A program made the translations under genes and the position numbers. The notes under the pieces are model-generated. The model saw only the letters and a program-made list of their open reading frames with translations, did not search any database and had not been told where the DNA came from. From NCBI RefSeq assembly GCF_024296865.1, contig NZ_CP101134.1:992001-1056000 (forward strand): a stretch of 64,000 nucleotides of DNA, in the 5' to 3' direction. Below are positions 1-64,000 of the stretch, piece by piece (the first letter of the stretch is position 1; every line of letters begins with the position of its first letter). The DNA comes from Sphingobacterium sp. LZ7M1 (GTDB lineage: Bacteria; Bacteroidota; Bacteroidia; Sphingobacteriales; Sphingobacteriaceae).

Positions 1-331
1 ATGCCCAACCTCTATGTGGTCTGTGGATCCAACGACCGTAGTGAAATGGTGCCCATCCCCAATCGTAATTGGAGACCCAGGTATTTCCATATTCGGTCAT
101 GGTCCAATATCCATTGGTACCATAAGGACGAAAGTCATCGTCTTCATCCGGATACCAAACATCGCCATATTCGTCATCATGATCCCAATCCCCATAAGGG
201 TCCAGTTCTTCATGAAAAACATCAAAATCGACATCTTGATATCCCTGTGCCGATACTGAATTTACGCTGAAAAGCCCCAAGAGCATCATCATAAATGCAG
301 TATATATTGTGGATGTTTTTAAATTTTTCAT
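1..331 (-). CDS. DUF6600-like secreted protein, C-terminus outside window
   Basis: The reading frame is open from an ATG at 331 to the window edge (110 residues seen). An N-terminal signal peptide of about 28 residues ends at SVSAQG. An acidic segment rich in Asp, Tyr and Trp follows, then a repeated aromatic pattern (YGTNGYWTMTEYGNTW, then WGWAPFHYGRW). That Trp/Tyr/Gly pattern is typical of DUF6600-type exported proteins of Bacteroidota, whose function is unknown. The rest of the protein lies beyond the window, so any C-terminal domain is unseen. The plus-strand frames over the same bases are antisense shadows. Confidence 0.75.
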   Translation of the reverse strand, partial: MKNLKTSTIYTAFMMMLLGLFSVNSVSAQGYQDVDFDVFHEELDPYGDWDHDDEYGDVWYPDEDDDFRPYGTNGYWTMTEYGNTWVSNYDWGWAPFHYGRWIHRPHRGWA

Positions 332-488
332 ATGTAAACCATTTAATCTTATTACCATAATTTGTAGGTATGACCGCCACTTTTAAGAAAAGGTTTAATT
401 GTATAATTATTTTGTCAAACTTTTTTGCTCTTACTGATGTTTCTGCTAATATTGGATAGACTTTCCGAATGGATATTAAGAAATTTTG

Positions 489-496
489 TACATTTG
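489..496 (+). promoter_or_regulatory. Predicted -7 element of the mla operon
   Basis: TACATTTG matches the Bacteroidota consensus TAnnTTTG and lies 53 nt upstream of the mlaE start. No convincing -33 TTTG at the usual spacing is visible. Confidence 0.45.
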
Positions 497-549
497 CCAC
501 AAAATATTTCCGAATTAGCAATTGGAAAAACACGTTAATCACATAGTTA

Positions 550-1308
550 ATGGCTAAAAAAATTGAGTCCTTATTACTAGAGTTTGCGAAGATTCACCGC
601 TTTCTGATGCGTTTTTTTCGCGAAGTGGTAAGTCCACCTTACGAGTTTAAAGAGATCATTAGACAATGTTATGAAATTGGGTGGAAATCATTTCCATTAA
701 TAAGTTTAACGGGTTTTATTGTAGGATTTGTTTTTACAAAGCAATCTCGACCTTCCCTGGAGGAATTTGGTGCCGCCTCATGGTTGCCAGCCTTAATTTC
801 CATCGCTATCGTAAGGGCCTTGGCCCCATTGGTTACTGCGCTTATTGCATCCGGTAAGGTAGGGTCGCAGATAGGTGCAGAATTAAGCTCCATGAATGTT
901 ACCGAGCAGATCGATGCCATGGAGGTATCAGGTACCAATCCGTTCAAGTTCCTGATTGTGAGTCGAATATTGGCCACAACTTTTATGATTCCTGTCCTCT
1001 GTTTTTATGTTGCCGGAATTGGATTAGCAGGTGGTTATTTGAGTATTATTTCCAAAGATCAGTTGAGTATTCTAAGCTTTATTACCCAGGTATTTGAAGC
1101 TATCGCTCCTAAAGATATTTTCGCCATGGTATTCCGCGCCATTGTTTTCGGTTTTACCATTGGTTTTGTTAGTACCTATGTAGGTTATTATTCTTCAAAA
1201 GGTACCGAGGGTGTGGGTAAAGCAGCAAACAGTGCCGTTGTGGCATCCATGTTTATAGTGTTCATCGAGGAACTCTTGATCGTTCAGGTTCTAGCTTTAA
1301 TGGGATAA
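550..1308 (+). CDS. mlaE: MlaE/YrbE-type ABC transporter permease
   Basis: This 252-residue integral inner-membrane protein matches the MlaE permease family in length. It has several hydrophobic segments and the family-typical cytoplasmic stretch around residues 95-125 (GSQIGAELSSMNVTEQIDAMEVSG). It should form the membrane channel of an MCE-type phospholipid transporter moving lipids between inner and outer membrane. The next two genes supply the ATPase (6 bp gap) and the MCE substrate-binding subunit (8 bp gap), so the three form an operon. Transport direction and lipid specificity cannot be read from sequence. Confidence 0.9.
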   Translation: MAKKIESLLLEFAKIHRFLMRFFREVVSPPYEFKEIIRQCYEIGWKSFPLISLTGFIVGFVFTKQSRPSLEEFGAASWLPALISIAIVRALAPLVTALIASGKVGSQIGAELSSMNVTEQIDAMEVSGTNPFKFLIVSRILATTFMIPVLCFYVAGIGLAGGYLSIISKDQLSILSFITQVFEAIAPKDIFAMVFRAIVFGFTIGFVSTYVGYYSSKGTEGVGKAANSAVVASMFIVFIEELLIVQVLALMG

Positions 1309-1314
1309 TGGATT

Positions 1315-2091
1315 ATGGAACAGAAAAAGCCAGTAAATATTAATTACGACGATGTAGTGATCAATGTGCAAGGGGTAAGTAAGTCCTTTGGGGATTTACA
1401 TGTCCTGAGAAACGTTGACCTGCAACTCTATAATGGCGAGAACTTGGTGGTGCTAGGGAGGTCTGGTACTGGTAAATCAGTTTTGATTAAACTGATTTCC
1501 GGTTTGTTAAAGCCTGATAAAGGTGATATTACCGTGTTGGGCGAAGTGGTAAACCAATTGAACGAGAAGGAATTGCGAGATCTGCGTTTGAAAATTGGGT
1601 TCTCCTTCCAAAACAGTGCGCTCTATGATAGTATGACCGTGCGTGAAAATCTAGAGTTTCCCTTGGTTAGAAATAAAAGAAACCTAACTAGAGCAGAAAT
1701 TGACCGTGAAGTCGAAGATGTATTAGATGGAGTAGGCCTTTTAAGGACGATCAATCAAATGCCATCAGAGCTTTCCGGAGGTCAGAGAAAACGTATCGGT
1801 ATCGCACGCACCCTGATCTTAAGACCTGATATCATGATGTATGATGAGCCAACAGCTGGATTGGACCCCTTGACCTGTTTGGATATCAATACCTTGATCA
1901 ATGAAGTTCAAGAACGATATAAAACCTCTTCCATTATCATTACACACGATTTGGCTTGTGCAAAAATGGTAGGCGATAGGGTAGCCATGCTTTTGGATGG
2001 CAAATTTGAACGTGTAGGTAAATTCTCTGAAATCTTTGATACGGATGATGAGAGAGTGAAACCTTTTTATGATTATAATTTTATAGTATAG
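1315..2091 (+). CDS. mlaF: MlaF-type ABC transporter ATPase
   Basis: This 258-residue ABC ATPase has Walker A GRSGTGKS at residues 48-55, signature LSGGQ at 153-157, Walker B ending in DEP (catalytic Glu178) and a switch His at 210. It should power the MlaE permease encoded just upstream. The C-terminal extension after the ABC core (FERVGKFSEIFDTDDERVKPFYDY) is the tail usual for this subfamily. The ATG at 1315 is used because an ATG overlapping the upstream stop is out of frame. Confidence 0.9.
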   Translation: MEQKKPVNINYDDVVINVQGVSKSFGDLHVLRNVDLQLYNGENLVVLGRSGTGKSVLIKLISGLLKPDKGDITVLGEVVNQLNEKELRDLRLKIGFSFQNSALYDSMTVRENLEFPLVRNKRNLTRAEIDREVEDVLDGVGLLRTINQMPSELSGGQRKRIGIARTLILRPDIMMYDEPTAGLDPLTCLDINTLINEVQERYKTSSIIITHDLACAKMVGDRVAMLLDGKFERVGKFSEIFDTDDERVKPFYDYNFIV

Positions 2092-2099
2092 CAAGATAT

Positions 2100-3092
2100 A
2101 TGGCAACATCAGAGAGAAAACGATCAATAATTGTAGGATTGTTTACCTTCATCGGATTAATCATTTTGGTTGCAGGGATTTTGGTCATTGGAACACAACA
2201 GAACAAATTCTCTAAAAACCTGACCGTGACGACTTACTTTAAAGATGTTAAAGGCTTGAAAGTTGGAAATAACGTTTGGTTTTCAGGTGTTAAGGTAGGG
2301 ATTATCAAAGAAATCAGCTTTGAAAGTGTGGAGAATGTTCGTGTGGTCATGAACGTTGAAGAGAAATCCAGCAAATTTATCCGTAAAGACGTCATCGCTA
2401 CATTGAGTTCCGATGGTTTGATCGGTAATGCTATTATCAGTCTTGTGGGCGGTACAGAAACCTTTCCTCAGATTGAGAATGGTGATGAAATCAAGTCCGG
2501 TGTTTCTGGAGGTATGGATGCCATGTTGGCAACCCTGCAGGTCAACAATGAAAACCTGGTGGAGATCACTAAAAACTTTGCTGCGCTTTCCAAGAATATG
2601 CTCGAAGGAAAAGGTGCGGTGGGCGCTATGATGACCGATGAAACAATTGCCAATAATTTAAGGCAATCTGTTGCTTCATTGAATGGTACCATGTCGCAGG
2701 CCAATCATGCTGTCAATAATTTGGTGGAATTGACCAAAAAGCTAAACAGCAACCAAGGCCTGATCCATGAGCTATCTACGGATACAGCAGTGTTTGCAAG
2801 TCTGAGAGAATCAGCAGCACAATTGCAAGGGGTGACCCAAACAGCGACTGCTTTGATGGCAAACTTAAATAAAACCTCAGAACGCTTAAATGACAAGGAT
2901 AACGCCATTGGTGTGTTGACCAATGACCCTGAAGCAGCTAATGAAATCAAACAGATCCTTAGAAACCTTAATATGAGCACAGAGAAATTGGATGAAAACA
3001 TGGAAGCATTGCAGAGCAACTTCCTGTTAAGAGGTTTCTTTAAGAAAAAAGCTAAGGAAGAAGCAGAGGCAGCTCAGAATTCAATTAAATAA
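2100..3092 (+). CDS. mlaD: MCE/MlaD family lipid-binding protein
   Basis: This 330-residue protein has one N-terminal transmembrane helix (about residues 11-29) followed by a single MCE domain (about 38-118, with VKGLKVGNNVWFSGVKVG). A long alpha-helical C-terminal region carries repeated coiled-coil-like segments up to a basic tail (FFKKKAKEEAEAAQ). It should be the periplasmic substrate-binding ring of the MlaEF transporter, anchored in the inner membrane. The C-terminal helical part is longer than in E. coli MlaD, as is common in Bacteroidota. It is the last gene of the operon. Confidence 0.88.
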   Translation: MATSERKRSIIVGLFTFIGLIILVAGILVIGTQQNKFSKNLTVTTYFKDVKGLKVGNNVWFSGVKVGIIKEISFESVENVRVVMNVEEKSSKFIRKDVIATLSSDGLIGNAIISLVGGTETFPQIENGDEIKSGVSGGMDAMLATLQVNNENLVEITKNFAALSKNMLEGKGAVGAMMTDETIANNLRQSVASLNGTMSQANHAVNNLVELTKKLNSNQGLIHELSTDTAVFASLRESAAQLQGVTQTATALMANLNKTSERLNDKDNAIGVLTNDPEAANEIKQILRNLNMSTEKLDENMEALQSNFLLRGFFKKKAKEEAEAAQNSIK

Positions 3093-3121
3093 TTAAAGAA
3101 TTTGATCGTCAAAAAAGTATA

Positions 3122-3149
3122 GAAAAGCGTCTGCTAAAGACGCTTTTTA
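3122..3149 (+). terminator. Rho-independent terminator of the mla operon
   Basis: AAAGCGTCT (3124-3132) pairs with AGACGCTTT (3138-3146) around a 5-nt loop and runs into a T tract, 30 bp after the mlaD stop. Confidence 0.85.
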
Positions 3150-3158
3150 TATTTGATA

Positions 3159-3866
3159 ATGGATATGGGAATTACAGAGAAAGATGTTCTTTTCGAGGAC
3201 AATCATTTTATCGCCATCAATAAACGTGGAGGTGATATCGTTCAGGTAGATGTATCTGGAGATACTTCCATGGAGGATATGGTCAAGCAGTTTTTGGCTA
3301 AGAAATACAATAAACCAAACGAAGCTTTTCTAGGGGTTATCCATCGTTTGGATAGGCCAGTGAGTGGAATGATCCTTTTTGCGAAAACCAGTAAAGGATT
3401 AGATCGCATGAACCGTCTTTTCCATGATCGCAAGGTGGAAAAAACCTACCTTGCTTTGGTTCGTGAAAAGCCGCCACATCCAAAAGGGACCCTGAAAAAT
3501 TGGTTGCTGCGTGATCGAAAAAAGATGGTCACCAAAGCTTATGACCGCGAGGTTAAGAATGGAAGTTATGCCGAGCTTAATTATGAGGTCGTAGGTACCC
3601 TAGATGGATATTATTTGCTAAAGGTCAACCCATTGACGGGCCGTACACATCAGATCCGAAGCCAACTCGCATATATGGGCTGTCCCATCGTTGGAGACAA
3701 TAAATATGGATATCAACGTGGTAGCCATAGAAGGACCATTTGTTTGCATTCCAGGTCCTTGAGTTTCGTACATCCCATCAAGGATGAGCAAATGATCATT
3801 AAGGCTCCTTTGCCGGAAGATGGCTTCTGGGAGAAATTTAATGGCCTGATTAAGGGAAACATATAA
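3159..3866 (+). CDS. RluA-family rRNA pseudouridine synthase
   Basis: This protein of about 235 residues isomerises specific uridines in structured RNA, most likely 23S rRNA. The catalytic-loop motif is HRLDRPVSG with catalytic Asp65. The family motif GRTHQIRSQLAYMGCPIVGD follows near residue 168. It has no S4 domain, so it is a short single-domain RluA member; the exact target (RluC-, RluD- or TruC-type) cannot be assigned. The frame can also be entered at a TTG at 3153. I chose the ATG at 3159, just after the upstream terminator; 3165 is also possible. Confidence 0.85.
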   Translation: MDMGITEKDVLFEDNHFIAINKRGGDIVQVDVSGDTSMEDMVKQFLAKKYNKPNEAFLGVIHRLDRPVSGMILFAKTSKGLDRMNRLFHDRKVEKTYLALVREKPPHPKGTLKNWLLRDRKKMVTKAYDREVKNGSYAELNYEVVGTLDGYYLLKVNPLTGRTHQIRSQLAYMGCPIVGDNKYGYQRGSHRRTICLHSRSLSFVHPIKDEQMIIKAPLPEDGFWEKFNGLIKGNI

Positions 3867-3886
3867 GAAAATTGGGATAATAACGT

Positions 3887-3894
3887 TAACTTTG
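3887..3894 (+). promoter_or_regulatory. Predicted -7 element before the small membrane protein gene
   Basis: TAACTTTG fits TAnnTTTG, but only 4 nt separate it from the ATG at 3899. The transcript would be nearly leaderless, so this may be chance. Confidence 0.3.
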
Positions 3895-3898
3895 CAAT

Positions 3899-4186
3899 AT
3901 GAGTTTCATGCAAAAGTTCAGAATAGGTCTAATTGCTAGTTTGCTAAGTATTACACTGTTGGCTGTTCCTACTGCAGGTTCAGCACAATGTGCTATGTGT
4001 ACATTGAATGCTGAAAACAGCACACAGGAAGGTAATAACCAAGGTAAGGGCCTAAATGATGGGATTTTGTTTTTATTAGCAATGCCATTTATGATTGCTG
4101 CTGGTGTAGGGTTCCTTTGGTATAAGAAATTCAGGAATACCGGCTCAGCCAATTCATTGAATATGGTTAAACAGGTGGAAGAATAA
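3899..4186 (+). CDS. Small exported membrane protein, unknown function
   Basis: This 95-residue protein has a signal peptide ending near AGSAQ, a CAMC Cys-x-x-Cys motif directly at the mature N-terminus, a polar linker, one transmembrane helix (about residues 57-78) and a short basic C-terminal tail. Proteins of this design (signal peptide, QCAMC, one helix) are common and uncharacterised in Bacteroidota. The paired cysteines could bind metal or take part in thiol chemistry; that is inference. Four bases separate it from the DUF983 gene, so the two are probably co-transcribed. Confidence 0.7.
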   Translation: MSFMQKFRIGLIASLLSITLLAVPTAGSAQCAMCTLNAENSTQEGNNQGKGLNDGILFLLAMPFMIAAGVGFLWYKKFRNTGSANSLNMVKQVEE

Positions 4187-4189
4187 GGA

Positions 4190-4597
4190 ATGATCTCTAA
4201 ATTTCAAGCTGTTTGCCAAAGTAAGTGCCCGAAGTGTAGAACGGGAAATATGTATAGTGGATCAGCCTATGGTCTATCTAAACAAAAAATGCACGAATTT
4301 TGTCCGCACTGTGGATTTAAATTCGAGATAGAACCCGGCTATTTCTATGCTGCCATGTATGTTAGCTATGCTTTTTCCGTAGGCGAGGTGTTAATGTTAG
4401 CCTTAATTACGGCTTACTTAACGGGCAGTGAGTCTCCTTGGACCTATATCATTGTCCTTTTCAGTGCGATCGTTATTTTCGCACCTTTCAATTATCGTTA
4501 TTCACGTTTGGTTTTATTGCACTATCTTTCGCCGAAGGTATCCTTCGACCCCAAATTATACGGGGACCCAAAAAATAGTGCAAACCTAAAGGGCTAA
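4190..4597 (+). CDS. DUF983 family membrane protein
   Basis: This 135-residue protein carries two zinc-ribbon-like pairs (Cys13/Cys16 and Cys38/Cys41 in CPHCGF). Then comes the family motif EIEPGYFYAAMYVSYAF and two transmembrane segments in the C-terminal half. DUF983 proteins are inner-membrane proteins of unknown role. The four cysteines probably bind one zinc ion. Its 3' end overlaps the convergent DUF4286 gene by 4 bp. Confidence 0.85.
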   Translation: MISKFQAVCQSKCPKCRTGNMYSGSAYGLSKQKMHEFCPHCGFKFEIEPGYFYAAMYVSYAFSVGEVLMLALITAYLTGSESPWTYIIVLFSAIVIFAPFNYRYSRLVLLHYLSPKVSFDPKLYGDPKNSANLKG

Positions 4598-4887
4598 TTA
4601 TGGGGGATGTATTGCATGATACTATCAAACAGAAAAGCCTTTTCTACATGATGCGTGCTAATATATTCCTGAAGCCTCTGAATAACCTGCTCTCTAATTC
4701 TCTCAATCTCTTCTTCATTGTTTAATACCACCTGTAGGCAATAGGTTTGCCCTTCGTGTGGAGAATGGAGCATTTTGAGTAGTTTAATGGCAAATCCAGG
4801 ATGCTCATTCAATAGACCTTTGGTCCAAGTAATGACTTCCTGATGAATGGAATCTTCAATGATGATCGAAACGTTGTATAAAAACAT
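4594..4887 (-). CDS. DUF4286 family protein
   Basis: This 97-residue soluble protein starts FLYNVSIIIEDSIHQEVITW and has the alternating strand-helix pattern of the DUF4286 family, a small ferredoxin-like alpha/beta protein almost confined to Bacteroidota. Its function is unknown. It is convergent with the DUF983 gene and divergent from the peptidase-like gene. Confidence 0.8.
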   Translation of the reverse strand: MFLYNVSIIIEDSIHQEVITWTKGLLNEHPGFAIKLLKMLHSPHEGQTYCLQVVLNNEEEIERIREQVIQRLQEYISTHHVEKAFLFDSIMQYIPHN

Positions 4888-4984
4888 AGAAATCTATAGC
4901 TTGATTGAAGCTGTAAAATTAAGGTTGCAAAAGGAACTTTACGGTATTTTTTTATAATATTTGATTAGAGGCTAAAAAAATAGA

Positions 4985-6871
4985 ATGAATTTAAATTACT
5001 TGTTCTCTGTTCTACTTATGATGATGGTTTTGGTTTCATGTAAGCAAGAGCAGGGCGGTCAGTTACATGTGCCAATAGAGGACTTTTTCGTTAAGCCAGA
5101 AAGGACCTCTTTTAAACTGTCTCCCGATGGAAGCAAGGTAGCTTATCTGGGGGTGCATGACCATTGCAAAAATATCTTCATTCTCGACCTCGAAGAACCC
5201 GATTCTTCCAAACAACTTACTTATCAGGTCAACCTGAATGTCCAAAGCTTTTTCTGGCTAGACAACAAACGCATTGTCTTTTCCAATACGCAATCTCCAA
5301 CGGATAGTTTGAGGATGTTCCAGATTGATGTGAAGACCGAAAAAAGACAAGCTCTATTTTCACCTGAAAAATCAAGATTGCGCTGGGTCTATCCCATTGT
5401 TGAGAAAGACAATAGCCTAATGGCTGGGATGAACTTACGTGATTCCTCGCTGTTTGACCTGTATAGGATTTACCTAGACGGTAGAAAGCCCCAATTGGTG
5501 CAGCATAACCCAGGAAATGTGGTGAGCTGGATCGGAGCTCCTGATGGAGTCGTAAGGATGGCATTGACCAGTGATAGTGTACAGGAGTCATTATTGTACC
5601 GAAAGCATGAAGGACAGCCTTTCAAAGAGGTCATGAAGAATGATTTCGAAACCATTTTTGTACCCCTTGGCTTTGTAAAGGATTCCGATAAAAATGTCTA
5701 TGCGCTTTCTAATCAGAACCGAGATAAGATGGCTTTGGTGGAGTTTGATGCCGAAAATGGCAAAGAAATCCGCAATATCTATGAGAACAAACTTGGTGAC
5801 CTTGGCGTAGAGGGCTATTCTGCCAACCTACAGGAAATGCTGTATGCGACTTCCTTCATCGATAAGTTCAAAAAGAACATCTTCAACGAAAAATATGAGC
5901 AGGTCTATAAAAAGCTGAAAAAGAAATTCAAAGGTTCCGAAATCGGTTTCTTGGATAGCGACAGCAGCTTAACTGGATTTGTCGTACGTGTGTATAGCGA
6001 TATCCATCCTGGAGAAACCTATTATTACAATCAGAAAAAGGATGATATCCAACTGTTGAACGAAGAGAATCCTAAACTCAAGGATTTGGAGTTCAATCCT
6101 ATGGAGGAAGTGGAATTCCTGTCTCGGGACAACAAGAATATACATGCCTATATCACGTATCCTAAAAATAAAAGAAAGAACAGCCCTGTTGTGGTATTGG
6201 TCCATGATGGTCCTAACAGGAGATCAGAATGGGGGTTTGATCCGGAAGTTCAGTTCCTTGCCAATCGTGGCTACACCGTGTTCCAGGTGAACTATCGTGG
6301 TTCAGTGGGCTATGGTAAGGACTTTTGGACCTCAGGTTTCAAGGAATGGGGCGGTAAGATCCAATCTGATATTACGGATGGTGTCGCTTGGTTGATCCAT
6401 CAGGGGATAGCCGATAAGGATAAGATTGCCATTATGGGCACCGGTTTCGGCGGTTATTCTGCCCTGTATGCTGCTGCATTTAATCCTTCCCTTTATAAAT
6501 GTGCCATATCCTCATCGGGATATAGCAACCTATTCACTTATTTCAGGGAAATTCCCCCTCATCTAAAACATTACGTACAGTTATTCTATAGAATCATTGG
6601 AAATCCAGAGACTGAACCAGAATTGTTTCAAGCGATTTCCCCAATTTTCCATGCTGATAAGGTTCGAATCCCTATCCTATTTTTCCAAGGTGGAAAAGAT
6701 AAATACAGTTCGGTAACCGATGCTAATCAATTTGTTGGTAAATTGAAGGGCAATGAAGTTCCAGTGCGTTATATCTTTAAGAAAGAAGAAGGCAAGAGAT
6801 TTAGGAACGAAGAGAATATCGTAGAATATTATCAGGAGATAGAGAAGTTTCTTGCAGTGTACCTGAAGTAA
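4985..6871 (+). CDS. S9 prolyl-oligopeptidase-like lipoprotein, predicted catalytically dead
   Basis: This 628-residue protein has a lipoprotein signal (VLVSC, lipid Cys near residue 19), an N-terminal seven-bladed-propeller-like half and a C-terminal alpha/beta-hydrolase half (from about 390: VVLVHDGP, YRGSVGYGKDF). In S9 enzymes the nucleophile sits in GxSxGG. Here the segment is GTGFGG, with Gly487 (codon GGT) where Ser is expected. The catalytic Asp is present (Asp572), but the His expected in EGHGF is Lys604 (EGKRF). The Asp-to-Lys distance of 32 residues matches the usual Asp-His spacing, which supports the alignment. The reading frame is intact, so it is best read as a conserved-fold pseudoenzyme. 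The histidine kinase gene starts 6 bp downstream and may share the transcript. Confidence 0.85.
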   Translation: MNLNYLFSVLLMMMVLVSCKQEQGGQLHVPIEDFFVKPERTSFKLSPDGSKVAYLGVHDHCKNIFILDLEEPDSSKQLTYQVNLNVQSFFWLDNKRIVFSNTQSPTDSLRMFQIDVKTEKRQALFSPEKSRLRWVYPIVEKDNSLMAGMNLRDSSLFDLYRIYLDGRKPQLVQHNPGNVVSWIGAPDGVVRMALTSDSVQESLLYRKHEGQPFKEVMKNDFETIFVPLGFVKDSDKNVYALSNQNRDKMALVEFDAENGKEIRNIYENKLGDLGVEGYSANLQEMLYATSFIDKFKKNIFNEKYEQVYKKLKKKFKGSEIGFLDSDSSLTGFVVRVYSDIHPGETYYYNQKKDDIQLLNEENPKLKDLEFNPMEEVEFLSRDNKNIHAYITYPKNKRKNSPVVVLVHDGPNRRSEWGFDPEVQFLANRGYTVFQVNYRGSVGYGKDFWTSGFKEWGGKIQSDITDGVAWLIHQGIADKDKIAIMGTGFGGYSALYAAAFNPSLYKCAISSSGYSNLFTYFREIPPHLKHYVQLFYRIIGNPETEPELFQAISPIFHADKVRIPILFFQGGKDKYSSVTDANQFVGKLKGNEVPVRYIFKKEEGKRFRNEENIVEYYQEIEKFLAVYLK

Positions 6872-6877
6872 TCACAC

Positions 6878-8542
6878 ATGGTGAAAAGAGCAAGTAAATA
6901 CCGGAAAAACATTGGGTTGTTGATCGCCTTTTTGGCTTTTTTGACAGTCCTGTATATCATTTCAGTTTTCTTGGCCAGGACAATGATGTCCAACTTTGTA
7001 GAATCTGAGTTTTATAACAGAAAGGTCGATGTCTTTGATGCGACCCTAAAACCCTTTAATAGCTTTTTCAATAACGATATTTCCGAAGTATCCAATTATC
7101 AGGGGTACCTCGATTCCACACATGCCAGCAATTATTCTGAAAAGGTCTTGCGAAAGAATCCATTCGTTGACGAATTGGTGTTTTATGACGTACTGTTCAC
7201 CAATCAGAACCCCACCGTTCGCGGTGTACGCTTTCAAAACCTCCTGATTTACCCCCGATCGATCTTTTCCTATAAATTGGACAAGGAAAATAAATTGATC
7301 AAGGCCAGCCTTTCTTCGGTAGATAACAGGCCTAATGCCGATGACTTCAACAGCATGGCCATTAAAATGGTGAACTTCTTGGATGTCCTGGATGATTCTA
7401 CTTCCTTGAGCGAAAATGATATCTATCGGATCTTCTATAATACGGTTCCGGGAAAAATAACCTATCTGAACATCCCACGGGTCAATACCCTTCGCGCCTA
7501 TAAATCCATGATGGATGATACGACGGCAATGACGGCGCCTGTAGCGTTTGACCAAGATTTATTCGTCTATAAGGTTAATCCTCAGAAGATAAAAATAGTC
7601 AATAACCAAAAGAGATTGTATGAAACCATTCGGATCAAGGCCATAGCTGACCCTAATGTGATGGAAGAAAAAGCCTTTCTTTCCACAGATATGCCGTTGC
7701 CAGGTGCATTATCCGACTATAAACTGCAATTTGATTCCTCAGAACATTTTTTGAGAGGAGAGATCAATAGAAGATTTTTTCCTGTAGTGTTGGGCGTTTC
7801 CCTATTATATTTAATTTTGTTATTGATTATTTATTTGATTTATAGGAATATCTCCATCAATAGTAGGTTGTTCCAATTGCAGTATGATTTTATCAATAAC
7901 CTGACCCATGAGTTTAAAACGCCGGTCAGTGTGATCAAGATAGCGGGTAACAATATCCGAAGTGCTGAGAAGATAAGTGATCAAGAGCGCGCGATGTACG
8001 GAAAGATCCTAGATCAGGAAGCTGATAAGTTAAATAATTTGATGAATAAGTTACTGTCTTTCACGCAGATAGAAAATAAATCATTAAAATTTAAAGGAGA
8101 ATACATTGATTTGAACAGTTTTTGCGAGGAAGTATTTGCGGGTACACGGATTAAATATCCTGATCTGAACCTGAGCTATCACATCGATGTGGACAGCAAA
8201 ATGCATACAGATCCGGTTTTATTGAATTCCGTGTTCCAGAATTTAATTGATAATGCGTACAAATATTCAGAAGTTTCAAGAAAATTTATTGATATTAGTG
8301 TACAACAATCTAAAAAGCACTTTATCATGAAGTTTAGTGATAAAGGAATTGGGATAAACAGAAATGAACTTAAAAACATATTCAAGAAATTTTATAGAGT
8401 AAAGAATCAGTTCAATCAAGGTGGGAGTGTTGGGCTTGGATTGGCATTTTGTAAAGAGATTACCGAATTTATGGGTGGAGAGATCAAAGTCAGTAGTGTG
8501 GAAGGAGAGGGAACGACCTTTACTTTGACTTTTCCTAAATAA
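6878..8542 (+). CDS. Sensor histidine kinase
   Basis: This 554-residue membrane sensor has a transmembrane helix at about 13-34, a periplasmic sensing region of about 265 residues without a recognisable domain, and a second helix at about 301-323. The HisKA domain has phospho-acceptor His344 in NLTHEFKTPVSV, and the C-terminal ATPase carries the N box (NLIDNAYKYS), G1 (DKGIGI) and G2 (GGSVGLGLAF) motifs. There is no HAMP domain. It should phosphorylate the response regulator encoded 13 bp downstream. The stimulus is unknown. The peptidase-like lipoprotein upstream could be a signal partner; that is inference from proximity only. Confidence 0.92.
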   Translation: MVKRASKYRKNIGLLIAFLAFLTVLYIISVFLARTMMSNFVESEFYNRKVDVFDATLKPFNSFFNNDISEVSNYQGYLDSTHASNYSEKVLRKNPFVDELVFYDVLFTNQNPTVRGVRFQNLLIYPRSIFSYKLDKENKLIKASLSSVDNRPNADDFNSMAIKMVNFLDVLDDSTSLSENDIYRIFYNTVPGKITYLNIPRVNTLRAYKSMMDDTTAMTAPVAFDQDLFVYKVNPQKIKIVNNQKRLYETIRIKAIADPNVMEEKAFLSTDMPLPGALSDYKLQFDSSEHFLRGEINRRFFPVVLGVSLLYLILLLIIYLIYRNISINSRLFQLQYDFINNLTHEFKTPVSVIKIAGNNIRSAEKISDQERAMYGKILDQEADKLNNLMNKLLSFTQIENKSLKFKGEYIDLNSFCEEVFAGTRIKYPDLNLSYHIDVDSKMHTDPVLLNSVFQNLIDNAYKYSEVSRKFIDISVQQSKKHFIMKFSDKGIGINRNELKNIFKKFYRVKNQFNQGGSVGLGLAFCKEITEFMGGEIKVSSVEGEGTTFTLTFPK

Positions 8543-8555
8543 TGTTTAGAATACT

Positions 8556-9263
8556 ATGAATAAAGATATAACTATTGCCGTTGTAGAGGATGATGATAAC
8601 TTAAGGTTCTTGGTTAGTCACCGTCTACAGACCGAAAATTTTCAAGTAATTCAATGCAGTGATGGCTTGGAAGCTGAGAAAATCATCTTAGACCAAAAGC
8701 CAGATATCGTTCTATTGGATTGGATGCTGCCAGGTAAAGAAGGGATAGATGTATGTGAGTCCGTAAGAAAGTCTGGATTTGAGAACATCATTATTATGAT
8801 GACCGCCAAATCCCAAGATATCGATAAAATTGATGCCTATAGCTACGGCGTGACCGATTATATCACCAAACCATTCAATATGGATGTTTTAGTGGCCATG
8901 ATCGAGAATAAAGTACGCTTTTTTGTGCCTAAAACCCAGAACGAGGTTTACCATTTCGGTGATACCGAACATCACCCCAATGTACATTCACTGATCAGGG
9001 ATGGCAAGAAAATCGAGCTTACAATCCTTGAAAACCGAATCCTCTTGCACTTCTTACAGAACAAAGGTAGAGACATCACCCGCGAAGAATTGATGGAGGT
9101 GGTATGGGGCTATAGTTCCAACGTGAATACCCGTACTTTGGACATGCACGTTGTGCGCTTAAGAAAGAAAATCGAAACCAATCCTGACAAGCCTCATTAC
9201 TTGCAAACCGTTCGAGGATTGGGCTATAGATTCATCAATGAAGAGACTGATGATGTAAGTTAG
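8556..9263 (+). CDS. OmpR/PhoB-family response regulator
   Basis: This 235-residue protein has a receiver domain (acidic triad Glu11/Asp12/Asp13, phospho-acceptor Asp55 in LLDWMLPG, conserved Lys105 in ITKPF). A C-terminal winged-helix domain has the family-typical ENRILLHFLQNKGRDITREE and VRGLGYRF. It should be the partner of the upstream kinase and bind direct-repeat DNA sites. PhoB itself belongs to this class, but nothing in the sequence shows that this regulator is PhoB, so I leave it unnamed. Confidence 0.92.
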   Translation: MNKDITIAVVEDDDNLRFLVSHRLQTENFQVIQCSDGLEAEKIILDQKPDIVLLDWMLPGKEGIDVCESVRKSGFENIIIMMTAKSQDIDKIDAYSYGVTDYITKPFNMDVLVAMIENKVRFFVPKTQNEVYHFGDTEHHPNVHSLIRDGKKIELTILENRILLHFLQNKGRDITREELMEVVWGYSSNVNTRTLDMHVVRLRKKIETNPDKPHYLQTVRGLGYRFINEETDDVS

Positions 9264-9307
9264 ATATTTGTTTTATTAAATTTAATTATATAACTTCGTC
9301 AGAAGAG

Positions 9308-9357
9308 CAAGACCATGTTGTCCTATTAGCGGATAGTGTGGTCTTGTCTTTTTTTTG
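9308..9357 (+). terminator. Terminator after the two-component operon
   Basis: CAAGACCA (9308-9315) pairs with TGGTCTTG (9339-9346) and is followed by a run of T. Confidence 0.75.
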
Positions 9358-9406
9358 TTTATTAAAATATTAGAAAACTATAAAAAGAGGGTAAAAGGTA
9401 CATATT

Positions 9407-9880
9407 ATGGCAGAAGTAACTTATTACACAGAAGAAGGATTAACTAAGCTTAGAGAAGAGCTTCAATATCTAAAAACAGAAGGTCGTTCCAATATCGCTA
9501 AAGCGATTGCTGAAGCAAGAGATAAAGGAGACCTTTCCGAGAATGCAGAATACGATGCCGCGAAAGAAGCTCAAGGACTTCATGAAGCTAAGATTGCGAA
9601 ACTAGAAGAAGTTTTGGCATCAGCAAGGATCATCGATGAGTCGAGTCTAGATACCTCAAAGGTATTGGCACTGTCTTACGTAAAGATAAAGAATAAGAAA
9701 AATGGAGCAGTCATGTCTTACCAATTGGTTTCTGAAACAGAAGCTGATCTGAAGGCAGGAAAGATATCCGTTAAATCACCGATTGCGCAGGGTCTATTAG
9801 GACTGCAGGTTGGCGATATCGCAACGGTAGAAGTTCCAGCAGGACAACTTGAACTAGAAGTTCTGGAGATTTCAAGATAA
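9407..9880 (+). CDS. greA: Transcription elongation factor GreA
   Basis: This 157-residue protein is full length for GreA. The N-terminal antiparallel coiled coil (about 8-75) carries the acidic tip in DKGDLSENAEYDAAKEAQ, with the Asp42 and Glu45 that support transcript cleavage in the RNA polymerase active centre. The C-terminal FKBP-like domain ends in VGDIATVEVPAGQLELEVLEI. It rescues backtracked RNA polymerase. It stands alone between two terminators, and accessory DNA begins just after its stop. Confidence 0.95.
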   Translation: MAEVTYYTEEGLTKLREELQYLKTEGRSNIAKAIAEARDKGDLSENAEYDAAKEAQGLHEAKIAKLEEVLASARIIDESSLDTSKVLALSYVKIKNKKNGAVMSYQLVSETEADLKAGKISVKSPIAQGLLGLQVGDIATVEVPAGQLELEVLEISR

Positions 9881-9899
9881 TGAAATAGAGGTTATGTGC

Positions 9900-9916
9900 G
9901 GTGATGCCATAACCGC
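9900..9916 (+). repeat. Left 17-bp direct repeat flanking the AT-rich insert
   Basis: GGTGATGCCATAACCGC here matches GGTAATGCCATAACCGC at 11419-11435 with one mismatch, in the same orientation. It overlaps a small hairpin (GGTTATG 9890-9896, CATAACC 9908-9914). The two copies bracket about 1.5 kb of unrelated AT-rich DNA and could be attachment-site-like repeats. Confidence 0.6.
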
Positions 9917-9937
9917 CATGACAATATCAAGAAATTG

Positions 9938-9976
9938 AAACCCCGTTTAAAGCTATTTAAATGGGGTTTTTTATTT
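9938..9976 (+). terminator. Terminator-like hairpin downstream of greA
   Basis: AAACCCC with TTTAAA pairs with TTTAAA and GGGGTTT (about 9938-9969), followed by T residues. It lies inside the left repeat, so it probably came with the insert. Confidence 0.65.
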
Positions 9977-10020
9977 TATGAAATTTGAAAATTAAAGGAA
10001 AACTGGTGTGAAAAATCACT

Positions 10021-10055
10021 TTTAGAACAAAATTAGAACAAAATTAGAACAAAAA
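10021..10055 (+). repeat. Three tandem copies of the 11-mer TAGAACAAAAT
   Basis: Copies start at 10023, 10034 and 10045; the last ends in A instead of T. A 12-bp match TTTAGAACAAAA recurs once at 11374-11385 near the other end of the insert. Tandem short repeats at the end of an accessory block could be recombinase arm-type sites; that is inference. Confidence 0.6.
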
Positions 10056-10084
10056 ATAAGGGGTAATTTTTAGTTACCCCTTTT
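10051..10084 (-). terminator. Terminator of the broken lipoprotein gene
   Basis: GGGGTAA (10060-10066) pairs with TTACCCC (10074-10080). On the minus strand the stem is followed by TTATTTTTT. The stop codon of the restored reading frame lies within the hairpin. Confidence 0.65.
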
Positions 10085-10431
10085 ATATTCAATGTCATAT
10101 CTACATCCATTTTCCTTTGTACTGATGTGTAAATCACCATCTTCAAATCTATACATATAATTGACCGTAGAATCATTTTTTAGGGTGAATCCAACCATAC
10201 TATACTTCCATTATAAGTGAAAGTTGTCTTATATCCATCTATAATAGCCTTATTTCCTTTGTTAAATTCAAGCTTGTTATAAAATGTTGGTTCAACATCC
10301 GATTCACAAGCATTCAGTAAAGTTGTATTTGATTTTTCCCATGAACCTAAGATTGAATCATCATAGGTTGTTTTTGTGCATGATGCCATAATTGCAACTG
10401 TTGCAATGATAGCCAAAATTGATTTTTTCAT
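10070..10431 (-). pseudogene. Frameshifted small lipoprotein (lipocalin-like)
   Basis: From the ATG at 10431 the frame encodes a lipoprotein signal (ILAIIATVAIMASC) and SILGSWEKSN, a start typical of small lipocalin-like lipoproteins. It then stops early after GSIVWLDSP. In the next frame the protein clearly continues: MVGFTLKNDSTVNYMYRFED, on to EYKRGN and a stop at 10070-10072. The break lies at a perfect tandem 5-bp duplication (ATACT twice, 10197-10206 on the plus strand). Removing one copy restores NGSMVGFTLKND and an intact protein of about 119 residues. So it is either a recent pseudogene, a slipped-strand phase-off state, or a sequencing error. Function is unknown. Confidence 0.75.
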
Positions 10432-10504
10432 TTTTATCCGTTTATTATAAATAGTGGATAAAATGAATTTGGTCCTCAAATATAGATTTTTTTTTTAAAA
10501 GAAA

Positions 10505-10527
10505 AGGGGTAAATTTTCATTACCCCC
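10505..10527 (-). terminator. Hairpin after the 83-residue unknown gene
   Basis: GGGGTAA and TTACCCC arms resemble the hairpin at 10060-10080. On the minus strand they are followed by a pyrimidine-rich then A-rich tract. It is probably a terminator of the gene at 10643-10894. Confidence 0.5.
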
Positions 10528-10642
10528 AATATGATTGAAAACAAATATAGATTTAAACTCCTAACACAAATCCTTATCACTCCTACTATATAATCAAATG
10601 TATACTAACATTGGTCAAAAGTCAAGTTTATAAATAAAAAAA

Positions 10643-10894
10643 TTATTCAGGTTGAAGAACGTCTATAACAATACCACCGTTGTTAAAATCATCCCAATCT
10701 TTTATAAATTCATTATAAATAACAATGAATTCATCCAGAGTCAAATCTTTTCCCTTCACATCATTGATAAACAAAATAGTAGCAATTCTAGACCATTCAT
10801 TGATTATATGCCTACGATTGTACATGAATTGAACAATGTCAGGATTGAAAACATGTTGAATGAATAATTCATAATTAGTTTCTGTTTTTTCCAT
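10643..10894 (-). CDS. Hypothetical protein, 83 residues
   Basis: I do not recognise this protein. It is acidic and predicted mainly helical (ELFIQHVFNPDIVQFMYNRR, LTLDEFIVIYNEFIKDWDDF), with no signal peptide or transmembrane segment. It has a plausible start (MEKTETN), ends in LQPE, and is followed by a terminator-like hairpin. The surrounding DNA is AT-rich and looks like a small accessory insert. An overlapping plus-strand frame of 71 codons exists, but its composition is poorer. Confidence 0.5.
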   Translation of the reverse strand: MEKTETNYELFIQHVFNPDIVQFMYNRRHIINEWSRIATILFINDVKGKDLTLDEFIVIYNEFIKDWDDFNNGGIVIDVLQPE

Positions 10895-11418
10895 AGCAAT
10901 AGGTTTTAATTAAAGATAAGTAATCTGACCTTAAATAAGACGTTTTAAGCTGTTTTAATTTGGTTTGAACCATTGATATCATTCCTGAATAATATTCAAT
11001 TGTAGGTCACAGCAGGGTGGCGAGCGGAACCCCTTCAACATTGATGTTCTATGATTATATTCTTTGAACTATTGACGATAGTCTATTGAGATAGTTGGAA
11101 TATTGTGATGATAAACATTCAACCAATACTTATTACCTGTTGAAGAATTTTATTTTTTATGTTGAGATAATTATGTTATTACCTGATTTTATACCGTAGG
11201 GTAATATCAATTTCATTCTTGAAGAATTAACTGTTTTAAGTTGATTTAAACAATTTTTATTCTGTTTCAATTACCTACCTAAGTTGAGGTAATTAATTGA
11301 TTTAATAGTTAGTGTATATTTAGTAATTCCCATAACTTTTTAAATTAACTTGATGTTGCTAAGATAGTACAAATTTAGAACAAAACAAACTTTAATGATC
11401 TTTAAAGGCATATTGTAA
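10895..11418. other. Gene-free AT-rich part of the accessory insert
   Basis: No frame of protein-like composition is visible on either strand. The DNA is AT-rich with many short TTGAAGAATT- and TTACCT-like words. The one GC-rich island is at about 10998-11032 (GGTGGCGAGCGGAACCCC). No integrase or transposase remnant could be read by eye. Confidence 0.6.
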
Positions 11419-11435
11419 GGTAATGCCATAACCGC
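11419..11435 (+). repeat. Right 17-bp direct repeat flanking the AT-rich insert
   Basis: GGTAATGCCATAACCGC matches the copy at 9900-9916 with one mismatch. It sits in the loop of a hairpin (TTGTAAG and CTTACAA arms) and 18 bp before a strong plus-strand terminator that has no intact gene directly upstream. That terminator may once have served greA. Confidence 0.6.
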
Positions 11436-11453
11436 ACTTTTCTTACAATTTAC

Positions 11454-11480
11454 AGCCCCGATATTTCGGGGCTTTTTTTT
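11454..11480 (+). terminator. Strong orphan plus-strand terminator
   Basis: AGCCCCGA (11454-11461) and TCGGGGCT (11466-11473) flank a TATT loop, followed by eight T. No plus-strand gene ends nearby, so it is either the ancestral greA terminator displaced by the insert or the end of an unannotated RNA. Confidence 0.85.
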
Positions 11481-11553
11481 GCTCCAAGGTTCTACGAAGC
11501 GTCTTTTCTAACCTTTAATTCAGATTATTATCCATTTGAGTTTTGGCAGTTGC

Positions 11554-11634
11554 TTCGGGAATGGCTTTACTCTTATTCGAGACATATTCGGAATTTTCAA
11601 TATATGTCTCGAATGAGGGTAAGCTGATGTAGCC
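11554..11634 (+). repeat. Dispersed intergenic palindrome, copy 1
   Basis: A perfect inverted repeat, ATTCGAGACATAT (11575-11587) and ATATGTCTCGAAT (11602-11614), extends to 21-nt arms if two G-U pairs are allowed (11567-11587 with 11602-11622). The whole element aligns without gaps to 48796-48876. I see no associated transposase, and no other feature in the rest of 11481-11837. Confidence 0.7.
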
Positions 11635-11837
11635 ATTAAACTTACTATGCAGAAAAATTGGCTGGGAATTTTGATAGAATAATGACTTCAACAAACAGGG
11701 GTAATTTAGGTTGATGAAACCGGTAATAAATCCTATTTGTCATTATTTTATTGTTAAGAAATCAATAAATGTCACATTGAAGTTAAATCTTATGCTTCTA
11801 GGGGGCTGAATGTCTGTTCATATGTGCACAAAATTAT

Positions 11838-11845
11838 TATCTTTG
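11838..11845 (+). promoter_or_regulatory. Predicted -7 element of the HIT gene
   Basis: TATCTTTG matches TAnnTTTG and lies 26 nt before the ATG at 11872. No clear -33 box is seen. Confidence 0.5.
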
Positions 11846-11871
11846 TTACTCACGAAATTGAACTATAGTTT

Positions 11872-12285
11872 ATGTCAACCATATTCGCTAAAATCGTTGC
11901 AGGAGAGATTCCTGCTTATAAAGTTGCTGAGAGCAATGATTACTTAGCTTTTTTAGATGTAAATCCACTAACTGAAGGACATGTTTTAGTCATCCCGAAG
12001 AAAGAAACAGACTATATCTTTGACATCAACGATGAGGAATATATGGGGATGTGGGTTTTTGCCAAGATTGTTGCCCAAGGCATCAAGCAGGCATTTCCAT
12101 GTCAAAAAGTTGGTGTAGCGGTAGTTGGTTTAGAAGTAGCACATGCGCATATTCATTTGATTCCATTGAACCATGTGCATGATATGAACTTTGAAAAACC
12201 AAAGCTGAAGCTTTCGGAAGACACCATGAACACGATTGCTGACCAGATTCGGGATGCAATTTCAACGATAACAAACCCAGCTTAA
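11872..12285 (+). CDS. HIT family nucleotide-binding hydrolase (Hint-like)
   Basis: This 137-residue protein has the histidine triad HAHIHLIP (His91, His93, His95, of which His93 is the expected nucleophile). The family N-terminus is IFAKIVAGEIPAYKVAE. Hint-type enzymes hydrolyse adenosine phosphoramidates and related nucleotides in the cytoplasm. The DedA gene follows after 26 bp. Confidence 0.92.
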   Translation: MSTIFAKIVAGEIPAYKVAESNDYLAFLDVNPLTEGHVLVIPKKETDYIFDINDEEYMGMWVFAKIVAQGIKQAFPCQKVGVAVVGLEVAHAHIHLIPLNHVHDMNFEKPKLKLSEDTMNTIADQIRDAISTITNPA

Positions 12286-12311
12286 TCCGATAGCGGGAAA
12301 TATAATTTACT

Positions 12312-12968
12312 ATGCAAGAATACTTGTTGTCTTTTCAACAATTGCTAGATGCTGAATATCTTTTAAGTCACGGTGGTTTCTACATCGTTTGTCTTATAGT
12401 TTTTGCCGAAACCGGTCTCTTCTTTGGATTTTTTCTCCCAGGGGATTATTTGTTGTTTTTAGCGGGGCTGTTTTGTGCGCTGGATAAAATCGATGTGGAC
12501 ATTGTTACATTGTATTTTGGGATTTTATCGGCCGGGATACTCGGTAATTTTGCGGGCTATTGGTTTGGGCATCGAACGGGTCCCATGCTCTTTAAACGGA
12601 AAGATTCCATACTTTTCAAACGGAAATATGTGATCATGGCCGAGGAGTTTTTCCAGAAATATGGTGGAACAGCATTAATAATTGGACGATTTGTACCTAT
12701 TATTCGTACATTTGCACCCATCTTTGCAGGTGTAGTACAGCTGAACTTCAGGAAGTTCGTGCTGTTCAATGTGCTGGGAGCGCTGTTGTGGGTGTCTTTA
12801 TTGACCCTGACAGGCTATTATTTAGGTATAGAATTCCCATGGATCATCGACTATGTTGAATATATCATCGTAGCCTTGATCGTCATCGCATTCCTACCTA
12901 TCGCGATTGCACTCCTGAAAAAGTGGCTTAAGAATAGAAAAACGAAAAACGAAATAAACAAACAGTAA
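12312..12968 (+). CDS. DedA family membrane protein
   Basis: This 218-residue inner-membrane protein has the DedA/VTT features: an N-terminal hydrophobic helix with FAETGLFFGFFLPGDYLLFLAG, a central GNFAGYWFGHRTG, and IIGRFVPIIRTFAPIFAGV. DedA proteins are proposed lipid flippases linked to undecaprenyl phosphate or phospholipid recycling. The substrate cannot be assigned here. The basic C-terminus (KKWLKNRKTKNE) should be cytoplasmic. Confidence 0.9.
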   Translation: MQEYLLSFQQLLDAEYLLSHGGFYIVCLIVFAETGLFFGFFLPGDYLLFLAGLFCALDKIDVDIVTLYFGILSAGILGNFAGYWFGHRTGPMLFKRKDSILFKRKYVIMAEEFFQKYGGTALIIGRFVPIIRTFAPIFAGVVQLNFRKFVLFNVLGALLWVSLLTLTGYYLGIEFPWIIDYVEYIIVALIVIAFLPIAIALLKKWLKNRKTKNEINKQ

Positions 12969-12975
12969 TTATTTA

Positions 12976-13518
12976 ATGAGTACACAACATCCTTGGCATC
13001 AAGTGTCTCCTGGTGAGGACTTGCCTAACTCCGTAAATGCCATTATCGAAATTCCTAAAGGTTCTAAAGCGAAATATGAAATCGACAAAGACAGTGGTTT
13101 GATCAAATTAGACCGTGTATTGTTTTCTTCTGTGATGTATCCGGCTAACTACGGGTTCATTCCGCAGACATATTGCGATGATAAAGATCCTTTGGATATT
13201 TTAGTTTTATGCTCAGTTGATGTTTACCCGATGTGTATGATCGAAGCGAAAGTTGTAGGTGTGATGCACATGATCGACAATGGTGAACAAGACGACAAAA
13301 TCATTGCCGTTGCGAAACACGATATGTCGGTAAACTACATTAACGACCTATCTGAACTTCCTCCTCACACGATGAAGGAAATCGTTCGTTTCTTCCAAGA
13401 TTATAAAACCCTTGAGGGCAAGAATGTGACCATCGAGAATCTTTATGGTCGTGCCTATGCGCAGAACATCATCATGGAAAGTATCGAACTTTACAATAAA
13501 GAAATTAGGACTAAGTAA
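12976..13518 (+). CDS. ppa: Inorganic pyrophosphatase, family I, cytoplasmic
   Basis: This 180-residue soluble enzyme hydrolyses pyrophosphate to phosphate with Mg2+. The metal-binding signature [10 protein letters not shown] and the DxxxxDDK segment ([16 protein letters not shown]) are present, as is the basic and tyrosine active-site set ([24 protein letters not shown] near residue 141). It has no signal peptide. A close paralogue with a signal peptide follows 8 bp downstream. Confidence 0.93.
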
Positions 13519-13526
13519 CCATTTTC

Positions 13527-14144
13527 ATGGACCTCTCAATTTTATTGTCGCTGTTCTTGTTGTTTTCAAGCCTTGTTGGGCTAGGACAGGAGCAGCACCC
13601 ATGGCATCAGGTTTCCCCTGGGAAGGATGTCCCAAATACTGTTACAGCAGTAATTGAAATCCCCAAAGGCAGCCGAGGCAAATATGAAATTGATAAAGCT
13701 TCTGGAATGATCAAGTTGGATAGGGTATTGCATTCTTCAATGGTGTACCCGAGCAACTATGGATTTATTCCACAAAGTTACTGTGGCGACAAAGATCCAC
13801 TGGATATACTTGTGTTATGTTCAGTGGATCTTGTTCCTGCATCCCTCGTGGATGCAAAAGTAATCGGTGTGATGAGCATGACGGACTCTGGAGATCAGGA
13901 TGATAAGGTTATCGCCGTAGCGAAAAACGATATGGCCTATAACTATATCAATGATATCTCGGAGCTTCCGCCCCACACTATGAAAGAAATCGTGCAGTTT
14001 TTTCTGGAGTATAAAAACCTAGAAGGAAAAAAAGTTATTATTAACAAAATAAGTGGAAGAGCTATCGCTCAAAATGTTATATTAGAGAGTTTAGAATTGT
14101 ACAAGAAAGAATTCGCTAATAAAAACCTAAATCATGGCAATTGA
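13527..14144 (+). CDS. Inorganic pyrophosphatase paralogue with signal peptide
   Basis: This 205-residue protein is colinear with the preceding pyrophosphatase from HPWHQVSPG onward but has an extra 20-25 residue N-terminal hydrophobic leader ([19 protein letters not shown]) that looks like a cleavable signal peptide. The active-site residues are kept ([37 protein letters not shown]), so it should be an active enzyme working outside the cytoplasm, probably in the periplasm. It looks like a local tandem duplication that gained an export signal. It overlaps the next gene by 11 bp, so translation may be coupled. Confidence 0.88.
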
Positions 14145-15447
14145 TATTTTTTGGACTATCTTTTTAGTGCTGGCAAATGGTTTTTTCGTTGCAGCTGAAT
14201 TCGCTATTGTGAAGGTTCGAGCCTCTCAGATAGAGCTCCAGGCCAAATCGGGCAGTAAAGTTGCCAAGATGGCCAAGAGCATTACCGATCATTTGGACGG
14301 TTACCTTGCGGCTACCCAATTGGGTATTACCTTGGCTTCCCTAGCCTTAGGTTGGGTGGGTGAGGCCGTAATGACTCAAATCGTACACCAGATCTTCGGA
14401 TTTTTCAACATTGAACTTACCGGTAAATTAGCGACGAACCTAGGCCATGTCCTTGCGTTCAGTATCATTACCTTTTTACATATTGTTTTTGGAGAGTTGG
14501 CACCTAAGTCCATCGCGATCCAAAAACCTGTAGCAACGACCATGAAAGTGGCCGTGCCGCTTCAATTCTTCTATTATGTCTTCCGACCTATTATTTGGTT
14601 GTTGAATGGTTTCGCCAATTTCTTGTTGAAATTGATCGGTATCCAGGTGAGTGCCCATGAAGCCAGCCATTCATCCGAAGAACTTCAATACCTATTGGAG
14701 AAAGGAAAAGAGAGTGGTGCCTTGAACAATGCAGAACATGAATTGATCAAGAATGTCTTCGATTTCAATGAGCGTATCGTCAAGAACATTATGGTGCCCC
14801 GAACCAAGATCGTTGCAGTAGACAAGGATGATACGGCAGAAGAGTTTATCAATACCGTAACGGAAGAGGGCTATTCCCGTATTCCGATCTATGATGACAA
14901 TATTGACCAGATCATTGGTGTTGTCCATACCAAAGATATCTTACCGCTTATTGTTAAGGGTAAGGATGTGGTATTGAAGAACATCATGCGTAAGCCATAT
15001 TTTATTCCTGAAACCAAAAAGATCAACGACTTGATGACGGAGTTCCAATTGAAGCGGATCCAGATTGCTTTTGTCCTAGATGAATTTGGAGGAACGGCTG
15101 GTATGGTAACGCTGGAAGATATCGTGGAAGAATTGGTAGGAGAGATCCAGGATGAGTATGATGAGGAAACTCCAGTAGTAGAGCAGATTTCGGAAACGGA
15201 ATTTATGGTGGATGCTGGTGCCAGTGTACATGATGCCAATGGATATTTGCCGTTGGAACTACCTGAAAGTTCAGATTATGATACGATAGCTGGTTTGGTT
15301 TCACATCTCTTTGAGAAGATCCCAGATGTTGGCGATAGTACGGAACAATTGGGTTACCGTTTTACCATCATCAAGAAGACGCAACAAAACATTGAATTTG
15401 TAAAATTGGACCTTGTCGAAACTCCAAACGATGAGGACGAAGAATAA
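14134..15447 (+). CDS. Hemolysin-like CNNM/CBS/CorC_HlyC membrane protein
   Basis: This 437-residue protein has an N-terminal DUF21/CNNM transmembrane domain (about 1-190, with [18 protein letters not shown] and [15 protein letters not shown]). Two CBS domains follow (about 205-335, [46 protein letters not shown]), then a C-terminal CorC_HlyC domain (about 350-430). Proteins of this type are implicated in Mg2+ or Co2+ export and adenosine-nucleotide sensing; the older name hemolysin is misleading. Its pyrophosphatase neighbours are Mg2+-dependent, but a functional link is only inference. Confidence 0.9.
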
Positions 15448-15458
15448 TCCATAATATT

Positions 15459-16178
15459 GTGCATTTATTCTATACAGCGGATTTAAAGCCCGATCAAAGC
15501 TTATTTCAACTTTCTGAGGAAGAAAGCAAGCATGCCGTGCGTGTATTGCGATTGAACGTGGGCGACCAGGTACAGTTGATTGATGGGGTAGGTGGTTTCT
15601 ATGAAGCTGAGATAGCGGATGCACATCCCAAAAGGACGCAGCTGAGAATCTTAAATTATACTCCAGAATTCCAAAAACCGGATTACCATTTACATATTGC
15701 AGTGGCACCGACCAAGAACATCGATCGTATCGAATGGTTCTTGGAAAAGGCGACCGAGATCGGAATCCAGGAAATTACGCCCATCATCAGCGAGCATTCC
15801 GAGCGTAAGGAGGTCAAAACCGAGCGTCTGAACAAAGTCATCGTCTCGGCGATGAAACAGTCCCTAAAGGCTTATATGCCCCTTCTAAATGAAGCTATAG
15901 GTTTTGATACCTTCCTGAGCAAGGTTGAATCAGAAAAAGACCTGAACAAGGCAATTGCCCATTGTGAGGAAGACGCTGAAAAGAAATACTTAAATCAGGA
16001 ATTTGAAAAGGGGCAACGGTATTTGGTCTTGATCGGCCCTGAGGGGGATTTCTCGCCCGCTGAAATAGAAAAAGCCATTTCTGCAGGATTTATTCCGGTA
16101 TCTCTTGGGGAGGCCAGACTTCGCACAGAAACGGCTGCTTTGTATGCTTGTACAGAAATTGCTTTACTGAACCGTTAG
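15459..16178 (+). CDS. rsmE: 16S rRNA (uracil-1498-N3)-methyltransferase RsmE
   Basis: This 239-residue SPOUT methyltransferase has an N-terminal PUA-like part (SEEESKHAVRVLRLNVGDQ). The C-terminal trefoil-knot SAM-binding motif is LIGPEGDFSPAEIEKAISAGF, then SLGEARLRTETAALYA. It methylates U1498 of 16S rRNA. The start codon is GTG at 15459, 11 bp after the CBS-protein stop; no in-frame ATG lies close by. The 3' end overlaps the convergent gene by 4 bp. Confidence 0.92.
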   Translation: MHLFYTADLKPDQSLFQLSEEESKHAVRVLRLNVGDQVQLIDGVGGFYEAEIADAHPKRTQLRILNYTPEFQKPDYHLHIAVAPTKNIDRIEWFLEKATEIGIQEITPIISEHSERKEVKTERLNKVIVSAMKQSLKAYMPLLNEAIGFDTFLSKVESEKDLNKAIAHCEEDAEKKYLNQEFEKGQRYLVLIGPEGDFSPAEIEKAISAGFIPVSLGEARLRTETAALYACTEIALLNR

Positions 16179-16663
16179 TTCACGAGTTCAGCATCCACGA
16201 TCTGAATTTCCGCATTACCTTTCAAGGGTTCAGGATTGAATTTCATCTTTCCTTTGATCTTGATCGGCTCATCCGTAAACTTCACCGTACCTTTTTTCAT
16301 AAAGATCTCCACCATTGGGGGGATACCATTGGTACCACAGAACTGACACTGGGTGATCGGCAATACCGAAAGCATATAGGTGCTGTGGTTTCTGCCACTC
16401 ACTAATGGAACCATGTAACCTGGAAGATCAACCACGGTGTTCTCTAATTTCTTCAATGCAGGTGGGTAGGTCGGGGTATACACTTTTTTGTTACCCACGG
16501 TAGACACCTTGTACATCATCTTGTCAATGGCTTCCCAAGTACCGTTCATCATAGGAGTATGATCTGGAACTTGCGTTTCATTGCTATAGTTTCCGATTTG
16601 AGCTTTAGAAAAGCTCACTGTCATCATCAATACGAATACTGTAAATATTAACTTTCTCATCAT
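16175..16663 (-). CDS. Exported DUF3299-like protein of the ABC operon
   Basis: This 162-residue protein has a signal peptide (MMRKLIFTVFVLMMTVSFSKA). The mature domain carries VVDLPGYMVPLVSGRNHSTYM and the motif LPITQCQFCGTNGIPP. The pattern of a hydrophobic GYMVPL strand followed by Cys-x-x-Cys and a PP motif resembles DUF3299 proteins, which are often encoded beside MacB-like ABC exporters. The CxxC pair could bind metal. Its start touches the permease stop, so it is the last gene of a three-gene operon. Confidence 0.7.
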   Translation of the reverse strand: MMRKLIFTVFVLMMTVSFSKAQIGNYSNETQVPDHTPMMNGTWEAIDKMMYKVSTVGNKKVYTPTYPPALKKLENTVVDLPGYMVPLVSGRNHSTYMLSVLPITQCQFCGTNGIPPMVEIFMKKGTVKFTDEPIKIKGKMKFNPEPLKGNAEIQIVDAELVN

Positions 16664-18099
16664 TACTTATTACCTAAAATGGTAGAAATTGTTGTGTTGT
16701 ATGCTTTAACTGCTGGAATAAGGGATGCGATCACCCCAATTAAACAAGCCGTAAGCAAAATTAACCATTCTTTACTATATATCTGGAATGCCTGGATAAA
16801 GTCTGCACTCTGACTGGTCTGGGTACTGATCAGGTACAGGCCGATATGACCAATGAACAATCCGACAATACCGCCAATGAAGGTTATTACCAATCCTTCG
16901 ACAATCAACATGGTGAATAGTTTAATCTTACTTGCCCCTAAGGTTCTCATGATGGCAAGGTCATATTTTCTGTCTTTAAGCGCATTATAAAGACTGATAA
17001 ATACGCTCAGTCCGGCGATGATCATGATGACATAGGCCAAGATTTCAAGGGAATCGATGCCTACACCCATTAGAGAAAACAATCTTGCTGTTTCCAATGC
17101 TGGGGATGCTGCCTGCATGCTTGTGGATTGGTTGACCAACTTAGGGACCACACCAATGGCAGCAGGTGAGCTGAATTTGACCAATAGGGCCGTTATCTCC
17201 AATCCTTTGTCCTGAACGATATCATCAGCGATGCTCTTTACGAATACATCCGACCTAGGGCGTTCTGTCACTAGGCTATCCGGAGTTGCTTGAGCAAGGG
17301 GGCTAGGTTTTTCCGCTACGATCTCTTCATGTTCGTGATCTGCATGGTCGTGTGCATGGTCATCATGTTGATGGGTCTCTGTAGCTGTATGTTCATGCCC
17401 GTGATCGTCATGGTCATGGTCTGCATGGTCGTGATCGTGGGCTTCTGCAACATGATCGTGCTCATGGTCATGTTCTTCGTGACCGATGCCATGGATATCC
17501 CAGACACTTTCTAAATTGGTCAATAGCAGGTTGTCTACGATAGAACCCGACGGTTTCAGGATTCCGACAACTGTAAAGGGATGTTCTTCGTGGACATGGG
17601 CATTTTCGGCCAGACCATGTGCGCCGTGTACTTTATCCCCTAATTTCAATTTGTTTTTACGGGCAGTTTCACTGCCTATGACTACCTCATAGCTTTTGTT
17701 CCATAATTGACCATCGGCCAATTGAAGTTCATATAAGCCCATAAAGCTGGTGTCAGTACCAACGATACGGTGGCCTTTGAAGTTATCTCCCAGTGAAATG
17801 GGTACAGCTTTTTCAATGAAAGGGTTATCCATCAGCTTTTCAGCTTCTGCCAGTTTAATGTTCCCGGTAGGGTTGTCCACATGGTACAGTGCGCTGAGGA
17901 TCAATTGTAACGGGCTCCCTTTTGCACCAACAACGAGGTCAACCTGTTTGCTATTGCTGTCCAGTTGTTTTTCAAAAGTGTCACTGGTAATATAGATACT
18001 CACCAAGATAGCTACTCCGAATGCGGTTAGGATGATACTTAACAGCGTGGAGCCCCATTGTTGTGATATGTTTTTCCAGACTAATTGTAATGTATTCAT
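16663..18099 (-). CDS. MacB/FtsX-type ABC permease with His-rich extracytoplasmic segment
   Basis: This 478-residue permease has one N-terminal transmembrane helix (about 17-38), a large extracytoplasmic domain and three C-terminal helices (about 350-375, 395-425 and 440-465), the FtsX/MacB topology. Between about residues 200 and 260 the extracytoplasmic domain carries a dense His/Asp/Glu tract (over 20 histidines in HDHDH- and HEH-like clusters). Such tracts bind Zn2+, Ni2+ or Cu+. MacB-type transporters work on periplasmic substrates rather than across the inner membrane. I infer metal handling or metal-responsive release, together with the DUF3299-like partner. Confidence 0.85.
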   Translation of the reverse strand: MNTLQLVWKNISQQWGSTLLSIILTAFGVAILVSIYITSDTFEKQLDSNSKQVDLVVGAKGSPLQLILSALYHVDNPTGNIKLAEAEKLMDNPFIEKAVPISLGDNFKGHRIVGTDTSFMGLYELQLADGQLWNKSYEVVIGSETARKNKLKLGDKVHGAHGLAENAHVHEEHPFTVVGILKPSGSIVDNLLLTNLESVWDIHGIGHEEHDHEHDHVAEAHDHDHADHDHDDHGHEHTATETHQHDDHAHDHADHEHEEIVAEKPSPLAQATPDSLVTERPRSDVFVKSIADDIVQDKGLEITALLVKFSSPAAIGVVPKLVNQSTSMQAASPALETARLFSLMGVGIDSLEILAYVIMIIAGLSVFISLYNALKDRKYDLAIMRTLGASKIKLFTMLIVEGLVITFIGGIVGLFIGHIGLYLISTQTSQSADFIQAFQIYSKEWLILLTACLIGVIASLIPAVKAYNTTISTILGNK

Positions 18100-18100
18100 C

Positions 18101-18748
18101 TTATTGCGCAGCTAGTATATAGTTGTTAGTAAATTCATCTTTTAACCTTTTGTCATGGGTAGAGATCAAAAGGGTGCTTCCTTGTTCTTTGGCCAGTCCC
18201 TTGATGAGTTCCACCACCAGAAAGGTATTCTTGTCATCTAGGGCTGCGGTAGGTTCGTCAGCGATCAGGAGCGAAGGCTTGTTGATCAACGCCCTGGCGA
18301 TCGCAACACGCTGTACCTGACCACGGCTCAGCTCATTGGGTCTCCTGTTTCCAAAACCGCCAAGTTGCAGTTTTTCCAATAGCGATTTAATGGCCTGTTC
18401 ATCCACGGCAAGTCCGGCAAGGCTTTGGGCCAGTTTGATATTTTCTGTTACAGAGAGATTTTTGAGCAGATGAGCTTCCTGAAAAATAAATCCCAGGTTT
18501 TGCGCCCTGAATTTATCCAGATCACTTCCTGAAAGTTGATAGAGATTTTGGCCATTGATGATGACCTCTCCCGTAGTTGGAGAAGAAAAACCTGCAATGA
18601 GGTTCAATAGCGTTGATTTTCCGGATCCTGAGTCCCCTAAGACCAAGGTGTGTTGCTGATCGGCCAGCAGCAGATCTTGGAAAGAAAGTTTGGGACCTTT
18701 AGGGTATTGATAAGATAAATTGGAGGTTTTTAATACAAAATCGCTCAT
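18101..18748 (-). CDS. LolD/MacB-type ABC transporter ATPase
   Basis: This ATPase of about 215 residues has Walker A GDSGSGKS at 38-45, signature LSRGQ at 140-144, Walker B LLIADEP at 160-166 and a switch His in STHDKR. It is the first gene of the operon and should drive the downstream permease, one base away. The frame also allows a start at 18766, but MSDFVLKTSNLSYQY aligns better with family N-termini. A TATTTTGC word at 18763-18770 on the minus strand lies just upstream of it. Confidence 0.9.
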   Translation of the reverse strand: MSDFVLKTSNLSYQYPKGPKLSFQDLLLADQQHTLVLGDSGSGKSTLLNLIAGFSSPTTGEVIINGQNLYQLSGSDLDKFRAQNLGFIFQEAHLLKNLSVTENIKLAQSLAGLAVDEQAIKSLLEKLQLGGFGNRRPNELSRGQVQRVAIARALINKPSLLIADEPTAALDDKNTFLVVELIKGLAKEQGSTLLISTHDKRLKDEFTNNYILAAQ

Positions 18749-18826
18749 AATAAAACTTTGTTGCAAAATAACACTAATTGTTGGCTAAACCCAATCTAAA
18801 GGGTAACAATTTGACCGATAGGTGTC

Positions 18827-18904
18827 TTAACAATTAATTAACTAGAGACTAATATTAACATAATAGAGTATTAATATTCACGTAACAATGCGATTATACT
18901 TTTG
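18827..18904 (+). promoter_or_regulatory. Six-hexamer 11-bp phased array plus -7 element (TonB receptor operon 1)
   Basis: Hexamers begin at 18827 (TTAACA), 18838 (TTAACT), 18849 (CTAATA), 18860 (ATAATA), 18871 (TTAATA) and 18882 (GTAACA), exactly 11 bp apart. The -7 element TACTTTTG begins at 18897, 15 nt after the last hexamer start. No -33 box is visible. The layout is that of PhoB/PhoP-type activator sites and is repeated before two other receptor operons in this window. Confidence 0.65.
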
Positions 18905-18924
18905 CAACATAATATTAACATTGT

Positions 18925-21675
18925 ATGAATTGTATTAAACGAGTATTTTTATTGTTGGTTGTTTGCTTCGGCGTGATGATGAGCTATGCCCAGCAAGCAC
19001 CATTTGGAGTAAAAGGGACGGTTGTGGACGTGGAGTCCTACCAACCTTTGGCAGGTGTTACAGTAACAATTGCGAACTCCCAGTTGGGCACAACAACGAA
19101 TGACAAAGGTGAATTCTTTATCCCCTTACCTAGCGATAAATCCGCAGAATATCTGATTCGTGCGACTCTAATGGGGTACGACGCCCAAGAAATGAACTTT
19201 ACGCTACAGTCTAGCGACACTGAGTTTGTGTCCTTTGCGCTGAAAAATGCAGATGCGGTGATCGAAGAAGTGGTGGTGACCAGACGCCGTGAAAAATTTA
19301 CAGAATTAGCCTTATTGGAAGAAAGAAAGAAATCCAACCTGATGGTAGAATCCATCGGTGCACAGGAGCTATCTAGAAAAGGGGTTAGCGATGCAAGAGC
19401 AGCATTGACTAAAATGGCGGGTGTATCGAGACAAGAAGGTGTAAAGAACGTATTTGTACGCGGGTTGGGCGACCGTTACAACTCTTCTTCCCTAAACGGA
19501 TTGCCATTACCTTCGGAAGATCCATTGAATAAAAATATCTCTTTAGATTTCTTCAGTTCAGATGTGATCCAAAGCATTAATGTAAACAAGACTTTCAACT
19601 CGAATATTGCTGGAGATGTGACTGGTGCAAACGTTGATATCTTTACAAAGGAAGCTACCGGAAACAGTTTTGAAATCAATGTTGGCGGAGGAGTTAACTC
19701 GCAAACGGTTGGTGCAGATAATTTCAGGAGAATTGACGGAACAAATTGGTTTGGAAGCCTTCCTGGCGGTTCAAAACCAAAAATGACCAGTTTTGATACC
19801 TATAATTTTGGTAATAGCTGGAATCCTAATCCTCAAGGATCTCTTTTCAATTCAAACTTCAAATTGTTGGGAAATAAAAGGGTATTGATTGGAAACAATC
19901 CATTGAGCATTTTCTTCACAGCCAGTATGGATTCCAAATACCGTTATGCAAATGGAAAGATCCAGCAGTCTGATGACCAAGGTCGTTTGATCTTGAACCA
20001 AGATTTCGTGAGAAATGAATATACCGTTTCCCAAACCGGTATGTTGAACCTAAGGTACACTTGGGGAAATAGCAATGTGAGCTTTAACTCCCTGTATATC
20101 CATGACCAAAGACAGGACTTAAGTGATTTCCATGGATTTGAGGAGAATGTGGGTGATGCCAAGACTGACGTAGTTGACATGAGAAGACAACAGGTGAATG
20201 ATAACCATGTTTTTGTCAATCAATTATTGTCCAAACTATTCTTGAATGAAAAATGGTCTGCAGATTTAGGTTTGGCCATGAATAATGTGATCGGCAATGA
20301 GCCAGATCGTAGAATTAACAGAGCGGTAACCAAGGAAGCCACAGGTACTAACCTTTCCAGAAACAGTGCTGGAGAGAATGAAAGATACTTTGGGGACATG
20401 GATGAAACCGGTTATATAGGAAAAGCGATCCTGAACTATAACCTGGATAACGAATCAGGGCTGGAAAGAAAGATCTCCTTCGGTTATACCGGGAACTTTG
20501 TGAACAGAAATTTCAATTGGTGGGAATTCAACCATCAATTAAGAGCCGTTGCTGCGCCTCCATTAGATTTAAACAATATCGAGGCTATCATTGGTGCTGA
20601 AGGTTACAGAAAGTATTTTGATTTGGTAACCAATAGAGGTGGAGATGGAGATGTAAGCAACTTGAACCCTTTCTACTATAAAGGTAGCAGAAGGACCCAA
20701 AGTGGTATTGCTTCAGCAATCTACCAGTTTACCCCTGAATTTACAGCGGTATTGGGCTTGCGTTTGGACAATGTATTCCAATCTGTAAGTTATCAAACCA
20801 ACCTACCGGATTATTCAACTTCTAACTATAATAAAATCAACAAGAACTATTTCTTGCCAAGTTTGAATTTGAAATATTCCTTGACAGAAAATATGTTCTT
20901 GAGAGCTTCAGGTTCCAAAACCTATACCGTTCCCCAGTTTATTGAGTTAGCGCCGGTAAGATATAGAGGTAATAACAACTTCACCCAAGGTAACCCGGCA
21001 TTGAATCCATCGGAGAGCATCAATGCAGATTTCAAATGGGAGTTTTATCCTAGCAATTCAGAATTGGTATCCCTTGGTCTATTCTACAAGAATATCAAAA
21101 ACCCAATTGCGAAGGTTGAATCTGGTTCATCAGGAAGTACATTGAGTTTCTATAACATCGGTAAGGATGCGGTCGTATTCGGTGCGGAATTGGAATTGAA
21201 GAAAGATTTGATCAAAACTTCAGGTGCCAACGGAGAAAACGTATTGTCAGGAGGCTTGAATGTTTCTTATCTGCATTCGGACCAGAAGTTGAGTCTGGAA
21301 GGAAGATCCTTCAATAAAGAGTCTGACCAAATGGAAGGAGCATCTCCATTGCTAGTTAACGCAGACTTAACCTATAAATTAGCTTTTGCTAACGTGGATT
21401 TGACGCCTTCTGTTGTATTCAACTATTTCTCGGATCGTATTTTCTCCTATGGTACATCAGGGTACAAGAACATCATGGAGAAAGGTATTCCATCTTTAGA
21501 TTTTGTTACTCAGGCGATGATTAAGAAGCGTATTGGCGTTAATTTAAAGATTGAGAACATCTTGAACCCGAACAGGGAATTGTCGCGTGAGATTGGTGGG
21601 GACTCGCCAAAAGTGCTGATTGAGCAGTACAAAAGAGGGGTAGATTTTAACCTAGGAATTTCTTATAAGTTTTAA
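18925..21675 (+). CDS. TonB-dependent outer-membrane receptor
   Basis: This 916-residue protein has a signal peptide ending near MSYAQQ and a carboxypeptidase-regulatory-like domain (about 27-112, VKGTVVDVESYQPLAGVTV). The plug domain (about 115-240) includes VSRQEGVKNVFVRGLGDRYN and NGLPLPSEDPL. A 22-strand barrel ends in the aromatic GISYKF. It should import a TonB-energised substrate. It is not SusC-like: there is no SusD gene nearby and the plug lacks the SusC signature. Its partner is the beta-helix lipoprotein encoded 70 bp downstream. The promoter array suggests phosphate control, so the substrate may be a phosphorus compound; this is inference. Confidence 0.9.
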   Translation: MNCIKRVFLLLVVCFGVMMSYAQQAPFGVKGTVVDVESYQPLAGVTVTIANSQLGTTTNDKGEFFIPLPSDKSAEYLIRATLMGYDAQEMNFTLQSSDTEFVSFALKNADAVIEEVVVTRRREKFTELALLEERKKSNLMVESIGAQELSRKGVSDARAALTKMAGVSRQEGVKNVFVRGLGDRYNSSSLNGLPLPSEDPLNKNISLDFFSSDVIQSINVNKTFNSNIAGDVTGANVDIFTKEATGNSFEINVGGGVNSQTVGADNFRRIDGTNWFGSLPGGSKPKMTSFDTYNFGNSWNPNPQGSLFNSNFKLLGNKRVLIGNNPLSIFFTASMDSKYRYANGKIQQSDDQGRLILNQDFVRNEYTVSQTGMLNLRYTWGNSNVSFNSLYIHDQRQDLSDFHGFEENVGDAKTDVVDMRRQQVNDNHVFVNQLLSKLFLNEKWSADLGLAMNNVIGNEPDRRINRAVTKEATGTNLSRNSAGENERYFGDMDETGYIGKAILNYNLDNESGLERKISFGYTGNFVNRNFNWWEFNHQLRAVAAPPLDLNNIEAIIGAEGYRKYFDLVTNRGGDGDVSNLNPFYYKGSRRTQSGIASAIYQFTPEFTAVLGLRLDNVFQSVSYQTNLPDYSTSNYNKINKNYFLPSLNLKYSLTENMFLRASGSKTYTVPQFIELAPVRYRGNNNFTQGNPALNPSESINADFKWEFYPSNSELVSLGLFYKNIKNPIAKVESGSSGSTLSFYNIGKDAVVFGAELELKKDLIKTSGANGENVLSGGLNVSYLHSDQKLSLEGRSFNKESDQMEGASPLLVNADLTYKLAFANVDLTPSVVFNYFSDRIFSYGTSGYKNIMEKGIPSLDFVTQAMIKKRIGVNLKIENILNPNRELSREIGGDSPKVLIEQYKRGVDFNLGISYKF

Positions 21676-21745
21676 CAATAAATTAATTTTCACCTAACAG
21701 AAAGGTTAACTGTTAACGGTTCCTTTGTGTAGAAATAAAAAGATT

Positions 21746-22912
21746 ATGAAGACAAAATTATTTTCGATTTTAGCAGCAAGTGCTTTAGCTTTTACAGCAT
21801 GTACAGACACCAATGTGCCAACTCCAACGACTCCAAAAAGTGAGCAGGATCTAATTGGTAAGATTGACAAGAACACAAAATTAGATGCGAACGTTACTTA
21901 CAATTTAACAGGTGCATTGTACGTTGAGTCTGGCGCTACTTTAGAGATCCCAGCTGGGACTACTATCAAAGCGAAGAGCGGTGGAACGAGTGTATTCTTG
22001 TTGGTAAAACCAGGAGGTAAAATCGTTGCAGAAGGAACAGCAGAAAAACCAGTTGTGTTTACATCAGCTTCAGCTACACCAAAAGAAGGTGACTGGGGTG
22101 GAGTAATCATCAATGGTAAAGCTCCTCTTTCAGGTCCTGCAGGTGTAGTGACACAAAACACTACAGAGATGGATGCAACTGTAAAATATGGTGGTGACAA
22201 TCCAGCTGACAACTCAGGTGTACTTAACTACGTGAAGATCGAATATACCGGTGCTCGTATGGACTCAAACAAAGAGCACAATGGTTTAACATTGAACGGT
22301 GTTGGTAATGGTACAAAACTTTCTAACCTTCACTTAAGATATGGAGCTGATGATGCAATCGAATTCTTCGGAGGTACAGTAAATGCTACAAACATTTTGG
22401 TTGAGAACTGTTCAGATGATATGTTTGACTTTACTGAAGGTTATAGCGGTACAATCACAAACGCTTACGGTATCCGTATGAAAGGTTACTCTGATGCTAC
22501 TGAGGATCCAAGAGGTATCGAAGCTGATGGAAACTTTGACGGTAAAAACCCAACCCACGTTAACCAATCAAATTTCAAGGTAAATGGAATGACTATCGTT
22601 GTCAATGCAGCTGATATCAAAGGACAAGATGGTAAAGTTTCATTGGTAATGAACAAAGAGGTTTTCAAAATCAGAAGAGGTGCTAAAGCGACTATCACTA
22701 ACGCATTCGTTAAATTTGGTCCTGGAACTACTCCTTATGTATTGATCGATACAGATGGCGCTAACCCAGAAACTTCAATTAGCTACAACTTTGATCCAGC
22801 TAATGGTTTAGACAAAGCGAAAATCGTTAATCCTGTAAATGCATTGTTAACTAAAGATGCTTCTAAAGGTGCTGATGTAAATGCTTTTGCTTGGACTAAA
22901 TTCCAATTCTAA
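21746..22912 (+). CDS. Surface-type beta-helix lipoprotein, partner of the TonB receptor
   Basis: This lipoprotein of about 388 residues has the lipobox ALAFTAC (lipid Cys about 19). A repetitive body suggests a right-handed beta-helix (GALYVESGATLEIPAGTTIKA, GDWGGVIINGKAPLS, LTLNGVGNGTKLSNLHLRYG). Such proteins with GxWGG(V/L)xxxGKAP are widespread in Bacteroidota, are sometimes misnamed multidrug transporter, and have no established function. It lies 70 bp after the receptor stop, with an inverted-repeat-like GTTAAC-rich stretch in between and a strong terminator after it. I infer a surface lid or substrate-capture lipoprotein. The start at 21746 gives a proper lipoprotein signal; an upstream in-frame start at 21725 does not. 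Confidence 0.8.
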   Translation: MKTKLFSILAASALAFTACTDTNVPTPTTPKSEQDLIGKIDKNTKLDANVTYNLTGALYVESGATLEIPAGTTIKAKSGGTSVFLLVKPGGKIVAEGTAEKPVVFTSASATPKEGDWGGVIINGKAPLSGPAGVVTQNTTEMDATVKYGGDNPADNSGVLNYVKIEYTGARMDSNKEHNGLTLNGVGNGTKLSNLHLRYGADDAIEFFGGTVNATNILVENCSDDMFDFTEGYSGTITNAYGIRMKGYSDATEDPRGIEADGNFDGKNPTHVNQSNFKVNGMTIVVNAADIKGQDGKVSLVMNKEVFKIRRGAKATITNAFVKFGPGTTPYVLIDTDGANPETSISYNFDPANGLDKAKIVNPVNALLTKDASKGADVNAFAWTKFQF

Positions 22913-22943
22913 GAACATAGTACTAAATAGTTTATCAAATACA

Positions 22944-22974
22944 AAGGACCGCCTGCATGGCGGTCTTTTTTTTT
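22944..22974 (+). terminator. Terminator of TonB receptor operon 1
   Basis: GACCGCC (22947-22953) and GGCGGTC (22959-22965) flank TGCAT, followed by nine T. Confidence 0.92.
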
Positions 22975-22978
22975 GGGT

Positions 22979-23115
22979 TTGAACCAGGATGGAAAGGATG
23001 GGAGGATAGACCAAGATCTGGCTATGAACCAGGATAGCAAGGATGGGAGGATAGGCCTAGATTATGGCTATGAACCAGGATGGGAAGGATGGGAGGATAG
23101 ACCAAGATTATGGCC
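22979..23115 (+). repeat. Minisatellite, about three 46-bp units
   Basis: Units start at 22979 (45 bp), 23024 (46 bp) and 23070 (46 bp). Each contains GAACCAGGATGGAAAGGATG-like sequence, GGGAGGATAGACC and a terminal ATGGCTATG-like junction. The unit is not a multiple of three, and the strand bias is purine-rich. A reading frame runs through it, but its repeat translations differ between units, so it is not a coding repeat. Confidence 0.85.
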
Positions 23116-23183
23116 AATATATCGCTATATAGGTATCAAGCTTAATTGGGGTAAGTTGATATCGGTTAGTGATTTATCCAATA

Positions 23184-23218
23184 AAAAAATCCTGGGGCGG
23201 GGAACCTCAGGATTTTAA
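23184..23218. other. Hairpin followed by a leader-like sequence without a gene
   Basis: AATCCTG and CAGGATT arms enclose a G-rich loop (GGGCGGGGAACC). Directly downstream is TTAACCTAAATTATGAAA, which looks like a leader and start codon, but the frame at 23242 closes after about 33 codons. It may be the 5' end of a lost gene, or a minus-strand terminator. Confidence 0.4.
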
Positions 23219-23459
23219 CTAACCAATTATTAACCTAAATTATGAAATTTTTACTCTTTACTCTTTTTTACTCTGTTTGTACTATCTATAACGCAAAGCA
23301 TATGCCGATTGTATTTCGCATAACAGCTCTTAACATCTTTTAACAGATGGATTAGATTATGATGACAAAAATGAGATGATCAGAGATTTTTATGACATTT
23401 GACCCGTATTGGCCTACTTTATACCTATGCTACCCTTCCCAAAATATGTATACAAACAG

Positions 23460-23490
23460 AAAAGCCTGACAGCATCTGTCAGGCCTTATA
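23460..23490 (-). terminator. Terminator of the nucleoside-type MFS gene
   Basis: AAGCCTGACAG and CTGTCAGGCCTT arms; on the minus strand the stem is followed by CTTTTCTG. Confidence 0.75.
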
Positions 23491-23499
23491 TCATCAAGT

Positions 23500-23527
23500 C
23501 TAAATACTAAATACTTTATACTAAATA
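23500..23527. repeat. Heptamer tandem repeat abutting a stop codon
   Basis: Four units of CTAAATA (one is CTTTATA) end exactly at the base before the stop codon of the MFS gene (23528). Confidence 0.6.
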
Positions 23528-24883
23528 CTACTTCACCTCATGTTTGTGTCTGAACAAAATGGCAAAGAGTATGGCTATTACCAAGGTATATAGGGCAAAG
23601 GCGATCCATATATGGTGCCAGTCCTTTAAGTGAATGACCTGATCAAAGATTCCATTGCTGACATTCACCCCTCTGGAGCTGATGAATTTTTGCAGGGAAC
23701 CATTGTCGGCTGTGGTGTCCAAGAAAGAGGCTAAAGAAGCGCTGTCGTTGAACGAAAGGGTGTAGAACCTATCAATGATCCATCCGGACACCCAAGAGCC
23801 AAATACGGCTCCAAATCCGTTGGTCATCATCATGAACAATCCTTGTGCTGATGAACGGATCTTGTTATTGGTATTGGTCTCCACGAATAGGGAACCTGAA
23901 ATATTGAAAAAGTCAAAGGCCATTCCATAGACTACACAGGACATAATGATCATCCATAGGCCAGTGGAAGGGTTTCCATAGGCGAATAGTCCAAAACGTA
24001 GCACCCAAGCCACCATGGCGATCAACATGACCTGTTTGATACCAAACCTTTTGAGGAAAAATGGAATGGCAAGGATAAACAAGGTTTCAGAGATCTGCGA
24101 TATCGACATGATAATGGTGGAATACTTCACCACAAAGGAATCTACATATTTTGGATAGAACTTGAATTCATCCAAGAACACATCGCCATATGCATTGGTC
24201 AGTTGTAAGGCTGCACCCAAGAACATGGAGAAGATAAAGAACATGGCCATCTTAAAGTTTCCGAAGAGCTTGAAAGCCTCGAGTCCCATGATCTGGGAAA
24301 AGCTTGCATTTTCTTGTATATGTCTTTGCGGTGGACACTTAGGTAGGTAGATCAAGGAATAGAGCCCTAATAGGATGGAACCTCCGGCAGCAATATAGAA
24401 TTGCCCCTCTGTTGCTTTACTTCCACTCAGGTTTGTCATCCACATGGCCGCGATAAAACCAACCGTTCCCCATACGCGGATGGGAGGGAAGGCCTTGATC
24501 AGGTCGTAATTGCCTTGGTTGAGTGCTGTATAGGCAATGGAGTTGGACAGGGCTAAAGTAGGCATGTAGCAGCACATACTGAGCAACATGACCGTAAAGA
24601 ATGATCCAGGGTCCTGCACTTGGGCAAGATAGATCAGACAGGCTGCGTAAAGCAAGTGTAAGGCTACATAAAGTTTTTCGGCATTGACCCAGCGGTCGGC
24701 AATGATACCCATCAGAGTAGGCATAAATAAAGATGCAATGCCCATGGTTGAGAAAATGGCTCCGAATTCGGTACCACCCCAGTTTTTAGTCCCAAACCAA
24801 TAGTTTGCTATAGTAATCAACCATGCTCCCCAGACGAAGAATTGCAGGAAGTTCATGATCGTTAACCTCAGTTTAATAGACAT
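23528..24883 (-). CDS. MFS transporter, nucleoside:H+ symporter (NupG/XapB) type
   Basis: This 451-residue protein has twelve predicted membrane segments. The family-typical start is LRLTIMNFLQFFVWGAWLITIANYWF, followed by LMGIIADRWVNAEKLY and IKAFPPIRVWGTVGFIAA. NupG-type proteins take up nucleosides with protons across the inner membrane, although many Bacteroidota members carry sugars instead, so the substrate is uncertain. It stands alone, with a terminator after it and the nuclease gene 32 bp upstream on the same strand. Confidence 0.85.
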   Translation of the reverse strand: MSIKLRLTIMNFLQFFVWGAWLITIANYWFGTKNWGGTEFGAIFSTMGIASLFMPTLMGIIADRWVNAEKLYVALHLLYAACLIYLAQVQDPGSFFTVMLLSMCCYMPTLALSNSIAYTALNQGNYDLIKAFPPIRVWGTVGFIAAMWMTNLSGSKATEGQFYIAAGGSILLGLYSLIYLPKCPPQRHIQENASFSQIMGLEAFKLFGNFKMAMFFIFSMFLGAALQLTNAYGDVFLDEFKFYPKYVDSFVVKYSTIIMSISQISETLFILAIPFFLKRFGIKQVMLIAMVAWVLRFGLFAYGNPSTGLWMIIMSCVVYGMAFDFFNISGSLFVETNTNNKIRSSAQGLFMMMTNGFGAVFGSWVSGWIIDRFYTLSFNDSASLASFLDTTADNGSLQKFISSRGVNVSNGIFDQVIHLKDWHHIWIAFALYTLVIAILFAILFRHKHEVK

Positions 24884-24915
24884 CGTATTTTGCTATTAGT
24901 TATTGTAGGTAGAAA

Positions 24916-25569
24916 TTAAGATTTTCGTTTTTCTATTTCGTCCCTGATTTTGGCAGCCGTCTCATACTGTTCGTTTTCGATAGCTTTTTCCAGGGTTTTT
25001 TCAAGTTGTTCCAGCGTTAGGGAAGCGTAAGGTGATGGTTTGTTTTTTGCTGGTTCTTTTTCAACGCTTTCCTGTTCTTTTTCTTTTTCCTCGGTTGGAG
25101 TGTCCGATTGTTTATAGTTTCCTACGTTTTCGATGTTTTCCAGAAAGGCAAAGTCATTTCCTTCGATCACGATTCCGGCTGTATTCATGATAAAATCATA
25201 GGTATAGATCGGACATTCGAAGCGTACAGCAAGTGCGACGGCATCCGAAGTACGGGCATCGATTTCAGAAGTCTGCTCTCCATCCGTACAGATCAATTTG
25301 GCAAAGAAGATCCCATCAACCAGGTTGTAGATCAGGACTTCTTCTAATTTTATCTTAAAGGTTTCCGCGAAAGATTTGAATAGATCATGGGTTAGGGGCC
25401 TGCTTGGGGTCATTTTTTCAATTTCAACGGCAATGGATTGCGCCTCAAAGCCGCCAATGATGACAGGTAGTCTTCGGTTACCTCCTACCTCTCCCAGAAC
25501 CAGGGCATACGCTCCAGACTGGGTCTGGCTATAAGATAAGCCTACAATATCTAACTTGATTTTCTTCAT
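24916..25569 (-). CDS. Bifunctional nuclease (DUF151) with C-terminal UVR motif
   Basis: This protein of about 217 residues has an N-terminal BFN domain (LDIVGLSYSQTQSGAYALVLGE, RLPVIIGGFEAQSIAVEIEK, RTSDAVALAVRFECPIY), an acidic Glu/Lys-rich linker (about 145-180) and a C-terminal UvrB/UvrC motif (LEQLEKTLEKAIENEQYETAA...RDEIEK). BFN proteins have reported DNase/RNase activity. The UVR motif suggests protein contacts. The domain combination is usual in Bacteroidota. The ATG at 25569 is preferred over an in-frame GTG at 25578. Confidence 0.85.
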   Translation of the reverse strand: MKKIKLDIVGLSYSQTQSGAYALVLGEVGGNRRLPVIIGGFEAQSIAVEIEKMTPSRPLTHDLFKSFAETFKIKLEEVLIYNLVDGIFFAKLICTDGEQTSEIDARTSDAVALAVRFECPIYTYDFIMNTAGIVIEGNDFAFLENIENVGNYKQSDTPTEEKEKEQESVEKEPAKNKPSPYASLTLEQLEKTLEKAIENEQYETAAKIRDEIEKRKS

Positions 25570-25611
25570 CGATAACACGTTAACGTGATTACAAAGATGG
25601 GAATATTAACA

Positions 25612-25657
25612 GCAAAAAAAAAGTGACCTTGCGTTTTTTTAGGCAAGGCCACTCGTT
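25612..25657 (-). terminator. Terminator of etfBA
   Basis: GTGACCTTGC and GCAAGGCCAC arms with a T-rich loop; on the minus strand a long T tract follows. Confidence 0.75.
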
Positions 25658-25673
25658 CATTGTTTAGTTATTC

Positions 25674-26648
25674 CTAGTTGTTTTTTAAGTTTTTGATAGC
25701 TTCCGTCAGCTTTGGAACGATTTCGAAGGCGTCTCCTACGATTCCATAATCCGCCACTTTAAAGAACGGTGCTTCTGGGTCTTTGTTGATGACAACAATG
25801 TTTTTTGATGAGCTTACTCCCGCTAAATGCTGGATAGCTCCAGAAATACCGATAGCGATATAGAGATTCGGGCTGACCACAATACCTGTTTGTCCTACGT
25901 GTTCTGAATGGGGTCTCCAACCGGCATCGGAAACAGGTTTTGAACAGGCTGTTGCAGCACCAAGCACATTGGCTAATTCCTCGATCATTCCCCAGTTTTC
26001 TGGTCCTTTCATACCACGGCCTGCGGAAACCACGATTTCTGCTTCCGGAAGGGAGATTTTATCCGTTGCTCGGACAATCTCTTTGACCATAACATTAAAA
26101 TCTTGGTCGTTCAGATCAGGTGTAAAGTCTACGATCTCTGCTGAGCCTCCTGTTTCTTTCAAATCGAAAGCATTTGGGTTGACGGCAATCACCTTGACCG
26201 CTGAGCTGATCACTTCGGTTGCAAAGGCTTTGTTGGAGAATGCAGTCTTTTTAACTTCCATTTGTTCTCCATTGAAGGTAGGAAGGTTGATCGCACCATC
26301 AGCAAAACCTGCATCTAGTTTAGCGGCAACCCTCGGCCCCAATCCTTTTCCACTAAATGAATTGGAAAGGACAACAACCTTCGCATTTTCCTGCTTTGCA
26401 GCAGATGCTATAATGGATGCGTATGCTTTGTTCACAAAGTTCTTCAACTTGTCTTGGTTGGCATCCAAAACTTTGGATACGCCGTATTTGCCCAATTTTT
26501 CTAATTCTGACCTGTCCACATTCCCAATGGAAAGGGCGGTTACAGTATCGCCTAATTGGTCAGCAATAGCTTTGGCATAAGAAGCGACCTCAAATGCCGA
26601 CTTCTTTAATGTACCTTCTGTATTTTCTATATATACTAAAATTGCCAT
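25674..26648 (-). CDS. etfA: Electron transfer flavoprotein alpha subunit
   Basis: This 324-residue protein has the N-terminal ETF domain and the C-terminal FAD-binding domain with VSAGRGMKGPENWG, SRPVSDAGW-like CSKPVSDAGWRPHSEHVGQTG, and LYIAIGISGAIQHLAGVSSS. It accepts electrons from acyl-CoA dehydrogenases together with EtfB and passes them on towards the quinone pool. It lies 26 bp downstream of etfB in the same operon. Confidence 0.95.
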   Translation of the reverse strand: MAILVYIENTEGTLKKSAFEVASYAKAIADQLGDTVTALSIGNVDRSELEKLGKYGVSKVLDANQDKLKNFVNKAYASIIASAAKQENAKVVVLSNSFSGKGLGPRVAAKLDAGFADGAINLPTFNGEQMEVKKTAFSNKAFATEVISSAVKVIAVNPNAFDLKETGGSAEIVDFTPDLNDQDFNVMVKEIVRATDKISLPEAEIVVSAGRGMKGPENWGMIEELANVLGAATACSKPVSDAGWRPHSEHVGQTGIVVSPNLYIAIGISGAIQHLAGVSSSKNIVVINKDPEAPFFKVADYGIVGDAFEIVPKLTEAIKNLKNN

Positions 26649-26674
26649 GATTATTTCTTAATGGGGTAAATGAA

Positions 26675-27406
26675 TTAAATAACTTTTGCTTCGGAACGAA
26701 GTAACTGAACCAATTGGTCCACATCTTCTACCAGTTTCACAGCGCCCCTTGGAGCAGGTGATTCGAATTTCGCGATATTGGACAATTCATTTACTGCTAT
26801 TGGTTCCACAACTTGAAGAGGTTTGGTCCTTGCTCCCATAATGCCGCGCATATTCGGGATCTTTGGTTCTGCAACTCCTTCAGCAGTACCGACCACCACC
26901 GGTAGTGAAACGGTCAATACTTCTTTACCGCCTTCAATTTCACGGTCAATAGTCGCATTGTTATCTTGGATATCTAATTTCTTTGCAATGGAAACCGAAG
27001 GTAGGTTCAATAGCTCGCCTAATAGGGCAGCAACTTGTGCGCCGTTATAGTCTATGGACTCACGACCCGTTAAGATCAGGTCAAAGTTTTGTTCTTTTGC
27101 GTAGTTGGCAATCTGATTGGCTACAAACCAAGCGTCTCTAGGTTGAGAATTTACGCGAACTGCATCATCCGCACCAATTGCCAATGCCTTTCTGATGGTA
27201 GGTTCTGTGCTAGCATCACCAACATTGATTACAGTGACCGTACCTTTGCCACCTTCCGCCAATTCAACTGCTCTAGATAATGCAATCTCATCATATGGAT
27301 TAATGATATACTGAATACCATTGCTGTTAAAAACCGTATTATCGTTGCTGAATGTTATTTTTGAAGTGGTGTCAGGGACATTACTTATACATACTAATAT
27401 TCTCAT
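26675..27406 (-). CDS. etfB: Electron transfer flavoprotein beta subunit
   Basis: This 243-residue protein has the beta-subunit features INPYDEIALSRAVELAE, LTGRESIDYNGAQVAALLGELL and PNMRGIMGARTKPL. It pairs with EtfA and binds AMP. It is the first gene of the operon and has an exceptionally good promoter just upstream. Confidence 0.95.
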   Translation of the reverse strand: MRILVCISNVPDTTSKITFSNDNTVFNSNGIQYIINPYDEIALSRAVELAEGGKGTVTVINVGDASTEPTIRKALAIGADDAVRVNSQPRDAWFVANQIANYAKEQNFDLILTGRESIDYNGAQVAALLGELLNLPSVSIAKKLDIQDNNATIDREIEGGKEVLTVSLPVVVGTAEGVAEPKIPNMRGIMGARTKPLQVVEPIAVNELSNIAKFESPAPRGAVKLVEDVDQLVQLLRSEAKVI

Positions 27407-27423
27407 AATTCAAACGTTTTACA

Positions 27424-27454
27424 CAAACCTACATTAATTAAGGAGCATTTCAAA
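27424..27454 (-). promoter_or_regulatory. Near-perfect Bacteroidota promoter of etfBA
   Basis: On the minus strand TTTG (27454-27451) is followed after 19 nt by TAGGTTTG (27431-27424), which matches the -33 TTTG / -7 TAnnTTTG consensus in sequence and spacing. The predicted transcript starts about 10 nt before the etfB start. The rest of 27455-27690 is AT-rich with nothing else recognisable. Confidence 0.7.
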
Positions 27455-27697
27455 GCTGTGTTTCCTCGATTTTCAGGAACTGTTAGATAATTGTTAATTA
27501 TCAAAATAACATCAAAATTGTATAAAAAATATTATAAATTTAATTAACCATATATTTTTATTTTAATATATTAATACATCATTGGTTTTGATGCGATTAT
27601 CTAATAGTCATTGATTTGTCATTTTGTATGCTAGCATAGTAATTCTATTCCGCGGGAGCAATGCTTTTGCATTTCTAAATATTGATTACTTTTGTTT

Positions 27698-28030
27698 ATG
27701 GAAAGCAGATTAGCACAGTTACAGAATTTTTTAAGAGAAAGCCCAAACGATCCTTTTTTAAAGTATGCCCTGACCATGGAGTTTGTTAAGTTGGGAGATA
27801 AACAAAGTGCAAGAAATGGATTTGAAGACCTTGTACATTCCCACGCTGATTATGTAGGTACCTATTATCATTTTGGAAAGTTTTTGGAAGGCGAGGGGGA
27901 GAAGGACTCGGCACTTGAAATTTATGAAAAGGGAGTTCTGGTTGCTCAGCAAAAAAGAAATTTTCATGCGCTTAATGAACTGAAAAATGCCATGCTTATG
28001 GCTAATGGGCTGCTCGATGAAGACGATTAA
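27698..28030 (+). CDS. Small TPR-like protein
   Basis: This protein of about 110 residues is predicted all helical with TPR-like periodicity (FLRESPNDPFLKYALTMEFVKLGD, YVGTYYHFGKFLEGEGEKDSALEIYEKGV, ALNELKNAMLMANG). It has no signal peptide. TPR proteins mediate protein contacts; the partner is unknown. The ATG at 27698 is preferred over an in-frame TTG at 27692. Confidence 0.7.
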   Translation: MESRLAQLQNFLRESPNDPFLKYALTMEFVKLGDKQSARNGFEDLVHSHADYVGTYYHFGKFLEGEGEKDSALEIYEKGVLVAQQKRNFHALNELKNAMLMANGLLDEDD

Positions 28031-28097
28031 TGTTAAATTTTCTAAAAAATAGATTTGTGGTATCTTTTTTGCATTTTTTCTGGCAAGGAAGAAAATT

Positions 28098-28514
28098 ATG
28101 CGAGTATTAACACTGTCATTAATCGGATTGATCATGCTGATCTTTGGATTTAGTTGTATTAACAACAAATCCAACGTCAATCAGCTTGTTGCTGCCGAAG
28201 ATAATGCAGTGAAAGGTTTGGCAATCGTTGGTACCTATGAGGGTAAATTACCTTGTGCAGATTGTACTACAATTGCAACAGTACTTAGCTTAGATAAGAA
28301 TAAAAATTACTCCATGCGGTATGAATATGTCGGCAAAAGTGCTGAGGTATTTGAAAGTACCGGAAAATGGAAGGTTGACCAGGATATTTTGAGTTTAGAG
28401 AATGTAGATTATAGCTTTAAGATATCTAAGGACCAACTCAATCAATTAGATCTCTCTGGCAAGGAAATAAAAGGCGATCTTGCCGAAAAATATGTCCTTC
28501 AAAAAATAAAATAA
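28098..28514 (+). CDS. NlpE-like lipoprotein
   Basis: This 138-residue protein has a lipoprotein signal (IFGFSC, lipid Cys about 20). A domain matching the NlpE N-terminal barrel follows: GTYEGKLPCADCTTIATVLSLD with the CxxC pair, then STGKWKVDQDILSL and a C-terminal KYVLQKI. In enterobacteria NlpE senses envelope and copper stress. In Bacteroidota the role is unknown, and the C-terminal OB domain is absent. A terminator follows at once. Confidence 0.8.
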   Translation: MRVLTLSLIGLIMLIFGFSCINNKSNVNQLVAAEDNAVKGLAIVGTYEGKLPCADCTTIATVLSLDKNKNYSMRYEYVGKSAEVFESTGKWKVDQDILSLENVDYSFKISKDQLNQLDLSGKEIKGDLAEKYVLQKIK

Positions 28515-28539
28515 AAACCTGCAATAGCAGGTTTTTTTA
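28515..28539 (+). terminator. Terminator of the NlpE-like gene
   Basis: AAACCTGC and GCAGGTTT around AATA, followed by a T tract. Confidence 0.9.
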
Positions 28540-28580
28540 TGGAACTACTCCCCACACTTTTATTAATATTTATTTTGAGG

Positions 28581-28605
28581 AATACCTAATGCTAGGTATT
28601 TTTTT
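28581..28605 (+). terminator. Second terminator-like hairpin
   Basis: AATACCTA (28581-28588) and TAGGTATT (28593-28600) around ATGC, followed by T residues; probably a back-up to the one at 28515. Confidence 0.65.
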
Positions 28606-28621
28606 CGCTTAGTGGGTTGAT

Positions 28622-28629
28622 TATCTTTG
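28622..28629 (+). promoter_or_regulatory. Predicted -7 element
   Basis: TATCTTTG matches TAnnTTTG, 21 nt before the ATG at 28651. Confidence 0.45.
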
Positions 28630-28650
28630 GATAACACTAATTATTAAAAG

Positions 28651-29229
28651 ATGAAAACCAAATTATCTTTTATGATGATGCCCGTTTTGCTCTTGCTATT
28701 GGTATCCATAGGCAGTATTTTTCAGGTAGTAGTGAATGAAGAGGAGAATACAGTCGATCCATTGGAAATAACAGGGCAATGGACAGCCTATGAATATTAT
28801 GACAATAATATCAACCCCAAAGGCCTATCATCTGAACTGGATTATTCTAAGGTCAATCAAATTGCTAAACTGATAAAATTCCAATCTAAAGCAACCCCTT
28901 GCCCCGAAAAAGTAAGTAAGGTGGAACAGAAAATGGAATTCTTTAAGATCAATTTTAAGCCTAATGGCAAAGCGGAAATTTTTGAGAAACAATACTATAA
29001 GGCTAATTCCTTTGATTCACATTGTCGTAACACTGTTTATGATGAATCATATAACCAAAGAATGCAGGTGAATTGGAGGATTGATCAACCGGAAGCCGCG
29101 CTCATCCTGAATGATTCCACAAAAAGGCATCTTACTGTTTTTAAAGTTCTATATTTTGGTAATAATGAACTGCATCTATCCTTGAAACAGGATGAAGATT
29201 ATATCCTTGTCAAATTACATAAGGATTAG
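28651..29229 (+). CDS. Exported or membrane-anchored protein, unknown
   Basis: This 192-residue protein starts with a long hydrophobic segment (MMMPVLLLLLVSIGSIFQVVV) that is a signal peptide or anchor. The domain reads as a lipocalin-like barrel (LEITGQWTAYEYYDN, FFKINFKPNGKAEIFEKQYY, MQVNWRIDQPEAALILND, DYILVKLHKD). Two cysteines (in ATPCPEK and SHCRNT) could form a disulfide. I do not recognise a specific family. Confidence 0.65.
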   Translation: MKTKLSFMMMPVLLLLLVSIGSIFQVVVNEEENTVDPLEITGQWTAYEYYDNNINPKGLSSELDYSKVNQIAKLIKFQSKATPCPEKVSKVEQKMEFFKINFKPNGKAEIFEKQYYKANSFDSHCRNTVYDESYNQRMQVNWRIDQPEAALILNDSTKRHLTVFKVLYFGNNELHLSLKQDEDYILVKLHKD

Positions 29230-29235
29230 TCAAAA

Positions 29236-29267
29236 AAAAAGGCTGTTGCACTGCAACAGCCTTTTTA
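29236..29267. terminator. Bidirectional terminator
   Basis: GGCTGTTGCA and TGCAACAGCC flank one C, with A residues before and T residues after the stem. It can serve both convergent genes. Confidence 0.88.
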
Positions 29268-29284
29268 ATATTATCGTACGAGAC

Positions 29285-30418
29285 CTATTTATGGTTACAG
29301 ATTTCTTTTACTGTTGCTACCACGAAGTCTATTTCTTCTTTTGTATTGTACTTGCTGAAAGAGAACCTCACAGATGGTCTGGTACCATCAGCTCCAATTC
29401 CCTGAAGGACGTGCGAGCCTATTTCGGAACCTGAACTACAAGCACTTCCGCCTGATGCAGAAACGCCCTTGATATCTAGGTTGAACAATAGCATGTCGCC
29501 CATGTTAGTGCATGGTAAGGATACGTTCAGTACAGTGTACAACGATTTATCTGAATCAACCTCGCCATTGAATCTTACATCTGGAACGGCTTTGATCAAC
29601 TCAGCTTTCATATAATCCTTTAGGGACTGTATATAAGTTTGGTGTTCGTTCATTTCAGCATAAGCGATTTCCAATGCTTTTGCCAATCCCACGATTCCAT
29701 AAACGTTTTCTGTGCCCCCGCGCATGTTTCTCTCTTGAGCACCTCCGTAGATAAGCGGTTTGATCTTATTGCGGGCATTGATATATAAGAATCCAACACC
29801 TTTAGGTCCATGGAATTTATGAGCTGCACCTGTAATAAAGTCGATTTTTAGGTCTGCTAAGTCATGTGCATAATGTCCCATCGTCTGAACGGTGTCTGAA
29901 TGGAAGATGGCATCAAATTGCTCACATAGCTCACTAACCTTTTTAAGGTCAGTTAAGTTGCCTAATTCATTATTGGCATGCATCAAGGAAACAAAGGTCT
30001 TTGGGTTTTTAGACAAAAGCTCCTCTAGTTGACCAAGATCAACATTTCCTTTTTCATCAACGCCTAAAAGATCTAAATGAATTTTTCCAGCTTTTTCCAG
30101 TTCTTCCAACGTGTGTAGTACAGCATGGTGCTCAATTGGTGAACTGATTGCGTGGGTAATATTATAAGCTTCAATAGCACGAACGATAGCCATGTTGTCT
30201 GCTTCAGTTCCTCCGGAGGTAAAGAATATCTCGGAAGGTGATGCATTCAATAATTTAGCGACTGTTCTTCTTGCTTTTTCAACAATGGTCTTCATTTCTC
30301 GGCCATGTGCATGGATGGACGATGGATTTCCAAAATTCTCGTTCAACATCTGAACCATTACCTCGATAACTTCTTTATCTAAGGCAGTGGTGGCGGCATT
30401 ATCAAAATAAACTTGCAT
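29285..30418 (-). CDS. Cysteine desulfurase (NifS/IscS type)
   Basis: This 377-residue PLP enzyme has HAHGRE, the PLP-contact segment TSGGTEADN, Schiff-base Lys201 in AAHKFHGPKG, and catalytic Cys327 in GGSACSSGS. It removes sulfur from cysteine for Fe-S clusters or thio-modified tRNA. The loop around the catalytic Cys is of group I (NifS/IscS) type. No Fe-S assembly genes are adjacent, so the pathway is not fixed by context. A TATATTTG word at 30424-30431 (minus) is a likely -7 element. Confidence 0.92.
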   Translation of the reverse strand: MQVYFDNAATTALDKEVIEVMVQMLNENFGNPSSIHAHGREMKTIVEKARRTVAKLLNASPSEIFFTSGGTEADNMAIVRAIEAYNITHAISSPIEHHAVLHTLEELEKAGKIHLDLLGVDEKGNVDLGQLEELLSKNPKTFVSLMHANNELGNLTDLKKVSELCEQFDAIFHSDTVQTMGHYAHDLADLKIDFITGAAHKFHGPKGVGFLYINARNKIKPLIYGGAQERNMRGGTENVYGIVGLAKALEIAYAEMNEHQTYIQSLKDYMKAELIKAVPDVRFNGEVDSDKSLYTVLNVSLPCTNMGDMLLFNLDIKGVSASGGSACSSGSEIGSHVLQGIGADGTRPSVRFSFSKYNTKEEIDFVVATVKEICNHK

Positions 30419-30459
30419 GGCGGCAAATATAATTATTCAATAGGATAATTCTGTTATAT

Positions 30460-32064
30460 TTATTTTTTTCTGACAATCATTAAGCCTATTGATATTAAGC
30501 CTGTTACGAATGATAAATAGACTATTAAATCACTATATTTTGTATAGAAAGTAAGGTCTTCATTCAAATTGATTTCCTGAGACAGCGCAGTCGGCACCCA
30601 CCAAGAACTTTTTTGGACAATATCCCCACGTTGGTTAATAAAGCCAGAAATACCTGTATTGGCTGATCGAACTACCCATCTGCGGTTCTCAATGGCCCTA
30701 AGTTTAGCGTATTGAAGGTGTTGGTCCTTTCCTGAAGTATCTCCCCACCATCCATCATTGGTGATGACGGCAATAAATTGGGCTCCTTTTTTAATATATT
30801 CAGCTACATAATTCCCCCAAATGGATTCATAACAGATTACAGGTGCAGCGCCGATCCCACTGGCAGAATAAAAGACAGAGGGTTCTTCTTGGCTACCATA
30901 CCCACCCGTAGTACCACCAAAATGCTTGAACAGTGGGGTTAAGAATGACAAGGTTTTTCCAAAAGGAGTTTTCTCCGCCCCCGGTACCAATTTAGATTTA
31001 TGGTAAAATTGCAGCTTACTAGAACCATCCACCAATACTGCAGCATTGAAGCTGTCATAAAAAACATTACCGATCGGTCTTGCGGTCAAGGTCTTCTGAT
31101 CTTCATAGATCTGGTAACTTTCTATCCCTGAAAGCACATTTCCATTGTGATAAGGCTCCAAGAATTCAAGGATCTTATTGTACTGGTCATATTCCCGAAA
31201 CTCCTCCTCATTGATTCCATTAGATCCTGATATTGCGGTTTCAGGCCAAATAAAAAACTCGGTATTTAGTTTTGCTACCTTTTGCGAAAGATCGGTTAGG
31301 GTTTTTAATTGCTCCTCTGGGGTAATTGACCCAAATTTACCGTAAGGATCAATATTTGGTTGGACAGTTACAATTTCCGAAGGGTTGACATGTTCTTCGT
31401 AAGTGCTGTAGACAATTAAAGATCCAATAGCAGGAACGAGAATCCAGCCAGCCAATGAACCTAATAGCAGTTTCTGGCTATAGACCTCTACCTTTTCCTT
31501 CCTTTGCCAATACCACAGGAATACAATGATATTAGCTATCCAAATCCACAAAGTTCCACCATATACACCAGTAATGCTATACCATTGAACCAGTTGATGG
31601 AAATTGGCAAATCCATTCCCTAATGTCATCCAAGGAAACGCAAGTTCCCAAGTCTGGTGCAGGTATTCATATGCCATCCAAAAGGATACAAGCCCCATAA
31701 AGCTCAGCATGATGTTGTTCCTTTTGCGCATCTGGTAGTAAAGATTAAATGCCAGAGCCATTAAGAGAGGCGCCAGGGTAAATGGAATCAAAGAAACCAT
31801 AAACGATGGAAATACATCTAATACAGCATTCATGGCATTAAATACCCAATAAATGGATGCGGTATTCCAGATGACACCTGTCAGAAACGCTAGACCAAAT
31901 ATCTTACGGCCTTTCTTTTTATAGTCCCCGCGGATCACGTTTTCAACAGCGACCAATAGGGGTACAAAAGCAATAAAAAGTAGAAAGCTAGAATATGGGA
32001 TAGGGGGCCAAGCCAGCCACAGTAATATAGCACTTAGACTGGCTAGTAGGTAATTGTTTTTCAT
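30460..32064 (-). CDS. lnt: Apolipoprotein N-acyltransferase
   Basis: This 534-residue inner-membrane enzyme has several N-terminal helices (about 1-215), a periplasmic nitrilase-like domain (about 230-490) and a C-terminal helix. The catalytic triad is Glu in WPETAISG, Lys in YHKSKLVPGAE and Cys in VICYESIWG. It adds the third acyl chain to lipoproteins, which fits the many lipoproteins in this window. Confidence 0.93.
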   Translation of the reverse strand: MKNNYLLASLSAILLWLAWPPIPYSSFLLFIAFVPLLVAVENVIRGDYKKKGRKIFGLAFLTGVIWNTASIYWVFNAMNAVLDVFPSFMVSLIPFTLAPLLMALAFNLYYQMRKRNNIMLSFMGLVSFWMAYEYLHQTWELAFPWMTLGNGFANFHQLVQWYSITGVYGGTLWIWIANIIVFLWYWQRKEKVEVYSQKLLLGSLAGWILVPAIGSLIVYSTYEEHVNPSEIVTVQPNIDPYGKFGSITPEEQLKTLTDLSQKVAKLNTEFFIWPETAISGSNGINEEEFREYDQYNKILEFLEPYHNGNVLSGIESYQIYEDQKTLTARPIGNVFYDSFNAAVLVDGSSKLQFYHKSKLVPGAEKTPFGKTLSFLTPLFKHFGGTTGGYGSQEEPSVFYSASGIGAAPVICYESIWGNYVAEYIKKGAQFIAVITNDGWWGDTSGKDQHLQYAKLRAIENRRWVVRSANTGISGFINQRGDIVQKSSWWVPTALSQEINLNEDLTFYTKYSDLIVYLSFVTGLISIGLMIVRKK

Positions 32065-32068
32065 GCTA

Positions 32069-32890
32069 TTATAATTGGCTTAAAACTTCGGCCTTCTTTG
32101 TTTCATATTCGGCTTGGGTAATAAGCTGCTTGTCATACAAGCTCTTTAATTTCTTTAATTTTAAAGTGATTTCATCATCCTCTTCAGCTTTATGCACTTC
32201 CGGACTAGGCGTAGGTGACGCTGGGGCTGGCGAGTTGAAAGAAGTTGGCTGTTGATAGCTTTGAGGTTCTTGTTTTGGAGCCTGAGCTTGTTGGTTTTGT
32301 TGGGCAAACATAGAATTCAAGCTAGGTCTTTCCTCAAACCTTGGAAGTTCAACAGGTTTTTCAGCTTCAACAGGTTTTGTAGCTTCAGCTGGTTTAACAG
32401 GTTCAACCTTCTCTTCCGGACTAACCACAGGATTACTGTAGGCTGGTTTATTGCCATAAACAGGAGTACTTTCTTTAGCTTCATTTTTCTGGTTCTGCAG
32501 ATTAGCTAAAGCATCTTTTATCAGTTGGTACAACTTCCTGGCCTGTATCTTTGGGATATAATCAATCGTTAAGTTCTCGCCGGTAAAAGGGATAACAGTA
32601 ACCTTGGAGCCAAAGATCTCCTCTTTAAATGCAATATCCTTAATATCCTTCCAAGGGAAGATCTCGAAGTTGGTAGCAAGACCCAATTTTGTGAACTCAC
32701 ACAGAAAGATTCTCCTGTTAGAAAGGGTAATGCTATCCGGCAATAAGTTCACGGCCGGTTTCTTTTGCAGGGCTATATAATTAATGGATTCTCCAGGGGT
32801 CAACATATCCAAAATCTTTCCATGGATCTTTTCTACCACTTTTGGATCCTGTCCATCCTGAACAAATTTGTCGATTTGATAATTTTCCAT
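32069..32890 (-). CDS. PH-like and SHOCT domain protein
   Basis: This 273-residue protein has an N-terminal bacterial PH-like domain (about 20-130: LTPGESINYIALQKKPAVNLLPDSITLSNRR, FPWKDIKDIAF). A low-complexity linker rich in Pro, Glu, Gln and Ser (about 135-235) includes a KPVEA-like repeat. A C-terminal SHOCT motif follows (about 240-273: LKKLKSLYDKQLITQAEYETKKAEVL). SHOCT is a short oligomerisation motif. Function is unknown. The lnt gene starts 4 bp downstream, so they are co-transcribed. Confidence 0.8.
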   Translation of the reverse strand: MENYQIDKFVQDGQDPKVVEKIHGKILDMLTPGESINYIALQKKPAVNLLPDSITLSNRRIFLCEFTKLGLATNFEIFPWKDIKDIAFKEEIFGSKVTVIPFTGENLTIDYIPKIQARKLYQLIKDALANLQNQKNEAKESTPVYGNKPAYSNPVVSPEEKVEPVKPAEATKPVEAEKPVELPRFEERPSLNSMFAQQNQQAQAPKQEPQSYQQPTSFNSPAPASPTPSPEVHKAEEDDEITLKLKKLKSLYDKQLITQAEYETKKAEVLSQL

Positions 32891-32926
32891 TGATTTGATA
32901 TTTACGTCAAAAATTCTTTTTTATTA

Positions 32927-33592
32927 TTACTCATGTCCCGCGACACAGCACACAAATTCCCCTTTGATAGGATTGGATTCAAAATGCTGTTTAATCTCTT
33001 CCAATGTGCCTCTCACGGTCTCCTCATACATCTTACTGATTTCTCGGGATATTGAAGCTTGCCTTTCAGGTCCAAATATTTGAATGAATTCATCTATGGT
33101 TTTCAAGATCCGATGTGGAGATTCATAGAAGATCATCGTTCTTTTTTCTTCTGCCAATGATTTCAAGCGGGTCTGTCTACCTTTTTTTACAGGAAGGAAA
33201 CCTTCAAAGCAAAAGCGGTCATTTGGCAGTCCAGAATTAACCAGGGCCGGAACAAAAGCCGTTGCACCAGGCAAACATTGCACATCCAAACCTTCCTTGA
33301 TCGTTTCCCGAACCAATAAAAAGCCAGGATCAGAGATGGCTGGCGTCCCGGCATCCGAGATTAGCGCGATCTGGTTCCCTTCCTTTAACAATCGGATAAT
33401 TTCTTGGACAGCTTTATGCTCATTATGTTGATGATGGGCAAAGACTTTTTTGTCAATCCCAAAATGCTTTAACAAAGGTGCACTGGTCCTTGTATCCTCA
33501 GCTAAAATAATATCAACCTGTTTCAGGACATTGATGGCCCGAAAGGTCATATCTTCCAAATTACCAATTGGTGTGGGAACAATATATAACAT
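32927..33592 (-). CDS. rsmI: 16S rRNA (cytidine-1402-2'-O)-methyltransferase RsmI
   Basis: This 221-residue SAM methyltransferase of the tetrapyrrole-methylase fold starts LYIVPTPIGNLEDMTFRAINVLK. It contains LAEDTRTSAPLLKHFGI, LISDAGTPAISDPG and FEGFLPVKKGRQTRL. It 2'-O-methylates C1402 in the ribosomal decoding centre. The C-terminal extension found in longer homologues is absent, as in other Bacteroidota. Confidence 0.93.
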   Translation of the reverse strand: MLYIVPTPIGNLEDMTFRAINVLKQVDIILAEDTRTSAPLLKHFGIDKKVFAHHQHNEHKAVQEIIRLLKEGNQIALISDAGTPAISDPGFLLVRETIKEGLDVQCLPGATAFVPALVNSGLPNDRFCFEGFLPVKKGRQTRLKSLAEEKRTMIFYESPHRILKTIDEFIQIFGPERQASISREISKMYEETVRGTLEEIKQHFESNPIKGEFVCCVAGHE

Positions 33593-33612
33593 AATCCAAA
33601 GATAGCGATTAA

Positions 33613-34056
33613 CTAAGAATCTATTTCAGTATAATCTTCGGACTTAGGTATTTTGCTGATAATTTCCATCCATTCTTCTGGGATGTTGGTCAATTTCCTT
33701 TCTCTAATGTTCATCCAGGCACCATCCACTAACACTACAGCCGCTTTCACACCATTTTCCTTAAAGATCTCATGCCTGAAGGAAAACCTGGAATTGAGCT
33801 TGTTGAATTTAGTGATCACAACGCTTACTTTTACCCGCTCATCCAAACCTATTTCCCGCAAATAATTCAACTCTTCACGAAACAAAATAGGTCCAATCTT
33901 TCGCTTATTGAATTCCTCTAGCGACAGCCCCATCTTGTTCAGCATATTACTCCTTGCCTGGGCGCAAAAATCCGCATATGCAGAATGTCGTAAATGCACA
34001 TTTGCATCAATCTGCGACCATAAAACCTGTCCTTCGTAAAATATATTTTCTTCCAT
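33613..34056 (-). CDS. Hotdog-fold acyl-CoA thioesterase (YbgC/4-HBT type)
   Basis: This 147-residue protein has the 4-HBT pattern: an N-terminal LWSQIDANVHLRHSAYADFCAQAR with the Asp and following HLRH segment near the catalytic position, then GPILFREELNYLREIGLDERVKV. It should hydrolyse acyl-CoA or act on a related thioester. In the usual motif Asp is followed by MNGHVNN-like residues; here it is ANVHLRH, so substrate preference may differ. Confidence 0.8.
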   Translation of the reverse strand: MEENIFYEGQVLWSQIDANVHLRHSAYADFCAQARSNMLNKMGLSLEEFNKRKIGPILFREELNYLREIGLDERVKVSVVITKFNKLNSRFSFRHEIFKENGVKAAVVLVDGAWMNIRERKLTNIPEEWMEIISKIPKSEDYTEIDS

Positions 34057-34245
34057 CGACCTTAATCTTTAGTGTTTTTCTAAAAATATGAAAAATAAAT
34101 AATCGGCTTTCCATGAAATACGAAGCTTAACAATCTGATGAGAATTCAATGTTAACTTTTTGCGAACTGCATTTCTTGCATTTAGGCTATTTTGCTGATA
34201 AAAAGAAATAAATACTCATTATAGGAAAATCGACAGGTTGGTATG

Positions 34246-34301
34246 TTAACAAATTAATAACATCCAGTTAATAATCTAGTAAATCCCTATAAATATTTTT
34301 G
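34246..34301 (+). promoter_or_regulatory. 11-bp phased hexamer array plus -7 element (receptor-phytase operon)
   Basis: Hexamers begin at 34246 (TTAACA), 34257 (ATAACA), 34268 (TTAATA) and, weaker, 34279 (GTAAAT), each 11 bp apart. The -7 element TATTTTTG begins at 34294, 15 nt after the last hexamer start. The geometry is identical to the arrays at 18827-18904 and 58959-59014. A phytase operon is an expected phosphate-starvation target. Confidence 0.65.
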
Positions 34302-34322
34302 GGCCATTAAATTATTAACTTT

Positions 34323-37133
34323 ATGAGATTATTCCTATTATTCCTATTCAATTTCATTTGTTGTATTTCCTTTGCTCAAAGGACCACCCCTTTGGCTACA
34401 ACGACCATCCTAAAAGGTAAGGTCATGGACAACAATGATCATTTTTCTTTACCAGGTGCAACTTTAAGAATTGCAGAAGGCAATAAATTCACGGTTTCCG
34501 ATGCAAACGGAAATTTTGAATTCCTAAACCTTCCTGCTGGAACTTATACCGTATCGGTTGACTATTTAGGTTACCAACATTTTGAACAAAAGATCCAGAC
34601 TACCGATATGGCTGTTGAAATCTTTTTGGAGCCAGCTAGCAAAACAATTGATGAGATCCAAGTCATTGGAGATATTGCAAAAGGTCAAGCAAAAGCCTTG
34701 AACCAGCAAAAAAATAACAGCAACATCACGAATATTATTTCTTCTGACCAAGTGGGCCGTTTTCCGGATCAGAATATCGGAGATGCCTTGAAAAGGGTTC
34801 CGGGTATTACGATGCAAAATGACCAAGGTGAGGCAAGAAATATTATTGTCCGTGGTCTTTCCCCAGAATTGAACTCTGTGACCTTGAATGGTGACCGTAT
34901 TCCTTCAGCAGAAGGTGATAACCGTAATGTTCAGATGGACTTGATTCCTTCCGACATGATTTCATCGATCGAAGTCAACAAAACATTGACCCCTGATATG
35001 GATGCTGATGCGATCGGTGGTAGTGTGAACCTGATCACTCGTGCCGTTCCGAATAAGCAACGTATTTCTGCTACCCTAAGTGGTGGATATTCCCCAGTTC
35101 GTGAAAAAGCAATCTACAATGGATCTTTGATCTATGGTAACCGATTCCTGGATAACAAGATGGGCTTGGTATTGAGTGGAACGATGCAGACCAATGATTT
35201 TGGTTCAAACAACATTGAAGCCGAATGGGATCAAAAAGATGGAAATGTATTCCTAAAAGAAATGCAGATCCGTAAATATGATGTGGTCCGTGTCCGTAGA
35301 AGTGTATCAGCTGCCTGGGACTACAACTTTAATTCTAGAAACAGGATTGCCTTAAATGCCATGTACAACTGGCGTGATGACCGCGAAAACCGTTTTGCAA
35401 CCAAGTTCTCAAAGCTAAAGTACGATAATGCAACCAAGTCTTACACAGGACTAATTGAACGTGAAACTAAAGGCGGTATTGATAATAGCAGAAACAAAGG
35501 CCGTCGTTTAGAGCGTCAGACTGTATTGAACTTTTCATTGCAAGGGGAGCACCTTATTTCACCTTTGTTGGATATGGACTGGGCTGCTTCTTATTCAAGA
35601 GCCTCTGAATGGAGACCTAACGAAAGGTATATCTCTTATGAAAAACCATCGGGACCTCTTTCTGTCGATATTTCTGATCCTTACCTGCCATTTATTGCGA
35701 ATGCAAACGCAGATTTGGACAAATTTGAACTTAATGAAATCACAGAAAATGAAAACAACACCCATGAAGATGAATTCGGTGCCAAATTAAACTTCCGTAT
35801 TCCTTTGTCGGTGATTGCAGATCAAAAAGGAAGGATCCGTTTTGGTGGACGTGTAAGGTTGAAAACCAAAGAAAGAGATAACAATTTCTTTGAATACAAG
35901 CCCGTTACAGGCTTTGAGACCTTAACTTCTGGAATGCCATTGGTGACATGGGACGCCAAAACTTGGGACCAAGGTGAGCGTTATGCTCCAGGGACCTTTG
36001 TAGACAAAAACTATTTAGGAGGTTTAAACCTAAGCGATAAATCTAAATTTGAAGAAGAGGCAAACCCAAAAGAGTTCCTTTCCCAAAACTATAAAGCAAA
36101 AGAGCAGATCTTTGCAGGTTATGTACGTTGGGATCAAAATATTACGGAAAGAACAGCCTTGATCTTGGGAGCTCGTTTGGAGCATACTCGCATTGACTAT
36201 ACCGGTAATAATGTCGTTGATGAAGAAGAATTAAAAGGTCAGATCCGTAATGAAAACAGTTATACCAACATTCTTCCAGGTATTACCTTAAAGCATAATT
36301 TCTCGGACAACTTTATCCTTCGTGCTGCTGTGACAACCAGTTTGGCAAGACCAAACTACTACGCCTTGGCGCCATATGTTAACTCCAACATAGATGATAA
36401 AGAATTGTTCGCAGGCAATCCAAACTTGAAAGCAACCTATTCGACCAACTACGACATCATGTTGGAACGCTATTTCCAAAATGTGGGTATTATTTCCGGA
36501 GGTGCATTTTATAAAAACCTAAAGAACTTTATCTACATGTACAATGATAGGAGTTTTACCAATGCTCGTTTCTCGGAAGTGTTCCCAAATCTAGCAAACC
36601 CTATCGCTGCAGGTGAAACATGGGACTTTGCACAGTTTAGAAACGGCGATAAGGTAGATGTTTATGGTTTTGAAGTTGCTTTCCAGAGACAGTTGGATTT
36701 CCTTCCTGGAAAATTCCTGCAAGGATTCGCCATCTATGCAAACTATACCTTTACCGAGTCAAAAGCTAAGGGTATCTCAGGTGAAGACGGTGTGTTGCGT
36801 GAAGGCCTAGGTCTGCCTAGAACTGCCCCGCACATGTTGAACGGATCCTTGTCTTGGGAAAACAATAAATTCTCAGCTCGTGTATCTGCAAACTATACGG
36901 CAGCTTACTTGGATGAAATCGGAGATGATGCATTTACCGATGCTTATTATGACAAACAGTTTTTCCTAGATGCAAATGCTGCATATAAAGTAACTAAGTC
37001 ACTTCGCATTTTTGCTGAAGCCAACAACCTAACCAATCAACCTTTGCGTTACTACCAAGGTGATGTACAGCGCATGCGCCAATTAGAATATTACAAGCCG
37101 CGCTATACCCTTGGAATTAAATATGACTTATAA
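34323..37133 (+). CDS. TonB-dependent receptor, phytate-locus type
   Basis: This 936-residue protein has a signal peptide (LFLLFLFNFICCISFAQ), a carboxypeptidase-regulatory-like domain (about 28-112), a plug with VGRFPDQNIGDALKRVPGITM and NIIVRGLSPELNSVTLNGDR, and a barrel ending in YTLGIKYDL. It belongs to the long TonB-receptor group (TonB-Xanth-Caul type) rather than SusC. The phytase gene starts 10 bp after its stop, so it probably imports phytate or its lower inositol phosphates. No SusD gene is present. Confidence 0.9.
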   Translation: MRLFLLFLFNFICCISFAQRTTPLATTTILKGKVMDNNDHFSLPGATLRIAEGNKFTVSDANGNFEFLNLPAGTYTVSVDYLGYQHFEQKIQTTDMAVEIFLEPASKTIDEIQVIGDIAKGQAKALNQQKNNSNITNIISSDQVGRFPDQNIGDALKRVPGITMQNDQGEARNIIVRGLSPELNSVTLNGDRIPSAEGDNRNVQMDLIPSDMISSIEVNKTLTPDMDADAIGGSVNLITRAVPNKQRISATLSGGYSPVREKAIYNGSLIYGNRFLDNKMGLVLSGTMQTNDFGSNNIEAEWDQKDGNVFLKEMQIRKYDVVRVRRSVSAAWDYNFNSRNRIALNAMYNWRDDRENRFATKFSKLKYDNATKSYTGLIERETKGGIDNSRNKGRRLERQTVLNFSLQGEHLISPLLDMDWAASYSRASEWRPNERYISYEKPSGPLSVDISDPYLPFIANANADLDKFELNEITENENNTHEDEFGAKLNFRIPLSVIADQKGRIRFGGRVRLKTKERDNNFFEYKPVTGFETLTSGMPLVTWDAKTWDQGERYAPGTFVDKNYLGGLNLSDKSKFEEEANPKEFLSQNYKAKEQIFAGYVRWDQNITERTALILGARLEHTRIDYTGNNVVDEEELKGQIRNENSYTNILPGITLKHNFSDNFILRAAVTTSLARPNYYALAPYVNSNIDDKELFAGNPNLKATYSTNYDIMLERYFQNVGIISGGAFYKNLKNFIYMYNDRSFTNARFSEVFPNLANPIAAGETWDFAQFRNGDKVDVYGFEVAFQRQLDFLPGKFLQGFAIYANYTFTESKAKGISGEDGVLREGLGLPRTAPHMLNGSLSWENNKFSARVSANYTAAYLDEIGDDAFTDAYYDKQFFLDANAAYKVTKSLRIFAEANNLTNQPLRYYQGDVQRMRQLEYYKPRYTLGIKYDL

Positions 37134-37143
37134 AAACCAACAA

Positions 37144-38199
37144 ATGAAGAAACAACTTACAATATTTAGTTTTTCGGCCCTAGTGCTTGTCTCCTGTGGA
37201 GATAAGTTGGCCCCTGTTGCCGAAAATGCGCTGAAACCAGCCGTAATTACTGAAGTGGTGCCTAATGATACCGATGATCCCGCTATTTGGGTCAACCCTC
37301 AGGATAGCTCCCAGGTAATCGTTATCGGGACAGATAAACATGAAAAAACCGGTGGGCTTTATGCCTATGATATGGACGGAAAGATCATCAATAAGGTCGT
37401 TCCTTTGGATCGTCCAAACAATGTCGACATCGCTTATGGCTTTAATTTGGCCGGTAAGAAAGTGGATATAGCTGTAGTTACAGAACGCGGTACAGATAAG
37501 ATCAGGGTGTTCAGCTTACCGGATCTAAAGCCGATAGATAATGGCGGAATTCCCGTGTTTGAAGGTGAAACAGAAAGGTCACCTATGGGTATCGCGCTAT
37601 ATACGCAAATGGATACTACAGGAAATAAGATCTATGCCATCGTAGGTAGAAAGATCGGACCGACAGGAAAATACCTGTATCAGTATGAACTACAGGATAA
37701 GGATGGCGTGGTCGTAGGTAATAAAGTGCGTGAATTCGGAGCCTTCCAGGGAGGAAAGGAAATCGAGGCAATAGCCGTGGATAACGAACTAGGTTATGTC
37801 TATTATTCTGATGAAGGTTTCGGAATCCATAAATACTATGCTGATCCGGCTAAGGGCAATGAGGTCCTTGCGGTTTTCGGACAAAAGGATTTCAAAGAGG
37901 ACCATGAAGGTATTGCCATCTACAAGAGCAGCGACAGTACAGGTTATATTGTAGCCTCCAATCAACAGAACAATTCCTTTAACATCTACCCTCGAGAAGG
38001 GGATGCAGGAAATCCTCATCAATATACAAGGATTGCTGAGGTTCCGGTATCAGCTGTGGAGTGTGATGGTGCCGATGCGATATCTATGCCGATCGGAGCT
38101 AAATTCCCGAAAGGAATTTTGGTTGCTATGAGTAATGGAATGGTGTTCCATTATTATGACTGGCAGCAGTTCCAAGATCAGATTGATGCAAAAAAATAA
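37144..38199 (+). CDS. Beta-propeller phytase lipoprotein
   Basis: This protein of about 351 residues has the lipobox LVLVSC (lipid Cys18). The beta-propeller phytase signature is TDDPAIWVNPQDSSQVIVIGTDK with Ca2+-binding acids, then GGLYAYDMDGKI, RPNNVDIAYGF and KEIEAIAVDNELGYVYYSDEG. It removes phosphate from myo-inositol hexakisphosphate in a Ca2+-dependent way and should be anchored in the outer membrane or periplasm. The frame extends upstream to 37111 inside the receptor gene, but only the start at 37144 gives a lipoprotein signal. Confidence 0.92.
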   Translation: MKKQLTIFSFSALVLVSCGDKLAPVAENALKPAVITEVVPNDTDDPAIWVNPQDSSQVIVIGTDKHEKTGGLYAYDMDGKIINKVVPLDRPNNVDIAYGFNLAGKKVDIAVVTERGTDKIRVFSLPDLKPIDNGGIPVFEGETERSPMGIALYTQMDTTGNKIYAIVGRKIGPTGKYLYQYELQDKDGVVVGNKVREFGAFQGGKEIEAIAVDNELGYVYYSDEGFGIHKYYADPAKGNEVLAVFGQKDFKEDHEGIAIYKSSDSTGYIVASNQQNNSFNIYPREGDAGNPHQYTRIAEVPVSAVECDGADAISMPIGAKFPKGILVAMSNGMVFHYYDWQQFQDQIDAKK

Positions 38200-38227
38200 C
38201 ATACAACAATTGGATTGATAATAGATA

Positions 38228-38252
38228 GGCCGCGAAATTTTCGCGGCCTTTT
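38228..38252 (+). terminator. Terminator of the receptor-phytase operon
   Basis: GGCCGCGA (38228-38235) and TCGCGGCC (38241-38248) around AATT, followed by TTTT. Confidence 0.9.
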
Positions 38253-38302
38253 CTCAACACTAACTATTGACCTATACTTAAAACTACCTATAACTTTCTT
38301 TA

Positions 38303-39976
38303 TTATTTACGGACACATCTTACATTGGCGCCTCTTCCGTCCCTGATCTGTTCTAAATCTAGTACCATTGTCGTAAACACGGCACTCTGCCTGTAATACA
38401 TGGTCATGTACGTTAAAGTGTCTGAAGTCCTATAATATCCTATATCCCCATATTTTGGAAAGAAAGGTACTATATTTCCAGCCTCATAATTGAAGTCTTT
38501 CAATGTTCTGTTCATTGCCCTATATCCAGCCGCAACAAAGGGTAGGTGTCTGTCTGGATATCTCGGTGGACCCAATGATGAAACATTTGTCCAGGCCATA
38601 TACCAGCCTTTGTCTCCAGGTTGGTTGTAGCGGACCCTGTTGGTCGTGTAATTTATTATGGTATGGTACTCAGAGGTTTTAGGAAGGCGCCAAGTTCCTT
38701 TCGGGTACACTTGGTCACATGGATCCCAGATCGTCGGACCAGTTTGTGGAAGTGGTCTTGGGGGTCTGGTATCAAAGTAATCCCTTTCTATGAAATTCAT
38801 CATACCTCCAGATTTGTTGTTTACAAAACCGTTGTCATACCAAAACCTGTATTGATTCTTCAAGGAGTTTGCAACAAAGGTGAGGTTTCCACGTGCCCAA
38901 CTTGCGCCACCATAATTTATTCCCGATTCGATCAGCCGTATTTTTAGCACATAGCGTTTGCCCATTTCAGGTGTAAAAGTAGGTACGCTAAATGGGACAT
39001 TGTCAAACGTTCGATCAACAAAATAATCTACATTGGGCGCTTCTGAATTTACAGATTGACTTGTGATTATGGTATTCTTTATGTTACCCGCTAAACTCAT
39101 GTTTCCACCACTGGGAACAGTTAGGAAATCCATGTATTTCACCCAGCCTAAGGGAATGCTGTCGGCTATGGCGTCGGTCCACTGGCTTGCATTAAAAGCT
39201 ACAGGCGTGGTGCTCGTGAAATTTCCGTTAATAATTGAAAATACGCCATTATTAAGACCAGTATTTCCACCACTTTGAGGGAATTCAATACTGGTACTCT
39301 TGATCTTGGAAAAGGTACCCCTAGCGTCCAGCTCAATTCTGAGTAAACTCATTTTCCGCTGGAAGGTTATCTGAATTCTATTTTCGGCTTCAGGGTCATC
39401 AGAAGTTCGGATCAGCCCTGTCGCGTATAAAAATTCCGACCCCTGGCCCAATGCTGTAGAATTAATGGTCAGATTTGGATTTGCAGGGTCAAATGTCGCT
39501 AGATCATTGCCATTATTGTAGGAATAGGCAAACCAACGGTAGTTTTTGTTCCTATAGGCGTCGATCACGATTTCAGAAGTTGCCGAAGCCTGTGCCTGGC
39601 CAAAATACGTAGTTGCCTCACCGGCATCATTGGCATCATACAGCACGATCAGGTATTTTGTGCTGCTGGGTAGCGGGTTTGCTATGGCTATCGAACGGGA
39701 TTTCGGTTCAAAGGCTTTCGATTCGGCTAGCATATAGTCATAATCTACACCATTTGCAGAAGTCAGCTCTTTTTTAAAGATCAAGGGTTCAGCACTGTTC
39801 TGTTTTGAACTGTGCTTTGCAAGGATTTCCTTTGTGTCTATGGTTTCTCCAATGCCTTGTACACTGAATGTTAATCCTTCCTTGCCCCCAATTGTAGGCT
39901 CAGGTCTCTTGCATTGGCAAAAGAGGATTAGAAAAGAAAATGAGATGAAGACAATTGGGTCAATTCTGTGCTTCAT
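38303..39976 (-). CDS. Fimbrillin-like lipoprotein with FISUMP-type C-terminus (unit 1)
   Basis: This 557-residue protein has a lipoprotein signal (LILFCQC, lipid Cys about 22). A fimbrillin-like middle has LTFSVQGIGE, then YRNKNYRWFAYSYNNG and GSEFLYATGLI. A C-terminal FISUMP-type domain runs from WDPCDQVYPKGTWRLPKTSEY to GRGANVRCVRK. It is closely related along its length to the protein at 40629-42305. Such proteins are surface-exposed or fimbrial components in Bacteroidota; the ligand is unknown. A small conserved gene ends 28 bp upstream. Confidence 0.8.
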   Translation of the reverse strand: MKHRIDPIVFISFSFLILFCQCKRPEPTIGGKEGLTFSVQGIGETIDTKEILAKHSSKQNSAEPLIFKKELTSANGVDYDYMLAESKAFEPKSRSIAIANPLPSSTKYLIVLYDANDAGEATTYFGQAQASATSEIVIDAYRNKNYRWFAYSYNNGNDLATFDPANPNLTINSTALGQGSEFLYATGLIRTSDDPEAENRIQITFQRKMSLLRIELDARGTFSKIKSTSIEFPQSGGNTGLNNGVFSIINGNFTSTTPVAFNASQWTDAIADSIPLGWVKYMDFLTVPSGGNMSLAGNIKNTIITSQSVNSEAPNVDYFVDRTFDNVPFSVPTFTPEMGKRYVLKIRLIESGINYGGASWARGNLTFVANSLKNQYRFWYDNGFVNNKSGGMMNFIERDYFDTRPPRPLPQTGPTIWDPCDQVYPKGTWRLPKTSEYHTIINYTTNRVRYNQPGDKGWYMAWTNVSSLGPPRYPDRHLPFVAAGYRAMNRTLKDFNYEAGNIVPFFPKYGDIGYYRTSDTLTYMTMYYRQSAVFTTMVLDLEQIRDGRGANVRCVRK

Positions 39977-40004
39977 TGTTTTTTTAATTTGGGTCTATTT
40001 GCTT

Positions 40005-40223
40005 TTAGAAGTCTACATTAAAGGTTTTGCCGTCGGAATCTTCCCATTCATCAACTTTTGGCGTATTTTCGTTTTCCCCTCCAATCCTTATCCTGGTTGA
40101 TGTAATAGCAACATCAAAATCTAATTTAACAACATAGATTTCAATTGTTGGAAGGCTATATTCTTGTTTGAGATGTTCATTGTTTTTAAAAAAAGTTTTC
40201 CTTCTTGTTTTTTTATTAGGCAT
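40005..40223 (-). CDS. Small conserved partner protein (unit 1), 72 residues
   Basis: I do not recognise a named family. The N-terminus is very basic (KKTRRKTFFKNN). The C-terminal half reads LDFDVAITSTRIRIGG, then VDEWEDSDGK and a terminal VDF. The same pattern (LDF, ATST, R-x-GG, WED, terminal DF) is found in the 76-residue protein at 42330-42560. Both lie directly upstream of a fimbrillin/FISUMP lipoprotein gene on the same strand. There is no signal peptide. This strongly supports a real, conserved two-gene unit. Confidence 0.75.
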   Translation of the reverse strand: MPNKKTRRKTFFKNNEHLKQEYSLPTIEIYVVKLDFDVAITSTRIRIGGENENTPKVDEWEDSDGKTFNVDF

Positions 40224-40324
40224 AAAATCATGCTTTTTAGTTTATGAATATTTCAATCCGATCAATCTTAAACTGGTTGGTCTATAATTATTTAATATTA
40301 TCAATGGTTTATAATCGTTTGTTT

Positions 40325-40332
40325 CAAAATTA
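40325..40332 (-). promoter_or_regulatory. Predicted -7 element of unit 1
   Basis: TAATTTTG on the minus strand matches TAnnTTTG, about 100 nt before the small gene's start. The long leader holds no obvious structure. The rest of 40333-40464 is AT-rich and featureless. Confidence 0.4.
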
Positions 40333-40464
40333 TATAATTCAAAACAATATTTCGTAAAAAATTTATTAAAAGTATAAAAATGTTACTAAAGGCCTGTTTT
40401 TTGAAATTTTCTTTCGTCATATGTTTTATTAAGTCTGTAGTCGAAAATTATTCAAAACAAAAAA

Positions 40465-40495
40465 GGCGCAATGAAAATCATTACGCCTACAAGAA
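40465..40495 (-). terminator. Terminator of unit 2
   Basis: GGCGCAATGA and TCATTACGCC arms; on the minus strand the stem runs into CTTTTTTG. It shows that units 1 and 2 are separate transcripts. Confidence 0.8.
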
Positions 40496-40531
40496 AAAAT
40501 ATTATATGTAGTTATATTTTTGCCTAATTAT

Positions 40532-40627
40532 TTATTTTCTTATACATCGCACATTTGCCTCTCTTCCGTCCAAAAATTGAGTAACAGCTAGGTTAATATT
40601 GTTGTTTTTTTTGCTAAGCAAATGGGG
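40532..40627 (-). pseudogene. C-terminal remnant of a third FISUMP-type protein
   Basis: Just after the stop of the unit 2 lipoprotein, another minus-strand frame reads INLAVTQFL, DGREANVRCIRK and a stop at 40532-40534. That tail is nearly the same as the ends of the two intact proteins (DGRGANVRCVRK and GIGANVRCVRR). About 28 codons remain and the upstream part is missing. It is a leftover of a deleted or recombined third paralogue, or an alternative 3' cassette. Confidence 0.65.
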
Positions 40628-40628
40628 G

Positions 40629-42305
40629 TTATCTCCTCACGCAGCGAACATTTGCTCCAATGCCTTCATGAGTAGTAAACACCCTCATGCCAAAGTCTAT
40701 GCCTGCAAATCCGCCATAGTCAAAATTGAAAAACTGGGTCGTGTCCGAGGTCTTAAAGAATCCTTCATCAGCTGAAAGCGTTCCAAAACCCCGATAATTA
40801 AATCTCCTTAATTCTCTTGTCTTTCTGTCCCTGAAGCCAGCGGCAACTAAATTAAAATTATTGTTTTTGTACCTTGGAGTGCCCACCCCTGGTCGGTTTC
40901 TCCAAGACGCATACCATCCGCCATTATTTTCTTGGTCAACCCGATTTCTGTTAATCGACTCTGCCAATTCGCCGAGTCTAGTGAATTCTGCTGCTGTTGG
41001 AAGCCGCCAAGTGTTTTCTGGATATACTAAAGCACATGGGTCCCAATTTCTGGGTTCGGCTTGTGGTTCCCCTATGGGTGGTCTGGTGTCAAAATAATCG
41101 CGTTCTATAAAGTTTATCATTCCGCCATTGACATTTTTTATAAAGTTGTTGTCGTACCAAAATCTATATTTGTTTTTTGGTGAATTGGCTACATAGGTCA
41201 AATTTCCCCTAGCCCAATTGGTTCCACCCACTAAAAGTGTGCTCTCCTTTAATCTTAATTTTATGGTATATCGCTTGCCTGCAACAGGTGTGAAAGCTGG
41301 GAAATTTAATGGAATGCCCGCTGTAGGTATTCCGTAATCTCGGTCTGCAAAGGTGATTGCGGTAGGGTTATTTGGTGTAATGGTTTGGCTTGTAAGGGTC
41401 AAACTTTTTAGGATAGCCTGAAAATTCATAGGTTCACCGTTCGGAACAGTTAGCAACTGTTGATATTTGACCCATCCGGTTGGAATGGTATCGGCTATAT
41501 GATCAAGCCATGTTGGTCTACTAAATGGCTCCTCAGCGTTTGTCTCTTTAAATACCCCATTTCTAAGGGAGAATTTCCCGTTTTTAAAACCATTAGAGGA
41601 TGCTGGGAAATCCACCCTCAAATTTTTGATGGAAGAGAATGCGCCTCTAGCATCGATTTCAAAACGTATCGCACTGACCATTCTTTTAAAAGTAATGGAA
41701 GCTACATTTGGAGCGTTCGGATCATTGCTCGTTGTGATTACGCCCGTGGCGTAAAGAAAGTCGCTTCCGTCTTCAGCTGCTGCGGAGTTGACATCTAATA
41801 TAGGAGATTCAACTGTTGGTTGGCGGAGGTAAGTAGAGGAGTTATAGGAATAGGCAAACCATCTGTATTGCCTATTGCGATATGCGGGAAATGGGATAGT
41901 TGGTCCATTGCCAGTGCTGGTGGAGAGAAGGTGAAACGACACAGCGTTGCCATTGCCGTCGGCTTCAAAGAGCATGATGATGTACCAGTTAAATTCACCA
42001 AATGGTTTGCTGCTTACAGCTTTTGTCAATGCTATATTCTTTTCAGCGCTTTCTTCGATCATTAAATCGATGTCCATGCCTTCTATGTTGTGTAGCTCTC
42101 GATGGATAGGGAATTTATTGAGGTTTTCGGTATCCCTTTCTCTATTGGAGCCCATTAATTCTGCGCTACTATCTTCTTCGATTCCTACCACTCGAAATAC
42201 AATCCCTTTTTCGGATGGTAAATCTATATCACGTGGCTTGCAACAATTTAACATGACAATGCAAAATAAACTGCTCAGAATAAATAGGGGGGCTGTAATT
42301 TTCAT
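40629..42305 (-). CDS. Fimbrillin-like lipoprotein with FISUMP-type C-terminus (unit 2)
   Basis: This 558-residue paralogue of the unit 1 lipoprotein has a lipoprotein signal (FCIVMLNCC), IVFRVVGIEED, YRNRQYRWFAYSYNSS and GSDFLYATGVI. The C-terminal domain starts WDPCALVYPENTWRLPTAAEF and ends GANVRCVRR. Conservation is strongest around RWFAYSYN, SPKNKYRFWYDN and NFIERDYFDTRPP; the segments between diverge. The small partner gene ends 24 bp upstream. Confidence 0.8.
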   Translation of the reverse strand: MKITAPLFILSSLFCIVMLNCCKPRDIDLPSEKGIVFRVVGIEEDSSAELMGSNRERDTENLNKFPIHRELHNIEGMDIDLMIEESAEKNIALTKAVSSKPFGEFNWYIIMLFEADGNGNAVSFHLLSTSTGNGPTIPFPAYRNRQYRWFAYSYNSSTYLRQPTVESPILDVNSAAAEDGSDFLYATGVITTSNDPNAPNVASITFKRMVSAIRFEIDARGAFSSIKNLRVDFPASSNGFKNGKFSLRNGVFKETNAEEPFSRPTWLDHIADTIPTGWVKYQQLLTVPNGEPMNFQAILKSLTLTSQTITPNNPTAITFADRDYGIPTAGIPLNFPAFTPVAGKRYTIKLRLKESTLLVGGTNWARGNLTYVANSPKNKYRFWYDNNFIKNVNGGMINFIERDYFDTRPPIGEPQAEPRNWDPCALVYPENTWRLPTAAEFTRLGELAESINRNRVDQENNGGWYASWRNRPGVGTPRYKNNNFNLVAAGFRDRKTRELRRFNYRGFGTLSADEGFFKTSDTTQFFNFDYGGFAGIDFGMRVFTTHEGIGANVRCVRR

Positions 42306-42329
42306 CTTTTTAGGGTTTAGTTGGTTTTT

Positions 42330-42560
42330 CTAAAAGTCAAAATCTTTAATAGTTTCTCCTTCGTCCTCCCAGTCTTCAACTTCTGGGACATTGCCTGGGC
42401 CTCCCATTCTGACATGGGTAGAAGTGGCCATAAGACTGAAATCTAATTGTAGGGGCTGAATGGAAATTTTCGGGCGTAAGTAAGGTTTTTTGTCTTTTTT
42501 CCTTACAGAGGCATTCAAATCTTCAGCGCCCAAGCAGTGTGGTTCCTGTGGGGTCTTCAT
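42330..42560 (-). CDS. Small conserved partner protein (unit 2), 76 residues
   Basis: This is a paralogue of the 72-residue protein of unit 1. After a basic KKDKKPYLRPK segment it reads LQLDFSLMATSTHVRMGG, then VPEVEDWEDEGE and a terminal DFDF. It has no signal peptide or membrane segment. It may be a chaperone, regulator or secreted peptide of the lipoprotein system; nothing in the sequence decides between these. Confidence 0.75.
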   Translation of the reverse strand: MKTPQEPHCLGAEDLNASVRKKDKKPYLRPKISIQPLQLDFSLMATSTHVRMGGPGNVPEVEDWEDEGETIKDFDF

Positions 42561-42645
42561 GATTTTTTGGTTCTTAATAACAGGTTGGCTGTTTATCTAT
42601 AATCGTTATTTTTTAATTAATTGGTTCTTAATTAATTAATATTAG

Positions 42646-42653
42646 CAAAAATA
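42646..42653 (-). promoter_or_regulatory. Predicted -7 element of unit 2
   Basis: TATTTTTG on the minus strand matches TAnnTTTG, about 86 nt before the small gene's start. The surrounding 42561-42765 is AT-rich with no gene. Confidence 0.45.
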
Positions 42654-42765
42654 AATAAAAATATTAATACTAAAGTAAAAATTAGTGTTTTAAGTATAAA
42701 CTTTAAGTTAAGTGTTTAATCAATTCAGAGGGAGAGTGGAAAATGTGTGTCGGCAAGCAAAAAAA

Positions 42766-42797
42766 ACAGCGCTATTTGACTTAGCGCTGTTTCTCGA
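42766..42797 (-). terminator. Terminator of the DUF819 gene
   Basis: AACAGCGCTA and TAGCGCTGTT arms; on the minus strand the stem is followed by a T tract. Confidence 0.88.
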
Positions 42798-42812
42798 AAT
42801 GATAGGTTTTTT

Positions 42813-44078
42813 TTATACGCCTGAAGCGATTTTCATCAGCAATGCCGTTAACCATCCTGCATAGGTTCCGATTGCATAACTGAATACTGATAAGATTACT
42901 CCAACAGAAATTAAAGAGGGATGAAAGGCAGCAGACATCACGGATGCGGAGGCAACACCACCTACATTCGCCATACTTCCCACAGAAAAGTAAAAGAATG
43001 GCACCTTAAAGATCTTTCCAACAATGATCAACAATATAGCATGGAAACTGATCCAGATAAAGCCGACTACAAATAAACCAGGGTTGCCCAAAATGGCCAT
43101 GATGTTCATCTGCATTCCGATTGTGGTGATCAGTACGTATAACAGAACGGTTCCGATTTTGGATGCTCCGGCAAATTCCAGTTTTTTTGCTGGAGTGAAA
43201 GATAGGGATATCCCAATGGCAGTAGCAAAGAAGATCAACCAGAAGAAAGTATTGGTCAGGGAGAACTTCTCCGTCTCCGGATAATGGGTTGCCATAAAGT
43301 TAGCAACAGGTTCTGCCAATAAGGTTGCCAGTCCCGTTCCGCCGAAGGCTAACGCAATCATGATCATAAAATCTTTCGTCTCCGGAATGCGGCTGTTAAC
43401 TTTTACGCGTTCATCCATTTTTGCCTTTAGGTGCTCCACGTCCTGGGAATCGGCCTTGAAGAATTTGTCCACGGCCTTGTATTTGCTTGCACCATATAAT
43501 AGAATGGCCATCCAGATATAGGCTACAAAAACATCCACGGCGATGATGGAAGAGAAGAGGTTAGGAGAAGGTTGAAGGATCTCCTTTAAGGCCACTTGGT
43601 TTGCAGATCCACCAATCCATGAACCTGCCAATGCACCTAATCCACGCCAGACCTCATCGGGCCCTGTGCCCCCAACGACTTCTGGTGCGACCAAGGAAGT
43701 CAGGTAAACAGCCAATGGGCCGCCCAATAGGATACCTATTGTACCTGTTATGAACATCAATCCTGCTCTCTTGCGCAATGCCCACATCTCCTTGAGGTCT
43801 AGATTGTTCACAAATAAGATCAAACAGGCCGGAAGAAAATAACGGCTCCCGATCGTCGTCAATGGCGAATTTTCACCATCGATGATATTAAACGAATTCA
43901 ATAGCCCCGGTAAGAAATAACAGAGCAACAATGGCGGGATGACATTATAAAATCCCTTGATGTATCTGTTGGATAGACTGGAGGTGTAAAAAACCAAACC
44001 TAAGATCGTCATCAATAATCCAAAGACCACCGTAGTGTTCTCTATCAATGGTCCGGCTTCTGTATCGGTTATTTGCAT
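42813..44078 (-). CDS. DUF819 family membrane protein
   Basis: This protein of about 421 residues has some ten membrane segments. DUF819 motifs include GSRYFLPACLILFVNNLDLKE, WIGGSANQVALKEIL, and near the end VGSMANVGGVASASVMSAAFHPSLISVG. DUF819 (YjcL-like) proteins are inner-membrane transporter-like proteins; the substrate is unknown. The frame can be extended to a TTG at 44126, but that N-terminus (NNNYYNF) looks non-coding, so I start at the ATG 44078. Confidence 0.85.
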   Translation of the reverse strand: MQITDTEAGPLIENTTVVFGLLMTILGLVFYTSSLSNRYIKGFYNVIPPLLLCYFLPGLLNSFNIIDGENSPLTTIGSRYFLPACLILFVNNLDLKEMWALRKRAGLMFITGTIGILLGGPLAVYLTSLVAPEVVGGTGPDEVWRGLGALAGSWIGGSANQVALKEILQPSPNLFSSIIAVDVFVAYIWMAILLYGASKYKAVDKFFKADSQDVEHLKAKMDERVKVNSRIPETKDFMIMIALAFGGTGLATLLAEPVANFMATHYPETEKFSLTNTFFWLIFFATAIGISLSFTPAKKLEFAGASKIGTVLLYVLITTIGMQMNIMAILGNPGLFVVGFIWISFHAILLIIVGKIFKVPFFYFSVGSMANVGGVASASVMSAAFHPSLISVGVILSVFSYAIGTYAGWLTALLMKIASGV

Positions 44079-44193
44079 AAAATTGTAATAATTGTTATTT
44101 TGCTGTGAAAATAGATAATTTTTCAATTATTTATTGAAATAATCAACATATCAAAAACATTAGATCAATCTGAATCATTCAAAAAAAGACCGA

Positions 44194-45453
44194 ATGGACC
44201 GAAGAAATTTTATTAAAAACGGTGGTATTATCCTTGGTGCCACTTCATTAGACTTTTCAAATACCAACCTTGATTTCAAGAAAAAAATAAAAGTAGGATT
44301 AGTCGGCTGTGGAGGTCGTGGAACAGGAGCCGCCTTTCAGGCCTTATCTGCTGATCCAGATGTCGAAATTGTGGCATTGGCCGATATTTTTCCGGAACAA
44401 TTGGAAACAGCGCTGGCTTCCCTGCAAGAAGCGCACAAAGATCGCGTCAATGTTCCTGAAAAAAGGAAATATGTAGGTTTTGATGCCTATAAAAACTTAA
44501 TAGCCTCCGACGTTGACGTCGTGTTGTTGGCCAGCCCTCCGAGCTTTAGACCGGATCATTTGACCGAAGCGGTTAAACATGGTAAACATATCTTCTGTGA
44601 AAAGCCTATGGCGGTAGATGTGCCCGGTGTACATAAAGTGCGTGAAGCGGTAAAAGTAGCCAAAGAGAAAAAGTTGAACCTTGTTTCTGGCTATTGCTTT
44701 AGGTATTCAACTCCTAACCGTGAATTGGCAAAATTAGTCCATGATGGCAGTATAGGTGATATCTATGCCATCAGTACCTTCAGGTTGGGCGGTGAATTGA
44801 CCGAAAAACCTAGGCAGCCAAATTGGACCGACCTAAAATATCAATTGTACAATTGGTTTTACTACCAACGCTATTCGGGTGATATCATCGTTGAACAGAC
44901 CGTGCACAGCATAGATTTCATGAACTGGATCTTAAACCGCGGATTGCCTAAAACCGTTTCAGGAACAGGAGGTAGACAGAGCCGTCCTTGGGACAAGTAT
45001 GGCAATGTCTTCGACCATTTTGCCATTGAGTTTGATTATGGAGATGGCTTGAAAGGGTTCCATTTCGGCAGACAGCAAAATGGTACCCAACCACGAAACT
45101 CCGTAGAAGCAATCGGGACCAAAGGCAATTTTAATGTAAGCCTTTTGAGTTCCTATGCAATCAATGGATCAAATCCGTGGAAATTTAACGGTAAGATGAA
45201 CAATATGTACCAGACGCAACATGATGAGCTTTTTGCGGCCATCAAGAATAAGCAAGTGATCAATGATGGTGATTTTATGGCGGATTCTACCTTAATGGCT
45301 ATCTGGGCGCGCGAAGCTGCTTATACTGGTAGCATTATTTCGTTGGATGAAATCTTGAATTCAACCAAAACCTATGGTCCGAGTTCAGATGGATATAATT
45401 GGGAAATGGAAATAGATACTGCAAGAATCCCTAGACCGGGATTGGCGACATAA
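44194..45453 (+). CDS. Gfo/Idh/MocA family oxidoreductase with twin-arginine-like leader
   Basis: This 419-residue protein starts MDRRNFIKNGGIILGATSL, a twin-arginine-like leader typical of exported Gfo/Idh proteins in Bacteroidota. A Rossmann fold follows (VGLVGCGGRGTGA), then the family motif HIFCEKPMAVDV and a C-terminal substrate domain. It should use NAD(P) to oxidise or reduce a sugar or polyol; substrate unknown. It forms an operon with the next Gfo/Idh gene and a sulfatase. Confidence 0.85.
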   Translation: MDRRNFIKNGGIILGATSLDFSNTNLDFKKKIKVGLVGCGGRGTGAAFQALSADPDVEIVALADIFPEQLETALASLQEAHKDRVNVPEKRKYVGFDAYKNLIASDVDVVLLASPPSFRPDHLTEAVKHGKHIFCEKPMAVDVPGVHKVREAVKVAKEKKLNLVSGYCFRYSTPNRELAKLVHDGSIGDIYAISTFRLGGELTEKPRQPNWTDLKYQLYNWFYYQRYSGDIIVEQTVHSIDFMNWILNRGLPKTVSGTGGRQSRPWDKYGNVFDHFAIEFDYGDGLKGFHFGRQQNGTQPRNSVEAIGTKGNFNVSLLSSYAINGSNPWKFNGKMNNMYQTQHDELFAAIKNKQVINDGDFMADSTLMAIWAREAAYTGSIISLDEILNSTKTYGPSSDGYNWEMEIDTARIPRPGLAT

Positions 45454-45473
45454 TTATTGGTGAAAGGGAAATA

Positions 45474-46544
45474 TTGGAAAAGATAAAGATTTTAGTGGTT
45501 GGCTGTGGTAATATGGGAGCATCCCATGCGCAGGCCTATCATGAGATGGAAGAATTTGAAATTGTAGGACTGGTCTCGCGTGGAGACAGTAAAAAGAAAT
45601 TGAATGAGAAATTAGCTGCGCAATACCCCTTGTATGACAGCTATGAGCAGGCCCTAGAAGAATCGAAACCGGATGCGGTCTGCATCTCTACCTATCCGGA
45701 TACCCATGAAGACTATGCCATCAAGGCATTTCAGGCAGGAGCACATGTCTTCATTGAAAAACCCCTTGCGGATACGGTTTTAGGGGCCCAGAAAGTAATC
45801 GATGCGGCCAATGCTGCCGATAAAAAACTGGTGGTGGGTTATATTTTAAGGCATCATCCTTCCTGGATTAAATTTATTGAGGTTGCCAAGACCATGGGGT
45901 ATCCTTTGGTCATGCGCATGAACCTGAACCAGCAAAGCCAAGGCTATATGTGGGATGTGCACCGTAATTTGATGAAAAGCCTGAGCCCAATTGTTGACTG
46001 TGGGGTGCATTATATCGATGTGATGTGCCAAATGACCAATGCCAATCCGGTCACTGTATCGGCCATCGGTGCAAGGCTAACGGATGATATACCGACAGAT
46101 AATTACAATTATGGCCAGCTGCAGATCCGTTTTGATGATGGCAGTGTAGGCTGGTATGAGGCAGGTTGGGGCCCTATGATCAGTGATACGGCGTTCTTTG
46201 TAAAAGACGTGATCGGGCCGAAGGGCTGCGTATCCATCGTGGCCAAAGAAGCTGGAAAAGCTGGAAATTCAGACTCTGTCGAGTCACATACCAAAACAGA
46301 ATCCTTAAAGGTCCATTATGCTGATATCAATGCGCAGAATGAATTTTTGAAAAAAGATGAATGGCTAGACCTAACCGATGAGCCTGACCATCAGGAACTC
46401 TGCAACAGGGAACAACGCTTTTTCCTGAAAGCCATAAAGGAAAACTTAAATTTGGAAAAATCAATGCAGGATGCCATCAATAGCCTCCAAATCGCTATTG
46501 CATGTGATGAATCTGTAAAGACTGGTGAAATCGTAAAACTCTAA
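45474..46544 (+). CDS. Gfo/Idh/MocA family oxidoreductase, cytoplasmic
   Basis: This 356-residue protein has an N-terminal Rossmann motif directly at the start (ILVVGCGNMGASHAQAYHEM) and AHVFIEKPLADTV. It has no leader, so unlike its upstream neighbour it stays in the cytoplasm. The start codon is TTG at 45474. The sulfatase gene begins 1 bp after its stop. It probably acts on a sugar derived from the same substrate as its neighbours. Confidence 0.85.
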   Translation: MEKIKILVVGCGNMGASHAQAYHEMEEFEIVGLVSRGDSKKKLNEKLAAQYPLYDSYEQALEESKPDAVCISTYPDTHEDYAIKAFQAGAHVFIEKPLADTVLGAQKVIDAANAADKKLVVGYILRHHPSWIKFIEVAKTMGYPLVMRMNLNQQSQGYMWDVHRNLMKSLSPIVDCGVHYIDVMCQMTNANPVTVSAIGARLTDDIPTDNYNYGQLQIRFDDGSVGWYEAGWGPMISDTAFFVKDVIGPKGCVSIVAKEAGKAGNSDSVESHTKTESLKVHYADINAQNEFLKKDEWLDLTDEPDHQELCNREQRFFLKAIKENLNLEKSMQDAINSLQIAIACDESVKTGEIVKL

Positions 46545-46545
46545 A

Positions 46546-47952
46546 ATGCGCAAATACTCTCTTTTGTTCGGGTTGCTGTTTCTCAACCTGATGCTGTTAG
46601 CTCAATCCAAGAAACCTAATATTGTATTGATTCTCGCTGATGACCTCGGCTATGGAGACTTAAGTATCTATGGACAAGAAAAATTCAGCACCCCAAATAT
46701 CGATGCCTTAGCTAAAAAAGGCATGCTCTTCACGGACTTCTACGCCGGGGCTCCTGTATGTGCCCCTTCACGTTCTGCCTTGATGACCGGGCAGCATACG
46801 GGTCATACGCATATCCGTGGGAATAAAGAAATAGTTCCTGAAGGTCAGGAACCTTTAGCTCAGCAAGTTGAAACCTTTGCCATGGCCCTGAAAGATGCTG
46901 GGTATAGAACCGGTGCATTCGGAAAATGGGGCTTGGGGATGGTTGGAACGACAGGTGATCCCCTGGAAAAAGGGTTTGATGAATTCTATGGCTATAACTG
47001 CCAAAGACAATCCCACCGTTATTATCCAACTCATCTGTGGGATAATGAGGAGCGTATTGACCTGAAGGGCAATGAGAACTTAATGAAAACCACGACCTAC
47101 GCTCCAGACCTGATCCATCAGAAATCATTGACTTTTATCCATAATTACAAGGATGGACCTATATTCCTGTTTATCCCAACGGTATTGCCCCATGCTGAAT
47201 TGATCGTTCCGGAAGATGAAATCTTTCAGGAGTTTGACGGGAAGTTTGAGGAAAAACCATTCAAAGGTAGCCCTTATGGACCTAATGCGAGTTCAGGTTA
47301 TACCAGCCAAGCTAAGCCTAGAGCGACCTTTGCAGCTATGGTTACCCGTATGGACAGGCAGGTAGCAGATGTAGTTTCTGCCTTGGAAGAAGAAGGAATG
47401 CTTGAAAATACCATTATCATCATTACGAGCGACAATGGCTCGCATAGGGAAGGCGGAGCAGATCCTGATTTCTTTAAGAGTTCGGGTCCATTCCGTGGTA
47501 ATAAACGTGATGTTTATGAAGGTGGGGTAAGAACGCCTTTTATTGTGCATTGGCCAGCTCAGGTAAAAGCGAATAGCAAATCTAACCATATAGGCGCTTT
47601 CTGGGATGTAGCACCAACATTATTGGAAATTGCCCAAGCGAAACCGATGAAACAAACCGATGGTATCAGTTTCTTGCCAACCCTGTTGGGTAAAAAAGGG
47701 CAAAAGGAACATGAATATCTATATTGGGAATTCCATGAACAAGGCGGGAAGCAAGGCTTAAGGTTAGGTGACTATAAGGCTATCCGCTTGAATGCTAAAG
47801 GTAATCCGGATGCTGAAATAGCAATTTACCATTTACCGACCGATGTTGCCGAGCAAAACAATATCGCTGCCAAGCATCCTGAACTGGTGAAAAAAGCCAA
47901 GAAGATCATGGCTGAAGCTAGAACGGAAAGTGATATTTTCCCCTTTCAATAA
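46546..47952 (+). CDS. Family S1 sulfatase, exported
   Basis: This 468-residue protein has a signal peptide (LLFGLLFLNLMLLAQ), metal ligands in ADDLGYGD (Asp32, Asp33) and the formylglycine motif CAPSR (Cys72) followed by SALMTGQ. SDNGSHREGG and VRTPFIVHWP are also typical. It cleaves sulfate esters, probably from a sulfated glycan, in the periplasm. It needs a formylglycine-generating enzyme, which is not encoded here. It is the last gene of the oxidoreductase operon. Confidence 0.9.
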   Translation: MRKYSLLFGLLFLNLMLLAQSKKPNIVLILADDLGYGDLSIYGQEKFSTPNIDALAKKGMLFTDFYAGAPVCAPSRSALMTGQHTGHTHIRGNKEIVPEGQEPLAQQVETFAMALKDAGYRTGAFGKWGLGMVGTTGDPLEKGFDEFYGYNCQRQSHRYYPTHLWDNEERIDLKGNENLMKTTTYAPDLIHQKSLTFIHNYKDGPIFLFIPTVLPHAELIVPEDEIFQEFDGKFEEKPFKGSPYGPNASSGYTSQAKPRATFAAMVTRMDRQVADVVSALEEEGMLENTIIIITSDNGSHREGGADPDFFKSSGPFRGNKRDVYEGGVRTPFIVHWPAQVKANSKSNHIGAFWDVAPTLLEIAQAKPMKQTDGISFLPTLLGKKGQKEHEYLYWEFHEQGGKQGLRLGDYKAIRLNAKGNPDAEIAIYHLPTDVAEQNNIAAKHPELVKKAKKIMAEARTESDIFPFQ

Positions 47953-47973
47953 AAAAGATTGGCTACAAAAAGG

Positions 47974-48019
47974 GAAGGGCTGCAAATCAAAATTTGCAGC
48001 CCTTCCCTTTTTATATCTA
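47974..48019 (+). terminator. Terminator of the sulfatase operon
   Basis: A very long stem (about 19 bp; core GGGCTGCAAAT and ATTTGCAGCCC) is followed by a T tract. Confidence 0.93.
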
Positions 48020-48040
48020 ATGGGCAAAATGTATTCGCCA

Positions 48041-48664
48041 TTAAGGGATGTTCAGATATTTGTGTGTCTGCAAGGAGATTTCCCACCTTGGATTGTCCTT
48101 AACATAGTCAATGATCAAAGGAGTCATCTCTGCAGCCTTGGACCATTCCGGTTGTAAGTAGAGTTTGCAGGTCGAGCTAACAAACTTCGCGTGTTCTTCG
48201 GCCCATTGGAAATCACTTTTATTGAAGACGATGACTTTCAGTTCACCTGCTGCACTCAACACATCTTCTCTCGGTCCCTTGAATTTTTTTGGAGAAAGGC
48301 AGATCCAGTCCCAATATCCCGTCAAAGGATAAGCTCCGGAGGTTTCCAAGAAAATCTTGATGCCTGCTTCCTTAAGCTTTTGGGTCAGGTAGGTCAAGTT
48401 GTACAATAAAGGTTCGCCACCGGTAATCACCACGGTTTTTGCCGGATGTTGCAAAGCATGCTCCACGATGACGTCTGCAGAAGTCAAGGGGTGCATTTCA
48501 GCATCCCAGCTCTCCTTGACGTCACACCAATGACAGCCTACATCACAACCTCCCAAACGAATAAAATATGCTGCTTTTCCGGTATGGTATCCTTCCCCCT
48601 GTATCGTGTAGAATTCTTCCATCAAGGGAAGAAATGTGCCGTCCTCTGGAACTTGATTTGACAT
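48041..48664 (-). CDS. queE: 7-carboxy-7-deazaguanine synthase (radical SAM)
   Basis: This protein of about 207 residues has the radical SAM cluster motif in GGCDVGCHWCDVK (Cys40, Cys44, Cys47). The QueE features EEFYTIQGEGYHTGKAAYFIRL and VVITGGEPLLYNL are present. It makes 7-carboxy-7-deazaguanine for queuosine or related bases. The frame extends to 48739, but that part is a hydrophobic non-family sequence. A -7 element (TACTTTTG) lies between it and the ATG at 48664, so I use the shorter form. Confidence 0.92.
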   Translation of the reverse strand: MSNQVPEDGTFLPLMEEFYTIQGEGYHTGKAAYFIRLGGCDVGCHWCDVKESWDAEMHPLTSADVIVEHALQHPAKTVVITGGEPLLYNLTYLTQKLKEAGIKIFLETSGAYPLTGYWDWICLSPKKFKGPREDVLSAAGELKVIVFNKSDFQWAEEHAKFVSSTCKLYLQPEWSKAAEMTPLIIDYVKDNPRWEISLQTHKYLNIP

Positions 48665-48682
48665 GTTACTGAATTTGAGCTG

Positions 48683-48690
48683 CAAAAGTA
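48683..48690 (-). promoter_or_regulatory. Predicted -7 element of queE
   Basis: TACTTTTG on the minus strand matches TAnnTTTG, 18 nt before the queE ATG. It decides the choice of start. Confidence 0.6.
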
Positions 48691-48731
48691 GGAAAAAAAT
48701 CAAGATAAATGGAATTTCAATCCCTTGTAAG

Positions 48732-48773
48732 TCCTTCAAGCCTGTCGGCTGAAGGTCAAAAAATAGACCTTCA
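48732..48773. repeat. Two adjacent small hairpins
   Basis: CCTTCAAGCC with GGCTGAAGG (48733-48755), then GAAGGTC with GACCTTC (48751-48772). They share an arm, so they are mutually exclusive structures. Purpose unknown; they lie upstream of queE on its 5' side. Confidence 0.45.
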
Positions 48774-48795
48774 AATTTTTAAAATCGAAAATTTC

Positions 48796-48876
48796 ATTCG
48801 GGATTCCTTTTAGTCTTGTTCGAGGCATATTCGTAATTTTCGAAATATGTCCCGAATAAGGGTAAGGTGAGTCCCA
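48796..48876 (+). repeat. Dispersed intergenic palindrome, copy 2
   Basis: GTTCGAGGCATAT (48818-48830) and ATATGTCCCGAAT (48845-48857) align without gaps to the arms of copy 1 at 11575-11614. The spacing from the leading TTCGGGA is also the same. Arm substitutions are mostly G-A or C-T, so pairing is partly kept through G-U pairs. Confidence 0.7.
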
Positions 48877-49049
48877 GCTGTATTGCTTCCTTTTATTTTT
48901 GCTGAAGTTTTTTTCTTCAAGCTGGGATTTGTAACGAGGCCAGAAATAGAAGTCCATGTTTCTTGAAATATAAGCAAAAACTTTTCTGAAATGACTGAAA
49001 ATAAACTTTTTTCCCCTAGAGTTCATTTCGAAAAGACTAAAAATTTTCG

Positions 49050-49057
49050 TATTTTTG
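49050..49057 (+). promoter_or_regulatory. Predicted -7 element of the thrS operon
   Basis: TATTTTTG matches TAnnTTTG and gives a leader of about 90 nt before thrS. No T-box or clear leader structure is visible. Confidence 0.5.
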
Positions 49058-49150
49058 CATTGCATTAATTAAGGCGGCCTTTATAAACCAATGTAATTGT
49101 ACATATTGGAAAGGTTGCAATTTTAGACAAACAATAAATCATAGTTGTAA

Positions 49151-51076
49151 ATGATTAACATTACACTACCTGATGGATCTGTCCGTCAGTATGAACAGGG
49201 TACAACTGCTATGCAGGTTGCCCAATCGATTTCCGAAGGATTAGCTAGAAATGTATTAGCTGCAGAGGTAAATGGTGAGGTTTGGGATTCTTCAAGACCT
49301 ATTGAAGGAGACGCTTCGGTGAAATTATTGACCTGGAATGATGATAAAGGTAAATCTACCTTTTGGCATTCATCCGCTCACTTATTGGCAGAAGCACTAG
49401 AAGCCCTTTATCCAGGGATTAAATTTGGTATCGGTCCAAACATCGAAACCGGTTTCTATTACGATGTTGACTTCGGTGACCGTGAATTCTCCTCGGATGA
49501 CTTCAAGCAGATTGAGGACAAGATGTTGGAATTGGCTAAGCAAAAAGAGGTTTTTGAGCGTAAAGCTGTATCAAAAGCGGATGCATTGGCTTATTTCGAG
49601 GAAAAAGGTGATGAGTACAAGTTGGACTTGATCAAGGACTTGGAAGATGGAAAGATCACTTTTTATACACAAGGAAATTTCACTGACCTGTGTCGTGGAC
49701 CACATATCCCGAATACAGGTTTTATCAAAGCGATAAAATTGACCAATGTGGCAGGTGCTTATTGGCGAGGTGATGAATCTCGTAAGCAGTTGACCCGTAT
49801 TTATGGGGTTACTTTCCCTAAGGCTTCGGAATTGACCGAATATTTGAAGTTTATCGAAGAAGCCAAGAAACGTGATCACCGTAAGTTAGGTAAGGAATTG
49901 GAACTGTTTGCCTTCTCGGAGAAAGTGGGGATGGGATTGCCATTGTGGTTGCCGAAAGGAACTGCATTGAGACAAAAACTTCAGGACTTTTTACAGAAAG
50001 CGCAGATCAAGGCTGGTTATGAGCCTGTGATTACCCCGCATATCGGTCATAAACAATTGTATATCACTTCTGGTCACTACGAGAAGTATGGTGCGGATTC
50101 ATTCCAACCGATCAATACACCGGTAGATGGCGAAGAGTTCTTGCTAAAACCGATGAACTGTCCGCATCACTGTGAGATCTACAAAACAAAACCTCGCTCT
50201 TACAAAGAGCTTCCGGTTCGTTTTGCAGAATTTGGAACGGTTTATCGTTATGAGCAGTCGGGTGAGTTGCATGGTTTGACCCGTGTTAGAGGGTTTACTC
50301 AGGATGATGCGCACTTGTTCTGTCGTCCAGATCAGGTGAAAGAGGAGTTCAAGAAAGTGATTGACTTGGTGCTGTATGTATTTGGGGCATTAGGTTTCAA
50401 TGAGTTTACTGCTCAGATTTCATTGCGCGATCCAGAGAACAAGACCAAATATATCGGTTCGGACGAGAACTGGGCATTGGCTGAGGCAGCGATCATCGAA
50501 TCGGCTACCGAAAAAGGCTTGCCTACCGTAGTGGAGTATGGTGAAGCAGCTTTCTATGGTCCTAAATTGGACTTCATGGTGAAAGATGCCTTGGGCAGGA
50601 AGTGGCAATTGGGTACCATTCAGGTTGACTACAACCTTCCGGAGCGTTTTGAGCTGGAATATACGGGTAGTGATAACATGAAACATCGTCCGGTTATGAT
50701 CCACCGCGCACCATTCGGATCCTTGGAACGTTTTGTTGCAGTTCTGATCGAGCACTGCGGGGGTCAATTCCCGTTATGGCTTGCTCCTGAGCAGTTTATC
50801 ATCCTGCCAGTGTCAGAAAAATATGAAGAATATGCGCAAAAACTTTTGGAATCCCTAAATAATTCCGATATTCGCGGTCTGATTGACTTGCGTGACGAGA
50901 AAGTTGGACGCAAGATCCGTGATGCCGAAGTGAAAAAGATGCCTTACATGTTGATTGTAGGGGAGAAGGAGATGGAAAGCGGAACAATCTCAGTTCGTAA
51001 ACATGGTGGGGTGGACTTAGGGTCGATCACAGCAGAGGAATTTAAAGATTTATTAATAAAAGAAATAACTGTTTAA
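49151..51076 (+). CDS. thrS: Threonyl-tRNA synthetase
   Basis: This 641-residue enzyme has the full domain set: TGS (about 1-61), editing domain with [11 protein letters not shown] and LCRGPH, class II catalytic core ([46 protein letters not shown]), and the C-terminal anticodon-binding domain. It charges tRNA-Thr. It heads the classical operon with infC, rpmI and rplT. Confidence 0.97.
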
Positions 51077-51088
51077 TTAAAGGAACAT

Positions 51089-51652
51089 TTGGCAAAAAGT
51101 AACAATTTCGGCCCGAGAGGCCCGATAAGAAAAAAAGAACCAGAACATCGTATCAATGAGCACATCCGTGTTCCAGAAGTACGTTTGGTTGGTGACAATG
51201 TAGAGCAAGGGGTATTTCCGACACGTCAGGCATTAGCATTAGCTGATGAGTTAGAATTGGATTTAGTTGAAATCTCTCCAAACGCTACGCCTCCTGTTTG
51301 CAAAATTATTGATTACAGTAAATTCGTTTACGAACAGAAAAAAAAGCAAAAGGAAATCAAAGCGAATGCGAAGCAGACGGTGATTAAGGAAATCCGTTTT
51401 GGACCTAACACCAGCGAGCATGACTTCGAGTTTAAGTTGAAGCACGCAATGCGATTCCTGGAAAGTGGCGAGAAAGTTCGTGCTTACGTACATTTCAAAG
51501 GCCGTGCAATTGTGTTCAAGGAACAAGGTGAAATCTTGTTGTTGCGCTTTGCCCAAGCCCTAGAAGATTATGGTAAAGTGGAACTGTTGCCTAAGTTGGA
51601 AGGTAAGCGCATGTTCTTGACATTGGCGCCCAAAACCAGCCCAAAGAAATAA
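51089..51652 (+). CDS. infC: Translation initiation factor IF-3
   Basis: This 187-residue protein has the N-terminal domain ([34 protein letters not shown]), a basic linker and the C-terminal domain ([21 protein letters not shown]). The start codon is TTG at 51089, preceded by a good AAGGAA ribosome-binding site. A non-AUG start is the hallmark of IF-3 self-regulation in other bacteria. Spacing to thrS is 12 bp. Confidence 0.96.
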
Positions 51653-51690
51653 GACGTATCTAACAGATTGATAAAAATTATATAAGTATT

Positions 51691-51891
51691 ATGCCAAAAG
51701 TTAAAACCAATTCCAGCGCGAAGAAACGTTTCAAATTGACTGGAACAGGTAAAATAGCAAGAAAAAACGCTTTCAAAAGCCACATCTTGACTAAGAAAAC
51801 TACTAAACAAAAACGTAACTTAACTACTACTAGTTATGTGAGTGATGCTGATACAGGCAACGTAAAACGTATGCTAGCTATCGGTAAATAA
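51691..51891 (+). CDS. rpmI: 50S ribosomal protein L35
   Basis: This 66-residue highly basic protein has the L35 pattern [21 protein letters not shown] and [18 protein letters not shown]. It is part of the large ribosomal subunit and lies 38 bp after infC. Confidence 0.96.
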
Positions 51892-51991
51892 GTTTAGAAA
51901 ACATTTTATAACAATATTTTTTTAACCGGGTATAGGGTCGTAAGATTGCTGAAAAACGCAACGCCTTTTACCAAATTAAATTTTAAAAATT

Positions 51992-52336
51992 ATGCCACGT
52001 TCGGTTAACGCAGTTGCTTCTAGAAGAAGAAGAAAAAGAATCCTTAAATTAGCTAAAGGCTATTATGGATCCCGTAGCAAAGTATATACTATTGCTAAAA
52101 ATACAGTAGAAAAAGGTTTACAGTACGCTTACCGCGACCGTAAAACCAAAAAACGCGAGTTTAGAGCTTTATGGATTCAACGTATCAACGCTGGAGCACG
52201 TCAACACGGAATTTCTTATTCTCAGTTGATCGGTAAATTAAACGCTAAAAACATCGGCTTGAACCGTAAGGTATTAGCTGACTTAGCTTTAAACAATCCA
52301 GATGCTTTCAAAGCAGTTGTAGACGCAGTAAAATAA
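51992..52336 (+). CDS. rplT: 50S ribosomal protein L20
   Basis: This 114-residue basic protein has the L20 pattern [29 protein letters not shown] and [22 protein letters not shown]20 binds 23S rRNA early in assembly and in other bacteria represses its own operon. The 100 bp between rpmI and rplT is the place to look for such a site; I see no clear structure. Confidence 0.96.
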
Positions 52337-52369
52337 GTTTAAACCGCATCTTTTTGTTAGATATAAATA

Positions 52370-52402
52370 AAGCCATTCCGAAAGGGATGGCTTTTTTTGC
52401 TG
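52370..52402 (+). terminator. Terminator of the thrS-infC-rpmI-rplT operon
   Basis: AAGCCATTCC and GGGATGGCTT arms around GAAA, followed by T residues. Confidence 0.92.
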
Positions 52403-52420
52403 AAGGAAATTAGGGATTTT

Positions 52421-52870
52421 TGTACGGGTGTATCGCATCCGGCTGACGGATGCAGGTACAGATTATGGGATTCTTTGTACTTCCTGTTTGACGTCAAAAT
52501 TCCTTCCTCCAACCAATAAAAAAATGGTTTCCTCATCTTACGATTTTGGAATGACTGGCATCCCTAAAAAAACAAAAAATAGATTCTTCGCTTTGCTCTG
52601 AATCCCTTTTTAGCTCATTTTTGGTTCCGTACGCTAATTATATTTTAGATCCTGTCATCCATTATCGAGGATAATTGAACTGCTCGCCATATAAACCATT
52701 TATATGTTCTAAATATGCAGCAGGCTTATGCAATAAGCCCCTACGGAAATGGGGTCAATTTTTGCCAGGAAATAATCTTCAAATCATAATCTTGGTCCAG
52801 CCGTTGGATGAGCCTGTCGAGAACCACATCCTTGCCCAAATTCTAATGTCTGTTGTCTATTGTCTAATGT
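52421..52870. repeat. Repeat-rich gene-free interval
   Basis: No gene is supported here. The interval holds GCATCCG/CGGATGC (52435-52453, with outer TGTAC/GTACA), GGCTTAT/ATAAGCC (52723-52739) and a GAGCCTGTCGAGAACC word (52811-52826). These look like fragments of dispersed intergenic repeats. A heptamer array closes the interval. Confidence 0.5.
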
Positions 52871-52878
52871 CTATCGTC
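52844..52878. repeat. Heptamer tandem repeat at a gene end
   Basis: Five units of the form TNNTGTC (the last is TATCGTC). The array runs over the stop codon of the metallophosphoesterase gene at 52871-52873. Confidence 0.6.
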
Positions 52879-53974
52879 TGTTTTCCCCCAATACAATCTC
52901 AAACTCATCATAATCTGCTTTTCTCCAGGCCATATCTTGGGTGCTGCTTGACAATGCAAACCATGGGGAAAAGGTTTTTACTTTTATGGTTTTACCATCT
53001 GGCAAAAACTCCAAAATCCTTATCCAGCCATCTCCACCACTTCCATAGGTTCCACCACCCAAGGCTTGGGCGTTAAAGGTCATTTGATTTACATCTTTAC
53101 CTGCAGCGTTCTTGTCGATACGGAAGCCTACATGTTTCCTGGGGTCGTTTGGAGAGCCTATATGGCCGGAAATAACCATTTCGATATTCTTGGATGGTTT
53201 TACCAGTTTTTCAAATACAGCAGTCCCGTAATTGGCGTCCTGCAGATCATACTTGGCGGTCTTGATGTGATCGTTTTGGTAATTTAGGTAGGCATGGGTC
53301 AACAAGACTACGCTATGGTCTCGGTATTTGTCTTGGTTGACGACCTTGTTTGCCCATTTCAATACAGTATCTCGAGGAGCGAACTCGATGGAAAGGAATA
53401 GAAACGGCTTGCCATGAGGTGATTTCCATTGATAGGCCGCATTTTCTAAGCTTGGGTTCCCATAAATGTTCTCCGTAACTTCCCTTAGGATCTTTTGGTT
53501 TTCGCTGTTTTTGTCCGGATAGAAATAATTTGGGAAATGCGTGGTCTTGGGTTTATGGGTATAGCTGAAGATGTTGTAGTCATGGTTCCCGGTTGCGGTA
53601 ATGTAGGGGATTTTGCCATCCAGTTTTTCGAAGGCTTTTGCGGCTGCTTCCCATTGCTGTTTACCGGTCTGGTCCATTTTCTTGGGATCTGGATTGATGA
53701 TGTCATCGTGCTCTACCAGGTCTCCCGTGCACATGACCATCTGAATGTTGAGGTTGTCCTCGTTTTCCACGATCCAATTCATCATGACATCCAAAATAGG
53801 TTGGTTCCGCTGAAACTTCACGTAGTTCTGGATGTCAGGTAAGAGGACCATGGTCCAGGAGCTGGAATCGGATAGATGAGGCTTTTCAAAGGCTTTTTTT
53901 TCTTGTGCTATGGCGTAAGAAGTGACTGTGACCAATAGGACACAGAAGCATATGATTTTTTTGATTGCGTTCAT
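52871..53974 (-). CDS. Exported calcineurin-like metallophosphoesterase
   Basis: This 367-residue protein has a signal peptide (IICFCVLLVTVTSYAIAQ). Metallophosphoesterase motifs are in order: LLPDIQ (Asp, with Gln where His is common), CTGDLVEHDD, TATGNHDY, VVLLTHAYL and VISGHIGS. It should hydrolyse phosphate mono- or diesters in the periplasm with two metal ions. It lies downstream of SusD on the same strand, past a hairpin, and probably belongs to the SusCD operon by read-through. Confidence 0.85.
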   Translation of the reverse strand: MNAIKKIICFCVLLVTVTSYAIAQEKKAFEKPHLSDSSSWTMVLLPDIQNYVKFQRNQPILDVMMNWIVENEDNLNIQMVMCTGDLVEHDDIINPDPKKMDQTGKQQWEAAAKAFEKLDGKIPYITATGNHDYNIFSYTHKPKTTHFPNYFYPDKNSENQKILREVTENIYGNPSLENAAYQWKSPHGKPFLFLSIEFAPRDTVLKWANKVVNQDKYRDHSVVLLTHAYLNYQNDHIKTAKYDLQDANYGTAVFEKLVKPSKNIEMVISGHIGSPNDPRKHVGFRIDKNAAGKDVNQMTFNAQALGGGTYGSGGDGWIRILEFLPDGKTIKVKTFSPWFALSSSTQDMAWRKADYDEFEIVLGENRR

Positions 53975-53995
53975 TTTTTTAGGATTGCTGAGAAA

Positions 53996-54030
53996 AACAA
54001 ACGTGACCTGGGCCGGTCACGTTTGAGAAA
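53996..54030 (-). terminator. Hairpin between SusD and metallophosphoesterase genes
   Basis: AAACGTGACC and GGTCACGTTT arms; on the minus strand GTTTTTC follows. It may end or only attenuate the SusCD transcript before the phosphoesterase gene. Confidence 0.75.
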
Positions 54031-54059
54031 TAAAAGTATTTGTATGAATTGTAAACGTA

Positions 54060-55820
54060 TTAATAACCTGGGTTCTGGGTCAGGTTTTTATTGGCATCCA
54101 TCTCTTGCGCAGAGATTGGCCAATACTCATCTTTGTTTTCCTTGAAGACTACAGCCTGAGTGCCGAAGACTTTACTTGCTACACTGTGGTTGTACACTGG
54201 GTTTGCATTCTCATCGATACGGGTCAATACGTTTTTATCCCAAGCATTAGCCAATCGGTTTAGATAGATATGGCCGTTCATGACTTGGTTTGCAATTCCC
54301 CAGCGACGAAGGTCGTGCCAGCGCAAACCATCATTGGCCAACTCTACCTTTCTTTCATAGCGTAGGGCTTGGCGCAATTGCGCCTGAGAAAGTCCTGTAG
54401 GAAGGTTTGGCATATGCGCGCGTTTACGGATCTGGTTGATGGCATCATACACTGTACCGTCGATGCTGTTATCTTCAATCTTCGCTTCTGCATAGATCAA
54501 CAGGAGTTCTGCATATCTCAACACACCAACATTTAAGTCCGAGAATCCGGAAACCGAAGTCGTCGGGAAGTCCACTAGATCGGTATGTTTACGCCATAGA
54601 TATCCGCTAAAGGAACGGTATGCATTGGTGGCATCAGCATTGGTCTGCGAACTAGGTTTGGTAGAGGTACCGTTGATTACAGGCCAATAGTTGTTCACTT
54701 TGGAGAATGAGGCATTTGGCTCGAATTGGAATCCCATAAACCTGGAATTCGGACGAACAGTGTAAAGGTCCAAACGAGGGTCTCTGTTTTCAAAAGGTTT
54801 CTCCGGGTTGTAACTGGTCGATTCCGTGATGTACTTGCCATCTAGATCCTGGAAAGAGTCGATGAAGTTTTGGGTCGGTCCCCAATAACATACGCCTTTC
54901 CCAAGTCTGGAAGCTAGATAATAACCTTGATTATGTACGTTGTCGCTGATATTGCGGTTGTATTCAGCCACCCAAATCCATTCTTTGCTGCTTTCGTATC
55001 CTTTGTGGCCAAATATATTGGCAACTTCTGGTTCGCCTTCCTTGTGGGACTTGTTGGCAAAGTCGATGGAATTGTCGAACTCCGTCAAGGCATGGATCCC
55101 ATTGGATAGGGTGATAGCTTTTTGTGATGCTTCGCTAGCGAGCTTGTATTGTTTTGCATAGAGGGCAACTCTGGCTTTTAGGGTATAGGCAGCAATGCTG
55201 GATGCCCTAGAAAACTTTGTTCCGGCCTGTGATTGGGGTAGGTTGTCTGCAATGGCAGTCAGTTCATCCAAGATGAATTTTTCTACCTCAGCTTTTTTGG
55301 TTCTACCCGGTAGTTCATCGCCCAGTTTCAATGCGTTTTTCAATAAGGGAACATCGCCATACAATTCGATCAGTTGGGAATAGGAATAGGCACGGATAAA
55401 TCTCAACTCTGCATCGATCTTTTTGTAATCAGCTTCAGACATGCTGGTTTTGATGTCTGCCAATTTATCCAGGACATCATGTACCCTTCCGATGGTTTTG
55501 TAATGGGCAGCCCAAGGTTTGGTTGCCAAGGCATTGTCAGTCGTGATAGAACTGGTAATCGGTGATGTATAGTTGTTTCCCGGTCTAGCATAGCCAATAT
55601 CGGTGATGTTGTCCATAACGTGCCAGATAGGGGTGCTGGAAGCATCTAGAAGGGTTAAACCTTTGTATGCTCCTAAGAGTCCCATTTCAGCTTCTTTTTG
55701 GCTGGCTGGGAAGGTTTCAGACGATGGGCCGTCCAATGGTAATCGGTCTAGGTCGCAAGAGCTCATGAGAGCTGCGCATAATAAACTGATTCCTATGATA
55801 GATTTTGTCTTCTTGATCAT
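54060..55820 (-). CDS. SusD/RagB-family surface lipoprotein
   Basis: This 586-residue lipoprotein has the lipobox LMSSC (lipid Cys22), an N-terminal DLDRLPLDGPSSETF, TPR-like helices (AELRFIRAYSYSQLIELYGDVPLL) and a C-terminal SusD motif (RYERKVELANDGLRWHDLRRWG). It sits on the SusC barrel as a lid and captures substrate. It starts 5 bp after the SusC stop. The ligand is not readable; the phosphoesterase next to it suggests a phosphorylated compound. Confidence 0.93.
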   Translation of the reverse strand: MIKKTKSIIGISLLCAALMSSCDLDRLPLDGPSSETFPASQKEAEMGLLGAYKGLTLLDASSTPIWHVMDNITDIGYARPGNNYTSPITSSITTDNALATKPWAAHYKTIGRVHDVLDKLADIKTSMSEADYKKIDAELRFIRAYSYSQLIELYGDVPLLKNALKLGDELPGRTKKAEVEKFILDELTAIADNLPQSQAGTKFSRASSIAAYTLKARVALYAKQYKLASEASQKAITLSNGIHALTEFDNSIDFANKSHKEGEPEVANIFGHKGYESSKEWIWVAEYNRNISDNVHNQGYYLASRLGKGVCYWGPTQNFIDSFQDLDGKYITESTSYNPEKPFENRDPRLDLYTVRPNSRFMGFQFEPNASFSKVNNYWPVINGTSTKPSSQTNADATNAYRSFSGYLWRKHTDLVDFPTTSVSGFSDLNVGVLRYAELLLIYAEAKIEDNSIDGTVYDAINQIRKRAHMPNLPTGLSQAQLRQALRYERKVELANDGLRWHDLRRWGIANQVMNGHIYLNRLANAWDKNVLTRIDENANPVYNHSVASKVFGTQAVVFKENKDEYWPISAQEMDANKNLTQNPGY

Positions 55821-55825
55821 TGTTC

Positions 55826-58800
55826 TTAAAATTTAAAGTCTAAACCAAATGTGTACACCTTAACCTGGGGGTAGAAGTTACCTGAACCTAAGGTTACTCC
55901 ATCCTGTGCTCCTGAGTTATAATTGATTTCAGGGTCATAGCCTTCGTAGAAGTTTGTTTTTGTAAAGAGGTTCTGTCCGTTGGCATAGATGAATATTCCG
56001 CCGATCTTGCTGTTCGCCAGCCAGCTTTTAGGGATCTCATAGCCTAACTGAACATTTTTCAATCGGAGATAAGAAGCGCTTCTCATCCAGAAATCAGAGT
56101 TCTGCGTATTGTTTGTTGAGGTTACCGATACGCGTGGTAATGAGGCTCCTCTGTTGTCTTCGGACCAGTAGTCCAATTGCCAAGGTTTAATCGCCGAAGA
56201 GTTCACCGCTGGGATCACGTAATGTGAATCCAGGTAGCCATTTGCTTTGGCTACACCTTGCAAAAAGGCACTGAACCTAAGACCCTTGTAGCCTAAGTCT
56301 AGGTTGAATCCGTAGGTATATCGAGGCATGGTGCTGCCGATAATGGTTTTATCTGCATCCGTGATCTTGCCATCCGGGATGGCATTGCCATTCGCATCTA
56401 GATCACCCGCGATGTCCCTGTATCTGATATCGCCCGGTTTTAAGGTGCCGAACTGCTTAGGTCCATTGTCTATTTCTTCCTGGGATTGATAAAGACCGTC
56501 GGATTGGTAGCCGTAAATGGAGTTGATGGAATATCCTTCCTGTTGTCTCAATAACGTTCCTGAAACTTGTCCTTTCATGTCAAGGATCTTGTTCTTTACA
56601 TCGGAAATATTGGCGCCGATACCTAATTTAAAATCGCCGAATTGGTTGTCGTAACGCACCGATGCTTCCCATCCTTGGTTCTGTACCTTGGCCGCATTTT
56701 GGAATGGTGCATTCTTACCATATAGCTCAGAAACGTAAAGTTTCATCAGGATACCATCGGTCTGTTTTGTGTACCAATCGAATGTAACGCTGAAGTTGTT
56801 GAAAAGGGATGCATCCAATCCTAAACCGGCCATGGTGGTTTCTTCCCACAATAGGCCCGAGTTTGCCATGGTGTTCAAGGCAATCATTTGGTCAACCGCA
56901 CCACCAACGGAAATACTTCCTAGATTCAAGGTTTCGATGTATGGTTGGTAGGTTGTTCCGATGTTTTGGTTACCTAGGATACCCCATGAACCGCGGAGTT
57001 TCAACTGGTTGATGGAATTTTTTAGGTCAGCCATAAATGGCTCTTCCGAGATTCTCCATCCAGCAGAGAAAGATGGGAATGCTGCCCAGCGGTTTGATTT
57101 TGCAAACCTGGAACTTCCGTCATAACGAAGGTTGGCTTCCAAAAGGTAACGGCCTTTGTAATCGTAGTTAAATCTTCCGAAAGTGGAAACCAACAGCCAT
57201 TGGAATTGGTTTCCAGCATTGTTCTTGGTTTCTGTGTCTGCACCAGCGTTCAATACCTCATAGGTGTCGTAGGTAAAATCACGACGGTATCCCATCAGGT
57301 ATTTTTCGTCATAAGTTTCTCTTGAGGCACCGAGCATCAAGCTGAAGTTGTGGTCATTGAATGATTTTTGTGCAGTGGTTTGGAAAGAGTAGCTTCCGTT
57401 GAAATAGCGGTAAGCAGATTCAGTCAGTTCCGTAGAAGGTAAGGCTGTGCCCGCTTCGCTTCCGTCTTCGTAATAGGTCATGACTGCCTTTGCGAATTCA
57501 TGGATATTACGGGTGCGGTATCTTGGTGCTGCCATACCTGAGATGCTCAACCAATCGAATGGTTTATAGTTAATGGAAAGGTTTCCCAATAACTCCAGGT
57601 TGTTTACTTTTTTATTGCCACCATCTTCAATAAAAGCTACGGGGTTGTTTTTTACCCAGCCTTCTGACCAAAGGCCATCGCCTACGCGGATTGGGATGTT
57701 GGTTGGCATACGGCCAATATAATTCCAGATAGTTCCTTCATTAGCGATCTGTAAGCGGTTGCTGTTTACGGCTGAAAGGTCAAAACGGATGTTTAATTTA
57801 TCATTTGGATTGATGTCCATATTGTTTCGGAAGGTGTATCTTTTGAAACCGGTGTTGTCAATCAGTCCATCTTGGGATACATAACCCAGGGAAGGAGCCA
57901 CGCGGATCTTCCCAGCGCCGGCATTGAGGGAAACAAAATGGTTGTGGGTGAATCCTGAACCATTTAGGATGCCTTTTTGCCAGTCGAAATTATCTGGGTT
58001 CTCTGCATATAATTTATTGAATTCTTCAAAATCTTTTTCGCTGTAGATTACGGAGCCGTTATCGTTCATGTTGGCATCGTTAAATACTTTCATGAAAGTT
58101 GCACCATCCGTTACCTTCGGGATAAAGGTTGGGTCCTGCCAACCTGTATAGCCTTTGTAGTTTAGGGCAAATTGGTCCTTACCACGCTTAGTTGTGATCA
58201 AGATTACCCCGTTAGCGGCACGGGAACCGTAGATTGCCGCAGATGCTGCGTCCTTAAGGATGGAGATGTTCTCGATCAGGTTCGCATCTACATTGTCCAA
58301 GGATCCTGCTACACCGTCGATGATCACAAGAGGTTCAGAATCTGATCCGCCGAATGAATTGACACCGCGGATACGGATCTGACCTTGGTCGCCGCCTGGT
58401 GCGCCGGATTGGGAGGTTACTGTTACGCCCGGTGCGAGACCTTGCAGGGCAGAGGAGGTGGATACGATTGGTCGTCTTTCCAGCTGTTCGCTATTGATCG
58501 TAGAAACAGCTCCGGTCAGGTTTACCTTTTTTTGAGTCCCATAACCAACCACAACGACTTCGTCCAGGTTGGTCAGGTCGGCTGTAAGGATAACATTGAT
58601 TGTCACTTGGTCCGCAATGGTTCTTTCCGCATTGGCATAACCCATGCTTGCGAAAACCAAAACATCTCCAGTGTTGGCTTCGATAGCATACTCGCCAGTT
58701 GCTGAAGTTTGGGACAAGGCATTAAGATGACCCTTAATGCTGATGGTCACGCCTTCCAAAGGGTTTCCATCTTCATTGGTCACTTTCCCCGAGATATTCT

Positions 58801-58870
58801 TTTGCTGTGCCCATAGCATGCCTATAGGTAGAAAACACAGCAAAAAAATGAGTTGCAGTTGTTTTTTCAT
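55826..58870 (-). CDS. SusC/RagA-family TonB-dependent receptor
   Basis: This 1014-residue receptor has a signal peptide (LLCFLPIGMLWAQQ) and a carboxypeptidase-regulatory-like domain (GKVTNEDGNPLEGVTISIKG). The SusC plug signature is present (NLDEVVVVGYGTQKKVNLTGAVS and IRIRGVNSFGGSDSEPLVIIDG), with a barrel ending in KVYTFGLDFKF. It imports the SusD-bound substrate. Its promoter carries the third phased hexamer array. Confidence 0.95.
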   Translation of the reverse strand: MKKQLQLIFLLCFLPIGMLWAQQKNISGKVTNEDGNPLEGVTISIKGHLNALSQTSATGEYAIEANTGDVLVFASMGYANAERTIADQVTINVILTADLTNLDEVVVVGYGTQKKVNLTGAVSTINSEQLERRPIVSTSSALQGLAPGVTVTSQSGAPGGDQGQIRIRGVNSFGGSDSEPLVIIDGVAGSLDNVDANLIENISILKDAASAAIYGSRAANGVILITTKRGKDQFALNYKGYTGWQDPTFIPKVTDGATFMKVFNDANMNDNGSVIYSEKDFEEFNKLYAENPDNFDWQKGILNGSGFTHNHFVSLNAGAGKIRVAPSLGYVSQDGLIDNTGFKRYTFRNNMDINPNDKLNIRFDLSAVNSNRLQIANEGTIWNYIGRMPTNIPIRVGDGLWSEGWVKNNPVAFIEDGGNKKVNNLELLGNLSINYKPFDWLSISGMAAPRYRTRNIHEFAKAVMTYYEDGSEAGTALPSTELTESAYRYFNGSYSFQTTAQKSFNDHNFSLMLGASRETYDEKYLMGYRRDFTYDTYEVLNAGADTETKNNAGNQFQWLLVSTFGRFNYDYKGRYLLEANLRYDGSSRFAKSNRWAAFPSFSAGWRISEEPFMADLKNSINQLKLRGSWGILGNQNIGTTYQPYIETLNLGSISVGGAVDQMIALNTMANSGLLWEETTMAGLGLDASLFNNFSVTFDWYTKQTDGILMKLYVSELYGKNAPFQNAAKVQNQGWEASVRYDNQFGDFKLGIGANISDVKNKILDMKGQVSGTLLRQQEGYSINSIYGYQSDGLYQSQEEIDNGPKQFGTLKPGDIRYRDIAGDLDANGNAIPDGKITDADKTIIGSTMPRYTYGFNLDLGYKGLRFSAFLQGVAKANGYLDSHYVIPAVNSSAIKPWQLDYWSEDNRGASLPRVSVTSTNNTQNSDFWMRSASYLRLKNVQLGYEIPKSWLANSKIGGIFIYANGQNLFTKTNFYEGYDPEINYNSGAQDGVTLGSGNFYPQVKVYTFGLDFKF

Positions 58871-58958
58871 TTAGATGCTTATTAATAATAAATAGGTTCT
58901 TTTTACAGATGTTTTAGAGTAGAGTTTTAATGTCCTTACAATATGTTTAAAATTGTTT

Positions 58959-59014
58959 CGAAAATAGCTTAATAATGTTAAATCAATATTAAGGCTTTGT
59001 TTTCGTTATGTTAA
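58959..59014 (-). promoter_or_regulatory. 11-bp phased hexamer array plus -7-like element (SusCD operon)
   Basis: Reading the minus strand, hexamers begin at 59014 (TTAACA), 59003 (AAAACA), 58992 (TTAATA) and 58981 (TTAACA), each 11 nt apart. TATTTTCG (one mismatch to TAnnTTTG) begins at 58966, 15 nt after the last hexamer start. This is the same register as in the other two receptor promoters, and there is no -33 box. Confidence 0.65.
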
Positions 59015-59097
59015 AACAAGGCATAAATGCCGATATCATATTAGATTTTATTCAAAAATAACAATAGGTTATTCGCTTATAAAGCGTTTCGAAAATA

Positions 59098-59138
59098 AAA
59101 AAAAGATTTTTAAACCAAAAATTTAAAAATCTTTTTTC
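59098..59138. terminator. Terminator-like hairpin after the DeoR gene
   Basis: AAAGATTTTTAAA and TTTAAAAATCTTT arms with an AT-rich loop, flanked by A and T tracts; it could work in both directions. Confidence 0.75.
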
Positions 59139-59161
59139 TGAAAATGACTTAGAAAGGTAGC

Positions 59162-59926
59162 TTAAGCTAGAATGATTTTGATACCCAAGTCTTCGATAGA
59201 CTTGACGATGTTTGGGGACACCTTGTTGTCGGTAATGATGTAGTCTACGTCGATCAGTTCGCAGATCTTGCCTAGGCCTCTTTTTCCAAATTTGCTGCTA
59301 TCTGCCAGGATTGCAATCTTTTGGGAGGTTTCGATCATTTTTTGGTTTAATGTTGCTTCAGGTAGGTTGCTGATGGAGATTCCGAATTCCAGGTCGATTC
59401 CGTCGGCTCCAAGGAACAGGATCCCGCAGCTGATCTCGTCCAAGATGCGGATCGCATACTGCCCGGCAACGGAAGATGAATTGGTCCTGATTAGTCCTCC
59501 GAGCTGTAAAACCTCGATGTTAGGCTTGCCACTGAGCTCTAAACCTACTTTTAATGCCGGCGTGATGACCGTAAGCATGTGTGTGGATTCAATGTTTTTG
59601 GCTAGGGTGAACACGGTTGTGCCGGATCCGATCATGATGGAGTCGTTGTCTTTGATCAGTTTGATCGCGGCCTGTGCTATGCGCTGTTTCTCCTCGCTGT
59701 TGATGGATTCCTTCACCATGATAGGGCGGTCGATAGCGTAAGGGTTGCTGTTGGAAGCTCCTCCTTTGATCCTGAATAACAGGTTTTTGTCTTCTAGTAC
59801 TTTAAGGTCCTTTCGGATCGTTACGCTGGAAACCTTCATGGTTTCGCAGAGCCAGTCTATCGTAATTTTCCCTTTTTCCTTTAAGCTTTTTAGAATGAAT
59901 TCGTGTCTGTCTGTGATATTCATCAT
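59162..59926 (-). CDS. DeoR-family transcriptional regulator
   Basis: This protein of about 254 residues has an N-terminal DeoR helix-turn-helix (RHEFILKSLKEKGKITIDWLCETMKVSSVTIRKDLKVLE, LLFRIKGGA) and a C-terminal sugar-phosphate-sensing domain (GSGTTVFTLAKNIE, LGADGIDLEFG, ILADSSKFGKRGL). DeoR proteins usually repress sugar or polyol genes until a phosphorylated sugar binds. It lies between the SusCD operon and the MFS/oxidoreductase operon and could control either. Confidence 0.9.
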   Translation of the reverse strand: MMNITDRHEFILKSLKEKGKITIDWLCETMKVSSVTIRKDLKVLEDKNLLFRIKGGASNSNPYAIDRPIMVKESINSEEKQRIAQAAIKLIKDNDSIMIGSGTTVFTLAKNIESTHMLTVITPALKVGLELSGKPNIEVLQLGGLIRTNSSSVAGQYAIRILDEISCGILFLGADGIDLEFGISISNLPEATLNQKMIETSQKIAILADSSKFGKRGLGKICELIDVDYIITDNKVSPNIVKSIEDLGIKIILA

Positions 59927-60030
59927 AATTCATTAAAATAAGTTAATATAATAGCAAATATAGTCAGCATTTCTGTACTTGCCTATTCTTTTTTTTTATT
60001 TAAAAATGTTTTTTTATATTCATTTATTCC

Positions 60031-60038
60031 TACATTTG
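60031..60038 (+). promoter_or_regulatory. Predicted -7 element of the MFS/oxidoreductase operon
   Basis: TACATTTG matches TAnnTTTG, 40 nt before the MFS start. No hexamer array is seen here. Confidence 0.5.
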
Positions 60039-60078
60039 AATTCATAACTGGTATTATTTTAATAACCGAATCTAATTT

Positions 60079-61347
60079 ATGTCGAAATTTACGTTGCCTA
60101 TTCCAGCCACTAAAAGGAGATGGTATATCATAATTGTCATTTTTTTAGCCATTGTCTTCAATTATTATGATAGGCAGATTGTGTCGATCTTGAAGCCTAT
60201 GCTAAAGGACGAGTTTGATCTGGGTGACGATGGATATGCCTTGGTGATCAATGTTTTCACGGTGTTCTATGCCTTGATGTATCCGGTGTCTGGTTGGTTG
60301 GTGGATAAATTCGGTGAACGGAAGGTGATGTTGGTCGGCATATTGGGGTGGTCAGTAGCATGTTTGGGAGGTGGTTTTTCAAGGACTTTTGGTTCTTTCC
60401 TGTTTTTCCGAGGGATGCTCGGCGCGGCAGAACCTACAAACTTTCCCGCTCAGTTGAAGGTGATCACGGTTTGGTTTTCAGGAAAATTGCGCGCTACGGC
60501 AAATAGCCTATGTGTTGCGGGAAGTTCGATCGGGGCGATCATTGCGCCGCCTTTGGTTGCTTGGCTCGCCATGCGCTATAATTTCCATACGGTATTTATC
60601 GTTGCCGGGGTTGTAGGCTTGATCATTGCCCTTTTATGGTTCCTGATCTATACGGAACCGCCAGCAGGGATCCGTAAGGAAGCAATCGGTGAGGCGGATG
60701 CTCAATCTGCCGGATACGGTTTCTCATGGGGGCAGTTATGGAAGACCAAGACCTTGTGGGGGATCCTGTTGATTCGTTTTGTGAGTGATCCCGTTTGGTA
60801 TTTCTGTCTTTTCTGGTTGCCCGGCTATCTACAGGAAGAAAGTGGATTGACCTTGGCACAGATCGGTATGTTTGGATGGATTCCATTTTTGGTGGCCGAT
60901 TTAGGAGCTATTGGCACTTCTGCATGGTCGGATAAAATGGTCCGCAAGGGCAAGGAGCCTTTGTTGGCCAGGAAAATTATGTTGAGTAGCATTGCAATAT
61001 TGGCACCATTGTGCTGTTTGACGGACTATGTTTCCAATCCTTATCTCACCATTCTGATCTTTTCCTTGGTTGCCGTGGCTTGCTTAAGCTGGTTGTTTAC
61101 CATTTCAGTGGTGATAGCCGAGGCTTTCCCTGTAAAGAATGTAGCTTCTGTTTTAGGGATCGCAGGTGGTTTTGGTGCATTGGGAGCAGTTCTGTTCAAC
61201 TATTTCGTTGGTCAGATGATGGGATCGCTGGGTGCAGGGACCATTTTTATAGCAATGGCATTTATGCATCCCATTGCGGTATTGATTCTTTGGACCATGG
61301 TCAAAAAGGAGAAGCCCAAGGAGGCTGTATTAGTAGAGAATAATTAA
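60079..61347 (+). CDS. MFS transporter, anion:cation symporter (ExuT-like) type
   Basis: This 422-residue protein has twelve membrane segments. Family motifs are FNYYDRQIVSILKPMLKDEF, SGWLVDKFGERKVMLVG, FFRGMLGAAEPTNFPAQLKVI and ATANSLCVAGSSIGAIIAPPLV. Members carry hexuronates, galactarate and similar organic anions across the inner membrane. It heads a plus-strand operon with the oxidoreductase and the phosphatase-family gene. Confidence 0.88.
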   Translation: MSKFTLPIPATKRRWYIIIVIFLAIVFNYYDRQIVSILKPMLKDEFDLGDDGYALVINVFTVFYALMYPVSGWLVDKFGERKVMLVGILGWSVACLGGGFSRTFGSFLFFRGMLGAAEPTNFPAQLKVITVWFSGKLRATANSLCVAGSSIGAIIAPPLVAWLAMRYNFHTVFIVAGVVGLIIALLWFLIYTEPPAGIRKEAIGEADAQSAGYGFSWGQLWKTKTLWGILLIRFVSDPVWYFCLFWLPGYLQEESGLTLAQIGMFGWIPFLVADLGAIGTSAWSDKMVRKGKEPLLARKIMLSSIAILAPLCCLTDYVSNPYLTILIFSLVAVACLSWLFTISVVIAEAFPVKNVASVLGIAGGFGALGAVLFNYFVGQMMGSLGAGTIFIAMAFMHPIAVLILWTMVKKEKPKEAVLVENN

Positions 61348-61375
61348 TTAAAAAATATTACAACATATTATTGTT

Positions 61376-62770
61376 ATGGGAGAAGTTAAGAACATTTTGG
61401 AGCCTGCAAGAGAGACTCCTGTTCGTATGGAAGTTGATGTTTTGGTTGTTGGCGGCGGTCCTGCTGGTATTATTGCTGCTCAGGCTGCTGCATCAGACGG
61501 GTTAAAGGTTGCCTTGATTGACAACCGTAGCTTTGTTGGTGGGAATATGACCATCGGTTTACCGATCCTAGGTTTCTTGGGGCAAAAAGGAAACCAGATC
61601 ATCAAGGGTCTTCCACAGAAGTTTATAGAACGCTTGAAAGAAGTGGATGCAGCCTCAGAACACCGTCCATGTCCACTGCACATGAGCTTGACCTTAGTGG
61701 AACCGGAAGCAGTGAAAAATGTTGGCTTGAAGGTTTTGGAAGAAGCTGGCGTGAAAGTACTGCTTTATGTTTTCTCTGCTGGTGTTGTGATGGAAGGCGA
61801 TGAGCTGAAAGGTGTAATCATTGAGAGCAAATCTGGAAGAGAGGTCATTTTGGCGAAAACGGTCATTGACTGTACCGGAGATGCTGATGTTGCCTATAAA
61901 GCAGGGGTGGAATGCGAGCAAGGAAACGATGTTGGTGGTGCCCAGCCTCCGACCTTGATGTTCTGTATGGCTGGAGTGGATACAGACAAATTGCGGATGT
62001 CCATTGCTGAAGAGCCAAGAACTTATTTGACTGACTTTATACCAGCGGAATACTTTGGGCAAAACCATCAGTTTATCGTGGTTGGTCTTAGGAGTGTGAT
62101 GGAAAAAGCACGTCAAGCTGGCTATCACCTTCCGGTTGAACGTACGATTTTGATCACCGGTCTTCGTGAAGGAGAGGTTTGGGTAAATATGTCCAGGATC
62201 AATGGCGTAGATGGAACTAATCCAGAAAGTTTGACTTTTGGGGAGATTGAAGGTCGCAGACAGGTGGAAGAGATTCAACGTTATTTGGTGGATTTCGTTC
62301 CTGGGTTTGAAGATGCACATTTCACTAAAATGGCTCCATTCCTGGGAATTCGTGAGACTCGCCGTATCGTTGGAGATTATGTGATGACTGCAGATGATAT
62401 CTTGACCTGCCGTCGTTTTGATGATGCCGTTGCTGTGGCAAGTTATCCATTAGATATCCATCATCCTGAAGGTGGTGGCTGTACCTTGACCTGGTGTGGC
62501 GATAGTTATGATATTCCATACCGTTCTTTGGTACCTAAAAAGGTAAAGAATTTATTGGTGGCTGGACGCTCGATTTCAACGACGCATGAAGCTATGTCTG
62601 CCATCCGTGTGATGGCCCCATGTATGGCGATGGGTGAAGCGGCGGGGCGTGCGGCTAAACTAGCGGTTCGTCATGGCGTAAGCCCGGCAGATGTCAATGT
62701 GGAAGAGCTAAGGGCAGAATTGATCAATTCAGGGGCATATTTAGGAGAAGACCTAACGGCTACCGTTTAA
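61376..62770 (+). CDS. FAD-dependent oxidoreductase (FAD_oxidored family)
   Basis: This 464-residue protein has an N-terminal dinucleotide-binding motif VDVLVVGGGPAGIIAAQAAA, then NRSFVGGNMTIGLP, the central motif TVIDCTGDADVAYKAGVE, and a C-terminal FAD motif (LLVAGRSISTTHEAMSAIRVMAPCMAMGEAAG). Proteins of this family oxidise sugars or related compounds; none is characterised well enough to name the substrate here. It has no signal peptide. It lies 28 bp after the MFS gene. Confidence 0.88.
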   Translation: MGEVKNILEPARETPVRMEVDVLVVGGGPAGIIAAQAAASDGLKVALIDNRSFVGGNMTIGLPILGFLGQKGNQIIKGLPQKFIERLKEVDAASEHRPCPLHMSLTLVEPEAVKNVGLKVLEEAGVKVLLYVFSAGVVMEGDELKGVIIESKSGREVILAKTVIDCTGDADVAYKAGVECEQGNDVGGAQPPTLMFCMAGVDTDKLRMSIAEEPRTYLTDFIPAEYFGQNHQFIVVGLRSVMEKARQAGYHLPVERTILITGLREGEVWVNMSRINGVDGTNPESLTFGEIEGRRQVEEIQRYLVDFVPGFEDAHFTKMAPFLGIRETRRIVGDYVMTADDILTCRRFDDAVAVASYPLDIHHPEGGGCTLTWCGDSYDIPYRSLVPKKVKNLLVAGRSISTTHEAMSAIRVMAPCMAMGEAAGRAAKLAVRHGVSPADVNVEELRAELINSGAYLGEDLTATV

Positions 62771-62780
62771 AAATAATACA

Positions 62781-63707
62781 ATGAAACGTTCCGAAATGTC
62801 CAATCGCAGGGAATTCTTTAAGAAAGTAGGTTTGTTGTCAGCAATGCCATTATTGGCGAAGCTGGATTTACAGGCTGCTGTTGCTCCTGTACTGGGTGGT
62901 CAGATTAAGGTGCTGACTTGCAATATCCGGGTTGATCTAGAGGAAGATGCCGCAAAGGGCTTAGGCTGGAAAGATCGCCGAGGTGCCTGTTTGGCAATCA
63001 TTAAAAAGGAGAAAGCAGATTTAATAGGTTTTCAAGAGGTTTTGAAAGGTCAGTTTTTGGATCTCAAGGAAAACCTGAAAGATTACTTTGCTTTTGGATT
63101 TGATGGCCCTGAAATGGATCAGTTTAAGGAAGGTTATCATGGCATTGCCAAGAACCCTATATTGTTTTCCAAAAAGAGATTTGAGTTGTTGACAGCCAAT
63201 ACCTATTGGCTGTCGGAAACCCCCTTAAAGGCAGGAAGCCTTTCCTGGGGTTCAGCAAGAGCGAGGAACGCAGTGTTTGTAAGGTTGCTGGATAAAATAA
63301 CTAATAAGGAAATCCGTTTAACAAACCTGCACTTGGACCATGTCAGTAATGAAGCCAAGGAAGGACAGATCAAGGTGGTGCTAGATGAGGCTGCGCAATA
63401 TCAAACTGACTTTCCGCAGATCTTGACCGGGGACTTTAATGTGGGGATGGATTCTAAGGTTTATCAGGATGTTATTGATGCGGGATGGAAAGATTCTTAT
63501 GTGCAGGTCCGAGGAAATGTAGTTCCTGAGGGTACTACCCATGGATTTAAGGGAAATGACCCGAACAGGAAGAAATCCAAGAAAATTGACTTTATCTTCC
63601 TGAACGGACCTTTGAAGGCCGTTGACACAAACATCATCAAGGATAGCTATAAAGGCGTTCTGCCAAGCGATCATTATTTTGTGAGTGCCGTATTGGCGTA
63701 TCAATAA
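62781..63707 (+). CDS. Exported endonuclease/exonuclease/phosphatase-family protein
   Basis: This 308-residue protein has a twin-arginine-like leader (SNRREFFKKVGLLSAMPLLA). The EEP fold has LTCNIRVDLEED, IGFQEVLKGQFLDLKE, LTNLHLDHVSNEAKE, LTGDFNVG and the terminal KIDFIF with LPSDHYFVSAVL. The catalytic His, Asp and Asn residues are in place. EEP enzymes cut phosphodiesters or phosphomonoesters, so with the metallophosphoesterase across the cluster a phosphorylated substrate is plausible. Confidence 0.88.
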   Translation: MKRSEMSNRREFFKKVGLLSAMPLLAKLDLQAAVAPVLGGQIKVLTCNIRVDLEEDAAKGLGWKDRRGACLAIIKKEKADLIGFQEVLKGQFLDLKENLKDYFAFGFDGPEMDQFKEGYHGIAKNPILFSKKRFELLTANTYWLSETPLKAGSLSWGSARARNAVFVRLLDKITNKEIRLTNLHLDHVSNEAKEGQIKVVLDEAAQYQTDFPQILTGDFNVGMDSKVYQDVIDAGWKDSYVQVRGNVVPEGTTHGFKGNDPNRKKSKKIDFIFLNGPLKAVDTNIIKDSYKGVLPSDHYFVSAVLAYQ

Positions 63708-63723
63708 AGGAACGATTCAAATA

Positions 63724-63766
63724 AACAGTTAAAAAAAGAACAGTTTTTGGTACTGTTCTTTTTTTA
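63724..63766 (+). terminator. Terminator of the MFS/oxidoreductase operon
   Basis: AAAAAGAACAGT and ACTGTTCTTTTT arms around TTTTGGT, followed by T residues. Confidence 0.9.
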
Positions 63767-63851
63767 GAGCGATTGGGTTTAATTATGTTATATTTTGTTT
63801 ATTTTTATTTTACTTAAACACATATTTCAATTAAAACCTTAACTAAATTTA

Positions 63852-64000
63852 ATGGCACAGCAAAGCACAATGGATAGGCTAGGTATACCTAGTCATTTAA
63901 AATGGGGCTACCTTGGTATTCTTATCTTCATGATGGGTGATGGGGTAGAGCAGGGATGGCTCAGTCCTTACCTTGTCAGTCATGGCATGAGTATGGAGCA
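63852..64000 (+). CDS. MFS transporter, 3' end outside window
   Basis: The frame is open from the ATG at 63852 to the window edge (49 residues). It reads LGIPSHLKWGYLGILIFMMG, then DGVEQGWLSPYLVSHGMSM, a start typical of the RbtT/DalT/CsbX polyol transporter group. Too little is visible to fix the substrate. A polyol carrier would fit the DeoR regulator and oxidoreductase nearby. Confidence 0.7.
   Translation, partial: MAQQSTMDRLGIPSHLKWGYLGILIFMMGDGVEQGWLSPYLVSHGMSME

Follow-up and report, generated by a model that had tools for sequence, protein, structure and literature searches.

Phased TTAACA repeats in a fixed promoter register: predicted Pho boxes of outer-membrane uptake operons in Sphingobacteriaceae

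OmpR-type response regulators commonly bind phased direct repeats, and the PhoP box of Bacillus subtilis is built from TTAACA-like hexamers with an 11-bp period. The low-phosphate regulons of the Bacteroidota, which are of importance for phosphorus cycling in soil and around plants, have so far been defined through omics, and we have seen no promoter code for them. In a review of the Pho regulon the PHO box is described as a series of 11-nt direct repeats of which the consensus is species-specific, with CTGTCAT in Escherichia coli and GTTCACC in Streptomyces coelicolor (PMC4415409). PhoB of Bacteroides fragilis binds to the pstC promoter, and pstC requires PhoB under low-Pi conditions (PMC3547664). 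For PhoP of Riemerella anatipestifer a DAP-seq motif was obtained with TTTAACA as the most conserved letters, and according to the authors PhoPR is upregulated in phosphate starvation (PMC9603813). Putative Pho boxes have been marked upstream of plcP-cluster genes of marine bacteria in a study that mentions Bacteroidetes with PlcP (PMC4796936). Since these boxes are marked in the accessible part of that paper without their sequence, an earlier Pho-box prediction in the Bacteroidota is possible. Among openly licensed PubMed Central papers no description of the consensus and register reported here was found for the Bacteroidota.

The window analyzed here is a stretch of 64,000 nucleotides from the single-contig genome (4.59 Mb) of Sphingobacterium sp. 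LZ7M1 (contig NZ_CP101134.1, positions 992,001 to 1,056,000). According to an initial annotation, three operons in this window share hexamers of the form NTAA(C/T)(A/T) that are phased at 11 bp and lie at a fixed distance of 15 nt from a common −7 element, while a −33 box is lacking. The phasing and the distance were confirmed at all coordinates. Predicted Pho box 1 (18827–18887, plus strand) consists of the six hexamers TTAACA, TTAACT, CTAATA, ATAATA, TTAATA and GTAACA, starting at 18827, 18838, 18849, 18860, 18871 and 18882, and its −7 element TACTTTTG (18897–18904, plus strand) begins 15 nt downstream of the first base of the last hexamer. The weakest of the three, predicted Pho box 2 (34246–34284, plus strand), has four hexamers in the same phase (TTAACA, ATAACA, TTAATA and GTAAAT at 34246, 34257, 34268 and 34279) and the −7 element TATTTTTG at 34294–34301 on the plus strand, again at an offset of +15 from the last hexamer. 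Predicted Pho box 3 is on the minus strand (58976–59014), where the hexamers TTAACA, AAAACA, TTAATA and TTAACA follow each other at 11 bp from 59014 down to 58976 and the −7 element TATTTTCG (58959–58966, minus strand) has the same +15 offset. Two of the 14 hexamers, AAAACA and GTAAAT, depart from the proposed form, which the other 12 follow, and the −7 element of array 3 has one mismatch (TTCG). A full TTTG is absent from all three 40-nt stretches upstream of the −7 elements, as had been claimed for the −33 box; the third stretch contains a partial ATTG.

To find further sites we used a pattern taken from the initial consensus, comprising three hexamers and the −7 element with at most three mismatches, and a reversed pattern as control. 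The complete genome gave 30 matches, against 7 for the reversed pattern. Located behind the better matches were pstS (PF12849) followed by pstC, a PhoU_div gene (PF01865) followed by a PHO4-family Pit transporter gene, the alkaline phosphatase gene phoA (PF00245), a second PF00245 enzyme, and two PHP-like genes (below the Pfam cut-off), one of which by eye precedes a SusCD-like pair. Receptor genes and a nonspecific endonuclease gene with a weak site were also found there. The pstS, phoA, PhoU_div/Pit and other genes outside the window had played no part in building the consensus. For the other pattern matches, chiefly those at three mismatches, no phosphate link was visible; the match at a gene beside a urease-like cluster (L057), those at L047, L048, L056 and L059, and similar three-mismatch matches were not counted as regulon members.

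A model, R1, was constructed purely at the sequence level by combining the three window sites with eight of the sites found elsewhere in the genome, 11 in total. The endonuclease site was dropped from the original set of 12 because it was gapped by MAFFT, and it was not recovered when the genome was scanned with R1. The member sites scored 22.8 to 33.5 bits, the lowest value being that of the phytase site, itself a training member, and the best non-member in the genome reached 17.7 bits. Since the members are the training sites their scores prove nothing alone; what the gap does indicate is that the R1 members leave few strong sites unaccounted for in this genome. Among the pattern and R1 matches listed there was no box at a second pstC homologue (G000:C1:2423637-2424488). 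The Pit-partner protein of this strain is 100% identical to a protein of Sphingobacterium cellulitidis, the closest named one among the matches listed.

Application of R1 to the genomes of 60 relatives in the family Sphingobacteriaceae (E ≤ 0.01) gave 87 matches distributed over 48 genomes, with no match in the other 12. When the own genome is included the total rises to 98 matches, 11 of which are the training sites; 49 of the 61 genomes and 19 of the 22 genera are then represented. Reversed R1, with the sites written backwards and thus with equal information content, matched once in the same 61 genomes. Seven of the 87 sites in relatives had no downstream ORF that could be found and were left out; the remaining 80 downstream genes were compared with Pfam. 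PhoU_div proteins, the partners of Pit, were encoded by 28 of these genes and CarboxypepD_reg proteins of the receptor type by 20 (19 with a Plug domain), followed by sigma-70 region 2 proteins (8), PBP_like_2 proteins (PstS, 4), polyphosphate kinases (Ppk, 3), alkaline phosphatases (2) and phosphate-selective porins (2). Likely false matches, such as a glycosyl hydrolase 1 and an aldo/keto reductase, are included in the rest. The initial annotation had expected such a matrix to be enriched before known phosphate genes, and this is what we observed, to a marked degree. In the own genome the genes concerned were pstS, phoA and PhoU_div/Pit; in the relatives they were those for PhoU_div/Pit, PstS, Ppk, alkaline phosphatase and phosphate-selective porin. 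The sigma-70-type genes, which by eye are of the ECF type, are L122, L136, L142, L163, L168, L174, L183 and L186. A box was found before the polyphosphate kinase genes L158, L177 and L203, and polyphosphate storage may thus be part of the Pho regulon.

The register was examined with 80 named Pit-partner loci of Sphingobacteriaceae, the best 80 of at least 581. NTAAYW hexamers and a TAnnTTTG element with at most one mismatch were counted over a grid of 110 cells, with spacings of 7 to 16 and offsets of 10 to 20. The combination of spacing 11 and offset 15 occurred in 76 of the 80 Pit promoters, and the next-best cell contained 13. The core of these promoters reads TTAACATTAAC TTAACATTn and TAnnTTTG, and only 2 of the 76 have TTG at the −33 position. 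The conserved core of the predicted box is the two promoter-proximal repeats, with the family consensus TTAACATTnnC repeated, and the number of copies further upstream varies.

The initial annotation also proposed a comparison of the phased matches with shuffled AT-rich DNA. The window contains 14 matches to three TTAAYA hexamers at 11 bp with at most three mismatches, where 1.2 would be expected (sd 1.08; maximum of 6 in 100 shuffles). The individual sites were assessed with a matrix of 47 distinct Pit promoter sites, all of them at loci of other genera, with which both window strands (127,912 positions) were scored. The receptor site (18860) ranked first and the SusC site second, and the phytase site came at rank 105. 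When each AT-rich upstream region was resampled 2000 times with a first-order Markov model, the observed best score was reached by none of the resamples for the receptor and SusC sites and by 203 of 2000 for the phytase site. A matrix of 48 Pit sites, including one from a Sphingobacterium-labelled MAG (L251), gave 0, 193 and 1 of 2000 for the receptor, phytase and SusC sites. The receptor and SusC sites thus withstand this comparison and stand alone, but the phytase site does not and, given the resampling result, needs the relatives: genome G046, of another genus, has a clear in-register box of 22.9 bits before a receptor gene (L131) of which the product is 59% identical to the receptor of the phytase operon. 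A weak, tentative second box of the first operon (21672–21727, plus strand), located before its lipoprotein-like gene and with the −7-like sequence TTCCTTTG at 21720, scored 6.9 bits, and the Pit-only matrix placed it 30th among the 127,912 positions. For single sites of this kind, which are weak individually, chance phasing is possible; the set as a whole is not due to chance.

The genes behind the three boxes were assigned by Pfam and BLASTP. Box 1 precedes a TonB-dependent receptor gene (18925–21675, plus strand), with a product homologous to Fjoh_0545 (34% over 953 aa), the receptor encoded beside phoB in F. johnsoniae, and a lipoprotein-like gene (21725–22912, plus strand), with no Pfam match and a product homologous to Fjoh_0546 (41% over 327 aa). 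The latter lipoprotein is of the FII type of F. johnsoniae, and homologues with a box of their own are present in three relatives (L167, L182 and L192). Box 2 is followed by a TonB-dependent receptor gene (34323–37133, plus strand; Fjoh_1368 homologue, 59% over 920 aa) and a phytase gene (PF02333; 37111–38199, plus strand; Fjoh_1367 homologue, 63% over 333 aa). Box 3 lies before genes on the minus strand for a SusC-like receptor (55826–58870) and a SusD-like lipoprotein (54060–55820), with a calcineurin-like phosphoesterase gene (PF00149; 52871–53974) downstream of the pair on the same strand. Relative G059 has a box before a gene for a receptor 61% identical to that encoded at 18925 (L160) and also before a gene for a SusC 74% identical to the window SusC (L151).

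According to published data, homologues of the first two operons are strongly induced in F. johnsoniae when phosphate is depleted. The FC column of the transcriptome data in Table 1 of the F. johnsoniae study lists values under Pi depletion of 8.02 for Fjoh_0545, 9.91 for Fjoh_0546, 9.22 for Fjoh_1368 and 5.76 for Fjoh_1367 (PMC8115612). For the third operon no clear counterpart of SusC was seen among the F. johnsoniae genes compared, which were those of Table 1 and of the 0.8 Mb of genome covered by BLASTP with the window operons. As F. johnsoniae genome we took G336, a presumption with which the gene content agrees when compared with Table 1 of PMC8115612. It has a row of genes for a glycosyltransferase-like protein, a porin (PF07396), a PhoR-like protein, PhoB, a receptor and a lipoprotein, as well as a phytase gene beside a receptor gene, MauG (PF03150), and an alkaline phosphatase with GDPD_2 (below the Pfam cut-off); PhoX, which has no Pfam match, was assigned from its adjacency to MauG only.

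With a matrix from the own genome and the family we ranked 409 F. johnsoniae genes that have an upstream gap in the compared stretches, using ten induced genes listed beforehand; the other Table 1 genes were unplaced or operon-internal and stayed outside this ranking. The ten genes took ranks 2, 4, 5, 7, 16, 17, 146, 192, 303 and 407 of 409 (Mann-Whitney p = 0.005). Six of the ten were within the top 17 (p = 4e-7), a cut-off that was chosen after the ranks had been seen. Rank 1 was OprP, which according to Table 1 is not induced. Scores near those of the family boxes were confined to ranks 1 and 2; ranks 4, 5 and 7 were partial, and 16 and 17 were unconvincing by eye. The low-ranked genes were an ECF sigma gene (146), PhoB (192) and two SusC genes without a box (303 and 407). 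Induced ECF sigma or FecR genes are found in the clusters of these SusC genes, which may therefore be driven indirectly. Pi depletion also induces ECF sigma genes located in PUS clusters of F. johnsoniae (PMC8115612). A cascade from PhoB to ECF sigma factors is suggested, and the 8 of 80 boxes that precede sigma-70-type genes in the relatives fit with this.

A second model, R2, was made from 63 matches in the own genome and the family and used for the phylum. Of 148 Bacteroidota genomes 35 passed E ≤ 0.003, six of these belonging to the own family, so that outside the family the threshold was reached by a minority of genomes. Inspection of 24 loci outside the family gave eight of the phosphate type, namely PstS, PstC (partly by eye), four Na/Pi cotransporters (PF02690) and two phosphate-selective porins, six for which no ORF was found, and ten of mixed nature, three of these receptor-like. 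Many of the phylum-wide matches cover the repeats only and do not share the −7 register. Of 30 pstC loci from the phylum, 10 had an R2 match (E ≤ 0.03), in all cases upstream and on the pstC strand; the own genome and a training relative each contributed one of these 10. The genus of G116, which holds the presumed F. johnsoniae genome and has no member in the training sets, gave R2 matches in 97 of 199 genomes. A downstream ORF was present for 28 of its best 30 loci, with Pfam assignments of PhoU_div (14), PBP_like_2 (10) and Porin_O_P (4). In F. johnsoniae itself the R2 matches were weak, the best having 19.1 bits and lying before a gene that by eye encodes the Pit partner.

We consider it highly probable that the arrays are Pho boxes, at which phosphorylated PhoB would use the 11-bp repeats to switch on genes for phosphorus uptake at the outer membrane and other genes for phosphate scavenging. 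That AT-rich intergenic DNA should produce the phasing by chance is hardly credible: resampling did reach the score of the phytase site taken alone, but the reversed controls yielded 1 match against 98 in the family and 7 against 30 in the own genome, and the exact register recurs in 76 of 80 Pit promoters. Very improbable too is a promoter architecture that belongs to TonB-receptor and SusCD operons in general and has no connection to phosphate. As such an architecture would predict, the receptor type is seen in each of the three window operons and in 20 of the 80 downstream genes in the relatives, but the commonest downstream gene is PhoU_div (28 of 80), accompanied by PstS, Ppk and phosphatase genes, and a matrix derived from Pit promoters alone retrieved two window receptors as its top two matches.

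The boxes could also belong to a different regulator of the OmpR family, with the phosphate genes as a part of its regulon. Binding to phased repeats is common among such regulators, and the genome encodes nine of them. One is encoded in the window together with a histidine kinase (6878–9263); this pair is PnpS/PhoR- and PhoB-like in NCBIfam, with scores far below the cut-offs. We regard this explanation as unlikely, although not to the same degree as the two preceding ones, as phosphate genes predominate among the targets in the own genome, in the family and in a second genus. The PhoB orthologue L064 (L084 3481-4173; G000:C1:1201480-1202172), which lies outside the window, shares 56% identity with F. 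johnsoniae PhoB, and the other eight OmpR-type regulators reach at most 36%. Its NCBIfam PhoB scores were the best of the seven regulators scanned, yet below the cut-offs (229 vs 296 and 225 vs 270), and its identification as PhoB thus relies on orthology and not on a curated score. The regulator of the window pair is 27% identical to F. johnsoniae PhoB and was rejected in favor of L064. Moreover, the best score at the gene at 4985, upstream of the window kinase, was −16.7, against 7.5 bits for a weak array in exact register in the promoter of L064 (21st among 145 genes of stretches chosen largely for boxes). This upstream array is suggestive of phoB autoregulation. No kinase gene is present next to L064, which by eye precedes a glmS-like gene. 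The most likely regulator of the boxes is the PhoB orthologue L064.

The position of the repeats suggests how a predicted Pho box might act. The flavobacterial −7 box is located at −12 to −5 (PMC9723704). On this scale the last hexamer would cover approximately −27 to −22 and the next one −38 to −33, over the −33 element. As the hexamers occupy the −33 position, PhoB probably replaces the −33 contact, by means of an interaction with sigma-A. Under phosphate scarcity phosphorylated PhoB would bind the 11-bp direct repeats and activate the genes for outer-membrane phosphorus uptake together with other scavenging genes. The proposal in the initial annotation that this is the Pho box of the lineage and that the three operons form a phosphate regulon is supported by the enrichment at phosphate genes and by the Pi-induced F. 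johnsoniae homologues of two of the operons; it is very probable that all three belong to a regulon of phosphate starvation. A wider scenario, in which our confidence falls somewhat short of even, is that repeated TTAACATTnnC is an ancient Pho box shared by the Bacteroidota that became locked at 15 nt from the −7 element in Sphingobacteriaceae and Flavobacterium, with PhoB providing the −33 contact, and that gain of boxes by receptor operons and ECF sigma genes turned SusCD/TonB importers of the carbohydrate type into phosphorus importers, some of them through a route from PhoB to ECF sigma and FecR.

With a consensus and an exact register, regulons can be read from genome sequences. The consensus points to unnamed members, including FII-type lipoproteins, receptors, ECF sigma genes and Ppk, and it offers a simple mutational route to study PhoB activation of a TAnnTTTG promoter that has no −33 element.

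Among the described systems, the F. johnsoniae PHO regulon resembles the present one in its phytase-receptor pair, its receptor-lipoprotein pair beside phoBR and its SusCD-like (PusCD) systems with phosphatases; the main text of that paper uses none of the terms promoter, motif and binding site (PMC8115612). The PhoB regulon of B. fragilis is similar in that PhoB acts at a pst promoter, whereas the word consensus is absent from the main text of the study and no box sequence was seen in its accessible part (PMC3547664). The R. anatipestifer motif shares the TTTAACA letters and comes from the same phylum (PMC9603813). In the available text of that paper it is likened to the motif of ArcA and discussed with respect to virulence and respiration, and it is not tied by the authors to phosphate-uptake genes; a phased register, pst and phosphatase are not mentioned there (PMC9603813). 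The B. subtilis PhoP box has nearly the same hexamer and period, but it belongs to a Firmicute promoter without the common −7 register. The E. coli PhoB box is alike in having 11-nt direct repeats before Pho-regulon genes and a response regulator of the PhoB/PhoP type (PMC4415409). Direct repeats with an 11-nt period are present in the window arrays as well as in the Pit promoters, and by position they overlap the upstream sigma element, of which the TTTG is absent and which they would functionally replace. The E. coli-type CTGTCAT core is not found; the core here is TTAACA. In contrast to the E. coli and S. coelicolor boxes, the repeat is TTAACATTnnC and keeps a constant distance of 15 nt from a TAnnTTTG −7 element. 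Switches of the Pho-box type are known, and these are very probably sites for PhoB; for their lineage-specific spelling and fixed promoter register no earlier description was found.
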